Positions 1 through 48,970 of a DNA stretch of 48,970 nt are shown here, one piece after another. The translations under genes and the position numbers were made by a program. The stretch is from NCBI GenBank assembly GCA_035697485.1, contig DASSCU010000003.1, positions 1 through 48,970 of the forward strand, written 5' to 3'. This DNA is from Actinomycetota bacterium (GTDB lineage Bacteria; Actinomycetota; UBA4738; HRBIN12). Positions within the stretch are counted from its first letter, which is position 1. Each line of letters opens with the position of its first letter. The notes under the pieces were generated by a model that worked only from the letters and a program-made list of their open reading frames with translations, was not told the DNA's origin and ran no database searches.

Positions 1-1
1 A

Positions 2-1261
2 GAAGGAGCGGTCGCGGTCATCACCGCGCTCGTGCTGGTCGCGCTGATGGCCGGCGTCGCGCTGACGGTCGACGTCGGCGGCCTGCTGCTGCGACGCCGT
101 GCGATGGTCAACGGCGCCGACGCCGCCGCGCTCGCCGCCGCGCAATCCTGCGCCGATGCCACGCTCGGCACCCCCGAGACGAAGGCCGACGAGTTCGCGG
201 CGAAGAACGTCCCGATCACCGACGGTGGGCTCACGGGCGGCATCATCACCGGTGTCGACCCCGAGAGCGGACAACAGTGGACCATCAACTGCGGCGTCGA
301 CATCACCGGGCACGTATCGGTGCGCTACGAGAGCGACCAGTCGCTGTTCTTCGCTCCCGTGCTGGGCTTCGACCAAACGTCGGAGGTCACCTCACGTGCC
401 ACCGCCTCGTGGGGCGCGGCCGGTGCGACCGGTCCGATCCCCCTCGTGATCTATCAGGGCTTCTTCCAGGGGAACCGGTGCGACGTGCCCAACGTGGCCG
501 AGAACACCGTCTGCTACATCTGGGAGGACAACGACCTCTCCGGCGGCGGCGACTTCGGCTTCCTCGACGTCGGCGAGGGCTGGGACATCGGCAAGACCGA
601 TGACTGCAACAACTCCGGTGGATCCGACCAGCTCGCCGGCTGGATGAACGGATCCGACCCCGTGGAGATCCAAGACCTCAACTACCCGAACGCCACGTGG
701 GTCTGCACGATCGAGGGCTCCCGAGGCAACAACATCGCCTGGCAGGCGCTCGAGGATCTCGCTGGCGAGGTCCGCGACTTCCCGATCGTCGGGGTGTCTC
801 CGGGCGACGGTGAGCCCGCGCAGGTCTTCCCGCCGCAGCCCAAGTACAACGTGGTCGGGTTCGCCCAGTTCGAGATCGTGGGCGTCAACATGCCGAGTCA
901 GGAAGCCTTGAGCTGCACGATCCCGCCCACCGCGACGCTCCCGTTCGACCTGATGGCGGCCTGTGCTTCCCCGGGTGACGGCTACATCGAGGGCAGCGCC
1001 AAGGCCAACAACGGAGCGAAGCTCACCGTCGATGCGAACGGCGTCATCACGGCGTGGAGCAAGAAGCCGAGCATCGTGACCTTCGAGACGACCGGGTCCG
1101 CCGAGTGCGGCGGCAACCCCCCTCCGAACTCGAGCGCTCACTGCCTGGTACTGAAGTGGAAGGGTGCCAGGATCGGTGGCGCCGAGCCCGGTGGCGGAGC
1201 CTACTTCGGTCTCCTCGCAGCGCAACTCTGTGACCTCCCGTACCGCAGCTGCCTCGAATGA
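2..1261 (+). CDS. TadG-like pilus/surface protein, 5' end missing
   Basis: The frame is open from base 2, so the true start lies before the window. The visible N-terminus (EGAVAVITALVLVALM...) is one hydrophobic helix followed by TVDVGG and an Ala-rich stretch. This is the usual start of TadE/TadG-type proteins of Flp/Tad pili, which carry a single N-terminal membrane segment and an exported C-terminal part. The remaining ~340 residues are hydrophilic, with many Cys (for example C157 and C163 counted from base 32) and Gly/Asn-rich segments, as expected for an extracytoplasmic disulfide-bonded domain. A prepilin peptidase gene follows. I recognise only the N-terminal family signature; the C-terminal domain is not assigned. 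It ends in TGA at 1259-1261. Confidence 0.75.
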   Translation, partial: EGAVAVITALVLVALMAGVALTVDVGGLLLRRRAMVNGADAAALAAAQSCADATLGTPETKADEFAAKNVPITDGGLTGGIITGVDPESGQQWTINCGVDITGHVSVRYESDQSLFFAPVLGFDQTSEVTSRATASWGAAGATGPIPLVIYQGFFQGNRCDVPNVAENTVCYIWEDNDLSGGGDFGFLDVGEGWDIGKTDDCNNSGGSDQLAGWMNGSDPVEIQDLNYPNATWVCTIEGSRGNNIAWQALEDLAGEVRDFPIVGVSPGDGEPAQVFPPQPKYNVVGFAQFEIVGVNMPSQEALSCTIPPTATLPFDLMAACASPGDGYIEGSAKANNGAKLTVDANGVITAWSKKPSIVTFETTGSAECGGNPPPNSSAHCLVLKWKGARIGGAEPGGGAYFGLLAAQLCDLPYRSCLE

Positions 1262-1289
1262 TGCGACCGGTCTTCCTGCGAGGCAGCTG
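1246..1289 (+). terminator. Perfect 11-bp inverted repeat across the stop codon of the TadG-like gene
   Basis: CAGCTGCCTCG (1246-1256) pairs with CGAGGCAGCTG (1279-1289) around a 22-nt loop that itself holds the palindrome GACCGGTC. It spans the TGA of the upstream gene. There is no T-run after it, so it is either a factor-independent terminator of the U-less kind common in high-GC actinobacteria or an mRNA 3'-end stabiliser. The role is inferred. Confidence 0.5.
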
Positions 1290-1389
1290 AGGTCCCATCG
1301 GGGCGACCCAAAGCGGGCCATGCAGCCAGCGACCCCAGCGTGCCCGGGTCCCACACCACCCATCTACCCAGCGATAGCGTCCTCCACCG

Positions 1390-2178
1390 ATGAGCGATGC
1401 GTGGATCCGCGCCCTCGTGGCGCTGCCGTTCGGGCTGGCGATCGGGAGCTTCATGACGGTCGTCGTGTCCCGCGTGCCGGCGGGGGAGAGCGTGCTGCGG
1501 CCCCGGTCACGGTGTCCGAGCTGCGGCACCGAGATCCGCAATCGCGACAACGTGCCGGTGGTGTCGTGGGTGCTGTTGCGGGGGCGATGCCGATCGTGCG
1601 GTGAGCGCATCTCCGGGCGGTACCCCCTGCTCGAGCTCTCCACCACGGTGCTCGTCGTCGCAGCCGCAGCGGCCTACGAGCGGATCTGGATCGCGGTCAT
1701 GGTGGCGCTGTTCCTGTCGCTGATGCCGGCCCTGGCCTGGATCGACATCGAGCATCGCATCATCCCCAACCGCATCACGTACCCGGCGTTCCTGGGGTTC
1801 AGCGCGTACGTGGTGGTCGCGTGGCTCTTCGACGGCGGGACCGATCCGATTCGGGCGCTCGGCGGTGCCCTGCTCTACGGCGGCCTGTTGTTCGTCGTCG
1901 CGCTCGTGTCGCGAGGCATGGGCATGGGCGACGTGAAGCTGGCCCTGGTGATCGGGGTCGTGCTGGGGTCGATCGGCCTCGGCTTCGTCGGGGTGGCGGC
2001 CGCAGGTGCTGTGCTCTTCGGCGGGATCGGGGGGATCGTGGCTCTGATCGTGGGCCGAAATCGCAAGGCGATGATCCCGTTCGGACCGTACATGGCCGCG
2101 GGCGCGGTGGTCGGGGCGTTCTGGGGTGAGCCGATCGCCGACTGGTACCTGCGGTCGTTCAGCGCCACGCTCCTCTGA
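1390..2178 (+). CDS. Prepilin leader peptidase / N-methyltransferase (A24 family)
   Basis: A membrane aspartyl protease that cleaves type IV prepilin leader peptides and may methylate the new N-terminus. The 262 residues are typical length. The N-terminal cytoplasmic domain carries the two zinc-ligand pairs C42/C45 and C67/C70. The two catalytic aspartates are D119 (in WIDIEHR) and D181 (in GMGMGD, the GxGD signature). Several hydrophobic segments cover residues 8-28 and 86-255. It lies between the TadG-like gene and the pilMNO cluster, so it probably serves one or both of these pilus systems. It could be called pilD or tadV-like; keeping the methyltransferase domain favours the PilD type. 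Confidence 0.93.
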   Translation: MSDAWIRALVALPFGLAIGSFMTVVVSRVPAGESVLRPRSRCPSCGTEIRNRDNVPVVSWVLLRGRCRSCGERISGRYPLLELSTTVLVVAAAAAYERIWIAVMVALFLSLMPALAWIDIEHRIIPNRITYPAFLGFSAYVVVAWLFDGGTDPIRALGGALLYGGLLFVVALVSRGMGMGDVKLALVIGVVLGSIGLGFVGVAAAGAVLFGGIGGIVALIVGRNRKAMIPFGPYMAAGAVVGAFWGEPIADWYLRSFSATLL

Positions 2179-2194
2179 GCAGGTCGTTCGGCCC

Positions 2195-2210
2195 TCGAAC
2201 ATACGTTCAA
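2195..2210 (+). promoter_or_regulatory. LexA/SOS-box-like operator
   Basis: The sequence TCGAACATACGTTCAA contains CGAAC-N4-GTTC, matching the Gram-positive and actinobacterial LexA consensus CGAACRNRYGTTYG at all positions but the last. It lies about 130 bp before the BldC-like gene and its downstream pilMNO genes. LexA binding is inferred from the motif alone. Confidence 0.5.
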
Positions 2211-2233
2211 ACATCGTTCCTGCAGATGTTTGA
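2207..2233 (+). repeat. 9-bp perfect inverted repeat
   Basis: TCAAACATC (2207-2215) and GATGTTTGA (2225-2233) form a perfect inverted repeat with a 9-nt spacer. It begins inside the end of the LexA-like box. It could be a protein operator, or the stem of a terminator for the prepilin peptidase transcript, but no T-run follows. Confidence 0.55.
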
Positions 2234-2289
2234 CTTGCCCTGTGGCCTGCTGTTTCGTGAGCAGCCTCAACAGCACTTCTGTCGTTTCA

Positions 2290-2323
2290 TGTGACTCGTG
2301 TGAACTGGTGTGAACTGATGTGA
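2290..2323 (+). repeat. Four TGTGA direct repeats at helical-turn spacing
   Basis: TGTGA begins at 2290, 2299, 2309 and 2319 (steps of 9, 10 and 10 bp). The middle copies form the tandem 10-mer GTGTGAACTG. The array ends just before the strong Shine-Dalgarno GGAGGAGG (2325-2332) of the BldC-like gene. Same-face, head-to-tail repeats are the known DNA target geometry of BldC-type proteins, so this is a plausible autoregulatory site (inference). Confidence 0.6.
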
Positions 2324-2336
2324 CGGAGGAGGCGGT

Positions 2337-2543
2337 ATGGCCGATGTGCAGCCGTTCGTGACCGGAGCGTTGCTCACGGTTGCGGAGGTCGCCGCCGGCA
2401 TGCGCGTGTCGAACATGACGGTCTACCGGTTGATCAAGAGCGGCGAGCTGCCCGCCGTCCGCGTCGGCAAGGGCTACCGCATCCGCGGATCGGAGCTGCA
2501 GCGCTTCCTCGAGGAGCGTTCCGTGCAGGTAGAGGGGGGCTAG
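2337..2543 (+). CDS. BldC-like / excisionase-family winged-helix DNA-binding protein
   Basis: This 68-residue protein is a single MerR-like winged helix-turn-helix of the HTH_17 class. LLTVAEVAAGMRVSNMTVYR (residues 12-31) forms the helix-turn-helix, and VRVGKGYRIRGSELQRFLEE follows as wing and second helix. It has no effector or dimerisation domain. Length and fold match Streptomyces BldC, which binds direct repeats as a head-to-tail oligomer, but sequence identity looks modest, so orthology is not claimed. Start ATG 2337 has GGAGGAGG at 2325-2332. Its stop (TAG 2541-2543) overlaps the pilM GTG by one base, which ties its expression to the pilus genes. Four TGTGA repeats lie directly upstream. 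Confidence 0.88.
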   Translation: MADVQPFVTGALLTVAEVAAGMRVSNMTVYRLIKSGELPAVRVGKGYRIRGSELQRFLEERSVQVEGG

Positions 2544-3643
2544 TGGCCAGGGGGCGCATCGGCCTCGACATCGGCTCGACCGCGGTCAGAGCCGTCGAGC
2601 TCGCGGGGGGCGATCCGCCCACCGTGGTCAAGGCCGCCCAGGTGCCGCTGCCCGCCGGTGCCGTGGAGAACGGCGAGGTCAGGGAACCCGAGGTGGTCAC
2701 CGATGCGCTGCGCGAGCTCTGGGAGCGCGGCGGCTTCAAAGCCAAGCGCGTGTACATGGGCGTGGGCAACCAGCGGGTCGTGGTGCGCGAGATCGCCCTG
2801 CCCTACCTGCCCGAGAAGGAGCTCCGGGCTTCGCTCGGCTTCCAGGTCCAGGAGTTCATCCCGATGCCCGTCGACGAGGCCGTGCTGGACTACGACCCGA
2901 TCGGGGAATTCGAACAGGACGACCGCAAGATGCTGCGCATGCTGCTGGTCGCGGCGCAGCGGCAGATGGTCGACACGGTGGTGTCCGCCGTGACCGGCGC
3001 CAAGCTCGAGCCGGTCGGCCTCGACCTCGTTCCTTTCGCGATGGTGCGCTCGGTCGGCACGACCGGCGTCGGCATGGATCTCGAGGACGAGGGCGACGAG
3101 GCCGTGATCGACATCGGCGCCCACGTGACCAACATCGTGGTGCACGCGCGCGGCACGGTGCGGTTCGTGCGCATCCTCCCGTCGGGCGGGCGCGACGTGA
3201 CCCTCGCGATCGCCCGCGGCATCGGTGTCGAGGACGACGTGGCCGAACGCCTGAAGAGGGGTGAGGAGGTCGAACTCGAGACGCCCCCGAGGGTCGACCA
3301 GGAGGACGGCGAGGAGGTGGCCGAGGCGCCCGATACCGGTCGGGTCAGGGAGATCGCGATGCAGCGGGCGGCGAGCTTCGTCGACGAGATCCGGTCGTCG
3401 CTCGAGTTCTACACGGCGCAGGCGCAAGGCGCTCGCATCGCGCGCGTGCTCGTCACGGGCGGCGGCTCGAAGCTGGAGGGGCTCCTCGAGCTCCTGCGCC
3501 AGCGTATCCCGGTCGAGGTCGAGGCGGGCCAGGTGTTCCAGCACGCACGCTCGCAGCTCTCGCTGTCGGCTGAGGCACTCGAAGAGGCGGAGCCGGTGCT
3601 CGCCGTGGCCGTCGGGCTCGCGATCCCCGGGAGGATCCCGTGA
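2543..3643 (+). CDS. pilM: Type IV pilus assembly ATPase-fold protein PilM
   Basis: A cytoplasmic actin-fold (FtsA-like) protein that binds the N-terminus of PilN and helps form the inner-membrane platform of type IV pili. The 366 residues start with GRIGLDIGSTAVRAVEL, the phosphate-1 motif of the family, and carry EAVIDIGAHVTNIVVHARG (about 190-209) and VLVTGGGSKLEGL (about 307-319) as the later nucleotide-binding motifs. GTG start 2543 overlaps the upstream TAG. Followed by pilN and pilO with overlaps, the standard pilMNO order. An acidic, low-complexity stretch at about 240-270 separates subdomains. Confidence 0.95.
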   Translation: MARGRIGLDIGSTAVRAVELAGGDPPTVVKAAQVPLPAGAVENGEVREPEVVTDALRELWERGGFKAKRVYMGVGNQRVVVREIALPYLPEKELRASLGFQVQEFIPMPVDEAVLDYDPIGEFEQDDRKMLRMLLVAAQRQMVDTVVSAVTGAKLEPVGLDLVPFAMVRSVGTTGVGMDLEDEGDEAVIDIGAHVTNIVVHARGTVRFVRILPSGGRDVTLAIARGIGVEDDVAERLKRGEEVELETPPRVDQEDGEEVAEAPDTGRVREIAMQRAASFVDEIRSSLEFYTAQAQGARIARVLVTGGGSKLEGLLELLRQRIPVEVEAGQVFQHARSQLSLSAEALEEAEPVLAVAVGLAIPGRIP

Positions 3644-4263
3644 GCCAGGTCAACCTCCTTCCCCCCGATATCCTGCAGGCGCAGCGATATCGGCGCCTCA
3701 CCTCAGGCGTGGTCGTCGCGGGCATCGTCCTGGTCGCGGCGGTCTTCGCTTACTACCTCTGGCAGAGCAACGAGCTGAGCAGCGTGAACGATGAGATCGT
3801 CGCGCAGGAGGCCACGAACGCCTCGATCCAGGCGAGCATCGCCGAGAAGCAGAAGTACGCCGACCTGCAGGCCGAGGCGCAGGCGCAGCAGCAGCTCTTG
3901 GCCGCGGCCTACGCGGGGGAGGTCTCGTTCTCGGCCCTGTTGATGGACTTCTCTCGCGTGATCCCGTCCGACGCCTACGTCAACAGCCTCGCGGTCCAGG
4001 CCGACCAGGCGGCGGTGGCTGCCGAGGGAGCGACCCCCGGCCTGATCGGCGGGATCACCGGCAGCGGCCAGGCGGTCAGCATCGACACGCTCTCGGTCTT
4101 CCTGACCCGGCTCGAGCAGGTGAAGGGGTGGGTCAACCCCTGGATGTCGACGGTGAGCAAGAACGAGGAGGTCAACGGCTACGACTACTCGGTGAGCGTG
4201 GATCTCACCGACGAGGTCGTGACCGAGCGAGGGAAGGAAGGGGCCGTCGATGCTGCGGGGTAG
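3640..4263 (+). CDS. pilN: Type IV pilus assembly protein PilN
   Basis: Bitopic membrane protein of the pilus alignment subcomplex. The N-terminal SQVNLLPPDI motif is the segment of PilN proteins that binds PilM. One membrane helix spans about residues 22-41, followed by a coiled coil rich in Gln, Ala and Glu (about 45-90) and a small ferredoxin-like periplasm-equivalent domain. The 207 residues are normal length. GTG 3640 overlaps the pilM stop as GTGA, and the 3' end overlaps pilO by 14 nt, so the three genes are probably translationally coupled. Confidence 0.92.
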   Translation: MSQVNLLPPDILQAQRYRRLTSGVVVAGIVLVAAVFAYYLWQSNELSSVNDEIVAQEATNASIQASIAEKQKYADLQAEAQAQQQLLAAAYAGEVSFSALLMDFSRVIPSDAYVNSLAVQADQAAVAAEGATPGLIGGITGSGQAVSIDTLSVFLTRLEQVKGWVNPWMSTVSKNEEVNGYDYSVSVDLTDEVVTERGKEGAVDAAG

Positions 4264-4867
4264 CCGGGCGCCGCTGATCGCCGGCGTCGGGGCCCTGGTG
4301 CTCGTCGGGCTGCTGATATTCCTCCTCGTGCTGCCGAAGATGGGGCAGGTCTCCGAGGCGAACGACCTGCTCGCGGCCGCGCAGGCCCAACAGGGAACGC
4401 TCGAATCGCAACTCGCCGCCCTGGAGCAGGCCGAGGCTGCCGCGCCCGAGGCGAAGGCGACGATCCAGGACGTGGAGCAGCGTATCCCGCCGACCGCCGA
4501 CGAGCCCGGCATGTTGCTGCTGATCAAGAACGCGGCCGCCCGGGCGGCGGTGACCCTGGCGACGCTCACCCCGGGGACCCCAGCCCTCGACGCTGCGAGC
4601 GGGTTGTCGACGATCCCCGTTGCCGTGACGGCGTCCGGGAACTACTTCCAGCTCACGGAGTTCCTCTACAACCTCGAGACGCTGCCGAGGGCCGCCAAGG
4701 TGCTGAACATCACCCTCGCCCCGGGGGCCGGCTCCGACGCCACCACCACGACCGTGACGAACCTGTTGCAGCTGCAGGCCAACGTCGTGCTGTACACGAG
4801 CGACCAGAGCGCCGGTCCGGGCTCGGTGCCCGGCCCGACCGAGGACGCCGCCGCCGGAGGAGCCTGA
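4250..4867 (+). CDS. pilO: Type IV pilus assembly protein PilO
   Basis: Bitopic partner of PilN in the pilus inner-membrane platform. The 205-residue protein has a membrane helix at about 8-28, a coiled coil at about 32-80 (AQAQQGTLESQLAALEQAEA), and a C-terminal ferredoxin-like fold containing the PilO motif region around IPVAVTASGNYFQLTEFLYN. Gene position after pilN supports the call more strongly than the sequence, which is poorly conserved in this family. It ends in an Ala/Gly/Pro tail. Confidence 0.88.
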   Translation: MLRGSRAPLIAGVGALVLVGLLIFLLVLPKMGQVSEANDLLAAAQAQQGTLESQLAALEQAEAAAPEAKATIQDVEQRIPPTADEPGMLLLIKNAAARAAVTLATLTPGTPALDAASGLSTIPVAVTASGNYFQLTEFLYNLETLPRAAKVLNITLAPGAGSDATTTTVTNLLQLQANVVLYTSDQSAGPGSVPGPTEDAAAGGA

Positions 4868-4868
4868 G

Positions 4869-5456
4869 ATGCCGCTGACCCCTCGTGACCGGCGCACCTT
4901 GATGATCGGCGGCGGCGTGCTCGGCGTGCTGCTCGTCGGCTTCCTCCTCATGAACCTGCTGTCCGGCGGCGGCGGCGACGAAGCGATCCCGACCCTGCCA
5001 CCGATCACCTCCGGTCCGGGCGGGGGCGGAGGCCCCACCGAGCCCTCGCCGACCGGAGGCGTGAGCCCGATCCCGGTGTTCACGGGGCGCGATCCGTTCT
5101 CCGTGCCCCCTGCGCTCTCTCCGACGACCGCGACAACGTTCCCGCCGCCGTCGGGGAGCGTATCCCCACCGCCGTCGGGGAGCGTATCCCCACCCCCGAG
5201 CAGCCCCGCCCCCACGGCGCCGGGTGGCGGCTCCAGTGAGGAGGTCGGCGGCAAGACCGTGGTGCTCCTCTCCGTCTTCTCGAGCGGCGGTGAGCCGATG
5301 GTGCAGGTCGAGGTCGACGGGCAGGTCTTCAACAACATCGGCATCGGCGACACGTTCGACAACGGGCGATACGAACTGCGATCGGTCTCGGGTGACTGCG
5401 CGACGTTCCTCTTCGGCGACGAGTCGTTCACCCTCTGCGCCAACTCGACGAAGTAG
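4869..5456 (+). CDS. PilP-like membrane-anchored protein with Pro/Ser linker
   Basis: This 195-residue protein starts one base after pilO. It has an N-terminal membrane helix (about 10-31), a long Gly/Pro/Ser/Thr linker (about 33-125) with a duplicated PPPSGSVS unit, and a small all-beta C-terminal domain (about 128-195). That domain includes VVLLSVFSSGGEPMVQVEVD and two Cys (in SGDCATF and FTLCANS) that could form a disulfide. Position and layout resemble PilP, which extends pilMNO in diderms. A monoderm has no secretin to bind, so its partner is unknown. Function is inferred from position and architecture only. Confidence 0.7.
   Translation: MPLTPRDRRTLMIGGGVLGVLLVGFLLMNLLSGGGGDEAIPTLPPITSGPGGGGGPTEPSPTGGVSPIPVFTGRDPFSVPPALSPTTATTFPPPSGSVSPPPSGSVSPPPSSPAPTAPGGGSSEEVGGKTVVLLSVFSSGGEPMVQVEVDGQVFNNIGIGDTFDNGRYELRSVSGDCATFLFGDESFTLCANSTK
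5145..5192 (+). repeat. Exact 24-bp tandem duplication inside the PilP-like gene
   Basis: Two identical, adjacent 24-nt units (5145-5168 and 5169-5192) encode the repeated PPSGSVSP unit in the extracellular linker. Each unit contains GGGGAGCGTATCCCC, itself nearly palindromic. The length is in frame, so copy number could vary without loss of reading frame. Confidence 0.85.
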
Positions 5457-5472
5457 GTCCCGAGCCGGGACC
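5456..5472 (+). terminator. Short hairpin at the end of the pilus cluster
   Basis: GGTCCCG (5456-5462) pairs with CGGGACC (5466-5472) around AGC, beginning at the last base of the stop codon. It is probably part of the transcript end together with the stronger hairpin at 5519-5542. Confidence 0.4.
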
Positions 5473-5518
5473 GACGGCTCCGGCGATCCGCCCACGGGGG
5501 GAGCGGTCGCCGGTTCGC

Positions 5519-5542
5519 GGGGGCGGCCTCCGGGCCGCCCCC
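5519..5542 (+). terminator. Strong GC hairpin terminator after the pilus cluster
   Basis: GGGGGCGGCC (5519-5528) and GGCCGCCCCC (5533-5542) form a perfect 10-bp stem with the loop TCCG. No T-run follows, as is common for actinobacterial terminators. It lies between the pilus cluster and aroC and most likely separates their transcripts. Confidence 0.7.
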
Positions 5543-5598
5543 GCATCACGTGGTGCTTCCACTATCTGCCGCCCTGAAGGCGGCGGTGGAGCGTTCCC

Positions 5599-5604
5599 TA
5601 TGAT
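5599..5604 (+). promoter_or_regulatory. -10 box of aroC, leaderless-type
   Basis: TATGAT ends 6 nt before the aroC ATG (5611), so transcription would begin at or next to the A of the start codon. No Shine-Dalgarno is visible between box and ATG. A 6-bp hairpin GCCGCC/GGCGGC (5568-5584) lies just upstream, around where the -35 region would be; the -35 itself is weak. Confidence 0.5.
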
Positions 5605-5610
5605 GAGCGG

Positions 5611-6765
5611 ATGCTCCGCATGCTCACGGCCGGCGAGTCGCACGGGAAGGCGCTCGTCGCCGTGCTCGAAGGCATGCCCGCGGGCGTGCCGGTCGATCCC
5701 GACGCCCTCGCGCACCAGCTCGCGCGGCGGCGCCACGGCCACGGTCGTGGGGGGCGACAGCGGTTCGAGTCGGACCGGTTCGAGATCCTCGCCGGGGTCC
5801 GTCACGGCCGCACGCTCGGCTCGCCGATCGCGGTGACGATCCCGAACCTGGAGTTCGAGGCGAAATACCGCGATCTCATGGGTGTGACCGGCGAGGAAGA
5901 TCCCGCGGCGCGCCTCACCCGGCCACGGCCCGGGCACGCCGATCTCGCGGGCTCGCAGAAGTACGGGTTCGACGACGTGCGCAACGTGCTCGAGCGGGCG
6001 AGTGCGCGGGAGACGGCGGCCCGCATGACGGCGGGGACGTTCTGCCGGTGGTTCCTCGCCGAGCTCGGGATCGAGATCGTGTCGCACGTCGTGCGGATCG
6101 GATCGGTCAAGGTGCCCGCGCGGACCCCGCTGCCGACGCCCGCCGACGCGGCGACGATCGACCGCTCACCGGTGCGTTGCTTCCACGATGCCTCGTCGAA
6201 GGCCATGGTGGCCGAGATCGACCGACTCCGGAAAGGCCGCGAGACGGTCGGCGGCGTCTTCGAGGTGCTCGCCCACGGCGCTCCGCCGGGGCTCGGGTCC
6301 CACGTGCACTACGACCGCAAGCTCGACGGCCGACTCGCGCTCGCCCTGATGAGCATCCAATCCGTGAAGGGGGTGGAGGTCGGCGACGGGTTCGCGACCG
6401 CTGCTCGACCGGGTTCCAAGGCGCACGATGAGATCGTGGTCCGGGGAGGCCGCGTCACGCGCGCGACCGGCCGGGCGGGTGGCATCGAAGGCGGCATGAG
6501 CACCGGCGAGACGATCAGGGTGCGGGCGGCCATGAAGCCGTTCTCGACCGTGCCGACGCCGCTCGCGACGGTCGACATCGCCTCCGGTGAACCGGCGGTC
6601 GCGATCAAGCAGCGTACCGACGTCTGCGCCGTGCCCGCGGGCGGGGTCGTCGGCGAGGGGGTCGTCGCGTTCGAGCTCGCGAACGCCGTGCTGGAGAAGT
6701 TCGGGGGGGATTCGCTCCCGGAGACCCGTGGGAACCTCGAACGCTACCGGGAGGGATCGGCGTGA
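5611..6765 (+). CDS. aroC: Chorismate synthase
   Basis: Converts 5-enolpyruvylshikimate-3-phosphate to chorismate using reduced FMN, the last step of the shikimate pathway. The 384 residues cover the full family length. It opens MLRMLTAGESHGKALVAVLE, and the conserved GESHG, the Arg-rich RRRHGHGRGGRQ loop and the PGHADLAGSQKYGFDDVRNV block with its ERASAR motif are all present. The start is the ATG 12 nt after TATGAT. It overlaps aroK by 4 nt and heads an aroC-aroK-aroB-aroQ operon. Confidence 0.97.
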   Translation: MLRMLTAGESHGKALVAVLEGMPAGVPVDPDALAHQLARRRHGHGRGGRQRFESDRFEILAGVRHGRTLGSPIAVTIPNLEFEAKYRDLMGVTGEEDPAARLTRPRPGHADLAGSQKYGFDDVRNVLERASARETAARMTAGTFCRWFLAELGIEIVSHVVRIGSVKVPARTPLPTPADAATIDRSPVRCFHDASSKAMVAEIDRLRKGRETVGGVFEVLAHGAPPGLGSHVHYDRKLDGRLALALMSIQSVKGVEVGDGFATAARPGSKAHDEIVVRGGRVTRATGRAGGIEGGMSTGETIRVRAAMKPFSTVPTPLATVDIASGEPAVAIKQRTDVCAVPAGGVVGEGVVAFELANAVLEKFGGDSLPETRGNLERYREGSA

Positions 6766-7259
6766 TCGTCTACCTGGTGGGCATGCCGGGCGCCGGCAAG
6801 ACGGTCGTCGGGCGGGAGCTGGCGGACCGTCTCGGGGTGCCGTTCGTCGACCTCGACACCGAGATCGAGCTGGAGCAGCGACGCCCGATCACAGAGATCT
6901 TCGTGTCGGAGGGGGAGCCGGCGTTCCGGGCGATGGAGGCTGCCGCGCTCGTCAAGGCGGGCGCGCACGACCCCTCGGTGGTGTCCTGCGGGGGCGGGGT
7001 GGTGCTCGAGCCCGCGAACCGGATCACGTTGCGGAACACGGGAACCGTGGTCTACCTCGACGTGCCGCTCGACGAGCTCCGGGCCCGTGTCAGGCCCGCG
7101 GAGGATCGGCCGTTGATCCACGAGGAAGGTGACCTCGAGCGACTGCTCGCCGAGCGAGGCCAGTTGTACCGGGAGTTCGCCGCCCACGTGGTGGACGGGA
7201 GCGGCGCGCCCGGAGATGTGGCGGACGCGATCGTCGAGGAGCTGCGTTGGTCCGTGTGA
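6762..7259 (+). CDS. aroK: Shikimate kinase
   Basis: Phosphorylates shikimate at the 3-hydroxyl using ATP. The 165-residue P-loop protein has GMPGAGKT as Walker A (about 6-13), the DLDTEIE motif that binds Mg2+ and shikimate, FRAMEAAAL (family FRxxE), the glycine triad SCGGGVVL, and the lid Arg in RPLI. GTG start 6762 overlaps the aroC stop (GTGA), and the 3' end overlaps aroB by 13 nt. Length and motifs are normal. Confidence 0.96.
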   Translation: MIVYLVGMPGAGKTVVGRELADRLGVPFVDLDTEIELEQRRPITEIFVSEGEPAFRAMEAAALVKAGAHDPSVVSCGGGVVLEPANRITLRNTGTVVYLDVPLDELRARVRPAEDRPLIHEEGDLERLLAERGQLYREFAAHVVDGSGAPGDVADAIVEELRWSV

Positions 7260-8335
7260 CCGTGCCCATCCCCGAGCGCGCGTATGACGTCGTGATCGGC
7301 CGCGGGCTTCTCGTCGACGCAGCCCGCCATCTCCCGGAGTTCCCGAGGGCCACGCGGGCGTTCGTGATCGCGGACCGCGCGGTCGTCGATCGGGCGTTCG
7401 GCTCCCTCGCCGGTGGACTCGCACGGGCAGGCCTCGACGCCGTGCTGCTGACGGTTCCGTCGGGGGAGGAGGCGAAGACCCTGCAGGTCTCGGGCACGCT
7501 CCTGCATCAGTTGGCGACCCAGGAGGCCCACCGCGACGACGTCGTGGTGGCGCTCGGGGGTGGATCGACCGGGGACCTGGCTGGATTCGTGGCCTCCACC
7601 TACATGCGGGGGGTGCCGTTCGTGCAGGTGCCGACGACCCTGCTCGCGCAGGTCGACGCGGCGGTCGGGGGCAAGACCGCGGTCAACCTGCCCGAGGGCA
7701 AGAACCTCGTGGGCACGTTCTTCCAGCCCCGTGGCGTGTTGGCCGACGTCGAGACGCTGGCCACCCTGGACGAGCGAGACTTCCGGTCGGGGCTCGCCGA
7801 GGTGGCGAAGTACGCGCTCGCACTCGATCCAGCGCTGCTCGAGGGCCTGGAATCCGATCCGGGCCCGGTCCTCGCTCGGGATCCCGAGGCGCTCGAGTCG
7901 TTGGTGGCGCGGTGCGTGGCCGCGAAGGCGCGCACGGTCGCCAGCGACGAGCTCGACATGGGGTCGCGCCTCTTCCTGAACTACGGGCACACCCTCGGAC
8001 ACGCGCTCGAGCGGCTCGAGGCGTTCTCCGGGCGCACCCACGGCGAGGCGATCGCGGTCGGCATGGTCTTCGCGGCCCGCCTTGCAGAACGGCGCGGCCT
8101 GGCGTCGCCTGGGCTCGTCGGACGGACCACGCGGCTGCTGTCCTCGCTCGGACTCGAGGTGGACGGACCCCTCCCCCCGGTCGACGACATCACGACGGCG
8201 TTCCGCATGGACAAGAAGTTCCACGGAGGAGTCCGGTTCGTGCTGCTGCGTGCGGTCGGCGATCCGGTGGTCGTCGAGGACGTCGCCGACGACGAGCTGC
8301 GGACGACGATGCTGGAGATGGGAGCGACGGCATGA
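7247..8335 (+). CDS. aroB: 3-dehydroquinate synthase
   Basis: Cyclises DAHP to 3-dehydroquinate with NAD+ and a divalent metal; second step of the shikimate pathway. The 362 residues include the nucleotide-binding GGGSTGDLAGFVASTYMRG, VPTTLLAQVDAAVGGKTAVN, and the metal ligands in NYGHTLGHALE and TRTHGEAI-like FSGRTHGEA. Start TTG at 7247 overlaps aroK; a GTG at 7256 is an alternative that would shorten it by three residues. Typical length. Confidence 0.96.
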   Translation: MVRVTVPIPERAYDVVIGRGLLVDAARHLPEFPRATRAFVIADRAVVDRAFGSLAGGLARAGLDAVLLTVPSGEEAKTLQVSGTLLHQLATQEAHRDDVVVALGGGSTGDLAGFVASTYMRGVPFVQVPTTLLAQVDAAVGGKTAVNLPEGKNLVGTFFQPRGVLADVETLATLDERDFRSGLAEVAKYALALDPALLEGLESDPGPVLARDPEALESLVARCVAAKARTVASDELDMGSRLFLNYGHTLGHALERLEAFSGRTHGEAIAVGMVFAARLAERRGLASPGLVGRTTRLLSSLGLEVDGPLPPVDDITTAFRMDKKFHGGVRFVLLRAVGDPVVVEDVADDELRTTMLEMGATA

Positions 8336-8766
8336 ATGTGCTGTTCCTGTTCGGACCGAACCTCGGGGCCCTCGGCCGGCGCGAACCCGAGACGTACGGG
8401 GTCGAGACCCTCGAGCAGATCATGCGAGAGGTCGAGGCCCGGGCGGCGGCGCTCGGCCTCGAGATGGTGTGGCGTCAGTCCGACCACGAGGGCGATCTCG
8501 TCGGCTGGCTGCTGGCGGCCGCCGGCGACGGCCACGACGCGGTGGTCATCAACCCGGGTGCGTTGTCGCACTACTCGTTCTCGGTCCGCGACGCCGTGGA
8601 GGCCTGCGGGCTCCCGGTCATCGAGGTGCACATGTCCCACATCGCCGCTCGCGAGGAGTTCCGCCGGCATTCGGTGGTCTCCGAGGTGTGCCGGGCGACG
8701 ATCACCGGTCTCGGGGCCGGTGGCTATCATCTGGCGCTGGAGGCGATGCCGTGGATCACCAGCTGA
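8332..8766 (+). CDS. aroQ: Type II 3-dehydroquinate dehydratase
   Basis: Dehydrates 3-dehydroquinate to 3-dehydroshikimate. The 144-residue type II enzyme carries the mobile loop GALGRREPETYG with the catalytic Arg and Tyr, the substrate-binding INPGALSHYS segment, the catalytic His in IEVHMS and the FRRHS motif. The first block reads FGPN instead of the usual NGPN. ATG 8332 overlaps the aroB stop as ATGA. The longer in-frame reading from 7912 lies inside aroB and is not used. Confidence 0.95.
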   Translation: MNVLFLFGPNLGALGRREPETYGVETLEQIMREVEARAAALGLEMVWRQSDHEGDLVGWLLAAAGDGHDAVVINPGALSHYSFSVRDAVEACGLPVIEVHMSHIAAREEFRRHSVVSEVCRATITGLGAGGYHLALEAMPWITS

Positions 8767-9827
8767 GACGAACTGCTCTGTCCGAGCGACTGCCCGACCT
8801 CGAGGTCGATGCCTACCTCGTGACCGGACTGACGAACGTGCGGTACCTGACCGGCTTCACGGGTTCCAACGGTCAGGCCCTCCTTACCCGCGACGCGTCG
8901 GTGTTCTTCACCGACGGCCGGTACACGGAGCAGTCCCGCCACGAGGTGCCCGACCTCGAGCGCGTGACGTACGGAGCCGCCTTCGGGGACGTGCTGGCCG
9001 AACAGGCAGCGCGTCTCGGGGTCGCGAGGATCGGCTTCGAGGCCCACCAGGTCACGGTCCGGGCCTATGAGCGCCTCGTGGCGGCCCTGGAAGGCCGGGA
9101 GCTGGTCGCCTGCGACGAGGAGGTCGAGCGCGTTCGCTGGGTCAAGGACGACGAGGAGCTCGAGCTGCTGCGGAGCGCCCAGGCCGTGACCGATCAGGCG
9201 TTCGATGACGTGCTCGACATGCTCGCGGTGGGTGTGAGCGAGCGCCAGGTGGCTCGACAGCTCGAGGCGTTGCTGCGCCGCGACGGCGCGGACGGCCTGT
9301 CCTTCGAGTCGATCATCGCGTTCGGCGAGAACGCTGCGGAGCCGCACCACGAGCCCGGGCATCGCACGCTCGAGGAGGGCGACGTCATCACGATGGACTT
9401 CGGGGCGTTGTTCGGTGGCTACCACGCCGATATGACGCGCACGGTCGCGTTCGGCGAACCCGCCTCCGAACTGAAGAAGATCCACGACATCGTGCGGCAG
9501 GCCCAGCAGGCGGGCATCGACGCCGTCGCGGAGGGCGTCACCGGCGCGGAGGTCGACGCCGCCGCCCGCGGGGTGATCGATGGCGCCGGCTACGGCGACC
9601 GGTTCACCCACGGGCTCGGTCACGGCGTCGGGCTCGACATCCACGAGGGTCCGAGGCTCGGCCGCGAGTTCGCCGAGCACACGTTGCCCGCGCGCGCGGT
9701 GGTCACGGTCGAGCCCGGCGTCTACGTGCCGGGCTTGGGTGGCGCGCGCATCGAGGACATGGTCGAGGTGACGCCCGACGGGTGCCGTGTGCTCGGCAAC
9801 GCGTCGCGTGAGCTGATCGAACTGTAG
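8751..9827 (+). CDS. Xaa-Pro dipeptidase/aminopeptidase (M24B)
   Basis: A cytosolic metallopeptidase cleaving peptides with proline at the second position; the usual neighbour of efp in many bacteria. The 358 residues have an N-terminal creatinase-like domain (about 1-130, with NVRYLTGFTGSNG) and a pita-bread catalytic domain. Metal ligands are the Asp of MDFGALFGGYHAD (two), the His of GLGHGVGLDIHEGP, and the two Glu of VTVEPGVYVPGLGGARIED. GTG 8751 overlaps aroQ by 16 nt. PepQ or PepP cannot be separated by reading alone. Confidence 0.93.
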   Translation: MDHQLRRTALSERLPDLEVDAYLVTGLTNVRYLTGFTGSNGQALLTRDASVFFTDGRYTEQSRHEVPDLERVTYGAAFGDVLAEQAARLGVARIGFEAHQVTVRAYERLVAALEGRELVACDEEVERVRWVKDDEELELLRSAQAVTDQAFDDVLDMLAVGVSERQVARQLEALLRRDGADGLSFESIIAFGENAAEPHHEPGHRTLEEGDVITMDFGALFGGYHADMTRTVAFGEPASELKKIHDIVRQAQQAGIDAVAEGVTGAEVDAAARGVIDGAGYGDRFTHGLGHGVGLDIHEGPRLGREFAEHTLPARAVVTVEPGVYVPGLGGARIEDMVEVTPDGCRVLGNASRELIEL

Positions 9828-9870
9828 GCCGGACGGTCCGGACGAGACGACATCGGGAGCTGAGCGTCGC

Positions 9871-10437
9871 GTGAGCGTTTCCACGAACGACTTCAAGAAC
9901 GGCATGACCCTGGAGCTCGACGGGGTGTTGTTTCAGATCATCGAGTTCCAGCATGTGAAGCCGGGCAAGGGCGGCGCCTTCGTGCGCACGAAGCTGCGGA
10001 ACGTGAAGAGTGGCGCCGTGCTCGAGCGCACGTTCAACGCGGGCGTGAAGGTCGGCCTCGCGATCGTCGAGCGCAAGGACTTCCAGTACCTCTATCCCGA
10101 GGGCGACAGCTTCGTCTTCATGGATCTGGAGACCTACGAGCAGGTGCACGTGCCCTCGGAGACGATGGGCTCGGCGAAGGACTATCTCACCGAGGGCGGC
10201 ACGGCGCAGATCGCGATGCACGACGGCATCCCGATCGCGGTCGATCTGCCGGCGTCGCTGGTGCTCGCGATCACGAAGTGCGATCCGGGGGTGAAGGGCG
10301 ACACGAGGACCGGCGCCCTGAAGCCGGCGACCCTGGAGACCGGGGTAGTGGTGAACGTGCCGCTGTTCGTCGAGGAGGGCGAGCACATCAAGGTCGACAC
10401 GCGCACGGGCGAGTACATGGAACGCGTGAAGGTCTGA
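9871..10437 (+). CDS. efp: Elongation factor P
   Basis: Binds stalled ribosomes between P and E sites and helps peptide bonds form at consecutive prolines. The 188 residues cover the KOW-like domain I and two OB domains. The loop HVKPGKGGAF places Lys33 at the tip position that is beta-lysylated in some bacteria; no epmA/poxA gene is in this window. GTG 9871 follows GGGAGCTGAG. It lies downstream of the peptidase with a 43-nt gap holding a small CCGGA/TCCGG hairpin, and is followed by nusB. Confidence 0.97.
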   Translation: MSVSTNDFKNGMTLELDGVLFQIIEFQHVKPGKGGAFVRTKLRNVKSGAVLERTFNAGVKVGLAIVERKDFQYLYPEGDSFVFMDLETYEQVHVPSETMGSAKDYLTEGGTAQIAMHDGIPIAVDLPASLVLAITKCDPGVKGDTRTGALKPATLETGVVVNVPLFVEEGEHIKVDTRTGEYMERVKV

Positions 10438-10462
10438 CGGGTGGAGCGCCGGTGACGCCACG

Positions 10463-10852
10463 ATGAGCACTCGCCGTCAGGCGCGGCGCGTGGCGCTCGA
10501 CATCCTCTACCAGGCCGACGTGACCGGCGACGATCCCGAGCTGGCGCTCGAGTCGTGGATCGAGGCTGGGCGCGAGGTGCCTGCATTCGCGCGGGAGCTG
10601 GTCCACGGGGTCGCCGAGCACGGGCCCGGCATCGATCTCATGCTCGAGGAGCACGCGGAGGGGTGGACGGTGGCCCGCATGGCCGCCCTCGATCGCACGA
10701 TCCTCAGGGTGGCGGTGGAGGAGCTGCGCTACCGTGACGACGTGCCCGACTCCGTCGCGATCAGCGAGGCCGTCGAGTCCGCGTCGGCGCTGTCCGCCGA
10801 CGAGTCGAAGGCGTTCGTGAACGGCATCCTGGGCAGGATCGCCCGGGGCTGA
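10463..10852 (+). CDS. nusB: Transcription antitermination factor NusB
   Basis: All-helical RNA-binding protein that, with S10/NusE, binds boxA in rRNA leaders to prevent premature termination. The 129 residues include the Arg-rich N-terminus STRRQARRVALDILYQADV, the WTVARMAALDRTILRVAVEEL block and the C-terminal DESKAFVNGILGRIAR motif. Start ATG 10463, 25 nt after efp. The efp-nusB order is common in bacteria. A boxA-like element lies before the 16S gene at the end of this window. Confidence 0.96.
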   Translation: MSTRRQARRVALDILYQADVTGDDPELALESWIEAGREVPAFARELVHGVAEHGPGIDLMLEEHAEGWTVARMAALDRTILRVAVEELRYRDDVPDSVAISEAVESASALSADESKAFVNGILGRIARG

Positions 10853-10861
10853 CCGAGGGAA

Positions 10862-10877
10862 ACCTTGCGACGAAGGT
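10862..10877. terminator. Weak hairpin between convergent nusB and tatA
   Basis: ACCTT and AAGGT pair around GCGACG in the 24-nt gap between the two convergent stop codons. It might act in both directions, but the stem is only 5 bp and has no T-run, so this is tentative. Confidence 0.25.
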
Positions 10878-11083
10878 CAGGCCTGGGTGGTCGGCGGGTC
10901 GGTCGGCTCGGAGGGCTGTGGCGTCGGGGTGGCCTTGGTGGCGGCGTCGTCCTGGTCACCCTCCTTCAGACCCTTCTTGAACTCACCCGACGAACGGCCG
11001 AGGTTGCGGGCGATCTCGGGGAGCTTCGTCGCGCCGAAGATCACGGCGATGGCCACGATGCCCACGATGATCCACTCGTTCAT
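10877..11083 (-). CDS. tatA: Sec-independent translocase protein TatA
   Basis: Pore-forming subunit of the twin-arginine pathway that exports folded proteins. The 68 residues comprise a short N-terminal membrane helix (NEWIIVGIVAIAVIFGATKLP), the hinge with conserved Phe-Gly, the amphipathic helix EIARNLGRSSGEFKKGLKEG, and a Thr/Pro-rich tail. It is the only gene on the - strand in the first 44 kb. No tatB or tatC is adjacent. A Shine-Dalgarno GGAAGGAAG precedes the start. Confidence 0.95.
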   Translation of the reverse strand: MNEWIIVGIVAIAVIFGATKLPEIARNLGRSSGEFKKGLKEGDQDDAATKATPTPQPSEPTDPPTTQA

Positions 11084-11142
11084 GCGGTTGCCACTTCCTT
11101 CCGATGTGGGGTCCGACCCTCGGGGATCGGGTCGCAGACATC

Positions 11143-11148
11143 AGTCTA
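11143..11148 (-). promoter_or_regulatory. -10 box for tatA
   Basis: On the - strand this reads TAGACT, the same hexamer found before metK, pheS and argF. It lies 59 nt before the tatA ATG, leaving a leader with the GGAAGGAAG ribosome-binding site. The -35 is not clear. Confidence 0.4.
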
Positions 11149-11181
11149 CGCCGGGGGTGTGGCGATGGCCACGAGGCCTCG

Positions 11182-11211
11182 TTGCCCCTCGGTCGGACCG
11201 CCCGCTATGCT
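11182..11211 (+). promoter_or_regulatory. Promoter of the pyr operon
   Basis: TTGCCC (11182-11187) and TATGCT (11206-11211) are separated by 18 bp and sit just before the PyrR-binding leader. Transcription would start about 11218, giving a leader of roughly 130 nt. Confidence 0.6.
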
Positions 11212-11224
11212 CTTCACGAGAGAG

Positions 11225-12863
<1,639 letters not shown>

Positions 12864-12871
<8 letters not shown>

Positions 12872-14168
12872 GGCGCTGCTGCTCCGGGGAGCGCGCGTGA
12901 TCGACGCCGCATCCGAGATCGACACCCATTCGGACGTGCTCGTCGCCGATGGGCGTATCGAGGCGGTGGGCAGCGGTCTCGATCCCCTGGGCGCGGACGT
13001 GCTGGATTGCCGAGGACTCGTGCTCTCGCCGGGGCTAGTGGACCTGCACACCCATCTACGTGAGCCGGGGTTCGAGCACAAGGAGACGATCGCGAGCGGG
13101 ACCCGCGCGGCCGCCGCGGGAGGGTTCACCGCGGTCTCGTCGATGGCGAACACCGATCCCGTCAGCGACCACGCGGGCATCGTGGCCGAGATCCGCGACA
13201 AGGCCGCCGACGCGGGGTTCGCCGACGTCTTCCCGGTCGGCGCGATCACGAAGGGCCTCGCCGGTGAATCGATGGCCGAGCTGGGAGAGATGGTGGAGGC
13301 CGGCGTTCGGGTCTTCAGCGACGACGGCAACTGCGTGCCGACCGCACGCATGCTGCGCAACGCACTCGTGTACGCGAAGGCGTTCCCCGCCGAGATCGTG
13401 ATCGCCGACCACTGCGAGGACGCGTCCCTGGTCGCCGGCGGACACATGCACGAAGGCGTGCACTCCTACTCCCTGGGTCTCGCCGGCCGGCCCGCGGAGG
13501 CGGAGGAGATCGTCGTCGCCCGGGACCTCGCGATCGCGCGTGCGACCGGCGGCCGCATCCATATCTGCCACGTGTCGAGCGCGCAGGCGGTCGATCTGAT
13601 CCGCCGTGCCAAGGCCGACGGGGTGCGCGTCACCGCGGAGGTGACGCCCCATCACCTCGTCTTCACCGACGACGACCTCGTCGGGTACGACACGAACTTC
13701 AAGGTGAACCCGCCGCTGCGTACGGCGGACGATCGCGAGGCGCTGCGAGCGGCCGTCGCCGACGGCACGATCGACGTGATCGCGACCGATCACGCGCCGC
13801 ACGCGGTGGAGGAGAAGGACTCCGAGTTCGACCTCTCGCCACCCGGGACGATCGGCCTCGAGACCGCCCTGGCCGCCGTGCTCACCTCCCTCGTCGAACC
13901 GGGCATGGTGTCGCTGTCCCGGGCGATCCAGGCGATGTCGGTCACGCCGGCCCGCATCCTCGGCGCCACCGGGCACGGGGGAGCGGTCGAGGCGGGCCGC
14001 CCCGCGAACCTCCTCGTCTTCGATCCCACCGAGCGCTGGGTCGTGGAGCCGCCGTTCGCCTCGAAGGCCCGCAACAGCGCGTTCACCGGTCACGAGCTCG
14101 TCGGCCGGGTCCGTCACACGATGCTCCGGGGTCGGCTCACCGTCGCCGACGGGAAGGTGGGTGGGTAG
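12864..14168 (+). CDS. pyrC: Dihydroorotase
   Basis: Closes carbamoyl-aspartate to dihydroorotate; zinc amidohydrolase of the type I family. The 434 residues contain [19 protein letters not shown] (HxH metal ligands and the substrate Arg), [15 protein letters not shown] and [14 protein letters not shown] (metal/catalytic Asp). GTG 12864 overlaps pyrB; it ends one codon boundary before carA, with no gap. Full length with no unusual features. Confidence 0.96.
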
Positions 14169-15361
14169 ATGGTCCAGACGGACCCTCGCTCGGCGCACCG
14201 CCCGCTCCGGGGTCCGGATGCCGTGCTGGTGCTGGAGGACGGCAGCACCTTCCATGGCACGGCCTTCGGCGCCCAGGGGGAATCCTTCGGCGAGGCGGTC
14301 TTCAACACCGGGATGGCCGGGTATCAGGAGGTGCTGACCGACCCCTCGTACGCCGGGCAGATCGTGGTTATGACTTCACCGCACCAGGGGAACTACGGGG
14401 TGAACCACGAGGACCCGGAGTCTGCGGCCATCCAGGTCTCGGGCTTCGCCGTGCGCGAGGCTTCACGACGCGCCTCGTCGTGGCGATCGGAGTCGACGCT
14501 CGCCGAGGCGCTGTCCGCCGCCGGCATCGTCGGGATCGAGGGCATCGACACACGCCGTCTCACCCGTCTCCTCCGCGAGCGGGGCTCGATGCGGGCGGCT
14601 ACCTCGACCGTGGATCTCGATCCCGCTTCGCTCGCGGAACGCGTGCGCACCGTGCCGGGCATGGCTGGCGCCGACCTCGCGGCCGATGTCGGCTCGGCCT
14701 CGCCCTACGAGGCTCGCGACCTGGTCGGGTCGGCGACCACCGACCTCGGCCGCGTCTTCAGGGTGGCGGCGTACGACTTCGGCATGAAGCGCAACATCCT
14801 CCGGCGTCTGGCGGCCACCGGCATCGAGGTGACCGTCTTCCCCGCCCGGACACCGGCGGCCGAGATCGCTTCGGGGGACTTCGATGGGGTGTTCCTGTCG
14901 AACGGTCCGGGCGATCCGGCGGCCACGACGTACGGCATCGCCGCCACGCGCGACCTGTTGGGCAAGGTGCCGGTGTTCGGCATCTGCCTCGGCCACCAGC
15001 TGCTCGGTCTGGCGCTCGGCGGGCGCACGTACAAGATGCCGTTCGGTCACCGCGGGGTGAACCAGCCCGTGAAGAACATGCAGACGGGCGCCGTCGAGAT
15101 CACGAGCCACAACCACGGGTTCGCGGTGGATCCCCTCGGGTGGCGACGTGACGGCGACGGGGTCGCGCTGACCGACCGCGGACGAGTCGCCCTGACCCAC
15201 TGGAACCTCAACGACGGCACGCTCGAGGGCCTGCGATGCCTCGACGTGCCCGCGTTCGGTGTGCAGTACCACCCCGAGGCCGCGCCGGGGCCGCACGATT
15301 CGCGGTACCTCTTCGACGACTTCCGCCGGCTGATGGCGGGCGGCGCGGGGACGAGCGTCTG

Positions 15362-15362
<1 letters not shown>
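14169..15362 (+). CDS. carA: Carbamoyl-phosphate synthase small (glutaminase) subunit
   Basis: Hydrolyses glutamine and channels ammonia to CarB. The 397 residues have the N-terminal CarA domain ([20 protein letters not shown]) and a class I glutamine amidotransferase domain with the nucleophilic Cys in [16 protein letters not shown], followed by NHGFAV and the His/Glu pair in [13 protein letters not shown] 14169 abuts the pyrC TAG with no spacer, and the 3' end overlaps carB by one base. Confidence 0.97.
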
Positions 15363-18681
<3,319 letters not shown>

Positions 18682-18685
<4 letters not shown>

Positions 18686-19554
18686 CGCGCGTACGCGCCG
18701 AGATCCTCTCCACTCGCAAGCTCGGCGCGTACCACTCGCTGACGCTGGTCGCGCCCGAGATCGCGGAGAAGGCGCGTCCGGGGCAGTTCCTGGCCGTCAA
18801 GATGCCGGAGGGACGCGAGTTCCTGCTCCGTCGTCACTTTGCGGTGCACCAGGCCTCACGGCGCGGCGGGTGGGCCGGGACCCTCGAGTTCGTCGTGGAT
18901 CCGCTCGGACCGGGCACCGAGTGGCTCACATCGGTCAAGGCGCACGAGTTCCTCGAGGTGATCGGGCCGCTGGGCACGGCCTTCGCCTATCCGAAGCGGC
19001 ACACGAACTGCCTGCTCGTCGCCGAGGGGCACGGGGCGGCGTCGCTCTACTTCCTCGCGCAGGAATTGCTCGCGCGGCACAAGCGGGTCGACATGGTCGT
19101 CGGTGCCGAGACCCTGGAGCGGGTGTTCAAGCCGATCGAGGGAAAGCGCCTCTCCCAGACGATCTCGATCGTGACGGCCGACGGCACGTTGGGCGAGCGT
19201 GGGTCGGTCATGGACATGTTGCCCGAGATGGCCGAGACGACCGGGGCCGAGGTCCTCTACGCGGCGGCGCCCTCGCCGACCCTCGCGAGGGTCGCCGGGT
19301 TCTGTAAGGAGCGAGCGATCCCCTCGCAGGTGGCGGTCGAGGAACGCATGGGATGCGGGCTGGGTCTGTGCCAGACATGCGTCGTGCCGGTCGCCCGCAA
19401 GGACGGGAGCGGGTACGACCACCTGCGATCGTGCGTCGACGGACCGGTCTTCAACCCCGCTCGCGTGCTGTGGGATCGCTGGCTCTCCGAAGAGCCGACG
19501 ATGTTGCCCACGCCGCCCGAGGGCCTGCCGGTGGTGCGCTCGTGGCCGGGGTGA
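18682..19554 (+). CDS. pyrK: PyrK-like dihydroorotate dehydrogenase electron-transfer subunit, divergent
   Basis: In class 1B dihydroorotate dehydrogenase this subunit carries FAD and a [2Fe-2S] cluster and passes electrons to NAD+. The 290 residues keep the C-terminal cluster Cys ([13 protein letters not shown], then RSCVDGPVF). Several nucleotide-site motifs are altered: the family RRPISI reads RRHFAV, the GGGIGVPP loop reads AEGHGAAS, and the CGPxPML motif reads AAAPSPTL. The loss suggests it may not use NAD+. GTG 18682 overlaps carB, and it shares GTGA with pyrD. Identity of the family is clear; the reaction is uncertain. Confidence 0.85.
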
Positions 19555-20513
19555 AGCGTGCCCTGGCGGTCGACCTCGGGGGCATCGTCCTCGCCACCCC
19601 CGTGATGATCGCCGCCGGCTGCGCGGGGACCGGCCGTGAGCTGTCGGGACTCGTCGAGCTCCGGAAGGTCGGGGCGATCGTGAGCCGGACGATCTCGCTC
19701 GAGCCCGAGCGTGGGTCGCCCACCCCCCGGATCGCCGAGTCGCCGTCGGGGGTCGTGTGGTCGACGGGACTGCAGAACCCGGGCGTCGATGCGTTCGTCT
19801 CCGAGGAGCTGCCGCGTCTCGCCAGGTCGAGCACTCTTGTCGTGGTCTCGATCGCCGGCGGCACGCTCGAGGAGTACGTGCGGTTGACCGGTGCACTGCA
19901 GGGGCGGCCGGAGGTCTCGGCGATCGAGGTGTACCTGTCGGGTCCCGACCTCGAGCTCCGACGTCCGATGCTCGGTGCACACGTCGACCGGGCGGCCGAG
20001 GTCGCCGGTGCGGTCGCGCGCATGTCGATGGTGCCCGTTTTCGCGAAGCTGCCGATGCACGCGTCGGACCTGCCCGAGGTGGCCCGAGCCGTGGTGCGTG
20101 CCGGGGCGACGGGGCTGACGATCGGCGGCTCGCCTCCGGCACTCGACGTGCGACCGGAGCGACTGCGACCCGGCCTCGGCGGCGTGACGGGCTGGCTGAG
20201 CGGCCCGGCAGTGCTGCCCATGACGCTGAGGGCGGTCTTCGACGTCTCGCGGGCGGTGCCCGACACGCCCGTGATCGCCGTCGGCGGCATCCGGACGGGT
20301 GAGGACGCGATCGAGGCGTTCCTGGCCGGTGCCTGGGCGGTACAGGTCGGCACGGCAACGCTGATCGATCCGGCGGCGCCGGTCTCGGTCGCCCAGGGCA
20401 TCGTGCGCTACCTGAGGGCCAAGGGGCTCGCCACCCCGGCGGACGTCCGCGCTCGGTTGCGCGTGCCCGCGTCGTTCGGGGCGGTCCCCGACGAGGACGA
20501 CGACGGCCGATGA
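19551..20513 (+). CDS. pyrD: PyrD-like class 1B dihydroorotate dehydrogenase, active site altered
   Basis: This TIM-barrel flavoprotein of 320 residues lies in the normal pyrD place between pyrK and pyrF. Overall PyrD landmarks are present (GLQNPGVD, GGLSGPA-like GWLSGPAVLPMTLR, IAVGGIRTGEDAIEAFLAGA, VQVGTA). Residues that hold orotate in the family are changed: the NISCPN block with the catalytic Cys reads YLSGPD, the NAIG before GLQNPG reads WSTG, the FMN Lys in KGTT reads SRTIS, and INTL reads IGGS. It may be a redirected or inactive paralogue. GTG 19551 overlaps the pyrK stop; GTG 19542 is an alternative start. Confidence 0.8.
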   Translation: MKRALAVDLGGIVLATPVMIAAGCAGTGRELSGLVELRKVGAIVSRTISLEPERGSPTPRIAESPSGVVWSTGLQNPGVDAFVSEELPRLARSSTLVVVSIAGGTLEEYVRLTGALQGRPEVSAIEVYLSGPDLELRRPMLGAHVDRAAEVAGAVARMSMVPVFAKLPMHASDLPEVARAVVRAGATGLTIGGSPPALDVRPERLRPGLGGVTGWLSGPAVLPMTLRAVFDVSRAVPDTPVIAVGGIRTGEDAIEAFLAGAWAVQVGTATLIDPAAPVSVAQGIVRYLRAKGLATPADVRARLRVPASFGAVPDEDDDGR

Positions 20514-21193
20514 TCCCCCGCCCCTCGAACCCCCTCGTCGTCGCGCTCGACGTGAGCGACCTCGACACCGCGGAGCGGCTGGCAGGCGACCTCGCGCCGC
20601 ACGCGGGCATGCTCAAGGTCGGCCTCGAGCTCTGCTGGGCGGAGGGACCCGACGCCGTCCGTCGCGTCATGGCGCACGGGCCGGTCTTCGTCGACGCGAA
20701 GCTGCACGACATCCCGAACACGGTGGAGCGCGCGGCCGCCAACATCGCCAAGCTCGGCGTCGCGATGCTGAACGTCCACGCACTGGGCGGCGAGGCGATG
20801 ATGCGAGCGGCGGTCGACGGGGCGGCTCGTGGCGCCGAGCAGGGCGGGCACCCCACGCCGCTCGTGATCGCGGTGACGGTGCTCTCGTCGATGTCGGGCG
20901 AGGAGCTGGCGTCGCCGACCTCGCTCGCGTTCGAGGCACGAACGGCCGGGCTCGACGGCGTGGTGGTGTCGGGCCTCGACGTCGCCGAGGTGCGCCAGGT
21001 CTGTGGCGAGGACTTCTGCCTGGTCGTGCCCGGCATCCGGCCGCCGGGCGCCAACGGAGACGACCAGGTCCGCGTGCTGACCCCGTCGGCCGCCCTCGAT
21101 GCGGGTGCTGACTACCTCGTGGTTGGCCGGCCGATCACCGCCTCAAACGATCCAGTGGGCGTCGCGAAGGGCATCGTGCTCGGTGCCCAGTGA
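20510..21193 (+). CDS. pyrF: Orotidine 5'-phosphate decarboxylase
   Basis: Decarboxylates OMP to UMP, the final step of the pathway. The 227-residue barrel has the catalytic Asp-Lys-Asp network in FVDAKLHDIPNTV, LNVHALGGEAMM, AVTVLSSM and the phosphate loop VPGIRPPGANGDDQ and YLVVGRPIT. ATG 20510 overlaps pyrD by 4 nt. It ends the pyr operon; no pyrE is found here, so orotate phosphoribosyltransferase must be encoded elsewhere. Confidence 0.97.
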   Translation: MIPRPSNPLVVALDVSDLDTAERLAGDLAPHAGMLKVGLELCWAEGPDAVRRVMAHGPVFVDAKLHDIPNTVERAAANIAKLGVAMLNVHALGGEAMMRAAVDGAARGAEQGGHPTPLVIAVTVLSSMSGEELASPTSLAFEARTAGLDGVVVSGLDVAEVRQVCGEDFCLVVPGIRPPGANGDDQVRVLTPSAALDAGADYLVVGRPITASNDPVGVAKGIVLGAQ

Positions 21194-21250
21194 GGCATGC
21201 GCGCTCTCTCGTAAGGTCGTGAAACCGCAGGTCGTCGGGCACATCGCGCG

Positions 21251-21280
21251 TTGTGGGCGTCGGATGAGCCCGCGTATACT
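21251..21280 (+). promoter_or_regulatory. Promoter of mihF
   Basis: TTGTGG (21251-21256) and TATACT (21275-21280) are spaced by 18 bp, in the 135-bp gap after pyrF. Transcription would begin about 21287, leaving a ~40-nt leader with AAGGAG at 21317-21322. Confidence 0.6.
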
Positions 21281-21328
21281 CCCCGGGTTCTCGAACCCCT
21301 CGACCCTCCCGACACGAAGGAGCGCATG

Positions 21329-21637
21329 ATGGCTCTACCGCAGTTGACCCCGGAACAGCGCGCCCAGGCCCTCGAGAAGGCGGCCGCCGCGCGCAAGGCT
21401 CGCGCCGAGCTGAAGGGCGAGCTGAAGTCCGGGAAGATCACGCTGCAGCAGGTGCTGAAGCGCGACGACGACACCGTCGGGAAGATGAAGGTCTCGGTCG
21501 TGCTCGAGTCGCTGCCCGGCGTGGGCAAGGTGCGGGCAGCCAAGATCATGGAGGAGCTCGACATCAGCGCCACGCGCCGCGTGCGTGGCCTCGGCGCGAA
21601 GCAGCGCGAGCAGCTGCTCGCGAAGTTCGCGAAGTAA
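21329..21637 (+). CDS. mihF: Actinobacterial-type integration host factor
   Basis: Nucleoid protein that bends DNA, specific to Actinobacteria. The 102 residues begin MALPQLTPEQRAQALEKAA as in the family, followed by a basic helix (ARAELKGELKSGKI) and a helix-two-turn-helix (VVLESLPGVGKVRAAKIMEEL) with RVRGLGAKQREQLLAKF at the end. Of two tandem ATG codons (21326 and 21329), the second is better placed, 6 nt from AAGGAG, and fits the family start. It precedes gmk, the order usual in this phylum. Confidence 0.96.
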   Translation: MALPQLTPEQRAQALEKAAAARKARAELKGELKSGKITLQQVLKRDDDTVGKMKVSVVLESLPGVGKVRAAKIMEELDISATRRVRGLGAKQREQLLAKFAK

Positions 21638-21647
21638 GCCACCGGCC

Positions 21648-22277
21648 TTGGCGCCTCGCCGAGGCACCCTGTTCGTGATCGCCGGCCCGTCCGGGGTCGG
21701 CAAGGGGACCGTGGTCCGGGAGGTCCTGGCGCGGGTTCCCCGCGGCCTCGTGCTGTCGGTGAGCGCGACCACCCGCCCGCCGCGCCCCGGGGAGTTCGAC
21801 GGCACCGACTACTTCTTCGTCGACGATGAAGGCTTCGACCGGATGGTCGCCGACGGCGAGATGCTCGAGTGGGCGGAGGTCTTCCATGGGCATCGCTACG
21901 GCACCCCCGCGGGGCCCGTGGAGCTCCATCGAGACGCCGGGCGCGACGTCCTGCTCGAGATCGACGTCGAAGGTGCCCGCTGGGTTCGCGCCCGGGTTCC
22001 CGATGCGGTGATGATCCTGCTGGAGCCGCCCTCGCGCGAGGAGCTCGAGCGCCGGCTGCGCTCGCGCGGCACCGAGTCCGACGCGTCCATCGCGGAGCGC
22101 CTCGCCAAGGCGGACTGGGAGCTGTCGCAGCGATCGCTCTTCGACCAGACGGTCGTGAACGACGAACTGGATCGAGCGTCGTCGCAGGTCGCTGCTATCA
22201 TCGACGCATCGCGGGCTCGCTCTGCTTCAGAAGCGGGGGCGGGCGCGCACGACCCCACGGAGGACCCTTCAGCATGA
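21648..22277 (+). CDS. gmk: Guanylate kinase
   Basis: Phosphorylates GMP to GDP. The 209-residue P-loop kinase has the Walker A GPSGVGKGTVV, the GMP-binding VSATTRPPRPGEFDGTDYFF, HGHRYGTP and LLEIDVEGAR segments and the lid. The start is TTG at 21648, 10 nt after the mihF stop and just ahead of the P-loop strand; no clear Shine-Dalgarno is seen, and the only in-frame ATG (21585) lies inside mihF. It overlaps rpoZ by 4 nt. Confidence 0.94.
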   Translation: MAPRRGTLFVIAGPSGVGKGTVVREVLARVPRGLVLSVSATTRPPRPGEFDGTDYFFVDDEGFDRMVADGEMLEWAEVFHGHRYGTPAGPVELHRDAGRDVLLEIDVEGARWVRARVPDAVMILLEPPSREELERRLRSRGTESDASIAERLAKADWELSQRSLFDQTVVNDELDRASSQVAAIIDASRARSASEAGAGAHDPTEDPSA

Positions 22278-22522
22278 TCGAACCGAAGATCGACGACCTG
22301 CTCGCCGCCGTCGACTCCAAGTACACGCTCGTCATCCTGGCGGCCAAGCGTGCGCGCGAGATCAACAGCTACTACAACCAGCTCGGCGAGGGCCGCGGCG
22401 AGTTCGTGCCGCCGCTGGTCGAGAGCGGGTTCAGCAACAAGCCGTTGTCGATCGCCCTCGAGGAGATCGCTGAGGGCAAGATCGAATACGTCCGTCCCGA
22501 GGAACCCGCCGAGGCAGAGTGA
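22274..22522 (+). CDS. rpoZ: RNA polymerase omega subunit
   Basis: Small subunit that chaperones beta-prime into RNA polymerase. The 82 residues include IDDLLAAVDSKYTLVILAAK RAREIN, the conserved omega block, followed by SNKPLSIALEEIAEGKIEY. ATG 22274 overlaps gmk (ATGA). The gmk-rpoZ-coaBC order is classical. Confidence 0.96.
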   Translation: MIEPKIDDLLAAVDSKYTLVILAAKRAREINSYYNQLGEGRGEFVPPLVESGFSNKPLSIALEEIAEGKIEYVRPEEPAEAE

Positions 22523-23718
22523 TGCTGGCGGGCCGTCGGGTCCTGCTCGGCGTCACCGGGGGCATCGCCGCCTACAAATCGGCCCACCTCGCTCGATCGC
22601 TGACCGGCGCCGGCGCCGAGGTCACGGTCGTGATGACCGAGTCGGCGACGCGGTTCGTCGGCCCCGACACGTTCGCCGCCCTCACCGGGCGGCCCGTGCA
22701 CACCTCCCTGTGGGAACGACCCGGCGAGGTCCTGCACGTGCGGCTGGCCCACGAGACCGACCTGATGGTCGTCGCGCCGGCGACGGCGCACCTGTTGGCC
22801 AGGCTCGCGACAGGCATGGCCGACGACCTGTTGACCTCGACCCTGCTGGAGTACTCGGGACCCGTCGTGGTGGCACCCGCGATGCACACCGGCATGTGGG
22901 AGCACCCAGCGACCCGGGCCAACGTGGCGCTCCTTCGCGAGCGGGGCGTCACGGTGTGTGGACCAGTGTCCGGCGCACTCGCCCACGGCGACGACGGCAT
23001 GGGTCGCATGGCGGAACCCGACGACATCCTCTCGGATGCCTCCGCGGCGCTCGCGCGGCAGCCGAGGGGCGATCTGGCGGGACGGGAGATCGTCGTCACG
23101 GCGGGGCCGACGTACGAGGCGATCGATCCGGTGCGGTTCTTCGGTAACCACTCCAGCGGCAGGATGGGTGTGGCGGTGGCCGGCGAGGCGGCCCGCAGGG
23201 GGGGACTGGTGCACCTCGTCCTCGGTCCGGGCACGGTGGCGCCGCCGCCCGGGGTCGACGTCGAGCACGTCACGTCGGCGGAGGAGATGCGCGCCGCGGT
23301 CCTGGCTCACTTCGACACCGCCGACGCCGTCGTGATGGCGGCGGCCGTGGCCGATTTCCGACCGAAACAGGCCGCGCCGGGCAAGATCAAGAAGGACGAG
23401 GGGGCCCCCGATCTGATCCTCGAGCCCACCCCCGACATCCTCCGGGAGCTCGGCATGACGCGCCGGCCCGGGTCGGTGCTGGTCGGGTTCGCGGCGGAGA
23501 CCGACGATGTCGAAGCGGCCGGCCGAGCCAAGCTCGTCGCCAAGGGCGTCGATCTCCTGGTGGCGAACGAGGTCGGGCGCCCCGGCACCGGGTTCGGATC
23601 GGAGACGAATCATGCCGCGATCCTCGACGCGACGGGCGACGATGTTCCGCTGCGAAGATGGACCAAGGCGGAGCTGGCCAGGGCGATCGTCGATCGCGTG
23701 GTTGCCCGTCTGGACTAG
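22522..23718 (+). CDS. coaBC: Phosphopantothenoylcysteine decarboxylase / phosphopantothenate-cysteine ligase
   Basis: Bifunctional coenzyme A enzyme. The N-terminal flavodoxin-like CoaC half (about 1-180) has the catalytic His in [18 protein letters not shown] and the APAMHTGMW motif, the His-containing form of PxMNxxMW that I know from other actinobacteria. The C-terminal CoaB half has [21 protein letters not shown] and [12 protein letters not shown]. Start is ATG 22522 (TGATG with rpoZ); GTG 22519 would add one Met. Normal length at about 398 residues. Confidence 0.95.
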
Positions 23719-23721
23719 ACT
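23716..23721 (+). promoter_or_regulatory. -10 box of metK, leaderless-type
   Basis: TAGACT overlaps the coaBC stop codon and ends 10 nt before the metK ATG, so the transcript would carry almost no leader. No SAM riboswitch is visible. The -35 is weak. Confidence 0.4.
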
Positions 23722-23731
23722 TCGGCCCATC

Positions 23732-24925
23732 ATGATCCAGCCCTACCTCTTCTCGTCGGAGTCCGTCACCGAGGGGCACCCCGACAAGCTCGCCGACCAG
23801 ATCTCCGACTCGATCCTCGACGCGTTCCTGTCGGAGGATGCCGAGAGCCGGGTCGCCTGCGAGACGCTGGTCACGACCGGCCTCGTCTTTGTCAGTGGGG
23901 AGATCACGCTGGCCGAGGGCTGGGTCGATGTGCCCTCGATCGTGCGCGAGACGATCACCGAGGTGGGCTACACCGACGCGAAGTTCGGCCTCGACGGCGA
24001 GACCTGCGGAGTGATGACGGCGATCCAGGAACAGTCGCCCGACATCGCCCGAGGTGTCGACGACGCGCTCGAGCACCGCGCCGAGCACTCCGGCGATCCT
24101 CTCGATCACCTCGGGGCGGGCGACCAGGGCATGATGTTCGGCTACGCCTGTCGCGAGACCGACGAGCTGATGCCGCTGCCGATCGCGATGGCCCACCGGC
24201 TGTCGAAGCGCCTGTCCGACGTCCGCAAGGCGGGCGTCGTTCCCTACCTGCGCCCCGACGGCAAGAGCCAGGTCTCGATCGAGTACGAGGGCGGCCGGCC
24301 GGTCCGCGTCGACACGGTGCTGATCTCCGCGCAGCACCGCGAGGAGGTCGACGTCGAGACGCTGCTGAAGCCAGACGTCGAGGCCGAGGTGATCGACCCG
24401 GTGTTGCGCGAATTCCCCGAGCTCGACGCCTCGGGCGTGCGGGTGCTGGTGAACCCCACCGGTCGCTTCGAGATCGGCGGGCCGAAGGCCGACACCGGTC
24501 TCACCGGCCGGAAGATCATCGTCGACACGTACGGCGGGTACGCGCCGCACGGCGGCGGAGCCTTCAGCGGCAAGGACCCGACCAAGGTCGATCGATCCGC
24601 AGCCTACATGGCACGATTCGTGGCGAAGAACATCGTCGCCGCCGGGCTCGCCGAGCGCGCGCAGCTCCAGCTCGCGTACGCGATCGGCACGGCACACCCC
24701 GTGAGCCTGCTCCTCGACACGTTCGGCACCGAGCAGGCCGATCCAGAGAAGCTCCGCGCCGCGTTGTGGGACCTGTTCGACTTCCGCCCCGCGGCGATCA
24801 TCCGAGACCTCGATCTCGCGAGACCCATCTATCGCGAGACGGCCGCCTACGGCCATTTCGGTCGCAAGGAGTTCCCCTGGGAGGGGACCGACCGCGTCGA
24901 CGACCTCCGCGCCGCGGTCGCCTGA
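23732..24925 (+). CDS. metK: S-adenosylmethionine synthetase
   Basis: Makes SAM from ATP and methionine. The 397 residues carry the [20 protein letters not shown] start, the [12 protein letters not shown] hexapeptide region and the P-loop-like [19 protein letters not shown], all family signatures. ATG 23732 is preceded by TAGACT rather than a ribosome site. The coaBC-metK-priA-def-fmt order that follows is common in actinobacteria. Confidence 0.97.
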
Positions 24926-25043
24926 GCCCGCCGAGTCGCTCGCCGGACCGGTCGCGATCTGCGTCGACCGGCCACTGCTGAGCCTCGATCGCGCGTTCAC
25001 CTACGACCTCCCGGCCGAACTCGAGGCGGGCGTCGGGTCCCTG

Positions 25044-26720
25044 GTGCAGGTGCCGTTCCACGGGCGTGCCGTGCGGGGGTGGGTGCTCGGTCCGACCGAC
25101 GATGTCCCGAAGAGTGTGCTCGAGGTGAAGAAGGTCGTGTCGCCGACGCGGTGGTTCGACGAGGCCGGGCTGTCCCTGTGCCGGTGGGTGAGCGAGCGGT
25201 ACGTGGCGCCCATGGCAGCCGTGCTCGAGCGTGCGACGCCGCCGCGTGTCGCAGCCGAGGAGAACCGCGGGCGGGCCGGGTGGCGCCGGGTCGCTCCCGT
25301 TGCGCTGCCACCGCCCGTCCTCGAGGGGTACCGGGAGGGGCCGAGGCTCGTGGAGGCGATCGTGGCGGGCGGGCCGGGGGCGTGGGTGCTCCGGCCCGCG
25401 CCCGAGCACGAGAGCGCCGTCGTGGTCGAGGCCGTCGCGCGGTGCCTCGGCACCGGAAGGCGGGCGCTCGTGATCGTGCCGGAAGCGGCGCCCGTCCCCG
25501 GCACGGCGAAGGCGATCGCCGCGGCGTTCGGCGACGACCGAGTGGCGCGTCTCCTGGGGGGTTCGAAGCGGGCCCGGTATCGCACCTGGCTCGACGTGCA
25601 GGCCGGTGGATATGATGTCGTCGTCGGCACGCGCCCGAGCATCTTCGCCCCGGTGCCCGATCTCGGGCTGATCGTGGTGGGGCGCGAATCGCACCCCGCC
25701 CTGCGCGAGGATCGGGCGCCGTACTACCACGTGCGCGACGTGGCCCTTGCGCGCGGGGAGATCGAGCGTGCCGTCGTGGTCATGTCCGCGATGGCGCCCT
25801 CGTCCGAAGCCGCCGCCTTGGCGCTGCCGACCGTCGCGCCCCGGCGCCGAAGTTGGGTGCCCGTGGAGATCGTGTCGCCGGGGCCGGAGGGGCGAGCCCC
25901 GCGACTCGTGCGGGCGCTGCGCGAGAGCACCAGGGCGTTCCTCTTCTCACCGCTCCCCGGATACGGCATCGCCGCCGTCTGTCGCGCATGTGGCCAGCCG
26001 GCCGCCTGCGCCGTCTGCCATGGCGTGCTGCGGTCGAGCGAGGGAGCGGTGCGGTGCGTGGTCTGTGAAGCGCCGGGGCGATGCCGGGCCTGCGGAGCGA
26101 GCGACTTCGGTCTGCGTCGGGGCGGGCAGGAACGCGTCGAGGAGTGGGCCGCGCGTGTCGCGAGCGTTCCAGTGCACCGGCTGGCGGCGGACGACGCGCC
26201 GCGCCTGCCGACGGACGGCGAGGTTCTCGTTGGCGGCCCCGACGACGTCCGCGACTTCGGAGACGCAGGGCTCGACCTCGTCGCGATCCTCGATGCGGAT
26301 CTCGCGGGGCGCCGTCCCGGACTGACGGCGCGGGAACGAGCCGTCACGACCTGGACCGAGGCGATCGCGTGGGCGAGGCCGGGCGGGCGGGCGATCGTGC
26401 AGTCGGCCCAGGCGAACGACCCCGCGATCCAGTCCCTCGTGCTGGGCGACCCGGCGCGTTTCCATCGGGACGAACGCGAGCGGCGAGCGCAGGCGGGGTT
26501 CCCGGTGGGATCCGCCGTGTTCCGGGTGGTCGGCGACGCGCACCTGGCCGACGAGCTCGCGGCCCTCGAACCGATCACGCTGCTGGTCTCGACGGCCGAA
26601 GGGCAGACGGTATGCTTGCTCGCGCTCGACCCGGGCAGCGTCGCGGCGTTCGGCCGACAGGCCCGTGCCCTCGCCGTGCGCGACGTGATCACCCGTGTCG
26701 AGGCCGAGCCTCATCTGTGA
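25044..26720 (+). CDS. priA: PriA-type primosomal protein without helicase motifs; N-terminus extends upstream
   Basis: Replication-restart factor. From GTG 25044 it reads 558 residues, but conserved coding continues upstream: codons from about 24951 give VAICVDRPLLSLDRAFTYDL, the start of the PriA 3'-DNA-binding domain. No ATG, GTG or TTG exists in that frame there, so the real start is unresolved. Zinc Cys pairs are seen in CRACGQPAACAVC and CVVCEAPGRCRAC. The Walker A GxTGSGKT and the DEEH box are missing (the latter region reads VVGRESHPAL), as known for actinobacterial PriA. It probably acts as a DNA-binding scaffold. It overlaps nothing at its 3' end; def follows. Confidence 0.85.
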   Translation: MQVPFHGRAVRGWVLGPTDDVPKSVLEVKKVVSPTRWFDEAGLSLCRWVSERYVAPMAAVLERATPPRVAAEENRGRAGWRRVAPVALPPPVLEGYREGPRLVEAIVAGGPGAWVLRPAPEHESAVVVEAVARCLGTGRRALVIVPEAAPVPGTAKAIAAAFGDDRVARLLGGSKRARYRTWLDVQAGGYDVVVGTRPSIFAPVPDLGLIVVGRESHPALREDRAPYYHVRDVALARGEIERAVVVMSAMAPSSEAAALALPTVAPRRRSWVPVEIVSPGPEGRAPRLVRALRESTRAFLFSPLPGYGIAAVCRACGQPAACAVCHGVLRSSEGAVRCVVCEAPGRCRACGASDFGLRRGGQERVEEWAARVASVPVHRLAADDAPRLPTDGEVLVGGPDDVRDFGDAGLDLVAILDADLAGRRPGLTARERAVTTWTEAIAWARPGGRAIVQSAQANDPAIQSLVLGDPARFHRDERERRAQAGFPVGSAVFRVVGDAHLADELAALEPITLLVSTAEGQTVCLLALDPGSVAAFGRQARALAVRDVITRVEAEPHL

Positions 26721-26742
26721 CCCGAACGGAAGCGACGAACCT

Positions 26743-27279
26743 GTGATCATGCCGATCCGCACCCTCGGGGATCCCGTCCTGCGCGAGCCTGCCAAGCCGG
26801 TGACGACCTTCGACCGCGCGTTGCGCACCCTCCGAGACGACATGGTCCAGACGATGTACGACGCGCCGGGGGTCGGGCTCGCCGGACCGCAGGTGGGGAT
26901 CTCCCTTCGCCTGTTCGTGTTCGACGACGGCGAGACCGGCCCGCTGTTCATCGCGAACCCTGTGCTGTCGGGCGCCGAGGGCGAGCTCCTCGAAGAGGAG
27001 GGGTGCCTCTCGATCCCGGGTCCGTATCACGAGACCACGCGGTACGCGAGGATCACCTGCAGCGGCCAGGACGTCGACGGCGGGCCCATCGAGCTCACGG
27101 GGGAGGGGTTGTTGGCCCGCATCTTCCAGCACGAGACCGACCACCTCGAAGGCATGCTCTTCATCGATCGCCTCGACGACGACGGGCGGCGATCGGTGCT
27201 GGCCGAGCTGCGACGCATCGAGCTGGGACTCGAGGATCCGCCGCCGAAGCGGCGCGTGCTGCGCAGATCCGAGGGTTGA
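26743..27279 (+). CDS. def: Peptide deformylase
   Basis: Removes the formyl group from nascent proteins. The 178 residues hold the three family motifs: GVGLAGPQVG, EEGCLSIPG (metal Cys) and QHETDHLEG (HExxH metal ligands and catalytic Glu). GTG 26743 is chosen because GGAAG at 26728-26732 is 10 nt away; ATG 26749 is an alternative. It pairs functionally with fmt, the next gene. Confidence 0.96.
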   Translation: MIMPIRTLGDPVLREPAKPVTTFDRALRTLRDDMVQTMYDAPGVGLAGPQVGISLRLFVFDDGETGPLFIANPVLSGAEGELLEEEGCLSIPGPYHETTRYARITCSGQDVDGGPIELTGEGLLARIFQHETDHLEGMLFIDRLDDDGRRSVLAELRRIELGLEDPPPKRRVLRRSEG

Positions 27280-27284
27280 GCGCC

Positions 27285-28265
27285 ATGCGCGTGGTCTTCC
27301 TGGGCAACGACCCCTGGTCGGTGCCGACCCTGGAGGCGCTCGCGAACGCCGACGACGTCGACGTCGAGCTCGTAGTCACGAACCCCGCCCGCCCGGCTGG
27401 GCGCGGATCGCGTCTCACATCCACGGCGGTCGCCGACGCGGCCCGGGCTCTCGGCCTCGAGCTGCTCGAGGTCGAGGGCGTTCGCAGCGGCGACGGGCGG
27501 GCGGCGATCGAGGCGAGCCGGCCCGATGCGCTGGTCGTCGTCGCCTATGGCGAGCTCCTCACCCCCGACGTGCTCAGCGTCCCGCCGCTCGGCACGGTCA
27601 ACCTGCACTTCTCGCTGTTGCCGCGGTGGCGAGGCGCCGCGCCGGTGCAACGGGCGATCCTCGAGGGCGACGAGCTCACCGGCGTGAGCGTGATGCTGCT
27701 CGATGAGGGTCTCGACACGGGCCCGGTACTGGTGGCCAGGGAGGAACCGATCCTCCCCGACGACGATACTGGGAGCCTCGGGGCCCGCCTGGCCGAGATC
27801 GGTGCGCCCCTCGTGGTCGACGCCCTGCGCGGCTTGGATGCGGACACGGCGTCGCCTGCCCCGCAGAGCCCCGGGGGCGCCACGACCGCGCCGAAGCTGC
27901 TGCCCGAGGAGCGCTCGATCGACTGGCGGCAGCCGGCCGACGCGATCGTTCGGCGAGTACGGGCGTTCGCTCCCTCGCCCGGGGCGACGACGACGTTCCG
28001 CGAGACGGCGCTCAAGCTGGTGCGCGTCGAGATCCGAGAGCTCGGACTCGCGCCCGGCGCGCGACCCGGGGCCGGGCCCGGGGCCGGGCCCGGGGTCGGG
28101 CCCCGGGTCGGGGCGGTGTGGCTCGACCGCGACGGCACCCCGACGGTGGTGACATCCGACGGAGGGATCGCCCTGCTCGAGGTCGGCCCCGCCGGGCGCG
28201 GGCGCATGTCCGGGGCGGACTGGGCGCGCGGCGCGCGCATCCGGCCCGAGGAGCGCTTCGCGTGA
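27285..28265 (+). CDS. fmt: Methionyl-tRNA formyltransferase
   Basis: Formylates initiator Met-tRNA. The 326 residues have the N-terminal hydrolase-like domain with the catalytic Asn/His in NLHFSLLPRWRGAAPVQ and Asp in LDEGLDTGPV, and the C-terminal OB-like domain. A low-complexity GA/GPG insertion (about residues 262-276, in ARPGAGPGAGPGVGPRVG) breaks the C-terminal domain and is encoded by GC-rich repeats. ATG 27285 lies 5 nt after def. It overlaps rsmB by 4 nt. Confidence 0.95.
   Translation: MRVVFLGNDPWSVPTLEALANADDVDVELVVTNPARPAGRGSRLTSTAVADAARALGLELLEVEGVRSGDGRAAIEASRPDALVVVAYGELLTPDVLSVPPLGTVNLHFSLLPRWRGAAPVQRAILEGDELTGVSVMLLDEGLDTGPVLVAREEPILPDDDTGSLGARLAEIGAPLVVDALRGLDADTASPAPQSPGGATTAPKLLPEERSIDWRQPADAIVRRVRAFAPSPGATTTFRETALKLVRVEIRELGLAPGARPGAGPGAGPGVGPRVGAVWLDRDGTPTVVTSDGGIALLEVGPAGRGRMSGADWARGARIRPEERFA
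28067..28108 (+). repeat. GC-rich 12-bp tandem repeat inside fmt
   Basis: Two and a half copies of the unit GGCCGGGCCCGG, the last degenerate, encode the GAGPGAGPGVGP stretch of Fmt. The multiple-of-three unit keeps frame. It is a candidate slippage site. Confidence 0.75.
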
Positions 28266-29548
28266 GGCAGACCGCGAGGTCGGTCGCCCTCGAGGCGATC
28301 AGGCGCGTCACCGACGAGGGCGCGTACTCGACGATCGTGATCCCCGGCGCCTTGCGACGTTCCCGGCTGGACGAACGCGACCGCGCGTTCGCCACCGAGC
28401 TCGCGTTCGGCACGATCCGCCATCTGCTCGCGATCGACTGGGCCCTCGATCGCGTGGCGAGCCGGCCCGTCGCCCGGATGTCGCCGAGCGCGCGGACGGT
28501 GCTGCGGCTCGGTGCCTACCAAGTGCTGTTCACGGACGTCGCGCCGCACGCGGCGGTGGGAGAGACGGTGGGGCTCGCGGGCGATCGTGAGCGGGGGTTC
28601 GTGAACGCCGTGCTGCGCCGGCTGACCGCCGAGCCGACGGCGTGGCCCGACGGCGCCGGCGACGTCGACGTCGCCGTCCGCAGCGGGCTCGCACCCTGGG
28701 CGGTGAACGAGCTGCGCAAGCTGCTCCCGGCCGACGAGGTCGAGCCGGCGGCGGCCGCCTTCGCGAGCCCCGCATCGCTCTGCCTCCGGGCGAATCCCGC
28801 AGCGATCGAGCCGGCACCCCTCGAGCGGGCGTTGCGCGATGCCGGTCACGACCCTCGACCCGCTCCTCTCGATCCGACCTGTCTCCTGCTCGACCATGGC
28901 GATCCGGCCCGCATGCCCGGATTCGAGGAGGGGTGGTTCGCGGTTCAGGACCAGGCGTCGGCGTTCGTCGTCCGGGCCCTCGACCCGATGCCCGGCGATC
29001 GCGTCCTCGATGCCTGCGCCGCGCCGGGCGGCAAGACGACCTACGCAGCCGCGCTCGTCGGGGAAGACGGCCTCGTCGTCGGCGCCGATCTGCACGCCGG
29101 GCGCGTCGGTCTGATCCGCCGGAGCGCGACGCGCCTCGGCCTGCACCCGCTGGTGCTCGCGCAGGACGCCACCGCCCCGGCCCTGCAGGGTCCCTTCGAC
29201 CGCATCCTCGTCGATGCCCCGTGCTCGGGTCTGGGGTCGGCCCGTCGCCGCCCAGAGCTCTTGTGGCGCGATCGGAAACGAGATCTGAGCACGCTGGCCC
29301 GGACCCAGGTCGCGATCGTGTCGGCGCTGGCCGAGCTCCTCGCGCCCGGCGGGCGCCTCGTGTACTCCGTGTGCACCTTCCCGAGGGCCGAGACCGACGC
29401 GGCCGCCGACGCGATCGTCCGACATCGTCCCGACCTCGTGCCGTTCGCGACCGACGGTCCCGACGGGCCGTCCGATCGCGTCCGGCTGTGGCCGCACCGG
29501 CACGGGAGCGACGGCATGTTCATCGCCGCGTACGCGAGGAAGCTCTGA
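28262..29548 (+). CDS. rsmB: 16S rRNA m5C967 methyltransferase
   Basis: SAM-dependent RNA cytosine methyltransferase of the Sun/Fmu family. The 428 residues contain an N-terminal NusB-like RNA-binding domain (about 1-135) and a Rossmann methyltransferase domain with DACAAPGGKTT (SAM), VDAPCSGLG and the catalytic Cys in YSVCTF. GTG 28262 overlaps the fmt stop. The fmt-rsmB-rpe order is common. Confidence 0.95.
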   Translation: MRQTARSVALEAIRRVTDEGAYSTIVIPGALRRSRLDERDRAFATELAFGTIRHLLAIDWALDRVASRPVARMSPSARTVLRLGAYQVLFTDVAPHAAVGETVGLAGDRERGFVNAVLRRLTAEPTAWPDGAGDVDVAVRSGLAPWAVNELRKLLPADEVEPAAAAFASPASLCLRANPAAIEPAPLERALRDAGHDPRPAPLDPTCLLLDHGDPARMPGFEEGWFAVQDQASAFVVRALDPMPGDRVLDACAAPGGKTTYAAALVGEDGLVVGADLHAGRVGLIRRSATRLGLHPLVLAQDATAPALQGPFDRILVDAPCSGLGSARRRPELLWRDRKRDLSTLARTQVAIVSALAELLAPGGRLVYSVCTFPRAETDAAADAIVRHRPDLVPFATDGPDGPSDRVRLWPHRHGSDGMFIAAYARKL

Positions 29549-29561
29549 GGTGGCCGGTACG

Positions 29562-30233
29562 ATGGCCCGCGTGGGGAAGCTCGCCGCCTCGATCCTGTCC
29601 GCCGACCTCGCGCACCTGGCCGACCAGGTCAAGCTCGTCGAGGAGCATGCCGAAGTCATCCACATCGACATCATGGACGGGCACTTCGTACCTCCCATCG
29701 CGCTCGGCTCGGTGGTGGTCGCGTCGCTGCGGCCGCACACCGATCGCACGTTGCACGGCCACCTCATGGTCGACGCCCCTGAGTCGTTCTTCGAGGAATT
29801 GGCCGAGGCCGGTCTCGACGTCGTGTCGTTCCACCACGAGGCGGTCGCAGATCCCGTGATCGCGATCGACAAGGCGCGCGGCGCCGGCCTTCGCGCCGGC
29901 GTCACGATTAACCTGGAGACGCCGGTCGAGGACGTCTTCCCGTACCTGGAACAGGTCGACGACGTGATGCTGATGAGCATCAAGCCGGGGTGGAGCGGGC
30001 AGACGATCGACCCGGCCGTCTACCCGCGCATCGAGGCGGTGCGAGCCGAGGTCGATCGCCGTGGCCTCGACGTCGACGTCGAGATCGACGGCGGCGTCAA
30101 GGTCGACAACGCCCGGCGGGCGATCGACGCGGGGGCGACCGTGCTGATCAGTGCGAGCGGGATCTTCCAGGCGGCGGACCCGGCCGAGAACGCGCGGGTG
30201 CTACGCGCGATCGCCAACGGCGAGGCGGCCTGA
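29562..30233 (+). CDS. rpe: Ribulose-phosphate 3-epimerase
   Basis: Interconverts ribulose-5-P and xylulose-5-P in the pentose phosphate pathway. About 223 residues of TIM barrel with AASILSADLAHL, HIDIMDGHFVPPI (metal His/Asp), HLMVDAPESFF, MSIKPGWSGQ and the phosphate loop DGGVKVDN. ATG 29562 sits 8 nt after GAGGTGG; GTG 29550 and GTG 29571 are alternatives. Its product feeds ribulose-5-P to RibB encoded downstream. Confidence 0.95.
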   Translation: MARVGKLAASILSADLAHLADQVKLVEEHAEVIHIDIMDGHFVPPIALGSVVVASLRPHTDRTLHGHLMVDAPESFFEELAEAGLDVVSFHHEAVADPVIAIDKARGAGLRAGVTINLETPVEDVFPYLEQVDDVMLMSIKPGWSGQTIDPAVYPRIEAVRAEVDRRGLDVDVEIDGGVKVDNARRAIDAGATVLISASGIFQAADPAENARVLRAIANGEAA

Positions 30234-31162
30234 TGGCCGAGACCATCCTCGTCGTCGACGACGATCCCGACATCGCCCGCTTCGTCGAGGTGAACCTGCG
30301 GTCGGCCGGGTACGAGGTGGCGGTCGCAGGCGACGGTGAGGTCGCCCTCGAGCGAGCGGCGGTCTTGCGGCCCGACCTCGTCCTGCTCGACGTGATGATG
30401 CCCCGGCTCGACGGCTTCGAGGTCGCCCAGCGCCTGCGCAAGAACCCCCAGACCGCGAACACGAGCATCATCATGCTCACCGCGAAGGCATTGTCGGCTG
30501 ACAAGGTCACGGGCCTGCAGTCCGGCGCCGACGACTACATCATCAAGCCCTTCGACCCGATCGAACTGCTGGCGCGGGTGAAGGGAACGCTCCGACGGGC
30601 CAAGGAGATGCGGAACCTCTCCCCGCTGACCGGCCTGCCCGGCAACATCCGCATCCAAGAGGAGATCGAGCGACAGGTGCGCGAGGGACGCCCGTTCGCG
30701 GTGCTCTACTGCGACCTGGACAACTTCAAGGCCTACAACGACCAGAAAGGCTTCGTGCGCGGGGATCGTTTGATCCAGTCGACCGCTCGCATCATCCAGG
30801 ACGCGGTCGCGGGCCACGACGGTTCGCATGGATTCGTCGGGCATGTGGGCGGCGACGACTTCGTCGCCGTGGTGCGTCCCGACGTGGCCGAAGACGTCGC
30901 CGGAAGCGTGTGCGACGGCTTCGAAGCCGCCAAGATCGAGTTCTACGAGCCCGAGGATCTCGAGCGCGGTTTCGTGCGGATCGAGGACCGCAAGGGCGTG
31001 ATGCAGGACATCCCGCTCGTGGGTATCTCGATCGGCATCGCGTCGAGCGCGCGGCATCCCTTCGCGCACTACGGCGAGGCGGTGGCGGTCGCCACCGAGA
31101 TGAAGCAGTTCGCCAAGCGCGACGGCGGGTCCTCCTTCGCGATCGACCGACGTTCGGCCTGA
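30233..31162 (+). CDS. Response regulator with REC and GGDEF-like domains
   Basis: The 309 residues start with a receiver domain (VVDDDPD acidic pair, phospho-Asp in LLDVMMP, Lys in IIKPF). A GGDEF-fold domain follows (about 128-300), with CDLDNFKAYNDQKGF as metal and guanine-binding block. The signature reads GGDDF instead of GGDEF, and the usual preceding Arg is His (GHVGGDDF), so diguanylate cyclase activity is uncertain; it may be a c-di-GMP or nucleotide effector. ATG 30233 overlaps rpe by one base. No histidine kinase is adjacent. Confidence 0.88.
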   Translation: MAETILVVDDDPDIARFVEVNLRSAGYEVAVAGDGEVALERAAVLRPDLVLLDVMMPRLDGFEVAQRLRKNPQTANTSIIMLTAKALSADKVTGLQSGADDYIIKPFDPIELLARVKGTLRRAKEMRNLSPLTGLPGNIRIQEEIERQVREGRPFAVLYCDLDNFKAYNDQKGFVRGDRLIQSTARIIQDAVAGHDGSHGFVGHVGGDDFVAVVRPDVAEDVAGSVCDGFEAAKIEFYEPEDLERGFVRIEDRKGVMQDIPLVGISIGIASSARHPFAHYGEAVAVATEMKQFAKRDGGSSFAIDRRSA

Positions 31163-31186
31163 TCGACCGCCGCACCGGTTCCCGGG

Positions 31187-31216
31187 TTCCCGGCCGGATA
31201 CCGGCGTGCGTATACT
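31187..31216 (+). promoter_or_regulatory. Promoter of the riboflavin operon
   Basis: TTCCCG (31187-31192) and TATACT (31211-31216) are spaced by 18 bp, immediately before the FMN riboswitch. Confidence 0.55.
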
Positions 31217-31226
31217 CGGCACCAGA

Positions 31227-31358
31227 AGCTCGTTTCCGGGGCGGGGTGCGACTCCCCACCGGCGGTGAGAGTCCGCGACCCCACGGCCGCCAGCCGTGGG
31301 TGGATCCGGTGCGATTCCGGAACCGACCGTGACAGTCGGGATGGGAGGAGACGGGCAC
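31227..31358 (+). promoter_or_regulatory. FMN riboswitch (RFN element)
   Basis: The leader shows the conserved RFN blocks in order: CGGGGCGGGGTG, CTCCCCACCGGCGGT, GAGTCCGCGA, GGATCCGGTG, ATTCCGGAACCGAC and AGTCGGGATGGGAG. FMN binding turns down the rib genes. Downstream, CTCC at 31420-31423 can pair with GGAG at 31428-31431 in the ribD Shine-Dalgarno, so the switch probably controls translation; the pairing change is inferred. Confidence 0.95.
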
Positions 31359-31439
31359 ACGGCTCGGTCGCGCGTCCCTGCGCGGCCTGCACCGGCCGTG
31401 CGCCTGCCGTGCCCACCCGCTCCGGGCGGAGGAGGCACG

Positions 31440-32549
31440 ATGGCTGCGATCGCGGAGGCCCACATGCGCCGGGCCCTGGAGCTCGCCGAGCGAGGCTGGG
31501 GCCGGGTGTCCCCGAACCCCCTCGTGGGCGCGGTCGTCGTGTTCGACGGCGAGATCGTCGGTGAGGGATGGCATGCAGGCCCCGGGACCGATCACGCCGA
31601 GGTGTTGGCGCTGCGGGCCGCGGGCGACCGCGCGAGGGGCGCCACCGTCGTCTGCACGCTCGAGCCATGCAACCGCTTCGGTCGCACCCCGCCCTGCACC
31701 CGGGCCCTGATCGGGGCCGGTGTGGCGAGCGTGGTCGTCGCGGCGACCGACCCGAACCTCGGCGACGGCGCCCCGGGCATCGCCGAACTGCGCGCGGCCG
31801 GCATCCAGGTCGAGGTCGGTCCGTCGCAGGCGGAGGCGCGGGAGCTGAACGTCGCCTTCGATCATCACGTCGTCACGGGCCGGCCGTTCGTCGTGTTGAA
31901 GATGGCGTCGAGCCTCGACGGGAAGACGGCCGCCACCGACGGTTCGTCGCGATGGATCACCGGCGTCGCCGCTCGCGCCGACGTGCACCGGCTCCGCGCC
32001 TGGTCCGATGCCGTCGTGGTGGGCGCCGGCACCGTGATCGCCGACGATCCCGTCCTCACCGTGCGAGGGCCCTTCCAGGGCACCGCGACCCCGCCCGTGC
32101 GCGTGGTGGTCGACTCGGCCGGCCGCGTGCCGAGCACGTCGCGCGTGTTCGACGGTGCCGCTCCGACCCTCGTGGCCACGACCGATCGCATCTCGGACGC
32201 GCGGATCCGCGAGTACGGCGACGCCGGTGCCGACCTGGTCGTGCTCGATCGCGACGCGGCGGGCTCCGTCTCTTTGCCGGCCCTGGTCGAGGAGCTCGGC
32301 AAGCGCGACGTGCAGGGGCTGCTCCTCGAGGGTGGAGCGACCCTCGCGTGGAGCGCGGTGCGCGACGACGTGGTGGACCGGGTCGTGCTGTACCTCGCGC
32401 CGCTGCTGATCGGCGGAGCGGTTGCCCACACGGTGATGTCGGGTGCGGGGTTCGCACCGATCGACTCGGCGAAGCGGCTCGGGCCCCTGCGCGTGGAGCC
32501 GGTCGGCGAGGACCTGAAGGTGGTGGCCGATGTTCACGGGCATCGTTGA
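31440..32549 (+). CDS. ribD: Riboflavin biosynthesis deaminase/reductase RibD
   Basis: Performs the second and third steps of riboflavin synthesis. The 369 residues hold an N-terminal zinc deaminase (TDHAEVLAL and EPCNRFGRTPPC) and a C-terminal NADPH reductase (KMASSLDGKTA, SRWITG, LLEGGATL). ATG 31440 follows GGAGGAGG (31428-31435); the longer frame from 31296 would cross the riboswitch and is rejected. It overlaps ribE by 20 nt. Confidence 0.96.
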   Translation: MAAIAEAHMRRALELAERGWGRVSPNPLVGAVVVFDGEIVGEGWHAGPGTDHAEVLALRAAGDRARGATVVCTLEPCNRFGRTPPCTRALIGAGVASVVVAATDPNLGDGAPGIAELRAAGIQVEVGPSQAEARELNVAFDHHVVTGRPFVVLKMASSLDGKTAATDGSSRWITGVAARADVHRLRAWSDAVVVGAGTVIADDPVLTVRGPFQGTATPPVRVVVDSAGRVPSTSRVFDGAAPTLVATTDRISDARIREYGDAGADLVVLDRDAAGSVSLPALVEELGKRDVQGLLLEGGATLAWSAVRDDVVDRVVLYLAPLLIGGAVAHTVMSGAGFAPIDSAKRLGPLRVEPVGEDLKVVADVHGHR

Positions 32550-33159
32550 GGAACTCGGTTCCGTGCACGCGCTCGATGCGCATCGTCTCGAGGTTGCCTG
32601 CGGGGTCGTGACCGACGACAGCGACGTCGGCGCATCGGTCGCGGTGAACGGGGTCTGCCTCACGGTGGTGGCGCGGACGGCCGATCGGCTGGGGTTCGAC
32701 CTCTCCGACGAGACGATCGCCCGGACCAGTCTGCGCCGGCTCGGCGTGGGCGCCCCGGTCAACCTGGAGCGGCCCGTCACGTTGGCGGCTCGGCTCGGAG
32801 GCCATCTCGTGCAGGGGCACGTCGACGGCGTGGGCAAGGTCGTCGACGTCGCCGCCGACGACGCGGGCGGGGCTCGGGTGCGCATCACGGTGCCGGCTGG
32901 ACTCCGCCGCTACACGATCGAGAAGGGGTCGATCACGGTCGACGGCGTGAGCCTCACCGTCGCCGAGTTCCGCGACGACGGTATCTCGATCGCGCTGATC
33001 CCACACACCCTTGCCGTGACGACGCTCGGCACGGTCCGGCCGGGCGACCCCGTCAACCTCGAGGTCGACATGATCGCCAAGTACGTCGAACGACTCCTGG
33101 CTCCCGATGCCGGGCTCACGGACGACACCGCCGACGATGGAGGAGCACACGATGGATGA
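32530..33159 (+). CDS. ribE: Riboflavin synthase alpha chain
   Basis: Dismutates two lumazines to riboflavin. The 209 residues show the two-barrel repeat with [36 protein letters not shown] and the second half [13 protein letters not shown] and [11 protein letters not shown]. It begins inside ribD and ends just inside ribBA (8-nt overlap). Confidence 0.96.
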
Positions 33160-34423
33160 CAGCGGGAACCGCGACGGGCTCGATCGCACGGTCTTCTCGA
33201 CGATCACGGAGGCGATCGACGAGATCCGCCGAGGACGCATGGTGCTCGTCGTCGACGACGCCGACCGCGAGAACGAAGGAGACTTCATCATGGCCGCCGA
33301 GGCGTGCACCCCCGAGGCCGTGAACTTCATGGTCACCCACGGTCGCGGCATCGTGTGCCTGCCGTGCGCCGCCTGGCGCCTGGACGAGCTCGGCATCCCG
33401 CAGATGGTGACCGATACCACCGACGGCCACGAGGCCGCGTTCACCGTGTCGATCGACTACCGGCACGGCACGACGACCGGCACCAGCGCTCTCGACCGGG
33501 CGGTCACCGCCAAGGCCGTGACCGATCCCGAGGTCGTGCCACGCGACTTCCAGAAGCCTGGACACGTCTTCCCGCTCCGGGCGAAGGACGGCGGGGTGTT
33601 GCGCCGCGCCGGACACACCGAGGCTGCCGTCGACCTGGCCACGATGGCCGGCATGTTCCCGGCAGGCGTGATCTGCGAAGTGATGAACGAGGACGGCACG
33701 ATGGCTCGCATGCCCGAGCTGATCCGCGTCGCGCGGGAACACGACATGAAGCTGATCTCGATCGCGGATCTCATCGAGTACCGTCGCCGACGCGAGGTGC
33801 TCGTGCAACGGGTGGCCGAGGCGACGATCCCCACGCCGTACGGTGACTTCCGGTCCTACGCGTACGAGAGCGTCGTCGACGGCCGCACGCATGTGGCACT
33901 CGTGATGGGCGACATGGCCGACGGACGCGGGGTCCTCACCCGAGTGCACTCCGAGTGCCTCACCGGCGACGTCTTCGGTTCCTTACGATGCGACTGCGGG
34001 GCCCAGCTCGACCGGGCCTTGGAGATGATCGCGAAGGAAGGCCGCGGGGTCGTGCTCTACATCCGGGGCCACGAGGGGCGGGCGATCGGGCTGACGCACA
34101 AGCTCCGCGCCTACGAGCTGCAGGACCAAGGCCGCGACACGGTCGAGGCCAACCTCGAGCTCGGATTCCCCGCAGATCAGCGCGAGTACGGCATCGGCGC
34201 CCAGATCCTCGTTGACCTCGGCGTGACGACGATGCGGCTCCTGACGAACAACCCCGACAAGCGGGCGGGACTCGAGGGCTACGGGCTGGCGATCGAGGAA
34301 CGGTTGCCCCTGCGCATCGACCCGACGCCGGAGAACATCGGCTACCTTCGGACCAAGCAGCAGAAGATGGGGCACCTGCTCGACGTGGCGGAGGCGGAGC
34401 CCGAGGCGGGGGCCCGCGCGTGA
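33152..34423 (+). CDS. ribBA: 3,4-dihydroxy-2-butanone-4-P synthase / GTP cyclohydrolase II
   Basis: Supplies both branch precursors of riboflavin. The 423 residues contain RibB (about 1-215; [23 protein letters not shown]) and RibA (about 216-423; [20 protein letters not shown] with zinc Cys, [10 protein letters not shown], and the [15 protein letters not shown] block). ATG 33152 lies 6 nt after GGAGGAG (33139-33145); ATG 33137 overlaps that site and is less likely. It shares GTGA with ribH. Confidence 0.97.
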
Positions 34424-34905
34424 CCACGTACGTGGGCGTGCACGACGGCGCCCGCCGCCGCATCGCAGTCGTGGCGGCGAGGTTCAACGAGATCGTGACC
34501 GCGAGGCTCGTCGAGGGGGCGATCGCGGGGCTCGCCAAGCACGGTGTGGCCGACGAGCATGTCGACGTCTCGTGGGTGCCCGGCGCCTTCGAGATCCCGC
34601 TGGTGGCGTCGCGGATGGCGAGATCGGGCCGATACCACGCGGTGATCTGTCTCGGCGCCGTGATCCGCGGCGAGACGACGCACTTCGAGCTCGTGGCCAA
34701 CGAGGCCGCGCGCGGCATCGCGCAGGTCGCTCTGGAGACCGGGGTGCCGGTGATCTTCGAGGTGTTGGCCACCGACGATCTCGCGCAGGCCGAGTCCCGC
34801 GCAGGAGGGGCGCACGGGAACAAGGGATGGGAGGCGGCCGAGGCGGCGCTCGAGATGGCATGGCTGCTGGACCGGCTTCCCAACGAGGAAGGAGGGCGGC
34901 GATGA
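34420..34905 (+). CDS. ribH: 6,7-dimethyl-8-ribityllumazine synthase
   Basis: Condenses the RibA/D and RibB products to lumazine; forms icosahedral or pentameric shells. The 161 residues contain [40 protein letters not shown] and the C-terminal catalytic His/Arg region. [19 protein letters not shown] segment closes the fold. GTG 34420 overlaps ribBA. Confidence 0.97.
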
Positions 34906-34965
34906 TCCGTCGATCCGGAGCGGAGCAGATTCGCATCGATCAGGAGGGCGGCCGATGATCGTCGA
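34890..34965 (+). repeat. Imperfect direct repeat of a ribosome-binding/start junction
   Basis: The 24-nt segments at 34890-34913 and 34942-34965 are the same apart from two single-base indels; each holds GGAGGG, GGC and ATGATC plus GTCGA. They place a ribosome site and ATG at the end of ribH and again at the cupin start. A local duplication is the simplest reading. Confidence 0.6.
34902..34958 (+). CDS. Possible 18-codon coupling ORF between ribH and the cupin gene
   Basis: ATG 34902 overlaps the ribH stop as ATGA, has GGAGGG 5 nt upstream, and reads [18 protein letters not shown] before a TGA that again overlaps the next ATG (34955) as ATGA. It may only carry ribosomes from ribH to the cupin gene. 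Too short to judge as a protein; could be chance. Confidence 0.25.
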   Translation: MIRRSGAEQIRIDQEGGR

Positions 34966-35305
34966 CAAGCCGTGGGGCAAGGTCGCCACCTATTCCCTCA
35001 ACCAGCCGTCATCGGTCCGCGTCATCACCGTCGAGCCCGACCAGGAGACGAGTGTGCACTTCCACCGCATGCGCGACGAGATGTGGGTCGTGCTCGACGC
35101 GGGCCTCACGATCGAGATCGGCAACCGCGTCGTCGAAGCCCAGCCGGGGGAGGAGTTCATGATCCCCGCCGAGGAGACCCACCGCATCCGCTGCACCGGA
35201 TCGTCGCGAGGGCGCATCCTCGAGATCGCCTACGGATACACGATGGAAGACGACACGCAGCGCCTCGAAGACGCCTACGGCCGTCCCCTCGAGCCGGATT
35301 GGTGA
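34955..35305 (+). CDS. Cupin-domain protein, mannose-6-phosphate isomerase type II-like
   Basis: This 116-residue single-domain cupin resembles the C-terminal isomerase domain of ManC-type enzymes. KPWGKVATYSLNQPSSV is followed by the metal motif HFHRMRDEMWVVLDAG (His, His, Glu) and the second motif PAEETHRIRCTG. Such short stand-alone cupins may isomerise sugar phosphates or be regulatory. It ends the rib operon, with GGAGGG 6 nt before ATG 34955. Its substrate cannot be told; a link to riboflavin is only positional. Confidence 0.85.
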   Translation: MIVDKPWGKVATYSLNQPSSVRVITVEPDQETSVHFHRMRDEMWVVLDAGLTIEIGNRVVEAQPGEEFMIPAEETHRIRCTGSSRGRILEIAYGYTMEDDTQRLEDAYGRPLEPDW

Positions 35306-35328
35306 GCGGCGGGGGTGTGGTGCGTTCG

Positions 35329-35358
35329 TCGACACCCCTGGGGTCCGACGCCTATACT
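35329..35358 (+). promoter_or_regulatory. Promoter of the infC-rpmI-rplT operon
   Basis: TCGACA (35329-35334, one mismatch to TTGACA) and TATACT (35353-35358) are separated by 18 bp, downstream of the cupin gene. Predicted start about 35365, giving a structured leader of ~75 nt. Confidence 0.6.
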
Positions 35359-35393
35359 TCCCGCCCAGAAGTGCACGCACGTGTGTTCGTCAT

Positions 35394-35413
35394 GCACCGG
35401 GCCTGCCCGGTGC
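35394..35413 (+). promoter_or_regulatory. Perfect leader hairpin before infC
   Basis: GCACCGGG (35394-35401) and CCCGGTGC (35406-35413) form an 8-bp stem with loop CCTG, 12 nt ahead of the AGGAGGTGAT ribosome site. Leaders of this operon are often controlled by L20 or IF3 in other bacteria; here a role is inferred only from position. Confidence 0.55.
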
Positions 35414-35440
35414 TCGTTCGTCTGTAGGAGGTGATGCGGG

Positions 35441-36106
<666 letters not shown>

Positions 36107-36110
36107 CGCG

Positions 36111-36305
36111 ATGCCCAAGATGAAGAGCCACAGCGCCACCACCAAGCGCTTCCGCATGACCCGCAAGGGCAAGGTGCTGCACCGCAAGGCGACCGGCAAC
36201 CACATGCTCACGAAGAAGAGCGGCGGCCAGCGCCGCCGCGTCGAGGGCATGTCCGAGGTCACGGCCGAGAAGACGAAGATCAAGCGACTGCTGGGGAAGG
36301 CCTGA
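36111..36305 (+). CDS. rpmI: 50S ribosomal protein L35
   Basis: Basic 64-residue ribosomal protein. PKMKSHSATTKRFRMTRKGK followed by RRRVEGMSEVTAEKTKIKRLL is the family pattern. It starts 4 nt after the infC stop and ends 3 nt before rplT, the universal infC-rpmI-rplT order. Confidence 0.97.
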   Translation: MPKMKSHSATTKRFRMTRKGKVLHRKATGNHMLTKKSGGQRRRVEGMSEVTAEKTKIKRLLGKA

Positions 36306-36308
36306 GCG

Positions 36309-36671
36309 ATGGCGCGAGTGAAGCGATCGGTCCACGCGAAGAAGAAGCGCCGTGCGGTGCTCGAGCAGGCCAAGGGGTATACGGGAACCCGACGGAAGCG
36401 GTACCGCGCCGCCAAAGAGCAGGTCATGCACTCGGGCATGTACGCCTACCGAGACCGCCGTGACCGCAAGGCGCAGTTCCGCAGGTTGTGGATCGCGCGA
36501 ATCAACGCGGCGGTCCGCCCCCACGGCATGTCGTACTCGCGGTTCATCAACGGCTTGAAGCTGGCTGGCGTCGAACTCGACCGCAAGATCCTCGCCGACT
36601 TGGCCGTCAGCGACCCCACGGCGTTCGCCGCGCTCGTCGAGCAGGCGAAGGCCGCCTCCGCCGCGGCCTGA
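36309..36671 (+). CDS. rplT: 50S ribosomal protein L20
   Basis: 120-residue rRNA-binding protein needed early in 50S assembly and, in several bacteria, for autoregulation of its operon. [40 protein letters not shown] and [17 protein letters not shown] are typical. ATG 36309. Confidence 0.97.
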
Positions 36672-36696
36672 GGTCCGCTCGGCGGAGGGGCACCCG

Positions 36697-38151
36697 GTGC
36701 TGACGTCCGCCAAGAATCCCAAGGTCGCCAACGCCGCGCGCCTGCGCAAGCGGGCCTTCCGCGAGGACGCGCGGCGGTTCCTGTTGGAGGGCGCCCAAGC
36801 GGTCGGCGAGGCCCTCGAGGCCGAGCGGCTCGAGACCCTGTTCACCACCGATGAGCTCGATCCTCTCGCCGTGCGGGCTCGGCACGCCGGGATCGAGACG
36901 TACCACGTCGCCGACGAGGTGGTCCGCCGCCTGACATCCACCGTGACCCCGCAGGGGATCGTCGGAGTCGCCGGCTTCCTCGACGTCGGGCTCGGGTCGG
37001 TCCTCGAGGCCGCCTTCAACGAAGGCGAGGGGTGCATCGCACTGCTGCACCAGGTCCGTGATCCCGGGAACGCCGGCACCGTGCTCCGCTCCGTCGACGC
37101 TGCGGGCGCCGGCGGGATCGTCTTCTCCGAGACCTCGGTCGACGTCTACAACCCCAAGACCGTCCGCGCCTCGGCGGGATCCGTGTTCCACGTGCCGGTC
37201 GTGCGCGACGCCTCCACGATCGACGCGATCGAGCGGGCGAAGGGCGCGGGAGCCCGCGTGCTCGCGATGGCTGCCGAGGGGTCGAGCGACCTCTACCGCA
37301 CCGACCTGTCGGGCCCTGTGGTCCTCGTGTTCGGCAACGAAGCGCAGGGGCTGCCCGACGACGTCGCGACCGCCGCCGACGCCGTGGTCCGCGTCCCCCA
37401 ATCGGGCCGAGCGGAATCGCTGAACCTCGCGGCGGCGGCGACGGTGTGCCTGTTCGAGTGGCAGCGGCGTCGTCTGCGGTCCGGCGAGGCCCTCGAGAGC
37501 ATCGTGACCGCGGCCGCCCACGACATCCGGTCGCCCCTCACCGCCATGAAGGGCTTCGGGTACGCCCTTGAGCGTCGGTGGGACGCGATGACGGAGGAGC
37601 AGCGGGCGATGATGCTGCAGGGCATCGTGCACGATGCGGACCGCATGGACACGATCCTGCGCATGCTCGTCGACGCCGCCCGTGTGGTCGGCGGCACGCT
37701 CGAGGTCTTCCGGGAGCAGGTCGACGTCGGGGACCTCGTCAGGCGCGTGGCCGAGGCCCAGCGACGGGATCCCGACCATCCGGGGGTGGAGTGGGTCGGC
37801 CAGGTGCAGACGGTCTTCGCCGATCCCGCCCGGCTCAAGACGACCCTCCAGGCGTTCTGCGGTTCGCTCGTATGGTGGGGGAGCGAGGGGCCGATCGTCG
37901 TCGACGCCGAGATGCGGGGCGCCACGCTGGTGCTCCGTGCCTCGAGACCGGTCGAGGATCTCACCGACGACGAGGCCGACGGGCTGTTCCAGCCTCGACG
38001 GCCGGGAGAGGGGGCCGGCAGCAAGATCGGCCTGTTCGTCGCGCGGGGCGTGGCCGAGGCCCAGGGTGGGCGCTGCTGGGGCTCGGTCGAGAACGGCCGT
38101 CTCGTGTTCCACCTCGAGCTCCCGGCCGGACCGGACACGCCGTCGGGCTGA
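36697..38151 (+). CDS. TrmH/SpoU RNA 2'-O-methyltransferase fused to a histidine-kinase-like module
   Basis: One uninterrupted 484-codon frame joins two families. Residues 1-260: substrate-binding domain (1-95) then a SPOUT methyltransferase with motif 1 DPGNAGTVLR (122-131), motif 2 FGNEAQGL (212-219) and motif 3 ESLNLAAAATVCLFEW (240-255). Residues 264-476: a DHp-like helix pair with an H-box, AHDIRSPLTAMKGF, phospho-acceptor candidate H275, and a HATPase-like fold with G2-like GAGSKIGLFVARGVAEAQGG (439-458). The N-box asparagines and the DxGxG G1 motif are not seen, so ATP binding may be lost. The split is near base 37480. A stand-alone SpoU gene between rplT and pheS is usual; the kinase part is not. 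GGAGGGG precedes GTG 36697. Confidence 0.9.
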   Translation: MLTSAKNPKVANAARLRKRAFREDARRFLLEGAQAVGEALEAERLETLFTTDELDPLAVRARHAGIETYHVADEVVRRLTSTVTPQGIVGVAGFLDVGLGSVLEAAFNEGEGCIALLHQVRDPGNAGTVLRSVDAAGAGGIVFSETSVDVYNPKTVRASAGSVFHVPVVRDASTIDAIERAKGAGARVLAMAAEGSSDLYRTDLSGPVVLVFGNEAQGLPDDVATAADAVVRVPQSGRAESLNLAAAATVCLFEWQRRRLRSGEALESIVTAAAHDIRSPLTAMKGFGYALERRWDAMTEEQRAMMLQGIVHDADRMDTILRMLVDAARVVGGTLEVFREQVDVGDLVRRVAEAQRRDPDHPGVEWVGQVQTVFADPARLKTTLQAFCGSLVWWGSEGPIVVDAEMRGATLVLRASRPVEDLTDDEADGLFQPRRPGEGAGSKIGLFVARGVAEAQGGRCWGSVENGRLVFHLELPAGPDTPSG

Positions 38152-38183
38152 GCCGTCGAGCACGTCGGCCTGCAGCCGGCCGG

Positions 38184-38189
38184 TAGACT
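38184..38189 (+). promoter_or_regulatory. -10 box of pheS, leaderless-type
   Basis: TAGACT lies 10 nt before the pheS ATG, as before metK. Both are followed by a GGCCC tract. No ribosome site is seen before ATG 38200. Confidence 0.45.
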
Positions 38190-38199
38190 CTGGCCCCTG

Positions 38200-39255
38200 A
38201 TGGACCCCGAGGAGATGCTCCGTTCGCTCGAGGTCGAGCGCGATCGTGGCCTCGGCCTGATCGAAGCGGCGGCCACGCCGGAGCAGCTCGAGGCCGCCCA
38301 GGTCGAGGCGATGGGCCGCCGGTCCCCGTTCAGCGCGATCCAGAGGTCGCTGGGGGCCCTGCCCCCCGAGGACCGCAAGCGCGTGGGCCGAGCCGCGAAC
38401 GAGGTGCGGACCGCGCTGCAGGCCGCGCTCGGTGCCCGAGGAGAGGCCCTCGAGCGGCTGGCCGAAGACGCCCTGCTCGATGCCGACCGGCTCGACATGT
38501 CGTTGCCCGGACGGGCGCCGCGCGTGGGGTCGTTCCACCCTCTGACGATCGTCGAGCGCGAAGCGGTCGAGGTGTTCACGAGCCTCGGCTTCCGGGTCGC
38601 GGAAGGGCCCGAGGTGGAGGACGACTGGCACAACTTCCAGGCGCTGAACATCCCGCCCGACCATCCCGCCCGCACGATGAAGGACTCCCTGTACGTCGAC
38701 GTGCCGGGCAGGCCGGAGCTCTTGCTACGCACGGAGACGTCGGCGGTGCAGATCCGCACGATGCAGTCGCAACCGCCGCCCGTGTTCGTCGTGGCGCCGG
38801 GTCGGGTCTACCGGCGCGAGACCCCTGACCCGACGCACCTGCCCGTCTTCCAACAGATCGAGGGGTTGGCGGTCGACGAGGGCATCACTTTCGCCGACCT
38901 GAAAGGCACCCTCGACGTGTTCGTGAAGGCCATGTTCGGCGAACGCCGGCGCATCAGGCTCGGACCCGCGTTCTTCCCGTTCGTGGAACCGGGATGCGAG
39001 GTCGGCGTGTCGTGTTTCCGCTGCGATGGAGCCGGCTGTCGTGTCTGCGGCACCGGGTGGATCGAGCTGCTCGGCGCCGGCATGGTGCACCCGGTGGTCC
39101 TCGAGAACTGCGGCTACGACCCGGAGCGCTATACGGGATTCGCGTTCGGCCTCGGCATCGAGCGCGTGGCCCTGCTGCGCTACGAGATCCCAGACATCCG
39201 CATGCTCGTCGACGGCGACGTGCGTCTGCTGGAGCAGTTCCAGGGGGTCGTATGA
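38200..39255 (+). CDS. pheS: Phenylalanyl-tRNA synthetase alpha subunit, variant Phe pocket
   Basis: Catalytic class II subunit of the PheST tetramer. The 351 residues have the N-terminal coiled coil (about 1-95), motif 2 (VAPGRVYRRE) and motif 3 (GFAFGLGIERVALLRY). A four-Cys zinc knuckle CFRCDGAGCRVC (272-283) lies before the GAGMVHP strand. The usual RTHTS reads RTETS (E179 for the Phe-binding His), and FHQxEG reads FQQIEG. The rest is normal length. ATG 38200. Overlaps pheT by 4 nt. Confidence 0.95.
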   Translation: MDPEEMLRSLEVERDRGLGLIEAAATPEQLEAAQVEAMGRRSPFSAIQRSLGALPPEDRKRVGRAANEVRTALQAALGARGEALERLAEDALLDADRLDMSLPGRAPRVGSFHPLTIVEREAVEVFTSLGFRVAEGPEVEDDWHNFQALNIPPDHPARTMKDSLYVDVPGRPELLLRTETSAVQIRTMQSQPPPVFVVAPGRVYRRETPDPTHLPVFQQIEGLAVDEGITFADLKGTLDVFVKAMFGERRRIRLGPAFFPFVEPGCEVGVSCFRCDGAGCRVCGTGWIELLGAGMVHPVVLENCGYDPERYTGFAFGLGIERVALLRYEIPDIRMLVDGDVRLLEQFQGVV

Positions 39256-41642
39256 GGATCGTCTGGTCGTGGCTCCGGGAGTTCTGCCCGACCGAGCACA
39301 GCGCGGAGGCCCTCGCGGAACGCCTGACCCTGCACGGCGTGAAGGTCGAGGAGGTACTCCGGCCGTGGAGCGGCGTGCAGCACGTGGTCGTCGCCCGCGT
39401 CGTGAAGGTGGAGGACCATCCGAACTCGCAGAAGCTCACCGTGGTCACGGTCGACGACGGCACCGGGGAGCACGTCGTCTGCGCCGGCATCCGCAATTAC
39501 GAGGCGGGCGACCTCGTCCCGTGGGCCCCCCCGGGCGCCCGTGTCCCCGTGTTGCCCGAGCCGCTCGCGCCGCGCGAGATGGGCGGCATCGTCTCGAACG
39601 GCATGCTGTGCTCGCCGCGCGAGTTGGCGATCGCCGACGTCCACACCGGCATCCTCGTGCTGAACGCCGAGGCCGTGGCTCCGGGGGAGGACATCGTCAC
39701 CGCGCTCGGCCTCGACGACGAGGTCCTCGACATCGAGGTGGAACCGAACCGGCCCGACTTCCTCAGCGTGGTGGGGGTGGCGCGCGAGGTCTCGGCGCTC
39801 ACGGGTCAACCGCTCGTCGACCCCCTTCCGCCACTCGAGGAGACGCGGGAAGCGGCGGGCGAGGTCGCCTCGATCCGGATCGACGCGCTCGACGGGTGCC
39901 CTCGGTACGTGGCCCGGGTGATCCGCGGCATCGGTGGGGGAACGACACCGATCCGGGCCCAGGCTCGACTGACCGCATGCGGCATGCGGCCGATCTCCCC
40001 GGTGGTCGACGCGACGAACTACGCGATGCTCGAGCTGGGACAACCCCTGCACGCCTTCGACCTGCATCGGCTGGAGGGGCCCGGCATCGTGGTGCGGCGT
40101 GCGGCCGACGGCGAGCCCCTGCGCACGCTCGACGGCGTCGACCGGACGATGGGCGAGGGCGATCTGCTGATCTGCGACGTCGAGCGCCCGGTGGCGATCG
40201 CGGGCGTGATGGGAGGCGCGACCTCTGAGGTCGCCGGCGATACCGTCGATGTCCTGCTCGAGTCGGCGTCCTTCACCCGGACCGGCATCCTTCGCACGGC
40301 GCGCCGGCTCGATCTGCACACGGAGGCGTCCCATCGCTTCGAGCGCGGCACCGATCCCGAGGCCCTCGAGGCCGCGGCGGCCAGGGGGGCCCAGCTGATG
40401 GCTGCGTGGGCGGGCGGCACCGTCGCTCGCGGCATCGCCGAGGACGGGGACACGCCGCCCCGCCGATGGGTGTCGATGCGACCTGCGAGGGCGTCGGAGC
40501 TGCTCGCCTTCGAGGTCAGCGGGGCCGACGCCGAAGGCGCCTTCGACCGGCTGGGCATGGCGCACCGCGCCCCGACCGGCGGGGATGCGGCGGACCTCGA
40601 GGTCGAGGTGCCCGGGTATCGCGTCGACATCGAGCGCGAGGTCGACCTGATCGAGGAGGTGGCCCGCGTGCTCGGGTACGAGCGGATCGGCATGCGGGTG
40701 CCGCCGACCGGACAGGCCGGAGGCGTTCCCGAGTCCTACCGGTTCCGGATGCGGGCGGTGGAGGGCCTCGTTCGGTGCGGGCTCCGCGAGGTGCAGCTCA
40801 TGACGTTCGCCTCGGCCGAAGACGTCGCGATGGCCGGCGACGTCGAACCGGTACCGGTCGCGAACCCCCTGCAGGCCGACGAGGGGTTTCTGCGCACGCG
40901 ACTCTTGCCCGGGCTCGTGCGGGCGACCGGACGCAACCAGGCCTGGGGCGTCGCCGACATCGCGATCTTCGAGGCGGGCACGGTGTTCCGTCTCGAGGGT
41001 GAGGACGTCGTGGAACGTCAGCACGTGGCGATGACGCTGTCCGGTCCCGCCGAAGAGCACTGGTCCGCCGGGCCCAGGCCGTTCGACGCGCTCGACGCGA
41101 CGGGGGTCCTCAGCTCGTTGATGGCCGAGCTCGGCGTCCGCGAGTGGCGCCTGGGCGACCCGCCCGGTCACCCGTTCCATCCGGGGCGGTCCGCGCAGGT
41201 GCTCGTCGGCGATGCCGTCGTCGGATCGGTGGGCGAGCTGCACCCGCGGGTGACCCGCACGCACGAGGTCGAGGGTCGCCTGGCGGCGTGCGAGGTGGTG
41301 CTCGACGAACTCCTGACGGTCGCGACGGACTCCGTGGTGGCGCGCGACGTGCCACGCTATCCGCCCGTCCGGCGCGACCTCGCGTTCGTCGTCGCCGAGG
41401 ATGCCGTCGCCGGGGAGGTGCAGGCGGCGATCGAGCAGGCCGCCGGCGAGCTGTTGAGCCGGTGCACCCTGTTCGACCTGTTCCAGGGGCCGCCCCTCTC
41501 GCCCGGCACCAAGAGCCTCGCCTTCGCGATCGAGCTCCGGGCCCACGACCGCACGCTCACGAGCGAGGACGGGGAGCCCGTCGTCGCCGCGATCGTCGAC
41601 CGGCTCCGCCGAGACTTCGGCGCCGAGCTGCGAGCGGGCTGA
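39252..41642 (+). CDS. pheT: Phenylalanyl-tRNA synthetase beta subunit
   Basis: Structural and editing subunit of PheRS. The 796 residues contain the EMAP-type tRNA-binding domain (VVVARVVKVEDHPNSQKLTV, about 43-150), the B3/4 editing domain, B5, the pseudo-catalytic core, and the FDX-ACB anticodon domain at the end (PRYPPVRRDLAFVVAEDAVA). ATG 39252 overlaps pheS (ATGA). The longer frame from 38994 is rejected. Confidence 0.96.
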   Translation: MRIVWSWLREFCPTEHSAEALAERLTLHGVKVEEVLRPWSGVQHVVVARVVKVEDHPNSQKLTVVTVDDGTGEHVVCAGIRNYEAGDLVPWAPPGARVPVLPEPLAPREMGGIVSNGMLCSPRELAIADVHTGILVLNAEAVAPGEDIVTALGLDDEVLDIEVEPNRPDFLSVVGVAREVSALTGQPLVDPLPPLEETREAAGEVASIRIDALDGCPRYVARVIRGIGGGTTPIRAQARLTACGMRPISPVVDATNYAMLELGQPLHAFDLHRLEGPGIVVRRAADGEPLRTLDGVDRTMGEGDLLICDVERPVAIAGVMGGATSEVAGDTVDVLLESASFTRTGILRTARRLDLHTEASHRFERGTDPEALEAAAARGAQLMAAWAGGTVARGIAEDGDTPPRRWVSMRPARASELLAFEVSGADAEGAFDRLGMAHRAPTGGDAADLEVEVPGYRVDIEREVDLIEEVARVLGYERIGMRVPPTGQAGGVPESYRFRMRAVEGLVRCGLREVQLMTFASAEDVAMAGDVEPVPVANPLQADEGFLRTRLLPGLVRATGRNQAWGVADIAIFEAGTVFRLEGEDVVERQHVAMTLSGPAEEHWSAGPRPFDALDATGVLSSLMAELGVREWRLGDPPGHPFHPGRSAQVLVGDAVVGSVGELHPRVTRTHEVEGRLAACEVVLDELLTVATDSVVARDVPRYPPVRRDLAFVVAEDAVAGEVQAAIEQAAGELLSRCTLFDLFQGPPLSPGTKSLAFAIELRAHDRTLTSEDGEPVVAAIVDRLRRDFGAELRAG

Positions 41643-41715
41643 CCCCGATGCGCGTCGTCGCCGGCCGAGGCGGGCCGGAACCGACCTCCGCTGGCACCGC
41701 TTCGGTGGATGCCGA

Positions 41716-41721
41716 TAGACT
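41716..41721 (+). promoter_or_regulatory. -10 box of argF, leaderless-type
   Basis: TAGACT ends 7 nt before GTG 41729, the start that best fits argF homologues. The ~86-nt gap after pheT holds no other gene. Confidence 0.45.
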
Positions 41722-41728
41722 CCGCGCC

Positions 41729-42649
41729 GTGGAGCAGGACTACCTCTCGGTCGACGATCTGAGCCCGAAGGAGCTCGAGGAGCTGCTCGACCTGGCCGCC
41801 GACGTGAAGTCCCGCCCCGAGGCGTACGAGGGGCGGCTGGCGGGCCGATCGATCGGGCTCGTCTTCGAGAAGCCGAGCACCCGCACCCGCGTCTCGTTCG
41901 AGGTCGGGGTCGTGCAGCTCGGTGCTCATCCGGTCGTACTCTCCTCGAGCGAGCTCCAGCTCGGCCGTGGCGAGACGATCGAGGACACCGGTCGCGTGCT
42001 CTCGAGGTTCCTCGACGCGATCGTGCTGCGCACCTTCGAGCAGGAACGTCTCGAGGTGCTGGCTGGAGCCGCCGACGTGCCGGTGGTGAACTCCCTCTCG
42101 GACTTCGAGCACCCGTGCCAGGCGCTCGCCGACCTGCTCACGATGCGCGAACGGCTCGGGTCCCTCGGAGGCCGCACCCTCACCTACCTCGGTGACGGGA
42201 ACAACGTGGCGCATTCGTTGCTGCTCGGCGGCACGAAGGTGGGCATGCGGGTACGGGTCGCGACCCCCGCCGGATTCGAGCCGATCCCGCAGGTCGTGCA
42301 GCGCGCCGCCGAGATCGCGACCGAGACCGGCGGCGCGACGGAGGTGACGAACGACCCCTCGGGCGCCGCCCGCGGCGCCGACGTCCTCTACACGGACGTG
42401 TGGGCGAGCATGGGGCGGGAGGCCGAGGCCGACGAGCGGATGCTCGTGTTCACGCCCTATCAGGTGACCCAGGACCTGGTCGACGTCGCCGCCGACGACG
42501 TCGTGGTGTTGCATTGCCTCCCGGCCCACCGCGGGCAGGAGATCGCCGCCGAGGTGATCGACGGTCCACGCTCGGCGGTCTGGGACCAGGCCGAGAACCG
42601 CCTTCACACCCAGAAGGCGCTGCTGCTGCGGCTGTTCGGCGCCGCCTGA
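41729..42649 (+). CDS. argF: Ornithine carbamoyltransferase
   Basis: Makes citrulline from ornithine and carbamoyl phosphate. The 306 residues include EKPSTRTRVSFEVGV (carbamoyl-phosphate site), HPCQALADLLTM, YLGDGNNVAHSLL and HCLPAHRGQEI (catalytic Cys). GTG 41729 is preferred over ATG 41648 since homologues start just before DDLSP and TAGACT sits 7 nt upstream. No other arginine gene is near; carbamoyl phosphate would come from CarAB encoded upstream. Confidence 0.95.
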   Translation: MEQDYLSVDDLSPKELEELLDLAADVKSRPEAYEGRLAGRSIGLVFEKPSTRTRVSFEVGVVQLGAHPVVLSSSELQLGRGETIEDTGRVLSRFLDAIVLRTFEQERLEVLAGAADVPVVNSLSDFEHPCQALADLLTMRERLGSLGGRTLTYLGDGNNVAHSLLLGGTKVGMRVRVATPAGFEPIPQVVQRAAEIATETGGATEVTNDPSGAARGADVLYTDVWASMGREAEADERMLVFTPYQVTQDLVDVAADDVVVLHCLPAHRGQEIAAEVIDGPRSAVWDQAENRLHTQKALLLRLFGAA

Positions 42650-42657
42650 GGCGTCGC

Positions 42658-44382
42658 GTGCCTCGATCCAACGACCTGGTCGAGCGGGCGCTCCAAGAGT
42701 ACGCCGATCTGCTCTCGATCGTGAGCGAGGATCCCTTCAAGCCGCGCGCCTACGAGAAAGCGGCTCGGGCCGTGGGGGGATACCCAGACGAGGTCGCCGA
42801 GCTCGACGAACAGGGCGTGCTCGCGATCCCCGGGGTCGGGAAGTCGATCGCCGCGAAGGTCACCGAGTACCTGCGGATGGGGAGTTTCGAGGAGCTCGAT
42901 GAGCTCCGCGCGCAGGTGCCCGACGGCGTCCGCGAGATGACGTCGATCCCCGGCTTCGGCCCGAAGAAGGCGATGGCGGCCTACCGGGAGCTGGGCGTCA
43001 CCTCGGTGGATGAACTCGTGGCCGCCGCGGAGCGTGGCGAGCTCGCGAACCTGAAGGGCTTCTCCCGCACGACGGAACGCAACGTGCTCGACGGGGTCCG
43101 TCGGCTGCGGGCGAGCGGAGGGCGGGTCCAGGTGAACCAGGCCCGCGAGGTCGCCGAGGACGTGCTCGAGCGGATCCGGGCGATCCCGGGGGTGCGGCGT
43201 GCGACGTACGCTGGCTCGCTGCGACGCATGGCCGAGACGATCGGCGATGTCGATCTGCTCGTCGCGAGCGACCGACCGACCGCGGTGATGGATGCGTTCG
43301 TCGGGTTCAGCCTGGTGGACCGGGTGCTCGCGCACGGCGAGACGAAGTCGTCGATCGTGACGACGGGAGGGCTCCAGATCGACCTGCGCGTGATCGATCG
43401 TGAGGCCTGGGGCGCCGCGATGATCTATTTCACGGGCTCGAAGGCGCACAACATCCGGATCCGCGAGATGGCGGTGCGCCAGGGGCTGAAGCTGAACGAG
43501 TACGGGTTGTTCCGCGCGAAGACCGGGAAGCTCCTCGCGGCCGAGACCGAGGAGGCCGTCTACGAACGTCTCGGTCTTCCGTACATCGAGCCCACCTTGC
43601 GGGAGGACCGCGGCGAGATCGAGGCCGCGCTCGCGGGGGAGTTACCCGACCTGATCACCTTGCGACAGATCAGAGGCGATCTGCACACCCACACGAACCT
43701 GACCGACGGCCTCGCGTCGCTGGAGCGCATGCTCGAGGCGGCCGCCGAGCACCGCTACGCGTACTACGCGGTCACCGACCACGCGCCGAACCTGTACATG
43801 CAACGCATGACCGACGAGAAGATGCTCGATCAGCGTCGACGACTCCGCGCGCTGCAGGATCGGTTCCCGTCGATGCGGCTGCTGCACGGAACCGAGCTCA
43901 ACATCGACCCCGACGGCGGCGTCGACTGGGACGAGGACTTCCTCGGGGGGTTCGACCTCACCGTCGCCTCGGTACACTCGCATTTCGCGCAGTCGAAGGA
44001 CCAGATGACCCGCCGCGTGATCCGCGCGATCGAGCATCCCGGCGTCAACATCATCGGGCACCTGACCACGCGCAAGATCGGACGACGCGATCCGGTCGAT
44101 CTCGATCTCGAGGAGGTGTTCGAAGCCGCGGGTCGCGCCGGGACGGCGCTGGAGATCAACGCATACCCCGACCGGCTCGATCTGCGGGACGAGCACGTGC
44201 TGTGGGCCCGCCGCCACGGCGTGCGCTTCGCGATCGATACCGACGCCCACGCCGTTGGGCACCTCGACATGATGCGCTTCGGCGTCGCGACCGCCCAGCG
44301 CGGCTGGCTCACGAAAGCCGATGTGATCAACGCCTGGCCGATCACCAAGCTCGAGCGGTTCCTGCGGAAGGACGGTTCCTGA
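42658..44382 (+). CDS. polX: DNA polymerase X with PHP exonuclease domain
   Basis: Bacterial family-X repair polymerase. The 574 residues contain helix-hairpin-helix motifs (about 50-130; GVLAIPGVGKSIAAKV, SIPGFGPKKAMAAY), the palm with GSLRR and catalytic D197/D199 in GDVDLLVAS plus an Asp in LQIDLRVI, and a C-terminal PHP domain (from about 340) with metal-binding GDLHTHTNLTDG, HGTELNI and DTDAHAVG. GTG 42658 lies 8 nt after argF. It is followed by a glycosylase gene, suggesting a base-excision repair pair. Confidence 0.95.
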   Translation: MPRSNDLVERALQEYADLLSIVSEDPFKPRAYEKAARAVGGYPDEVAELDEQGVLAIPGVGKSIAAKVTEYLRMGSFEELDELRAQVPDGVREMTSIPGFGPKKAMAAYRELGVTSVDELVAAAERGELANLKGFSRTTERNVLDGVRRLRASGGRVQVNQAREVAEDVLERIRAIPGVRRATYAGSLRRMAETIGDVDLLVASDRPTAVMDAFVGFSLVDRVLAHGETKSSIVTTGGLQIDLRVIDREAWGAAMIYFTGSKAHNIRIREMAVRQGLKLNEYGLFRAKTGKLLAAETEEAVYERLGLPYIEPTLREDRGEIEAALAGELPDLITLRQIRGDLHTHTNLTDGLASLERMLEAAAEHRYAYYAVTDHAPNLYMQRMTDEKMLDQRRRLRALQDRFPSMRLLHGTELNIDPDGGVDWDEDFLGGFDLTVASVHSHFAQSKDQMTRRVIRAIEHPGVNIIGHLTTRKIGRRDPVDLDLEEVFEAAGRAGTALEINAYPDRLDLRDEHVLWARRHGVRFAIDTDAHAVGHLDMMRFGVATAQRGWLTKADVINAWPITKLERFLRKDGS

Positions 44383-45005
44383 GCCCCCCACGGCTGCCCC
44401 GATCGTTCTACGAGCGTCCGGCGGTGGAGGTCGCGGCCGACCTGCTCGGCCGCATCCTGGTGCGGCGGCTGCCCGACGGCGCTCGCCTCGCCGGGCGCAT
44501 CGTTGAGACCGAGGCCTACGAGCCCGGCGATCCCGCGAGTCACGGCTTCCGCGGCATGACCGCTCGCAACGCAACGATGTTCGGGCCCGCCGGGCACCTC
44601 TACGTGTACTTCAGCTACGGCAACCACTGGATGATGAACGTGGTGACCAGGGGATCCGGAGAAGGCAGCGCCGTGCTCCTGCGAGCGATCGAACCGGAGG
44701 CGGGGCTCAACGCGATGGCTCGGGCCCGGGGGCGCGATCGTCCGCTCGACCTGTGCTCGGGCCCCGGCAAGCTCGCGCAGGCGTTCTCGGTCGACCGGTC
44801 CCAGGACGGCGTCGATCTCGTGATCGGACACGAGGTATGGATCGAGCGCGGCACGCCGACCTCCGACGCCCTCGTCGCGACGTCGGCGAGGGTGGGGGTG
44901 CGGGTGGGGTTCGAACGGCCGTGGCGGTTCTTCGTGGCCGGCGATCGGTTCGTCAGTCCGGGCCGGCCGGGACCTCCGACGTCTCCGCGACCTCCGACAC
45001 CGTGA
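44379..45005 (+). CDS. 3-methyladenine DNA glycosylase (AAG/MPG type), CTG start
   Basis: Removes alkylated purines from DNA. The protein is read as 208 residues starting SPPRLPRSFYERPAVEVA, with GRIVETEAYEPGDPASH (catalytic Glu), NATMFGPAGHLYVYFSYG and CSGPGKLAQAF. No ATG, GTG or TTG lies in frame near the N-terminus; CTG 44379 overlaps the polX stop as CTGA, like the ATGA/GTGA links elsewhere here, and fits homologues. The only in-frame ATG (44202) is 180 nt inside polX. Its 3' end overlaps the convergent PBP gene by 53 nt. Confidence 0.92.
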   Translation: MSPPRLPRSFYERPAVEVAADLLGRILVRRLPDGARLAGRIVETEAYEPGDPASHGFRGMTARNATMFGPAGHLYVYFSYGNHWMMNVVTRGSGEGSAVLLRAIEPEAGLNAMARARGRDRPLDLCSGPGKLAQAFSVDRSQDGVDLVIGHEVWIERGTPTSDALVATSARVGVRVGFERPWRFFVAGDRFVSPGRPGPPTSPRPPTP

Positions 45006-47208
45006 TCGTGACGGTGCTCGTCTGGTTCGCCGAGGTCCCCGCCGAGGGGGACTGGTAGATCACGGTGCCGGCGGGTTGGGTCGAAGGCTCGACCCGAACC
45101 GCGACGTAGAACCCGGCGTCCTCCAACGCGAGCGCGGCTGATGCCTGATCGAGCCCGATCACCGACGGCACCGGCACCGATTGCACCCTCGTGGGTGACG
45201 TGCACACTTCGGTCGGTTCCGTGCCTTCGATGAACTGCAGCGTGTCGATGTTCTGTGGCAGCGTGTAGGCGTTGGGCAGGCAGTACGGCGATTGCGAGAC
45301 GTCGACCGACACCGAGAGGTAGCCAACCTCCGGCGTCGGGAACTCGCGTTCGGGCAGGTCTGCTGCGGCTCGCAACATGAACAGCCGCCAGATCTGAGCC
45401 GGCCATGTGCCCCCGAAGACGGTGATGCGCGTGCGAGGCGGTTCCATCGGGATCAGCCCTTCGTGGAACCCGATCCAGACGGCGGCGGTGAGCTGAGGGA
45501 TCGCGCCGACGAACCACGCATTCGTGTGTGTGTCCGCGGTGCCGGTCTTCCCCAGCTGCGGCCGCCCGATGATCGCCGATCGTCCCGTGCCGTAGCTCAC
45601 GGCGTCCTGCAGGATGTCGGCGGCCGCGGACGCGACCTGGGGCTCGAGCACCTGCTTGGGGTGGGGGCGAGCCTGCCACAGGGTCTCGCCCTGGGGATCG
45701 GTGACGCTGACGACCGGGACCGGATCGATGTGAGCGCCGCCGGTCGCGAGCGTGCCGTAAGCACTCGCCATCTCGAGCGTGTTCGCCTCGTTCGTGCCGA
45801 GCACCGCCGAGAGATAGGGTGAGAGCGGCTCGTGCGGCTCGCTCACCCGCAGGCAGCACCGCATCCCCATCCGCTCCGCCGTCTCGACCACCTTGTCCGG
45901 CCCGAGCTGCTGGATCAACTGTGCGTAGACGGTGTTCACCGAGTTCACCGTGGCGCTGGCGAGGCTCATCGAGCCGTAGCCGCTGCCCTCCGCGTTCGTC
46001 ACGTGCCAGATCGTGCCCCCTTCGAGCGGGATGTCGATCGTGGCCGGGGCCGGGAACACCGTGGATGGGCTGATGCCGTTCTCGAGGGCGGTCACGAGGG
46101 CGTACGCCTTGAAGGCGGAGCCTGTCTGGCGCCCCAGGCCGCCCTCGCCGGTCGCGAGGTTCACGCGCCCCGCGTCGGCGTCCCTCCAGTAGTCGGTGTC
46201 CTTGCCACCCACCATCGCCCGCACGAACCCGGTCCGGGGGTCGATCACGGTCATCGCGCCGTCGGGGTCGCCCCGGCTCTCGAGGACCGAGCGGACGGAG
46301 TCCTCGGCCAGCTCCTGCGTCCGAGGGTCGAGCGTGGTCGCGATGCGCAGGCCCCCGGTGAACAGGAGCTTGTATCGGTCCTGGCGCGTCGCGCCGAACG
46401 CCGGGTTGGCCAGGAACCATTCCTTGAAGTAGTCGACGAAATAGGGGAACCGGTAGCGATCGGTCGGCTCGCCACGATGCAGGACGATCGGCTCGCGGAC
46501 CGCGGCGCGGTACTGCGCAAACTCGATCAGGTGCTGGTCGCGCATCAGCCGCAGCACGACGTTTCGCCGGCCGTACGCGCTCTCCGGGTGCACGAACGGA
46601 TCGAAGTGGTTCGGCGCCGCGATCAGGCCGGCGAGCAGTGCGGACTGTCCGAGGCTCAGCTCGCGGGCGTCGATCGAGAAGTAGGTCTGGGCCGCGGATT
46701 GCACGCCGTACGCGCCTTCCCCGAGATAGACCGTGTTCAGGTACTTCGTGAGGATCTGATCCTTCGAGAGGCGATCTTCCAGCTGCCAGGCGAGCGATGC
46801 CTCGTCGAGCTTGCGCCGGAGCGTGTCGGCGTTGCCGACGTAGAGGTTCTTCACCAGCTGCTGGGTAATCGTGGAGCCGCCCTCGGTGACCTCCCCCTCG
46901 TTCGCGTTGACGACCGCCGCCCGGGCGATCGCGCGCACGTCGACGCCGTGATGGGCGAAGAACCGGCGATCCTCGATGGCGACCGCGGCGTCCCGGACGA
47001 AGGGGGACATCTCGCGCTGGCGCAGGACGACCCGGTTCTCGGCCGCGTGCAGCTCGGTGATCAGCGAACCGTCGGCGGCATACAGGAACGAGGTCTGCGC
47101 GAGTGGCAGTGGATCGTATTCGTCGATGCTCGGCAGGTCACACGCCGTCGCGGTGACCGCGAGCAGCAGCATCGAGCCGAACAGGGGGAAGCCTCGGCGG
47201 TGGCGCAT
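44953..47208 (-). CDS. Class A penicillin-binding protein with PASTA domain
   Basis: Bifunctional peptidoglycan synthase. The 751 residues have a short hydrophobic N-terminus ending AVTATAC, where C23 could be a lipidation site or the segment a membrane anchor. The glycosyltransferase 51 domain shows EDRRFFAHHG (catalytic E79) and GGSTITQQLVKNLY. The transpeptidase domain has SAFK (S364), SVN (423-425) and KTGTA (554-558). One PASTA domain (about 685-745) ends the protein. The longer frame up to 48051 would cross tyrS and is rejected. It is divergent from tyrS and convergent with the glycosylase. Confidence 0.95.
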   Translation of the reverse strand: MRHRRGFPLFGSMLLLAVTATACDLPSIDEYDPLPLAQTSFLYAADGSLITELHAAENRVVLRQREMSPFVRDAAVAIEDRRFFAHHGVDVRAIARAAVVNANEGEVTEGGSTITQQLVKNLYVGNADTLRRKLDEASLAWQLEDRLSKDQILTKYLNTVYLGEGAYGVQSAAQTYFSIDARELSLGQSALLAGLIAAPNHFDPFVHPESAYGRRNVVLRLMRDQHLIEFAQYRAAVREPIVLHRGEPTDRYRFPYFVDYFKEWFLANPAFGATRQDRYKLLFTGGLRIATTLDPRTQELAEDSVRSVLESRGDPDGAMTVIDPRTGFVRAMVGGKDTDYWRDADAGRVNLATGEGGLGRQTGSAFKAYALVTALENGISPSTVFPAPATIDIPLEGGTIWHVTNAEGSGYGSMSLASATVNSVNTVYAQLIQQLGPDKVVETAERMGMRCCLRVSEPHEPLSPYLSAVLGTNEANTLEMASAYGTLATGGAHIDPVPVVSVTDPQGETLWQARPHPKQVLEPQVASAAADILQDAVSYGTGRSAIIGRPQLGKTGTADTHTNAWFVGAIPQLTAAVWIGFHEGLIPMEPPRTRITVFGGTWPAQIWRLFMLRAAADLPEREFPTPEVGYLSVSVDVSQSPYCLPNAYTLPQNIDTLQFIEGTEPTEVCTSPTRVQSVPVPSVIGLDQASAALALEDAGFYVAVRVEPSTQPAGTVIYQSPSAGTSANQTSTVTITVSEVAETSEVPAGPD

Positions 47209-47217
47209 CGCCGGGCG

Positions 47218-47223
47218 AGTGTA
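47218..47223 (-). promoter_or_regulatory. -10 box of the penicillin-binding protein gene
   Basis: On the - strand TACACT ends 9 nt before the ATG (47208). It fits the short-leader pattern seen at metK, pheS and tyrS. Confidence 0.4.
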
Positions 47224-47270
47224 AACCGGGGACGGGGGGCAACCGTGGAGGCCGCCGGCATCGCCACTGG

Positions 47271-47276
47271 TAGCAT
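47271..47276 (+). promoter_or_regulatory. -10 box of tyrS, leaderless-type
   Basis: TAGCAT, with a TGG just before it (extended -10), ends 10 nt before the tyrS ATG (47287). The divergent region between the two genes is only 78 bp. Confidence 0.4.
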
Positions 47277-47286
47277 CCGGCGCGGA

Positions 47287-48501
47287 ATGGCTCCCCGAGA
47301 CCCCGACGATCTGGGCGTGCTCGCCGCCGATGCGGCCGACGTCGTGCCGCCGGGGGCGCTCCGCGACAAGCTCGCTCTCGGCAGACCGCTCCGGGTCAAG
47401 CTGGGGCTCGACCCCACCGCCCCCGCGGTCACGCTCGGATGGGCGGTCGTGCTCCGCAAGCTGCGCCAGTTCCAGGACGCCGGACACACGGCCGTGCTGA
47501 TCGTGGGCGACTACACGGCGCGGGTCGGCGATCCGTCGGCCAAGGCTGAGACCCGTCGCCGGTTGTCGAAGGAAGAGGTCGACGGGTACGCCGAGCGGCT
47601 GCTCGGACAATTCCGGAAGGTGCTCTCCGAGGACCGGCTCGAAGTCCGGCGCAACTCCGAATGGCTCGAGCCCATGGGCATGGACGACGTGCTTGGCCTC
47701 ACCTCCTCGATCACCGTGGCTCGGATGCTCGAGCGCGACGACTTCGCGACGCGACATGCTGAGGGCAAGCCGATCTCCCTGATGGAGTTCATGTACCCGC
47801 TGCTGCAGGGCTACGACTCCGTCGCGGTCCACGCCGACGTGGAGCTCGGTGGCACCGACCAGCTCTTCAACCTCTTGGTCGGTCGCGACCTCCAGCGTGA
47901 CCACGGGCAAGAGCCGCAGCTCGCGCTCACGATGCCGCTCCTCGAGGGGCTCGACGGGGTGCAGAAGATGAGCCAGTCCCTGGGCAACTACGTGGGGATC
48001 GACGAGGCGCCCGACGAGCAGTTCGGCAAGCTGATGTCGATCCCGGACCATCTGATCGTGAAGTATCTGCGCCTGTGTACGCCGATATCGTCACCCGACG
48101 CCGACGAGGTCGAGCGAGGACTGGCCGTCGGGTCGCTGCACCCCAACGACCAGAAGCGCCGCATGGCGCGACTCGTAGTCGACCTGTACCACGGCGAGGG
48201 TGCCGGGTCGCGAGCAGAGGCCCGGTTCGACATCGTCCACAAGCAGCACCAGTTGCCCGCCGAGGTGCCAGAGATGCCCGTCCCCGGCGAGGCGCTCAGG
48301 GATGGCCGCGTGTGGCTCCCCCGGCTCCTCGTCGCGACGGGGTTGGCCGCATCCAACGGAGAGGCGCGCAGGGCCGTCCGGGGGGGAGGCGTCCGGCTCG
48401 ACGGTGAGCCGCTCGACGATCCCGACGCCGAGTATCAGCCGGAGTCGTTGCGCGGCAAGGTGTTGGCGGTCGGAAGGCGTCGCTTCGTCCGGCTCGTCTG
48501 A
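47287..48501 (+). CDS. tyrS: Tyrosyl-tRNA synthetase with altered ATP-site signatures
   Basis: Class I synthetase of the type 2 TyrRS group, 404 residues. Tyrosine and core motifs are kept: KLGLDPTAP, LMEFMYPLLQGYDSV, ELGGTDQLFNLLVGRDLQ, and a C-terminal S4 RNA-binding domain (about 335-404). The HIGH signature, expected as HLGH, reads TLGW (49-52), replacing both catalytic histidines, and KMSKS reads KMSQS (227-231). The rest shows no truncation or frameshift. Either it works with an altered ATP site or it is a paralogue and another TyrRS exists. ATG 47287. Confidence 0.92.
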   Translation: MAPRDPDDLGVLAADAADVVPPGALRDKLALGRPLRVKLGLDPTAPAVTLGWAVVLRKLRQFQDAGHTAVLIVGDYTARVGDPSAKAETRRRLSKEEVDGYAERLLGQFRKVLSEDRLEVRRNSEWLEPMGMDDVLGLTSSITVARMLERDDFATRHAEGKPISLMEFMYPLLQGYDSVAVHADVELGGTDQLFNLLVGRDLQRDHGQEPQLALTMPLLEGLDGVQKMSQSLGNYVGIDEAPDEQFGKLMSIPDHLIVKYLRLCTPISSPDADEVERGLAVGSLHPNDQKRRMARLVVDLYHGEGAGSRAEARFDIVHKQHQLPAEVPEMPVPGEALRDGRVWLPRLLVATGLAASNGEARRAVRGGGVRLDGEPLDDPDAEYQPESLRGKVLAVGRRRFVRLV

Positions 48502-48508
48502 CGTCGGG

Positions 48509-48536
48509 TTGACGGTTCGGACCTGACTGCTACAGT
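48509..48536 (+). promoter_or_regulatory. Promoter of the rRNA operon
   Basis: TTGACG (48509-48514) and TACAGT (48531-48536) with a 16-bp spacer lie 8 bp after the tyrS stop. A second -10-like TACGCT is at 48573-48578, without a good -35. Confidence 0.6.
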
Positions 48537-48836
48537 AAGCGGTCGGTGCCAAGCCCCTCTGCGTGGTTCTGCTACGCTCGAGTTGGCCGACGTGCCGTCT
48601 CTCGCACCTTGAGAACTGAACAGTGTGACAGAAGCCAGTGCCTTTACCCGTCAGGCGGATGGCGCGGTTCGCCGTGTCCATCCAGGTTCCTGACGGCTGT
48701 ACTGGATCCGTCCGGTCTCGATCGGGCGGAGCCAGATCACGAAAGGCCGGTCACACGGGCAGTGCCTGCTCGGACCGGCCGAACTCCAACAACAGATAGC
48801 AAACCACGGGCCCTCGGGCCCGGGATGTTCACTATC
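48537..48836 (+). promoter_or_regulatory. rRNA leader with boxA-like element and hairpins
   Basis: The ~300-nt leader has no gene. TTGAGAACTGAACAG at 48609-48623 resembles the antitermination boxA/boxC region of actinobacterial rRNA leaders, where NusB binds. Paired stems are CCGTCAGG/CCTGACGG (48648-48655 and 48689-48696), GGATGG/CCATCC inside it, GGCCGGT/ACCGGCC (48745-48751 and 48774-48780), and GGGCCC at 48808 and 48816. These may guide processing. Confidence 0.6.
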
Positions 48837-48970
48837 TCTACGGAGAGTTTGATCCTGGCTCAGGACGAACGCTGGCGGCGTGCTTAACACATGCAAGTCG
48901 AACGGTGAACCGGGCTTCGGCCCGGGGATCAGTGGCGAACGGGTGCGTAACACGTGGGCAACCTGCCCCA
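48837..48970 (+). rRNA. rrs: 16S ribosomal RNA, 5' part only
   Basis: The sequence GAGAGTTTGATCCTGGCTCA at 48844-48863 is the universal 16S start, followed by GACGAACGCTGGCGGCGTGC and GTGCGTAACACGTGGGCAA. The gene runs out of the window after ~134 nt. The pattern is actinobacterial. The exact mature 5' end is approximate. Confidence 0.97.

What the first reader, a model, noticed from the sequence alone, without database searches (positions are those of the whole stretch)
36697..38151. RNA methyltransferase fused to a histidine-kinase-like module
One open frame holds a full SPOUT 2'-O-methyltransferase (motifs at residues 122-131, 212-219, 240-255) followed directly by a DHp helix with an H-box (AHDIRSPL, H275) and a HATPase-like C-terminus. 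I know of stand-alone SpoU genes between rplT and pheS, but not of this fusion. It would tie rRNA or tRNA modification to phospho-signalling or to a kinase-derived dimerisation scaffold. The N-box and G1 residues are missing, so the module may bind without catalysis. The neighbouring ribosomal and PheRS genes suggest a translation-linked role.
Basis: partly seen in the sequence, partly recalled or inferred. Interest (0 to 1): 0.85.

Follow-up and report, generated by a model that had tools for sequence, protein, structure and literature searches.

The report
rRNA methyltransferase fused to dead kinase
In one class of Actinomycetota, an rRNA-methylating enzyme is fused to the neighbouring sensor kinase, which has lost its ATP site but kept its phosphate-accepting histidine, so ribosome modification may be tied to bacterial signalling in an apparently undescribed way.

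Summary
One uninterrupted 484-residue frame encodes an intact SpoU/SPOUT 2'-O-methyltransferase (RlmP/RlmR/MRM3 type) followed by a DHp-plus-HATPase module. It is not an assembly error: 24 of 27 genomes held for the window's class (one order, four families) carry the same junction. One more shows only the kinase half at a contig edge, one has lost that half, and one gave no locus. No fusion was found elsewhere in a 396-genome phylum survey. There, the methyltransferase and a complete histidine kinase are often separate neighbours between rplT and pheS. This is the locus type of Streptomyces OhkA (SCO1596), next to pheS (SCO1595). The fusion therefore joined an existing gene pair. After fusion every tested ATP ligand was lost and replaced by fixed new residues: D417 to R, G443 to K/R and K/R393 to W, each in 23/23, and both N-box Asn gone. 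H275 and its H-box stayed conserved. The module is under purifying selection (dN/dS about 0.09-0.2). Best reading: an OhkA-derived pseudokinase that works like ChpT/Spo0B, or as a phospho-independent regulatory dimer, on an A-loop-type rRNA methyltransferase. Fusion, origin and dead ATP site are shown; the phosphate role is inferred.

The parts
36697..38151 (+). Fused gene: SpoU/SPOUT 2'-O-methyltransferase + DHp/HATPase-like pseudokinase, 484 aa, GTG start after GGCGGAGGGG
   Evidence: single open frame; same architecture in 24 class genomes
36715..36966 (+). L30e-like substrate-binding domain (MRM3-like), residues 7-90
   Evidence: PF22435 E 3.6e-15
37039..37455 (+). SpoU/SPOUT catalytic domain, residues 115-253; motifs N125..R131, GNE213-215, ESLN240-243 intact
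   Evidence: PF00588 E 1.6e-36; invariant columns; fold match to RlmR 9h1k, S. meliloti 5kzk, RlmP/YsgA 7qiu
37456..37497 (+). Junction/linker, variable in length and sequence (F253 to H275 = 21-27 residues across relatives)
37498..37686 (+). DHp (HisKA) helices, residues 268-330
   Evidence: PF00512 E 1.6e-8, 23 of 23 relatives match
37519..37521 (+). H275, the conserved phospho-acceptor histidine of the H-box HDIRSPLTA
   Evidence: invariant in 23 fused and 21 separate partner kinases
37717..38130 (+). HATPase-like (CA) domain with a dead ATP site, residues 341-478
   Evidence: profile similarity to HK853/ZraS; N-box, G1 and G2 residues lost
37873..37875 (+). W393 in place of the N-box Lys/Arg
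   Evidence: W in 23/23 fused; K or R in 20/21 separate
37945..37947 (+). R417 in place of the G1 (DxGxG) Asp
   Evidence: R in 23/23 fused; D in 20/20 separate with letters
38023..38025 (+). K443 in place of the second Gly of G2 (GTGLGL to GSKIGL)
   Evidence: K in 21 and R in 2 of 23 fused; G in 20/20 separate
36309..36671 (+). rplT (L20), directly upstream; infC and rpmI precede it
   Evidence: ORF list and sequence; found upstream in every fused locus whose contig reaches it
38200..39255 (+). pheS, directly downstream; pheT follows
   Evidence: ORF list; synteny

Best explanation
The gene is a class-wide fusion of two genes that are neighbours elsewhere in the Actinomycetota: an A-loop-type 23S rRNA 2'-O-methyltransferase (RlmP/RlmR/MRM3 kind) and the orphan histidine kinase of the rplT-methyltransferase-kinase-pheS locus (OhkA/SCO1596 type). 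SHOWN: the fusion, the single clade of the fused halves, their spread through the class, the intact SPOUT motifs, the conserved H275/H-box, the loss of all tested ATP-binding residues, and purifying selection on both halves. INFERRED: the methyltransferase dimer methylates the A-loop region of 23S rRNA, and its C-terminal DHp hairpins pair into a four-helix bundle on the same dimer. The module cannot phosphorylate itself with ATP. Instead it works like ChpT or Spo0B: H275 takes phosphate from, or gives it to, a receiver domain or another kinase. The remodelled HATPase-like domain (W393, R417, K443) serves as a docking or anionic-ligand surface. The phosphorylation or partner-bound state then tunes the methyltransferase or reports its dimer state. 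Estimated probabilities: pseudokinase fusion of OhkA origin 0.9; phosphate actually carried on H275 about 0.45.
For: 24 of 27 class genomes carry the junction, 45-76% identity over about 480 aa. Outside the class no full-length match was listed in a 396-genome phylum survey, but 20 of 38 fetched regions (14 families) have rplT, methyltransferase, kinase and pheS as separate consecutive ORFs (regions chosen partly for kinase hits). Partner kinases are complete (HATPase_c 1e-21 to 1e-31, often with PAS). Fused modules form one clade (100/100); their nearest relatives on the tree are the PAS-less partner kinases of family f5, though only weakly placed (79/98). Fixed changes on fusion: E276D, N386A/S/V, N390A/S/G/T, K/R393W, D417R, G443K/R, with H275 kept 23/23. 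dN/dS of the kinase half 0.09-0.20, the methyltransferase half 0.12-0.23. OhkA=SCO1596 (PMC9739842) and pheS=SCO1595 (PMC10771440) are consecutive tags. ChpT precedent: HK-like dimer with an atypical Bergerat fold, no ATP binding, His33 shuttles phosphate (PMC3433190). HD after the acceptor also occurs in HATPase-intact kinases of the same genome.
Against: No partner receiver or kinase identified. One class genome (G021) has a clean loss of the kinase half with the methyltransferase kept, so the module is dispensable in at least one lineage. Linker length varies by single residues (21-27), so no fixed helical register couples the halves. The HATPase-like domain is not more basic overall than in partner kinases (-4.9 against -4.7), so there is no general sign of RNA binding. 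The kinase half of the structure model has low confidence (pLDDT mostly 38-87), so the geometry of W393/R417/K443 is unproven. rRNA target not tested.
Confidence: 0.5

Rival explanations
1. Phospho-independent scaffold: the DHp hairpin and remodelled HATPase fold only add a dimerisation or ribosome/partner-docking surface to the methyltransferase; H275 is structural.
For: All ATP ligands lost while new residues W393, R417 and K/R443 are fixed; purifying selection; variable linker, no register coupling; many non-catalytic kinase folds are scaffolds (general knowledge).
Against: H275 and its neighbours D276, R278 and P280 are invariant in 23/23, and the whole H-box is among the best-conserved stretches of the half, more than a helix-packing role needs.
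Confidence: 0.35
2. Still an active histidine kinase with an unusual ATP site, signalling to a response regulator as OhkA does to OrrA.
For: HisKA intact; HATPase fold recognisable in 17/23; OhkA ancestry.
Against: Both N-box Asn, the N-box Lys, the G1 Asp and the G2 Gly are replaced in all relatives, with the Asp reversed to Arg.
Confidence: 0.05
3. Decaying remnant: a read-through fusion whose kinase half is being lost, with no function.
For: HATPase half diverges faster (mean identity 47% against 60%); G021 has lost it; G018 and G022 are long branches.
Against: dN/dS 0.09-0.20 in the half; invariant H275, W393, R417 and G441 across four families; open frame in 24 genomes.
Confidence: 0.07
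4. Assembly or sequencing artefact joining two genes.
For: None beyond the genomes looking like draft assemblies.
Against: Same in-frame junction in 24 separate assemblies with varied linkers.
Confidence: 0.01

Closest known systems
RlmP (B. subtilis YsgA, Gm2553), RlmR (T. thermophilus, Um2552), MRM3 (mitochondria, Gm2553)
   Same: L30e-like substrate-binding domain plus SPOUT domain; best solved relatives 5kzk, 7qiu, 9h1k (PMC12123411). My recollection is that ysgA also lies beside pheS.
   Different: None of these carries a histidine-kinase-like C-terminus; the target here is untested.
OhkA (SCO1596), orphan histidine kinase of Streptomyces
   Same: Kinase of the locus between the methyltransferase and pheS; homologous DHp/CA domains; the likely source of the fused half.
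   Different: OhkA-type partners are separate proteins with an intact ATP site and usually a PAS domain; the fused half has neither.
ChpT and Spo0B (dimeric histidine phosphotransferases with a kinase-like fold)
   Same: DHp-like dimer with an acceptor His and a non-ATP-binding CA-like domain (PMC3433190); one fused member hits PF10090 weakly (E 0.0019).
   Different: Fused to an RNA methyltransferase; phosphotransfer untested; independent origin from an OhkA-type kinase.
DivL and RetS (repurposed sensor kinases)
   Same: Kinase-fold regulators with altered catalytic roles; both appear among the profile matches.
   Different: They act inside two-component networks, are not fused to an enzyme of RNA modification, and need not share the same lost residues.

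Membership tests
SpoU/SPOUT 2'-O-methyltransferase, RlmP/RlmR/MRM3 group | L30e-like N-terminal substrate-binding domain plus SPOUT knot domain | tested here: met
   PF22435 3.6e-15, PF00588 1.6e-36; 23/23 relatives; fold match
SpoU/SPOUT 2'-O-methyltransferase, RlmP/RlmR/MRM3 group | Catalytic motifs NxG..R, GNE..G, ESLN | tested here: met
   invariant in alignment A3
SpoU/SPOUT 2'-O-methyltransferase, RlmP/RlmR/MRM3 group | Methylation of G2553 or U2552 in the 23S A-loop | not testable with these tools
   needs mass spectrometry or RiboMethSeq
Histidine kinase (HisKA + HATPase_c) | H-box with phospho-acceptor His | tested here: met
   H275 in 23/23; HisKA above cut-off
Histidine kinase (HisKA + HATPase_c) | N-box Asn, G1 DxGxG, G2 GxGxG for Mg-ATP | tested here: not met
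   0/23 keep the Asn residues, D417 is R in 23/23, G443 is K/R in 23/23; HATPase_c below cut-off in the window protein
OhkA-type orphan kinase of the rplT-methyltransferase-kinase-pheS locus | Position between the methyltransferase and pheS | tested here: met
   consecutive tags SCO1596 and SCO1595
OhkA-type orphan kinase of the rplT-methyltransferase-kinase-pheS locus | Common descent with partner kinases | tested here: inconclusive
   fused clade 100/100, placed next to f5 partners at 79/98; partners score far better than the genome's other kinases
OhkA-type orphan kinase of the rplT-methyltransferase-kinase-pheS locus | PAS sensor domain | tested here: not met
   no room between residues 260 and 268; also absent in f5 partners
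ChpT/Spo0B-type histidine phosphotransferase | Kinase-like dimer with acceptor His and non-ATP-binding CA-like domain | tested here: inconclusive
   acceptor His and lost ATP ligands met by sequence; dimer and lack of ATP binding not measured, model confidence too low for geometry
ChpT/Spo0B-type histidine phosphotransferase | Phosphotransfer to or from a receiver domain | not testable with these tools
   needs biochemistry; no partner receiver found or sought in depth

The most novel reading that the evidence does not exclude
An rRNA-modifying enzyme is covalently wired into a phosphorelay: H275 of an OhkA-derived pseudokinase carries phosphate and the remodelled ATP pocket reads a ligand or partner, so that 23S A-loop methylation (or late large-subunit assembly) is controlled by, or reports to, two-component signalling.
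Probability: 0.3. Interest if true: 0.82.

Novelty: new variant of a known kind. Interest (0 to 1): 0.6.

Why it matters
Ribosomal RNA modification and two-component signalling are normally studied apart. Here evolution joined an rRNA methyltransferase to its neighbouring kinase, removed the ATP chemistry, fixed new residues in the former ATP pocket and kept the acceptor histidine across a whole class. That gives a clean natural experiment on how a kinase becomes a regulatory module. It also suggests that the long-standing pairing of this methyltransferase gene with an OhkA-type orphan kinase in Actinomycetota (including the kinase that controls Streptomyces development and antibiotics) may be functional rather than accidental. 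That link can be tested directly in Streptomyces.

Tried and rejected
Artefact: rejected (24 genomes). Active kinase: rejected on residues. Decay: rejected by dN/dS and invariant residues, with the caveat of the G021 loss. Coiled-coil register coupling from methyltransferase to DHp: disfavoured by linker lengths varying by one residue. RNA-binding by a basic CA domain: no excess charge. Viral-contig scans for relatives found none. The genome-contig scan returned mostly stand-alone methyltransferases in other taxa, with no fusions. Literature searches for a reported fusion found none in the open-access library; the OhkA primary paper is not held. No separate OhkA-like kinase remains in the window's genome: the other kinase hits are no better than E 4.5e-14.

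Full report
WHAT IS THERE. Window 36697-38151 (+) is one open frame of 484 codons with a GTG start 25 bases after rplT, preceded by GGCGGAGGGG. Pfam finds the MRM3-like substrate-binding domain (7-90), SpoU_methylase (115-253), HisKA (268-330, E 1.6e-8, above cut-off) and a sub-threshold HATPase_c (E 0.037). Sequence comparison with solved structures aligns residues 1-260 to 5kzk (S. meliloti), 7qiu (B. subtilis RlmP/YsgA) and 9h1k (T. thermophilus RlmR). It aligns the C-terminal half end to end with ZraS and HK853. A profile of the fused family raises those kinase matches to 3.9e-23 and 1.2e-19.

IT IS NOT AN ARTEFACT. The class of the window holds 27 genomes, all one order. Twenty-three give essentially the whole fused protein in one frame (one of them, G015, cut at the N-terminus by a contig end), G012 gives a fusion cut by a contig end, and G011 gives only the kinase half at a contig edge next to pheS. 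G023 (73% complete) gives nothing, and G021 keeps the methyltransferase but has pheS directly after it, with the kinase half cleanly gone. Wherever the contig allows, rplT lies upstream; pheS lies downstream in all but a few loci where the fetched stretch did not show it.

WHERE IT CAME FROM. In 396 phylum genomes no other full-length match was listed. In 20 of 38 regions fetched from outside the class (14 families; partly chosen for kinase hits) the same position holds two separate consecutive genes, methyltransferase then histidine kinase, between rplT and pheS. The eight partner kinases scanned have complete HisKA and HATPase_c domains, mostly with PAS. In family f5 the partner is a short PAS-less kinase that starts close downstream of the methyltransferase, the obvious pre-fusion state. 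A tree puts the fused halves in one clade (100/100), next to the f5 partners (79/98, weak), away from other kinases of the window's genome. The window's genome has six WhiB hits, and of the 14 control genomes the WhiB family rings only in Corynebacterium glutamicum, which supports Actinomycetota. In S. coelicolor the orphan kinase OhkA is SCO1596 (PMC9739842) and pheS is SCO1595 (PMC10771440), and the large Streptomyces-like genomes G047 and G351 show the same locus. So the fused half is most likely an OhkA-type kinase. That SCO1597 is the methyltransferase is from memory.

WHAT CHANGED. Comparing 23 fused with 21 separate modules: the acceptor His is kept in all; the following Glu became Asp in all fused; N-box Asn386 and Asn390 (21/21 in partners) are lost in all fused; the N-box Lys/Arg is Trp in all fused; the G1 Asp (20/20) is Arg in all fused; the G2 Gly (20/20) is Lys or Arg in all fused. 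By homology with HK853 (established knowledge) these positions bind Mg-ATP. The replacements are uniform, and dN/dS of this half in close pairs is 0.09-0.20, as low as in the methyltransferase half. This is a site put to another use, not a decaying one. The window's own protein also lacks the Glu389 that 21 of 23 relatives keep. HD in place of HE is not itself inactivating evidence: other kinases of this genome with intact N-box and G1 motifs also have HD.

HOW IT MAY WORK. The SPOUT part is intact and should methylate large-subunit rRNA, most likely the A-loop region, as its closest characterised relatives do (PMC12123411); this is inference. The DHp part should dimerise. The junction varies by single residues (F253 to H275 = 21-27), so a rigid coiled-coil register between halves is unlikely. 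Because the ATP site is dead, H275 can only be phosphorylated by another kinase or a receiver. The close parallel is ChpT, a kinase-like dimer that binds no ATP and passes phosphate through its His (PMC3433190). The strict conservation of H275 and its surroundings is the main argument for a phosphate role; absence of any known partner and the G021 loss are the main arguments against. A phospho-independent scaffold is nearly as likely.

STRUCTURE.

NOVELTY. I found no description of this fusion (only open-access papers searched). Both parts are known families, so it is a new variant: a new domain architecture with a new, fixed kind of pseudokinase site.

Noticed in passing
window 31228-31356 (+): FMN riboswitch (Rfam RF00050, 98 bits) upstream of the riboflavin gene cluster.
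   Followed up: no
window 48837-48970 (+): The window ends inside the start of a 16S rRNA gene (first 133 positions).
   Followed up: no
L065 (G021:C8) 6265-8264: Class member that lost the kinase half: the methyltransferase frame stops just after the SPOUT domain and pheS follows at once.
   Followed up: partly
L074 3-1199 and L091 1-810 (family f18): In these genomes a complete histidine kinase lies upstream of rplT instead of after the methyltransferase; on the tree it groups with other kinases, not the locus type.
   Followed up: partly
L095 (G240, family f28) 1494-3818: About 2.3 kb of other sequence separates the methyltransferase from pheS where other families have the kinase; gene content not examined.
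   Followed up: no
L022 (G010) near 2865-2930: The last 30 or so residues of the fused protein are out of frame relative to relatives, probably an assembly frameshift.
   Followed up: partly
window 37861-37863: Residue 389 is Gly in the window protein, while 21 of 23 relatives have Glu there.
   Followed up: no

Follow-up and report, generated by a model that had tools for sequence, protein, structure and literature searches.

A tyrosyl-tRNA synthetase with altered HIGH and KMSKS motifs in a group of actinobacteria

The HIGH and KMSKS motifs are the signatures that define the class I aminoacyl-tRNA synthetases and their taught mechanism. Near one end of a 48,970-nucleotide stretch of actinobacterial DNA (contig DASSCU010000003.1 of assembly GCA_035697485.1; the whole stretch analysed is called the window), a gene for a tyrosyl-tRNA synthetase (TyrRS) departs from both. 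This raises the question of whether its product is the working TyrRS of the organism, a decayed or repurposed relative, or an artefact. The features of the locus are as follows.

47287 to 48501, forward strand: tyrS, type-2 tyrosyl-tRNA synthetase, 404 amino acids plus stop (coding part 47287-48498; residues numbered from the ATG at 47287)
47416 to 47418, forward strand: T44, the conserved Thr of DPT
47431 to 47442, forward strand: T49-L50-G51-W52, replacing the HIGH motif (T49 at 47431-47433, W52 at 47440-47442)
47542 to 47556, forward strand: K86 to R90, in the loop that follows GDPS, with the basic residues kept
47587 to 47601, forward strand: residues 101-105, Y-A-E-R-L in place of the N-x-x-T-Y of type-2 TyrRS, by alignment, within helix 95-109 of the predicted model
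47965 to 47979, forward strand: KMSKS loop, K227-M-S-Q230-S231, by translation and alignment
48313 to 48429, forward strand: S4 RNA-binding domain (PF01479), residues 343-381 (28.9 bits, cut-off 22.8)
48837 to 48970, forward strand: 5' end of a 16S rRNA gene, cut by the window end (start also given as 48844)

The window enzyme and its altered motifs

The reading frame of the window tyrS was open and intact. The product scored 324.5 bits against TIGR00234 (cut-off 113.8) and 221.4 bits against the PF00579 catalytic domain (cut-off 21.1). The AlphaFold2 model, with a mean pLDDT of 93.6, a pTM of 0.88 and a dip in pLDDT at residues ~81-90 (the loop after GDPS), was predicted to have the TyrRS fold. 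Its closest solved structures were T. thermophilus TyrRS entries (Z 40-41, ~390 residues, 48% identity; top match Z 41.3 over 391 aligned residues), among them a complex with ATP and tyrosinol. On the open frame, the profile scores and the predicted fold, a pseudogene was ruled out. The 16S rRNA gene starts about 340 nt past the tyrS stop, which agrees with the adjoining rRNA operon described by an earlier, sequence-only reading of this locus. Immediately upstream of tyrS and divergent from it, the minus strand (44956-47211) encodes a class A penicillin-binding protein, in which transglycosylase, transpeptidase and PASTA domains were recognised. Elsewhere in the window, an FMN riboswitch (98.2 bits, 31228-31356) lies by a ribD-type gene.

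When the protein was aligned with T. thermophilus TyrRS (1h3e), HLGH fell over TLGW and KMSKS over KMSQS in exact register. The sequence-only reading, which had placed TLGW at 47431-47442 and KMSQS at 47965-47979, was therefore correct in its residues, and in its coordinates to within a base or two; its claim that the enzyme lacks the two HIGH histidines as well as the second lysine of KMSKS was borne out by the translation and by this alignment. The enzyme departs from the canonical class I signature at the first and fourth residues of HxGH (T49 and W52) and at the second KMSKS lysine (Q230), and agrees with it at the third HIGH position (G51) and the first KMSKS lysine (K227), both conserved in 70/70 rows of a type-2 TyrRS alignment.

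The same reading had regarded the remainder of the protein as intact, with the tyrosine and tRNA parts conserved and the change concentrated in the ATP-site motifs. This picture held, as indicated by the S4 profile match and by invariant pocket residues. D82, Y170, Q174, D177 and Q192, which we take from their roles in the B. stearothermophilus enzyme to be tyrosine-pocket and ribose residues, were invariant in the 70 aligned type-2 TyrRS, the window enzyme included. D42, P43 and R90 were likewise invariant across the 70 rows. T44 presumably corresponds to Thr40 of B. stearothermophilus, and the basic residues of the K86-R90 stretch presumably to its K82 and R86. Profile, fold and genomic position all mark the window enzyme as a TyrRS, and three of its residues depart from the canonical class I signature; as judged from its sequence, there is no support for crippled or repurposed catalysis.

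A matched set of residues among relatives

Since the sequence-only reading had proposed relatives as a check on TLGW, type-2 TyrRS sequences were gathered from 61 relatives (54 matched), from 296 genomes of the phylum (199 matched at 1e-40, of which 30 were taken as loci and 100 as stretches, a few of the latter repeating loci), and from 80 named loci of many phyla, the best 80 of at least 587 confirmed candidates. After 11 of 228 rows were dropped, namely ten copies, near-copies or pieces (L001, L033, L034, L035, L113, L114, L115, L116, L158 and L228) and L229, the match of which stops short of KMSKS, 217 remained. One gathered tyrS, L227 (G014 contig 75, 26391-27694), was broken mid-gene into two frames by a frameshift or an assembly error.

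W52 was found in 30 of the 217 TyrRS, and every one of these 30 carried Q230. In the other 187, residue 52 was H (172), F (14) or N (1), and residue 230 was K without exception. W52 and Q230 thus occurred together in 30/30 versus 0/187 rows; the former are referred to below as the W/Q rows. The same W and Q in 30/217 distinct TyrRS from many separate assemblies are more than chance or sequencing error. The idea that the motifs arose from a sequencing or assembly error found no supporting point and is refuted by the recurrence of these residues in 34 separately assembled sequences; its probability is practically nil.

Residue 49 behaved differently. The W/Q rows had T there in 26 cases, H in 3 and M in 1, and T was also present in 7/187 of the others. 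A strict tie of T49 to the other changes was ruled out by these counts. Therefore, the first histidine has been lost more freely, and W52-Q230 is the firm pair. The sequence-only reading of the motif loss thus stands for W52 and Q230, while its inclusion of the first histidine does not hold as a strict association, and it had missed a further residue. In a scan of all alignment columns, residue 105 was aromatic in 187/187 of the others (Y 181, F 6), whereas 30/30 W/Q rows had L (12), C (10) or V (8). Its neighbour, residue 104, was T or S in 186/187 of the others and mostly lost in the W/Q rows, and both residues lie in the predicted helix 95-109. The firm unit is W52, Q230 and the loss of the aromatic residue 105 in this helix. 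In the 30 W/Q rows, T44 was always T, and residue 86 was K, R or Q.

W52 and Q230 were the sole columns that were invariant in the W/Q group with a residue other than the majority one elsewhere. Pairwise identity within this group fell as low as 49%, with a median of 58%, and invariance of the pair at such a median identity would be expected from strong selection on it. Moreover, Q230 was encoded by both CAA and CAG, and therefore it is the residue, not the codon, that has been kept.

To survey the phylum at the DNA level, 396 genomes were scanned with two patterns, one for the LGW stretch alone and one for the KMSQS stretch alone. Each gave 30 matches, in the identical 30/396 genomes and the identical genes; the alignment already included the majority of these genomes, and the backward-pattern control gave zero in every listed row. 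The positive genomes belong to eight family codes (f1, f5, f10, f33, f41, f53, f74 and f79), with the LGW pattern in 13/13 f5 genomes and 8/13 f1 genomes. Four extra carriers found by the W pattern (G351, G402, G406 and G079) had KMSQS and a non-aromatic residue 105 in 4/4 cases. Among the 80 named loci, the best of at least 587 confirmed candidates, W/Q was present only in L033, L035 and L037, titled Actinobacteria, Actinomycetota and Acidimicrobiia. By both the 217-row alignment and the DNA-pattern scan, TLGW is lineage-wide.

Partial variants were also observed. HLGF with a normal KMSKS occurred in 14/187 non-W/Q TyrRS (L027, L036, L041, L066, L073, L187, L195-L197, L215, L217-L219 and L224), in which residue 105 was still Y or F. 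Therefore, Phe52 does not require a change of residue 105, whereas Trp52 was always accompanied by it. TLGH with a normal KMSKS, in which the first histidine alone is replaced by Thr, was found in several TyrRS groups: L107 and L111 (Verrucomicrobiota), L168, L173 and L223 (family f16), and L007 and L022 (family f1).

Gene number, locus and origin

The source genome comprises 3.41 Mb in 64 contigs and is 95.6% complete. A second tyrS, suggested earlier as a thing to look for, was not present among its PF00579 matches, of which there were two, the window tyrS and one gene on contig 20. Since the contig 20 gene is TrpRS-like, with HVGH and KMSKS and a weak match to the window TyrRS (E 6.8e-4), a second TyrRS was ruled out as far as this assembly extends. 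Its protein was used as the TrpRS reference for classifying other PF00579 matches. Among ten stretches, mostly picked by length from the 47 tRNA matches, one tRNA-Tyr, with anticodon GTA, was found. A single TyrRS together with a tRNA-Tyr in a 95.6%-complete genome fits a housekeeping gene.

The PF00579 search was performed on 18 W/Q genomes, and one TyrRS each was found in 18/18, all other classified matches being TrpRS. G197 and G207 had no PF00579 match besides TyrRS. A third match in G005 and another in G032, considered as extra TyrRS, were both TrpRS. The second PF00579 matches of G005, G008, G046 and G060 were judged indirectly, from the TyrRS search: in these four genomes no additional match surpassed E 4.7e-7, well short of TyrRS grade.

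As for the locus, the 16S rRNA gene started 322-620 nt past the tyrS match in 16/22 W/Q loci with at least 600 nt of downstream sequence, and a similar spacing was seen in several canonical relatives, among them the same-family L007, L012 and L022. W/Q and canonical tyrS share this place before 16S and are therefore orthologues. The arrangement of tyrS directly before a 16S rRNA gene recurs in many actinobacteria and at some loci from other phyla (HHK 9/77); examples are L004, L005, L006, L008, L010, L012, L026, L027, L028, L030, L032, L036, L041, L044, L057, L061 and L092.

These results bear on the possibility that the window gene encodes a TyrRS-like paralogue in which tyrosine activation has been lost, the true TyrRS having been missed by the assembly. 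Such a reading would fit the missing residues, which are known to stabilise the transition state, and a genome that is 95.6% complete. However, no second TyrRS was found in 18/18 W/Q genomes, several of them 99-100% complete, the tyrosine and tRNA parts are conserved, and the rRNA-operon locus is that of canonical tyrS. The paralogue is thus largely refuted and very improbable.

How often the W/Q state arose was addressed with trees. A quick tree built without the motif columns required 4 changes of the W/Q label, and a careful tree required 2. A single W/Q clade was not rejected by the AU test (p 0.558), the constrained one-clade tree being 2.72 log units better. Four independent origins, considered at one stage, were dropped since the careful tree needs 2 and the AU test is compatible with one clade. 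An independent-pairs test of W against Q offered only 1-2 pairs, and hence had no power. The co-occurrence of W and Q is perfect in extant sequences and may rest on one to four events; because the W/Q rows may be one clade, it may reflect shared history rather than required contacts. The case for coupling is weakest on this point, the possibly small number of origin events.

Two causes of fixation are compatible with the data. The first is neutral or near-neutral drift: soil bacteria that grow slowly would tolerate a less rapid TyrRS, and the triple change would have been fixed a single time and passed on. A single W/Q clade, compatible with the AU test, and the intermediates at residue 49 (T, H, M) and at residue 52 alone (F in 14 and N in 1 of 187) agree with it. 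However, across 30 sequences with a median identity of 58%, neither W52 nor Q230 varies, and the use of both CAA and CAG for Q230 indicates a maintained residue, so that we consider drift possible but rather unlikely.

The second is resistance, in which the altered interface would exclude a natural ATP-site inhibitor or block hijacking by AMP-mimicking nucleoside sulfamates. An altered HIGH motif does likewise for mupirocin in IleRS2, up to 1000-fold with G/AXHH, according to the part of that report available to us (PMC10485003). Similarly, in the accessible text of another study, ML901 hijacks the P. falciparum TyrRS (HIAQ, KMSKS) but not the human TyrRS (HVAY, KMSSS, with a mobile loop) (PMC7613620). 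The distribution of W/Q is patchy as well (8/13 f1 genomes, 30/396 overall). Nevertheless, no second, sensitive TyrRS was present among the PF00579 matches, and the trait is carried by 13/13 f5 genomes, so that it is not patchy everywhere. Resistance is rated as improbable.

A probably rebuilt ATP site and its known counterparts

Returning to the function of the window enzyme, it is probably the working and sole TyrRS of its organism, from an actinobacterial group in which the ATP site at the HIGH/KMSKS interface appears to have been rebuilt, as judged from sequence comparison and the predicted model. The concerted replacement of the ATP-site residues points to re-engineering of the active site and not to its breakdown.

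In the portion of one study available to us, mutating either HIGH histidine lowers TyrRS activity, both residues stabilising the transition state (PMC5919687); in LeuRS, the adenylate phosphate is contacted by the second KMSKS lysine, according to an excerpt of another (PMC5059758). Because the groups of the HIGH histidines and of the second lysine are missing here, the enzyme must compensate. Human cytosolic TyrRS and IleRS2 are two published examples that such compensation can be achieved. We propose that the bulky W52 would occupy the space vacated by Tyr105 and pack beneath the KMSQS flap, so that flap closure might proceed via a contact with Trp instead of a Lys-phosphate bridge. The charge of the transition state could be met by the retained Thr44, residue 86, Arg90 and Lys227, and perhaps by a bound K+. 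The chemistry would be unchanged, with Tyr and ATP converted to Tyr-AMP, followed by tRNA charging.

In human TyrRS, K+ is said, after Austin and First, to stand in for the missing second lysine. Archaeal TyrRS combine HLGH with KMSSS, which would indicate that the second lysine can be lost without an aromatic residue at HIGH position 4; this counts against the proposed mechanism. A bolder version, to which we attach little credence, is that the group holds a second bacterial solution to class I adenylation. In it, an aromatic clamp (Trp in the Tyr105 space) and a neutral Gln would replace the His/Lys transition-state machinery, convergent on human TyrRS and probably assisted by K+, and would have been fixed by defeating ATP-site inhibitors or reaction hijacking.

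KMSQS in a tRNA synthetase, TLGW in a synthetase and Thr40/His45 of tyrosyl-tRNA synthetase were not found in the open-licence PMC literature, and the variant may still be published. A lineage-wide housekeeping TyrRS without both histidines and the second lysine offers a natural test of which machinery is needed, and the matched set of three changes is a case for how an active site can be rewired. If inhibitor binding is also altered, there would be a bearing on TyrRS as a drug target, because human and malaria TyrRS differ from each other at this pair of positions. Human TyrRS escapes hijacking by ML901 and Plasmodium TyrRS does not, which makes the resistance reading testable.

Compared with the type-2 TyrRS of T. 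thermophilus (1h3e, 9sfq), the window enzyme is alike in the whole fold, the class Ic core and the C-terminal S4 domain, but has TLGW, KMSQS and Y-A-E-R-L where the former has HLGH, KMSKS and the N-x-x-T-Y helix. B. stearothermophilus TrpRS, a working class Ic enzyme that reads TIGN, shares with the window enzyme a Thr at HIGH position 1; unlike the latter, it keeps both KMSKS lysines. Human cytosolic TyrRS belongs to the archaeal/eukaryotic branch and is without the bacterial-type S4 domain. It resembles the window enzyme in having an aromatic fourth HIGH residue and a lost second lysine (HVAY, KMSSS) while being active, as far as the available parts of two papers go (PMC7613620, PMC2813244), but the first histidine is kept and Ala stands at HIGH position 3. 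The cytosolic TyrRS of Plasmodium has HIAQ and retains KMSKS, according to the same partial sources (PMC7613620, PMC2813244). IleRS2 with G/AXHH is likewise an active housekeeping class I synthetase with a naturally altered HIGH motif; in contrast to the window enzyme, positions 1 and 3 are swapped, the fourth histidine is kept, and no KMSKS change is described in the accessible part of that report (PMC10485003). The self-immunity LeuRS AgnB2 (KQSKS), a functional class I enzyme, also has a single Gln within its KMSKS loop, but this Gln replaces Met at position 2 and both lysines are kept, according to the excerpt available (PMC5059758).
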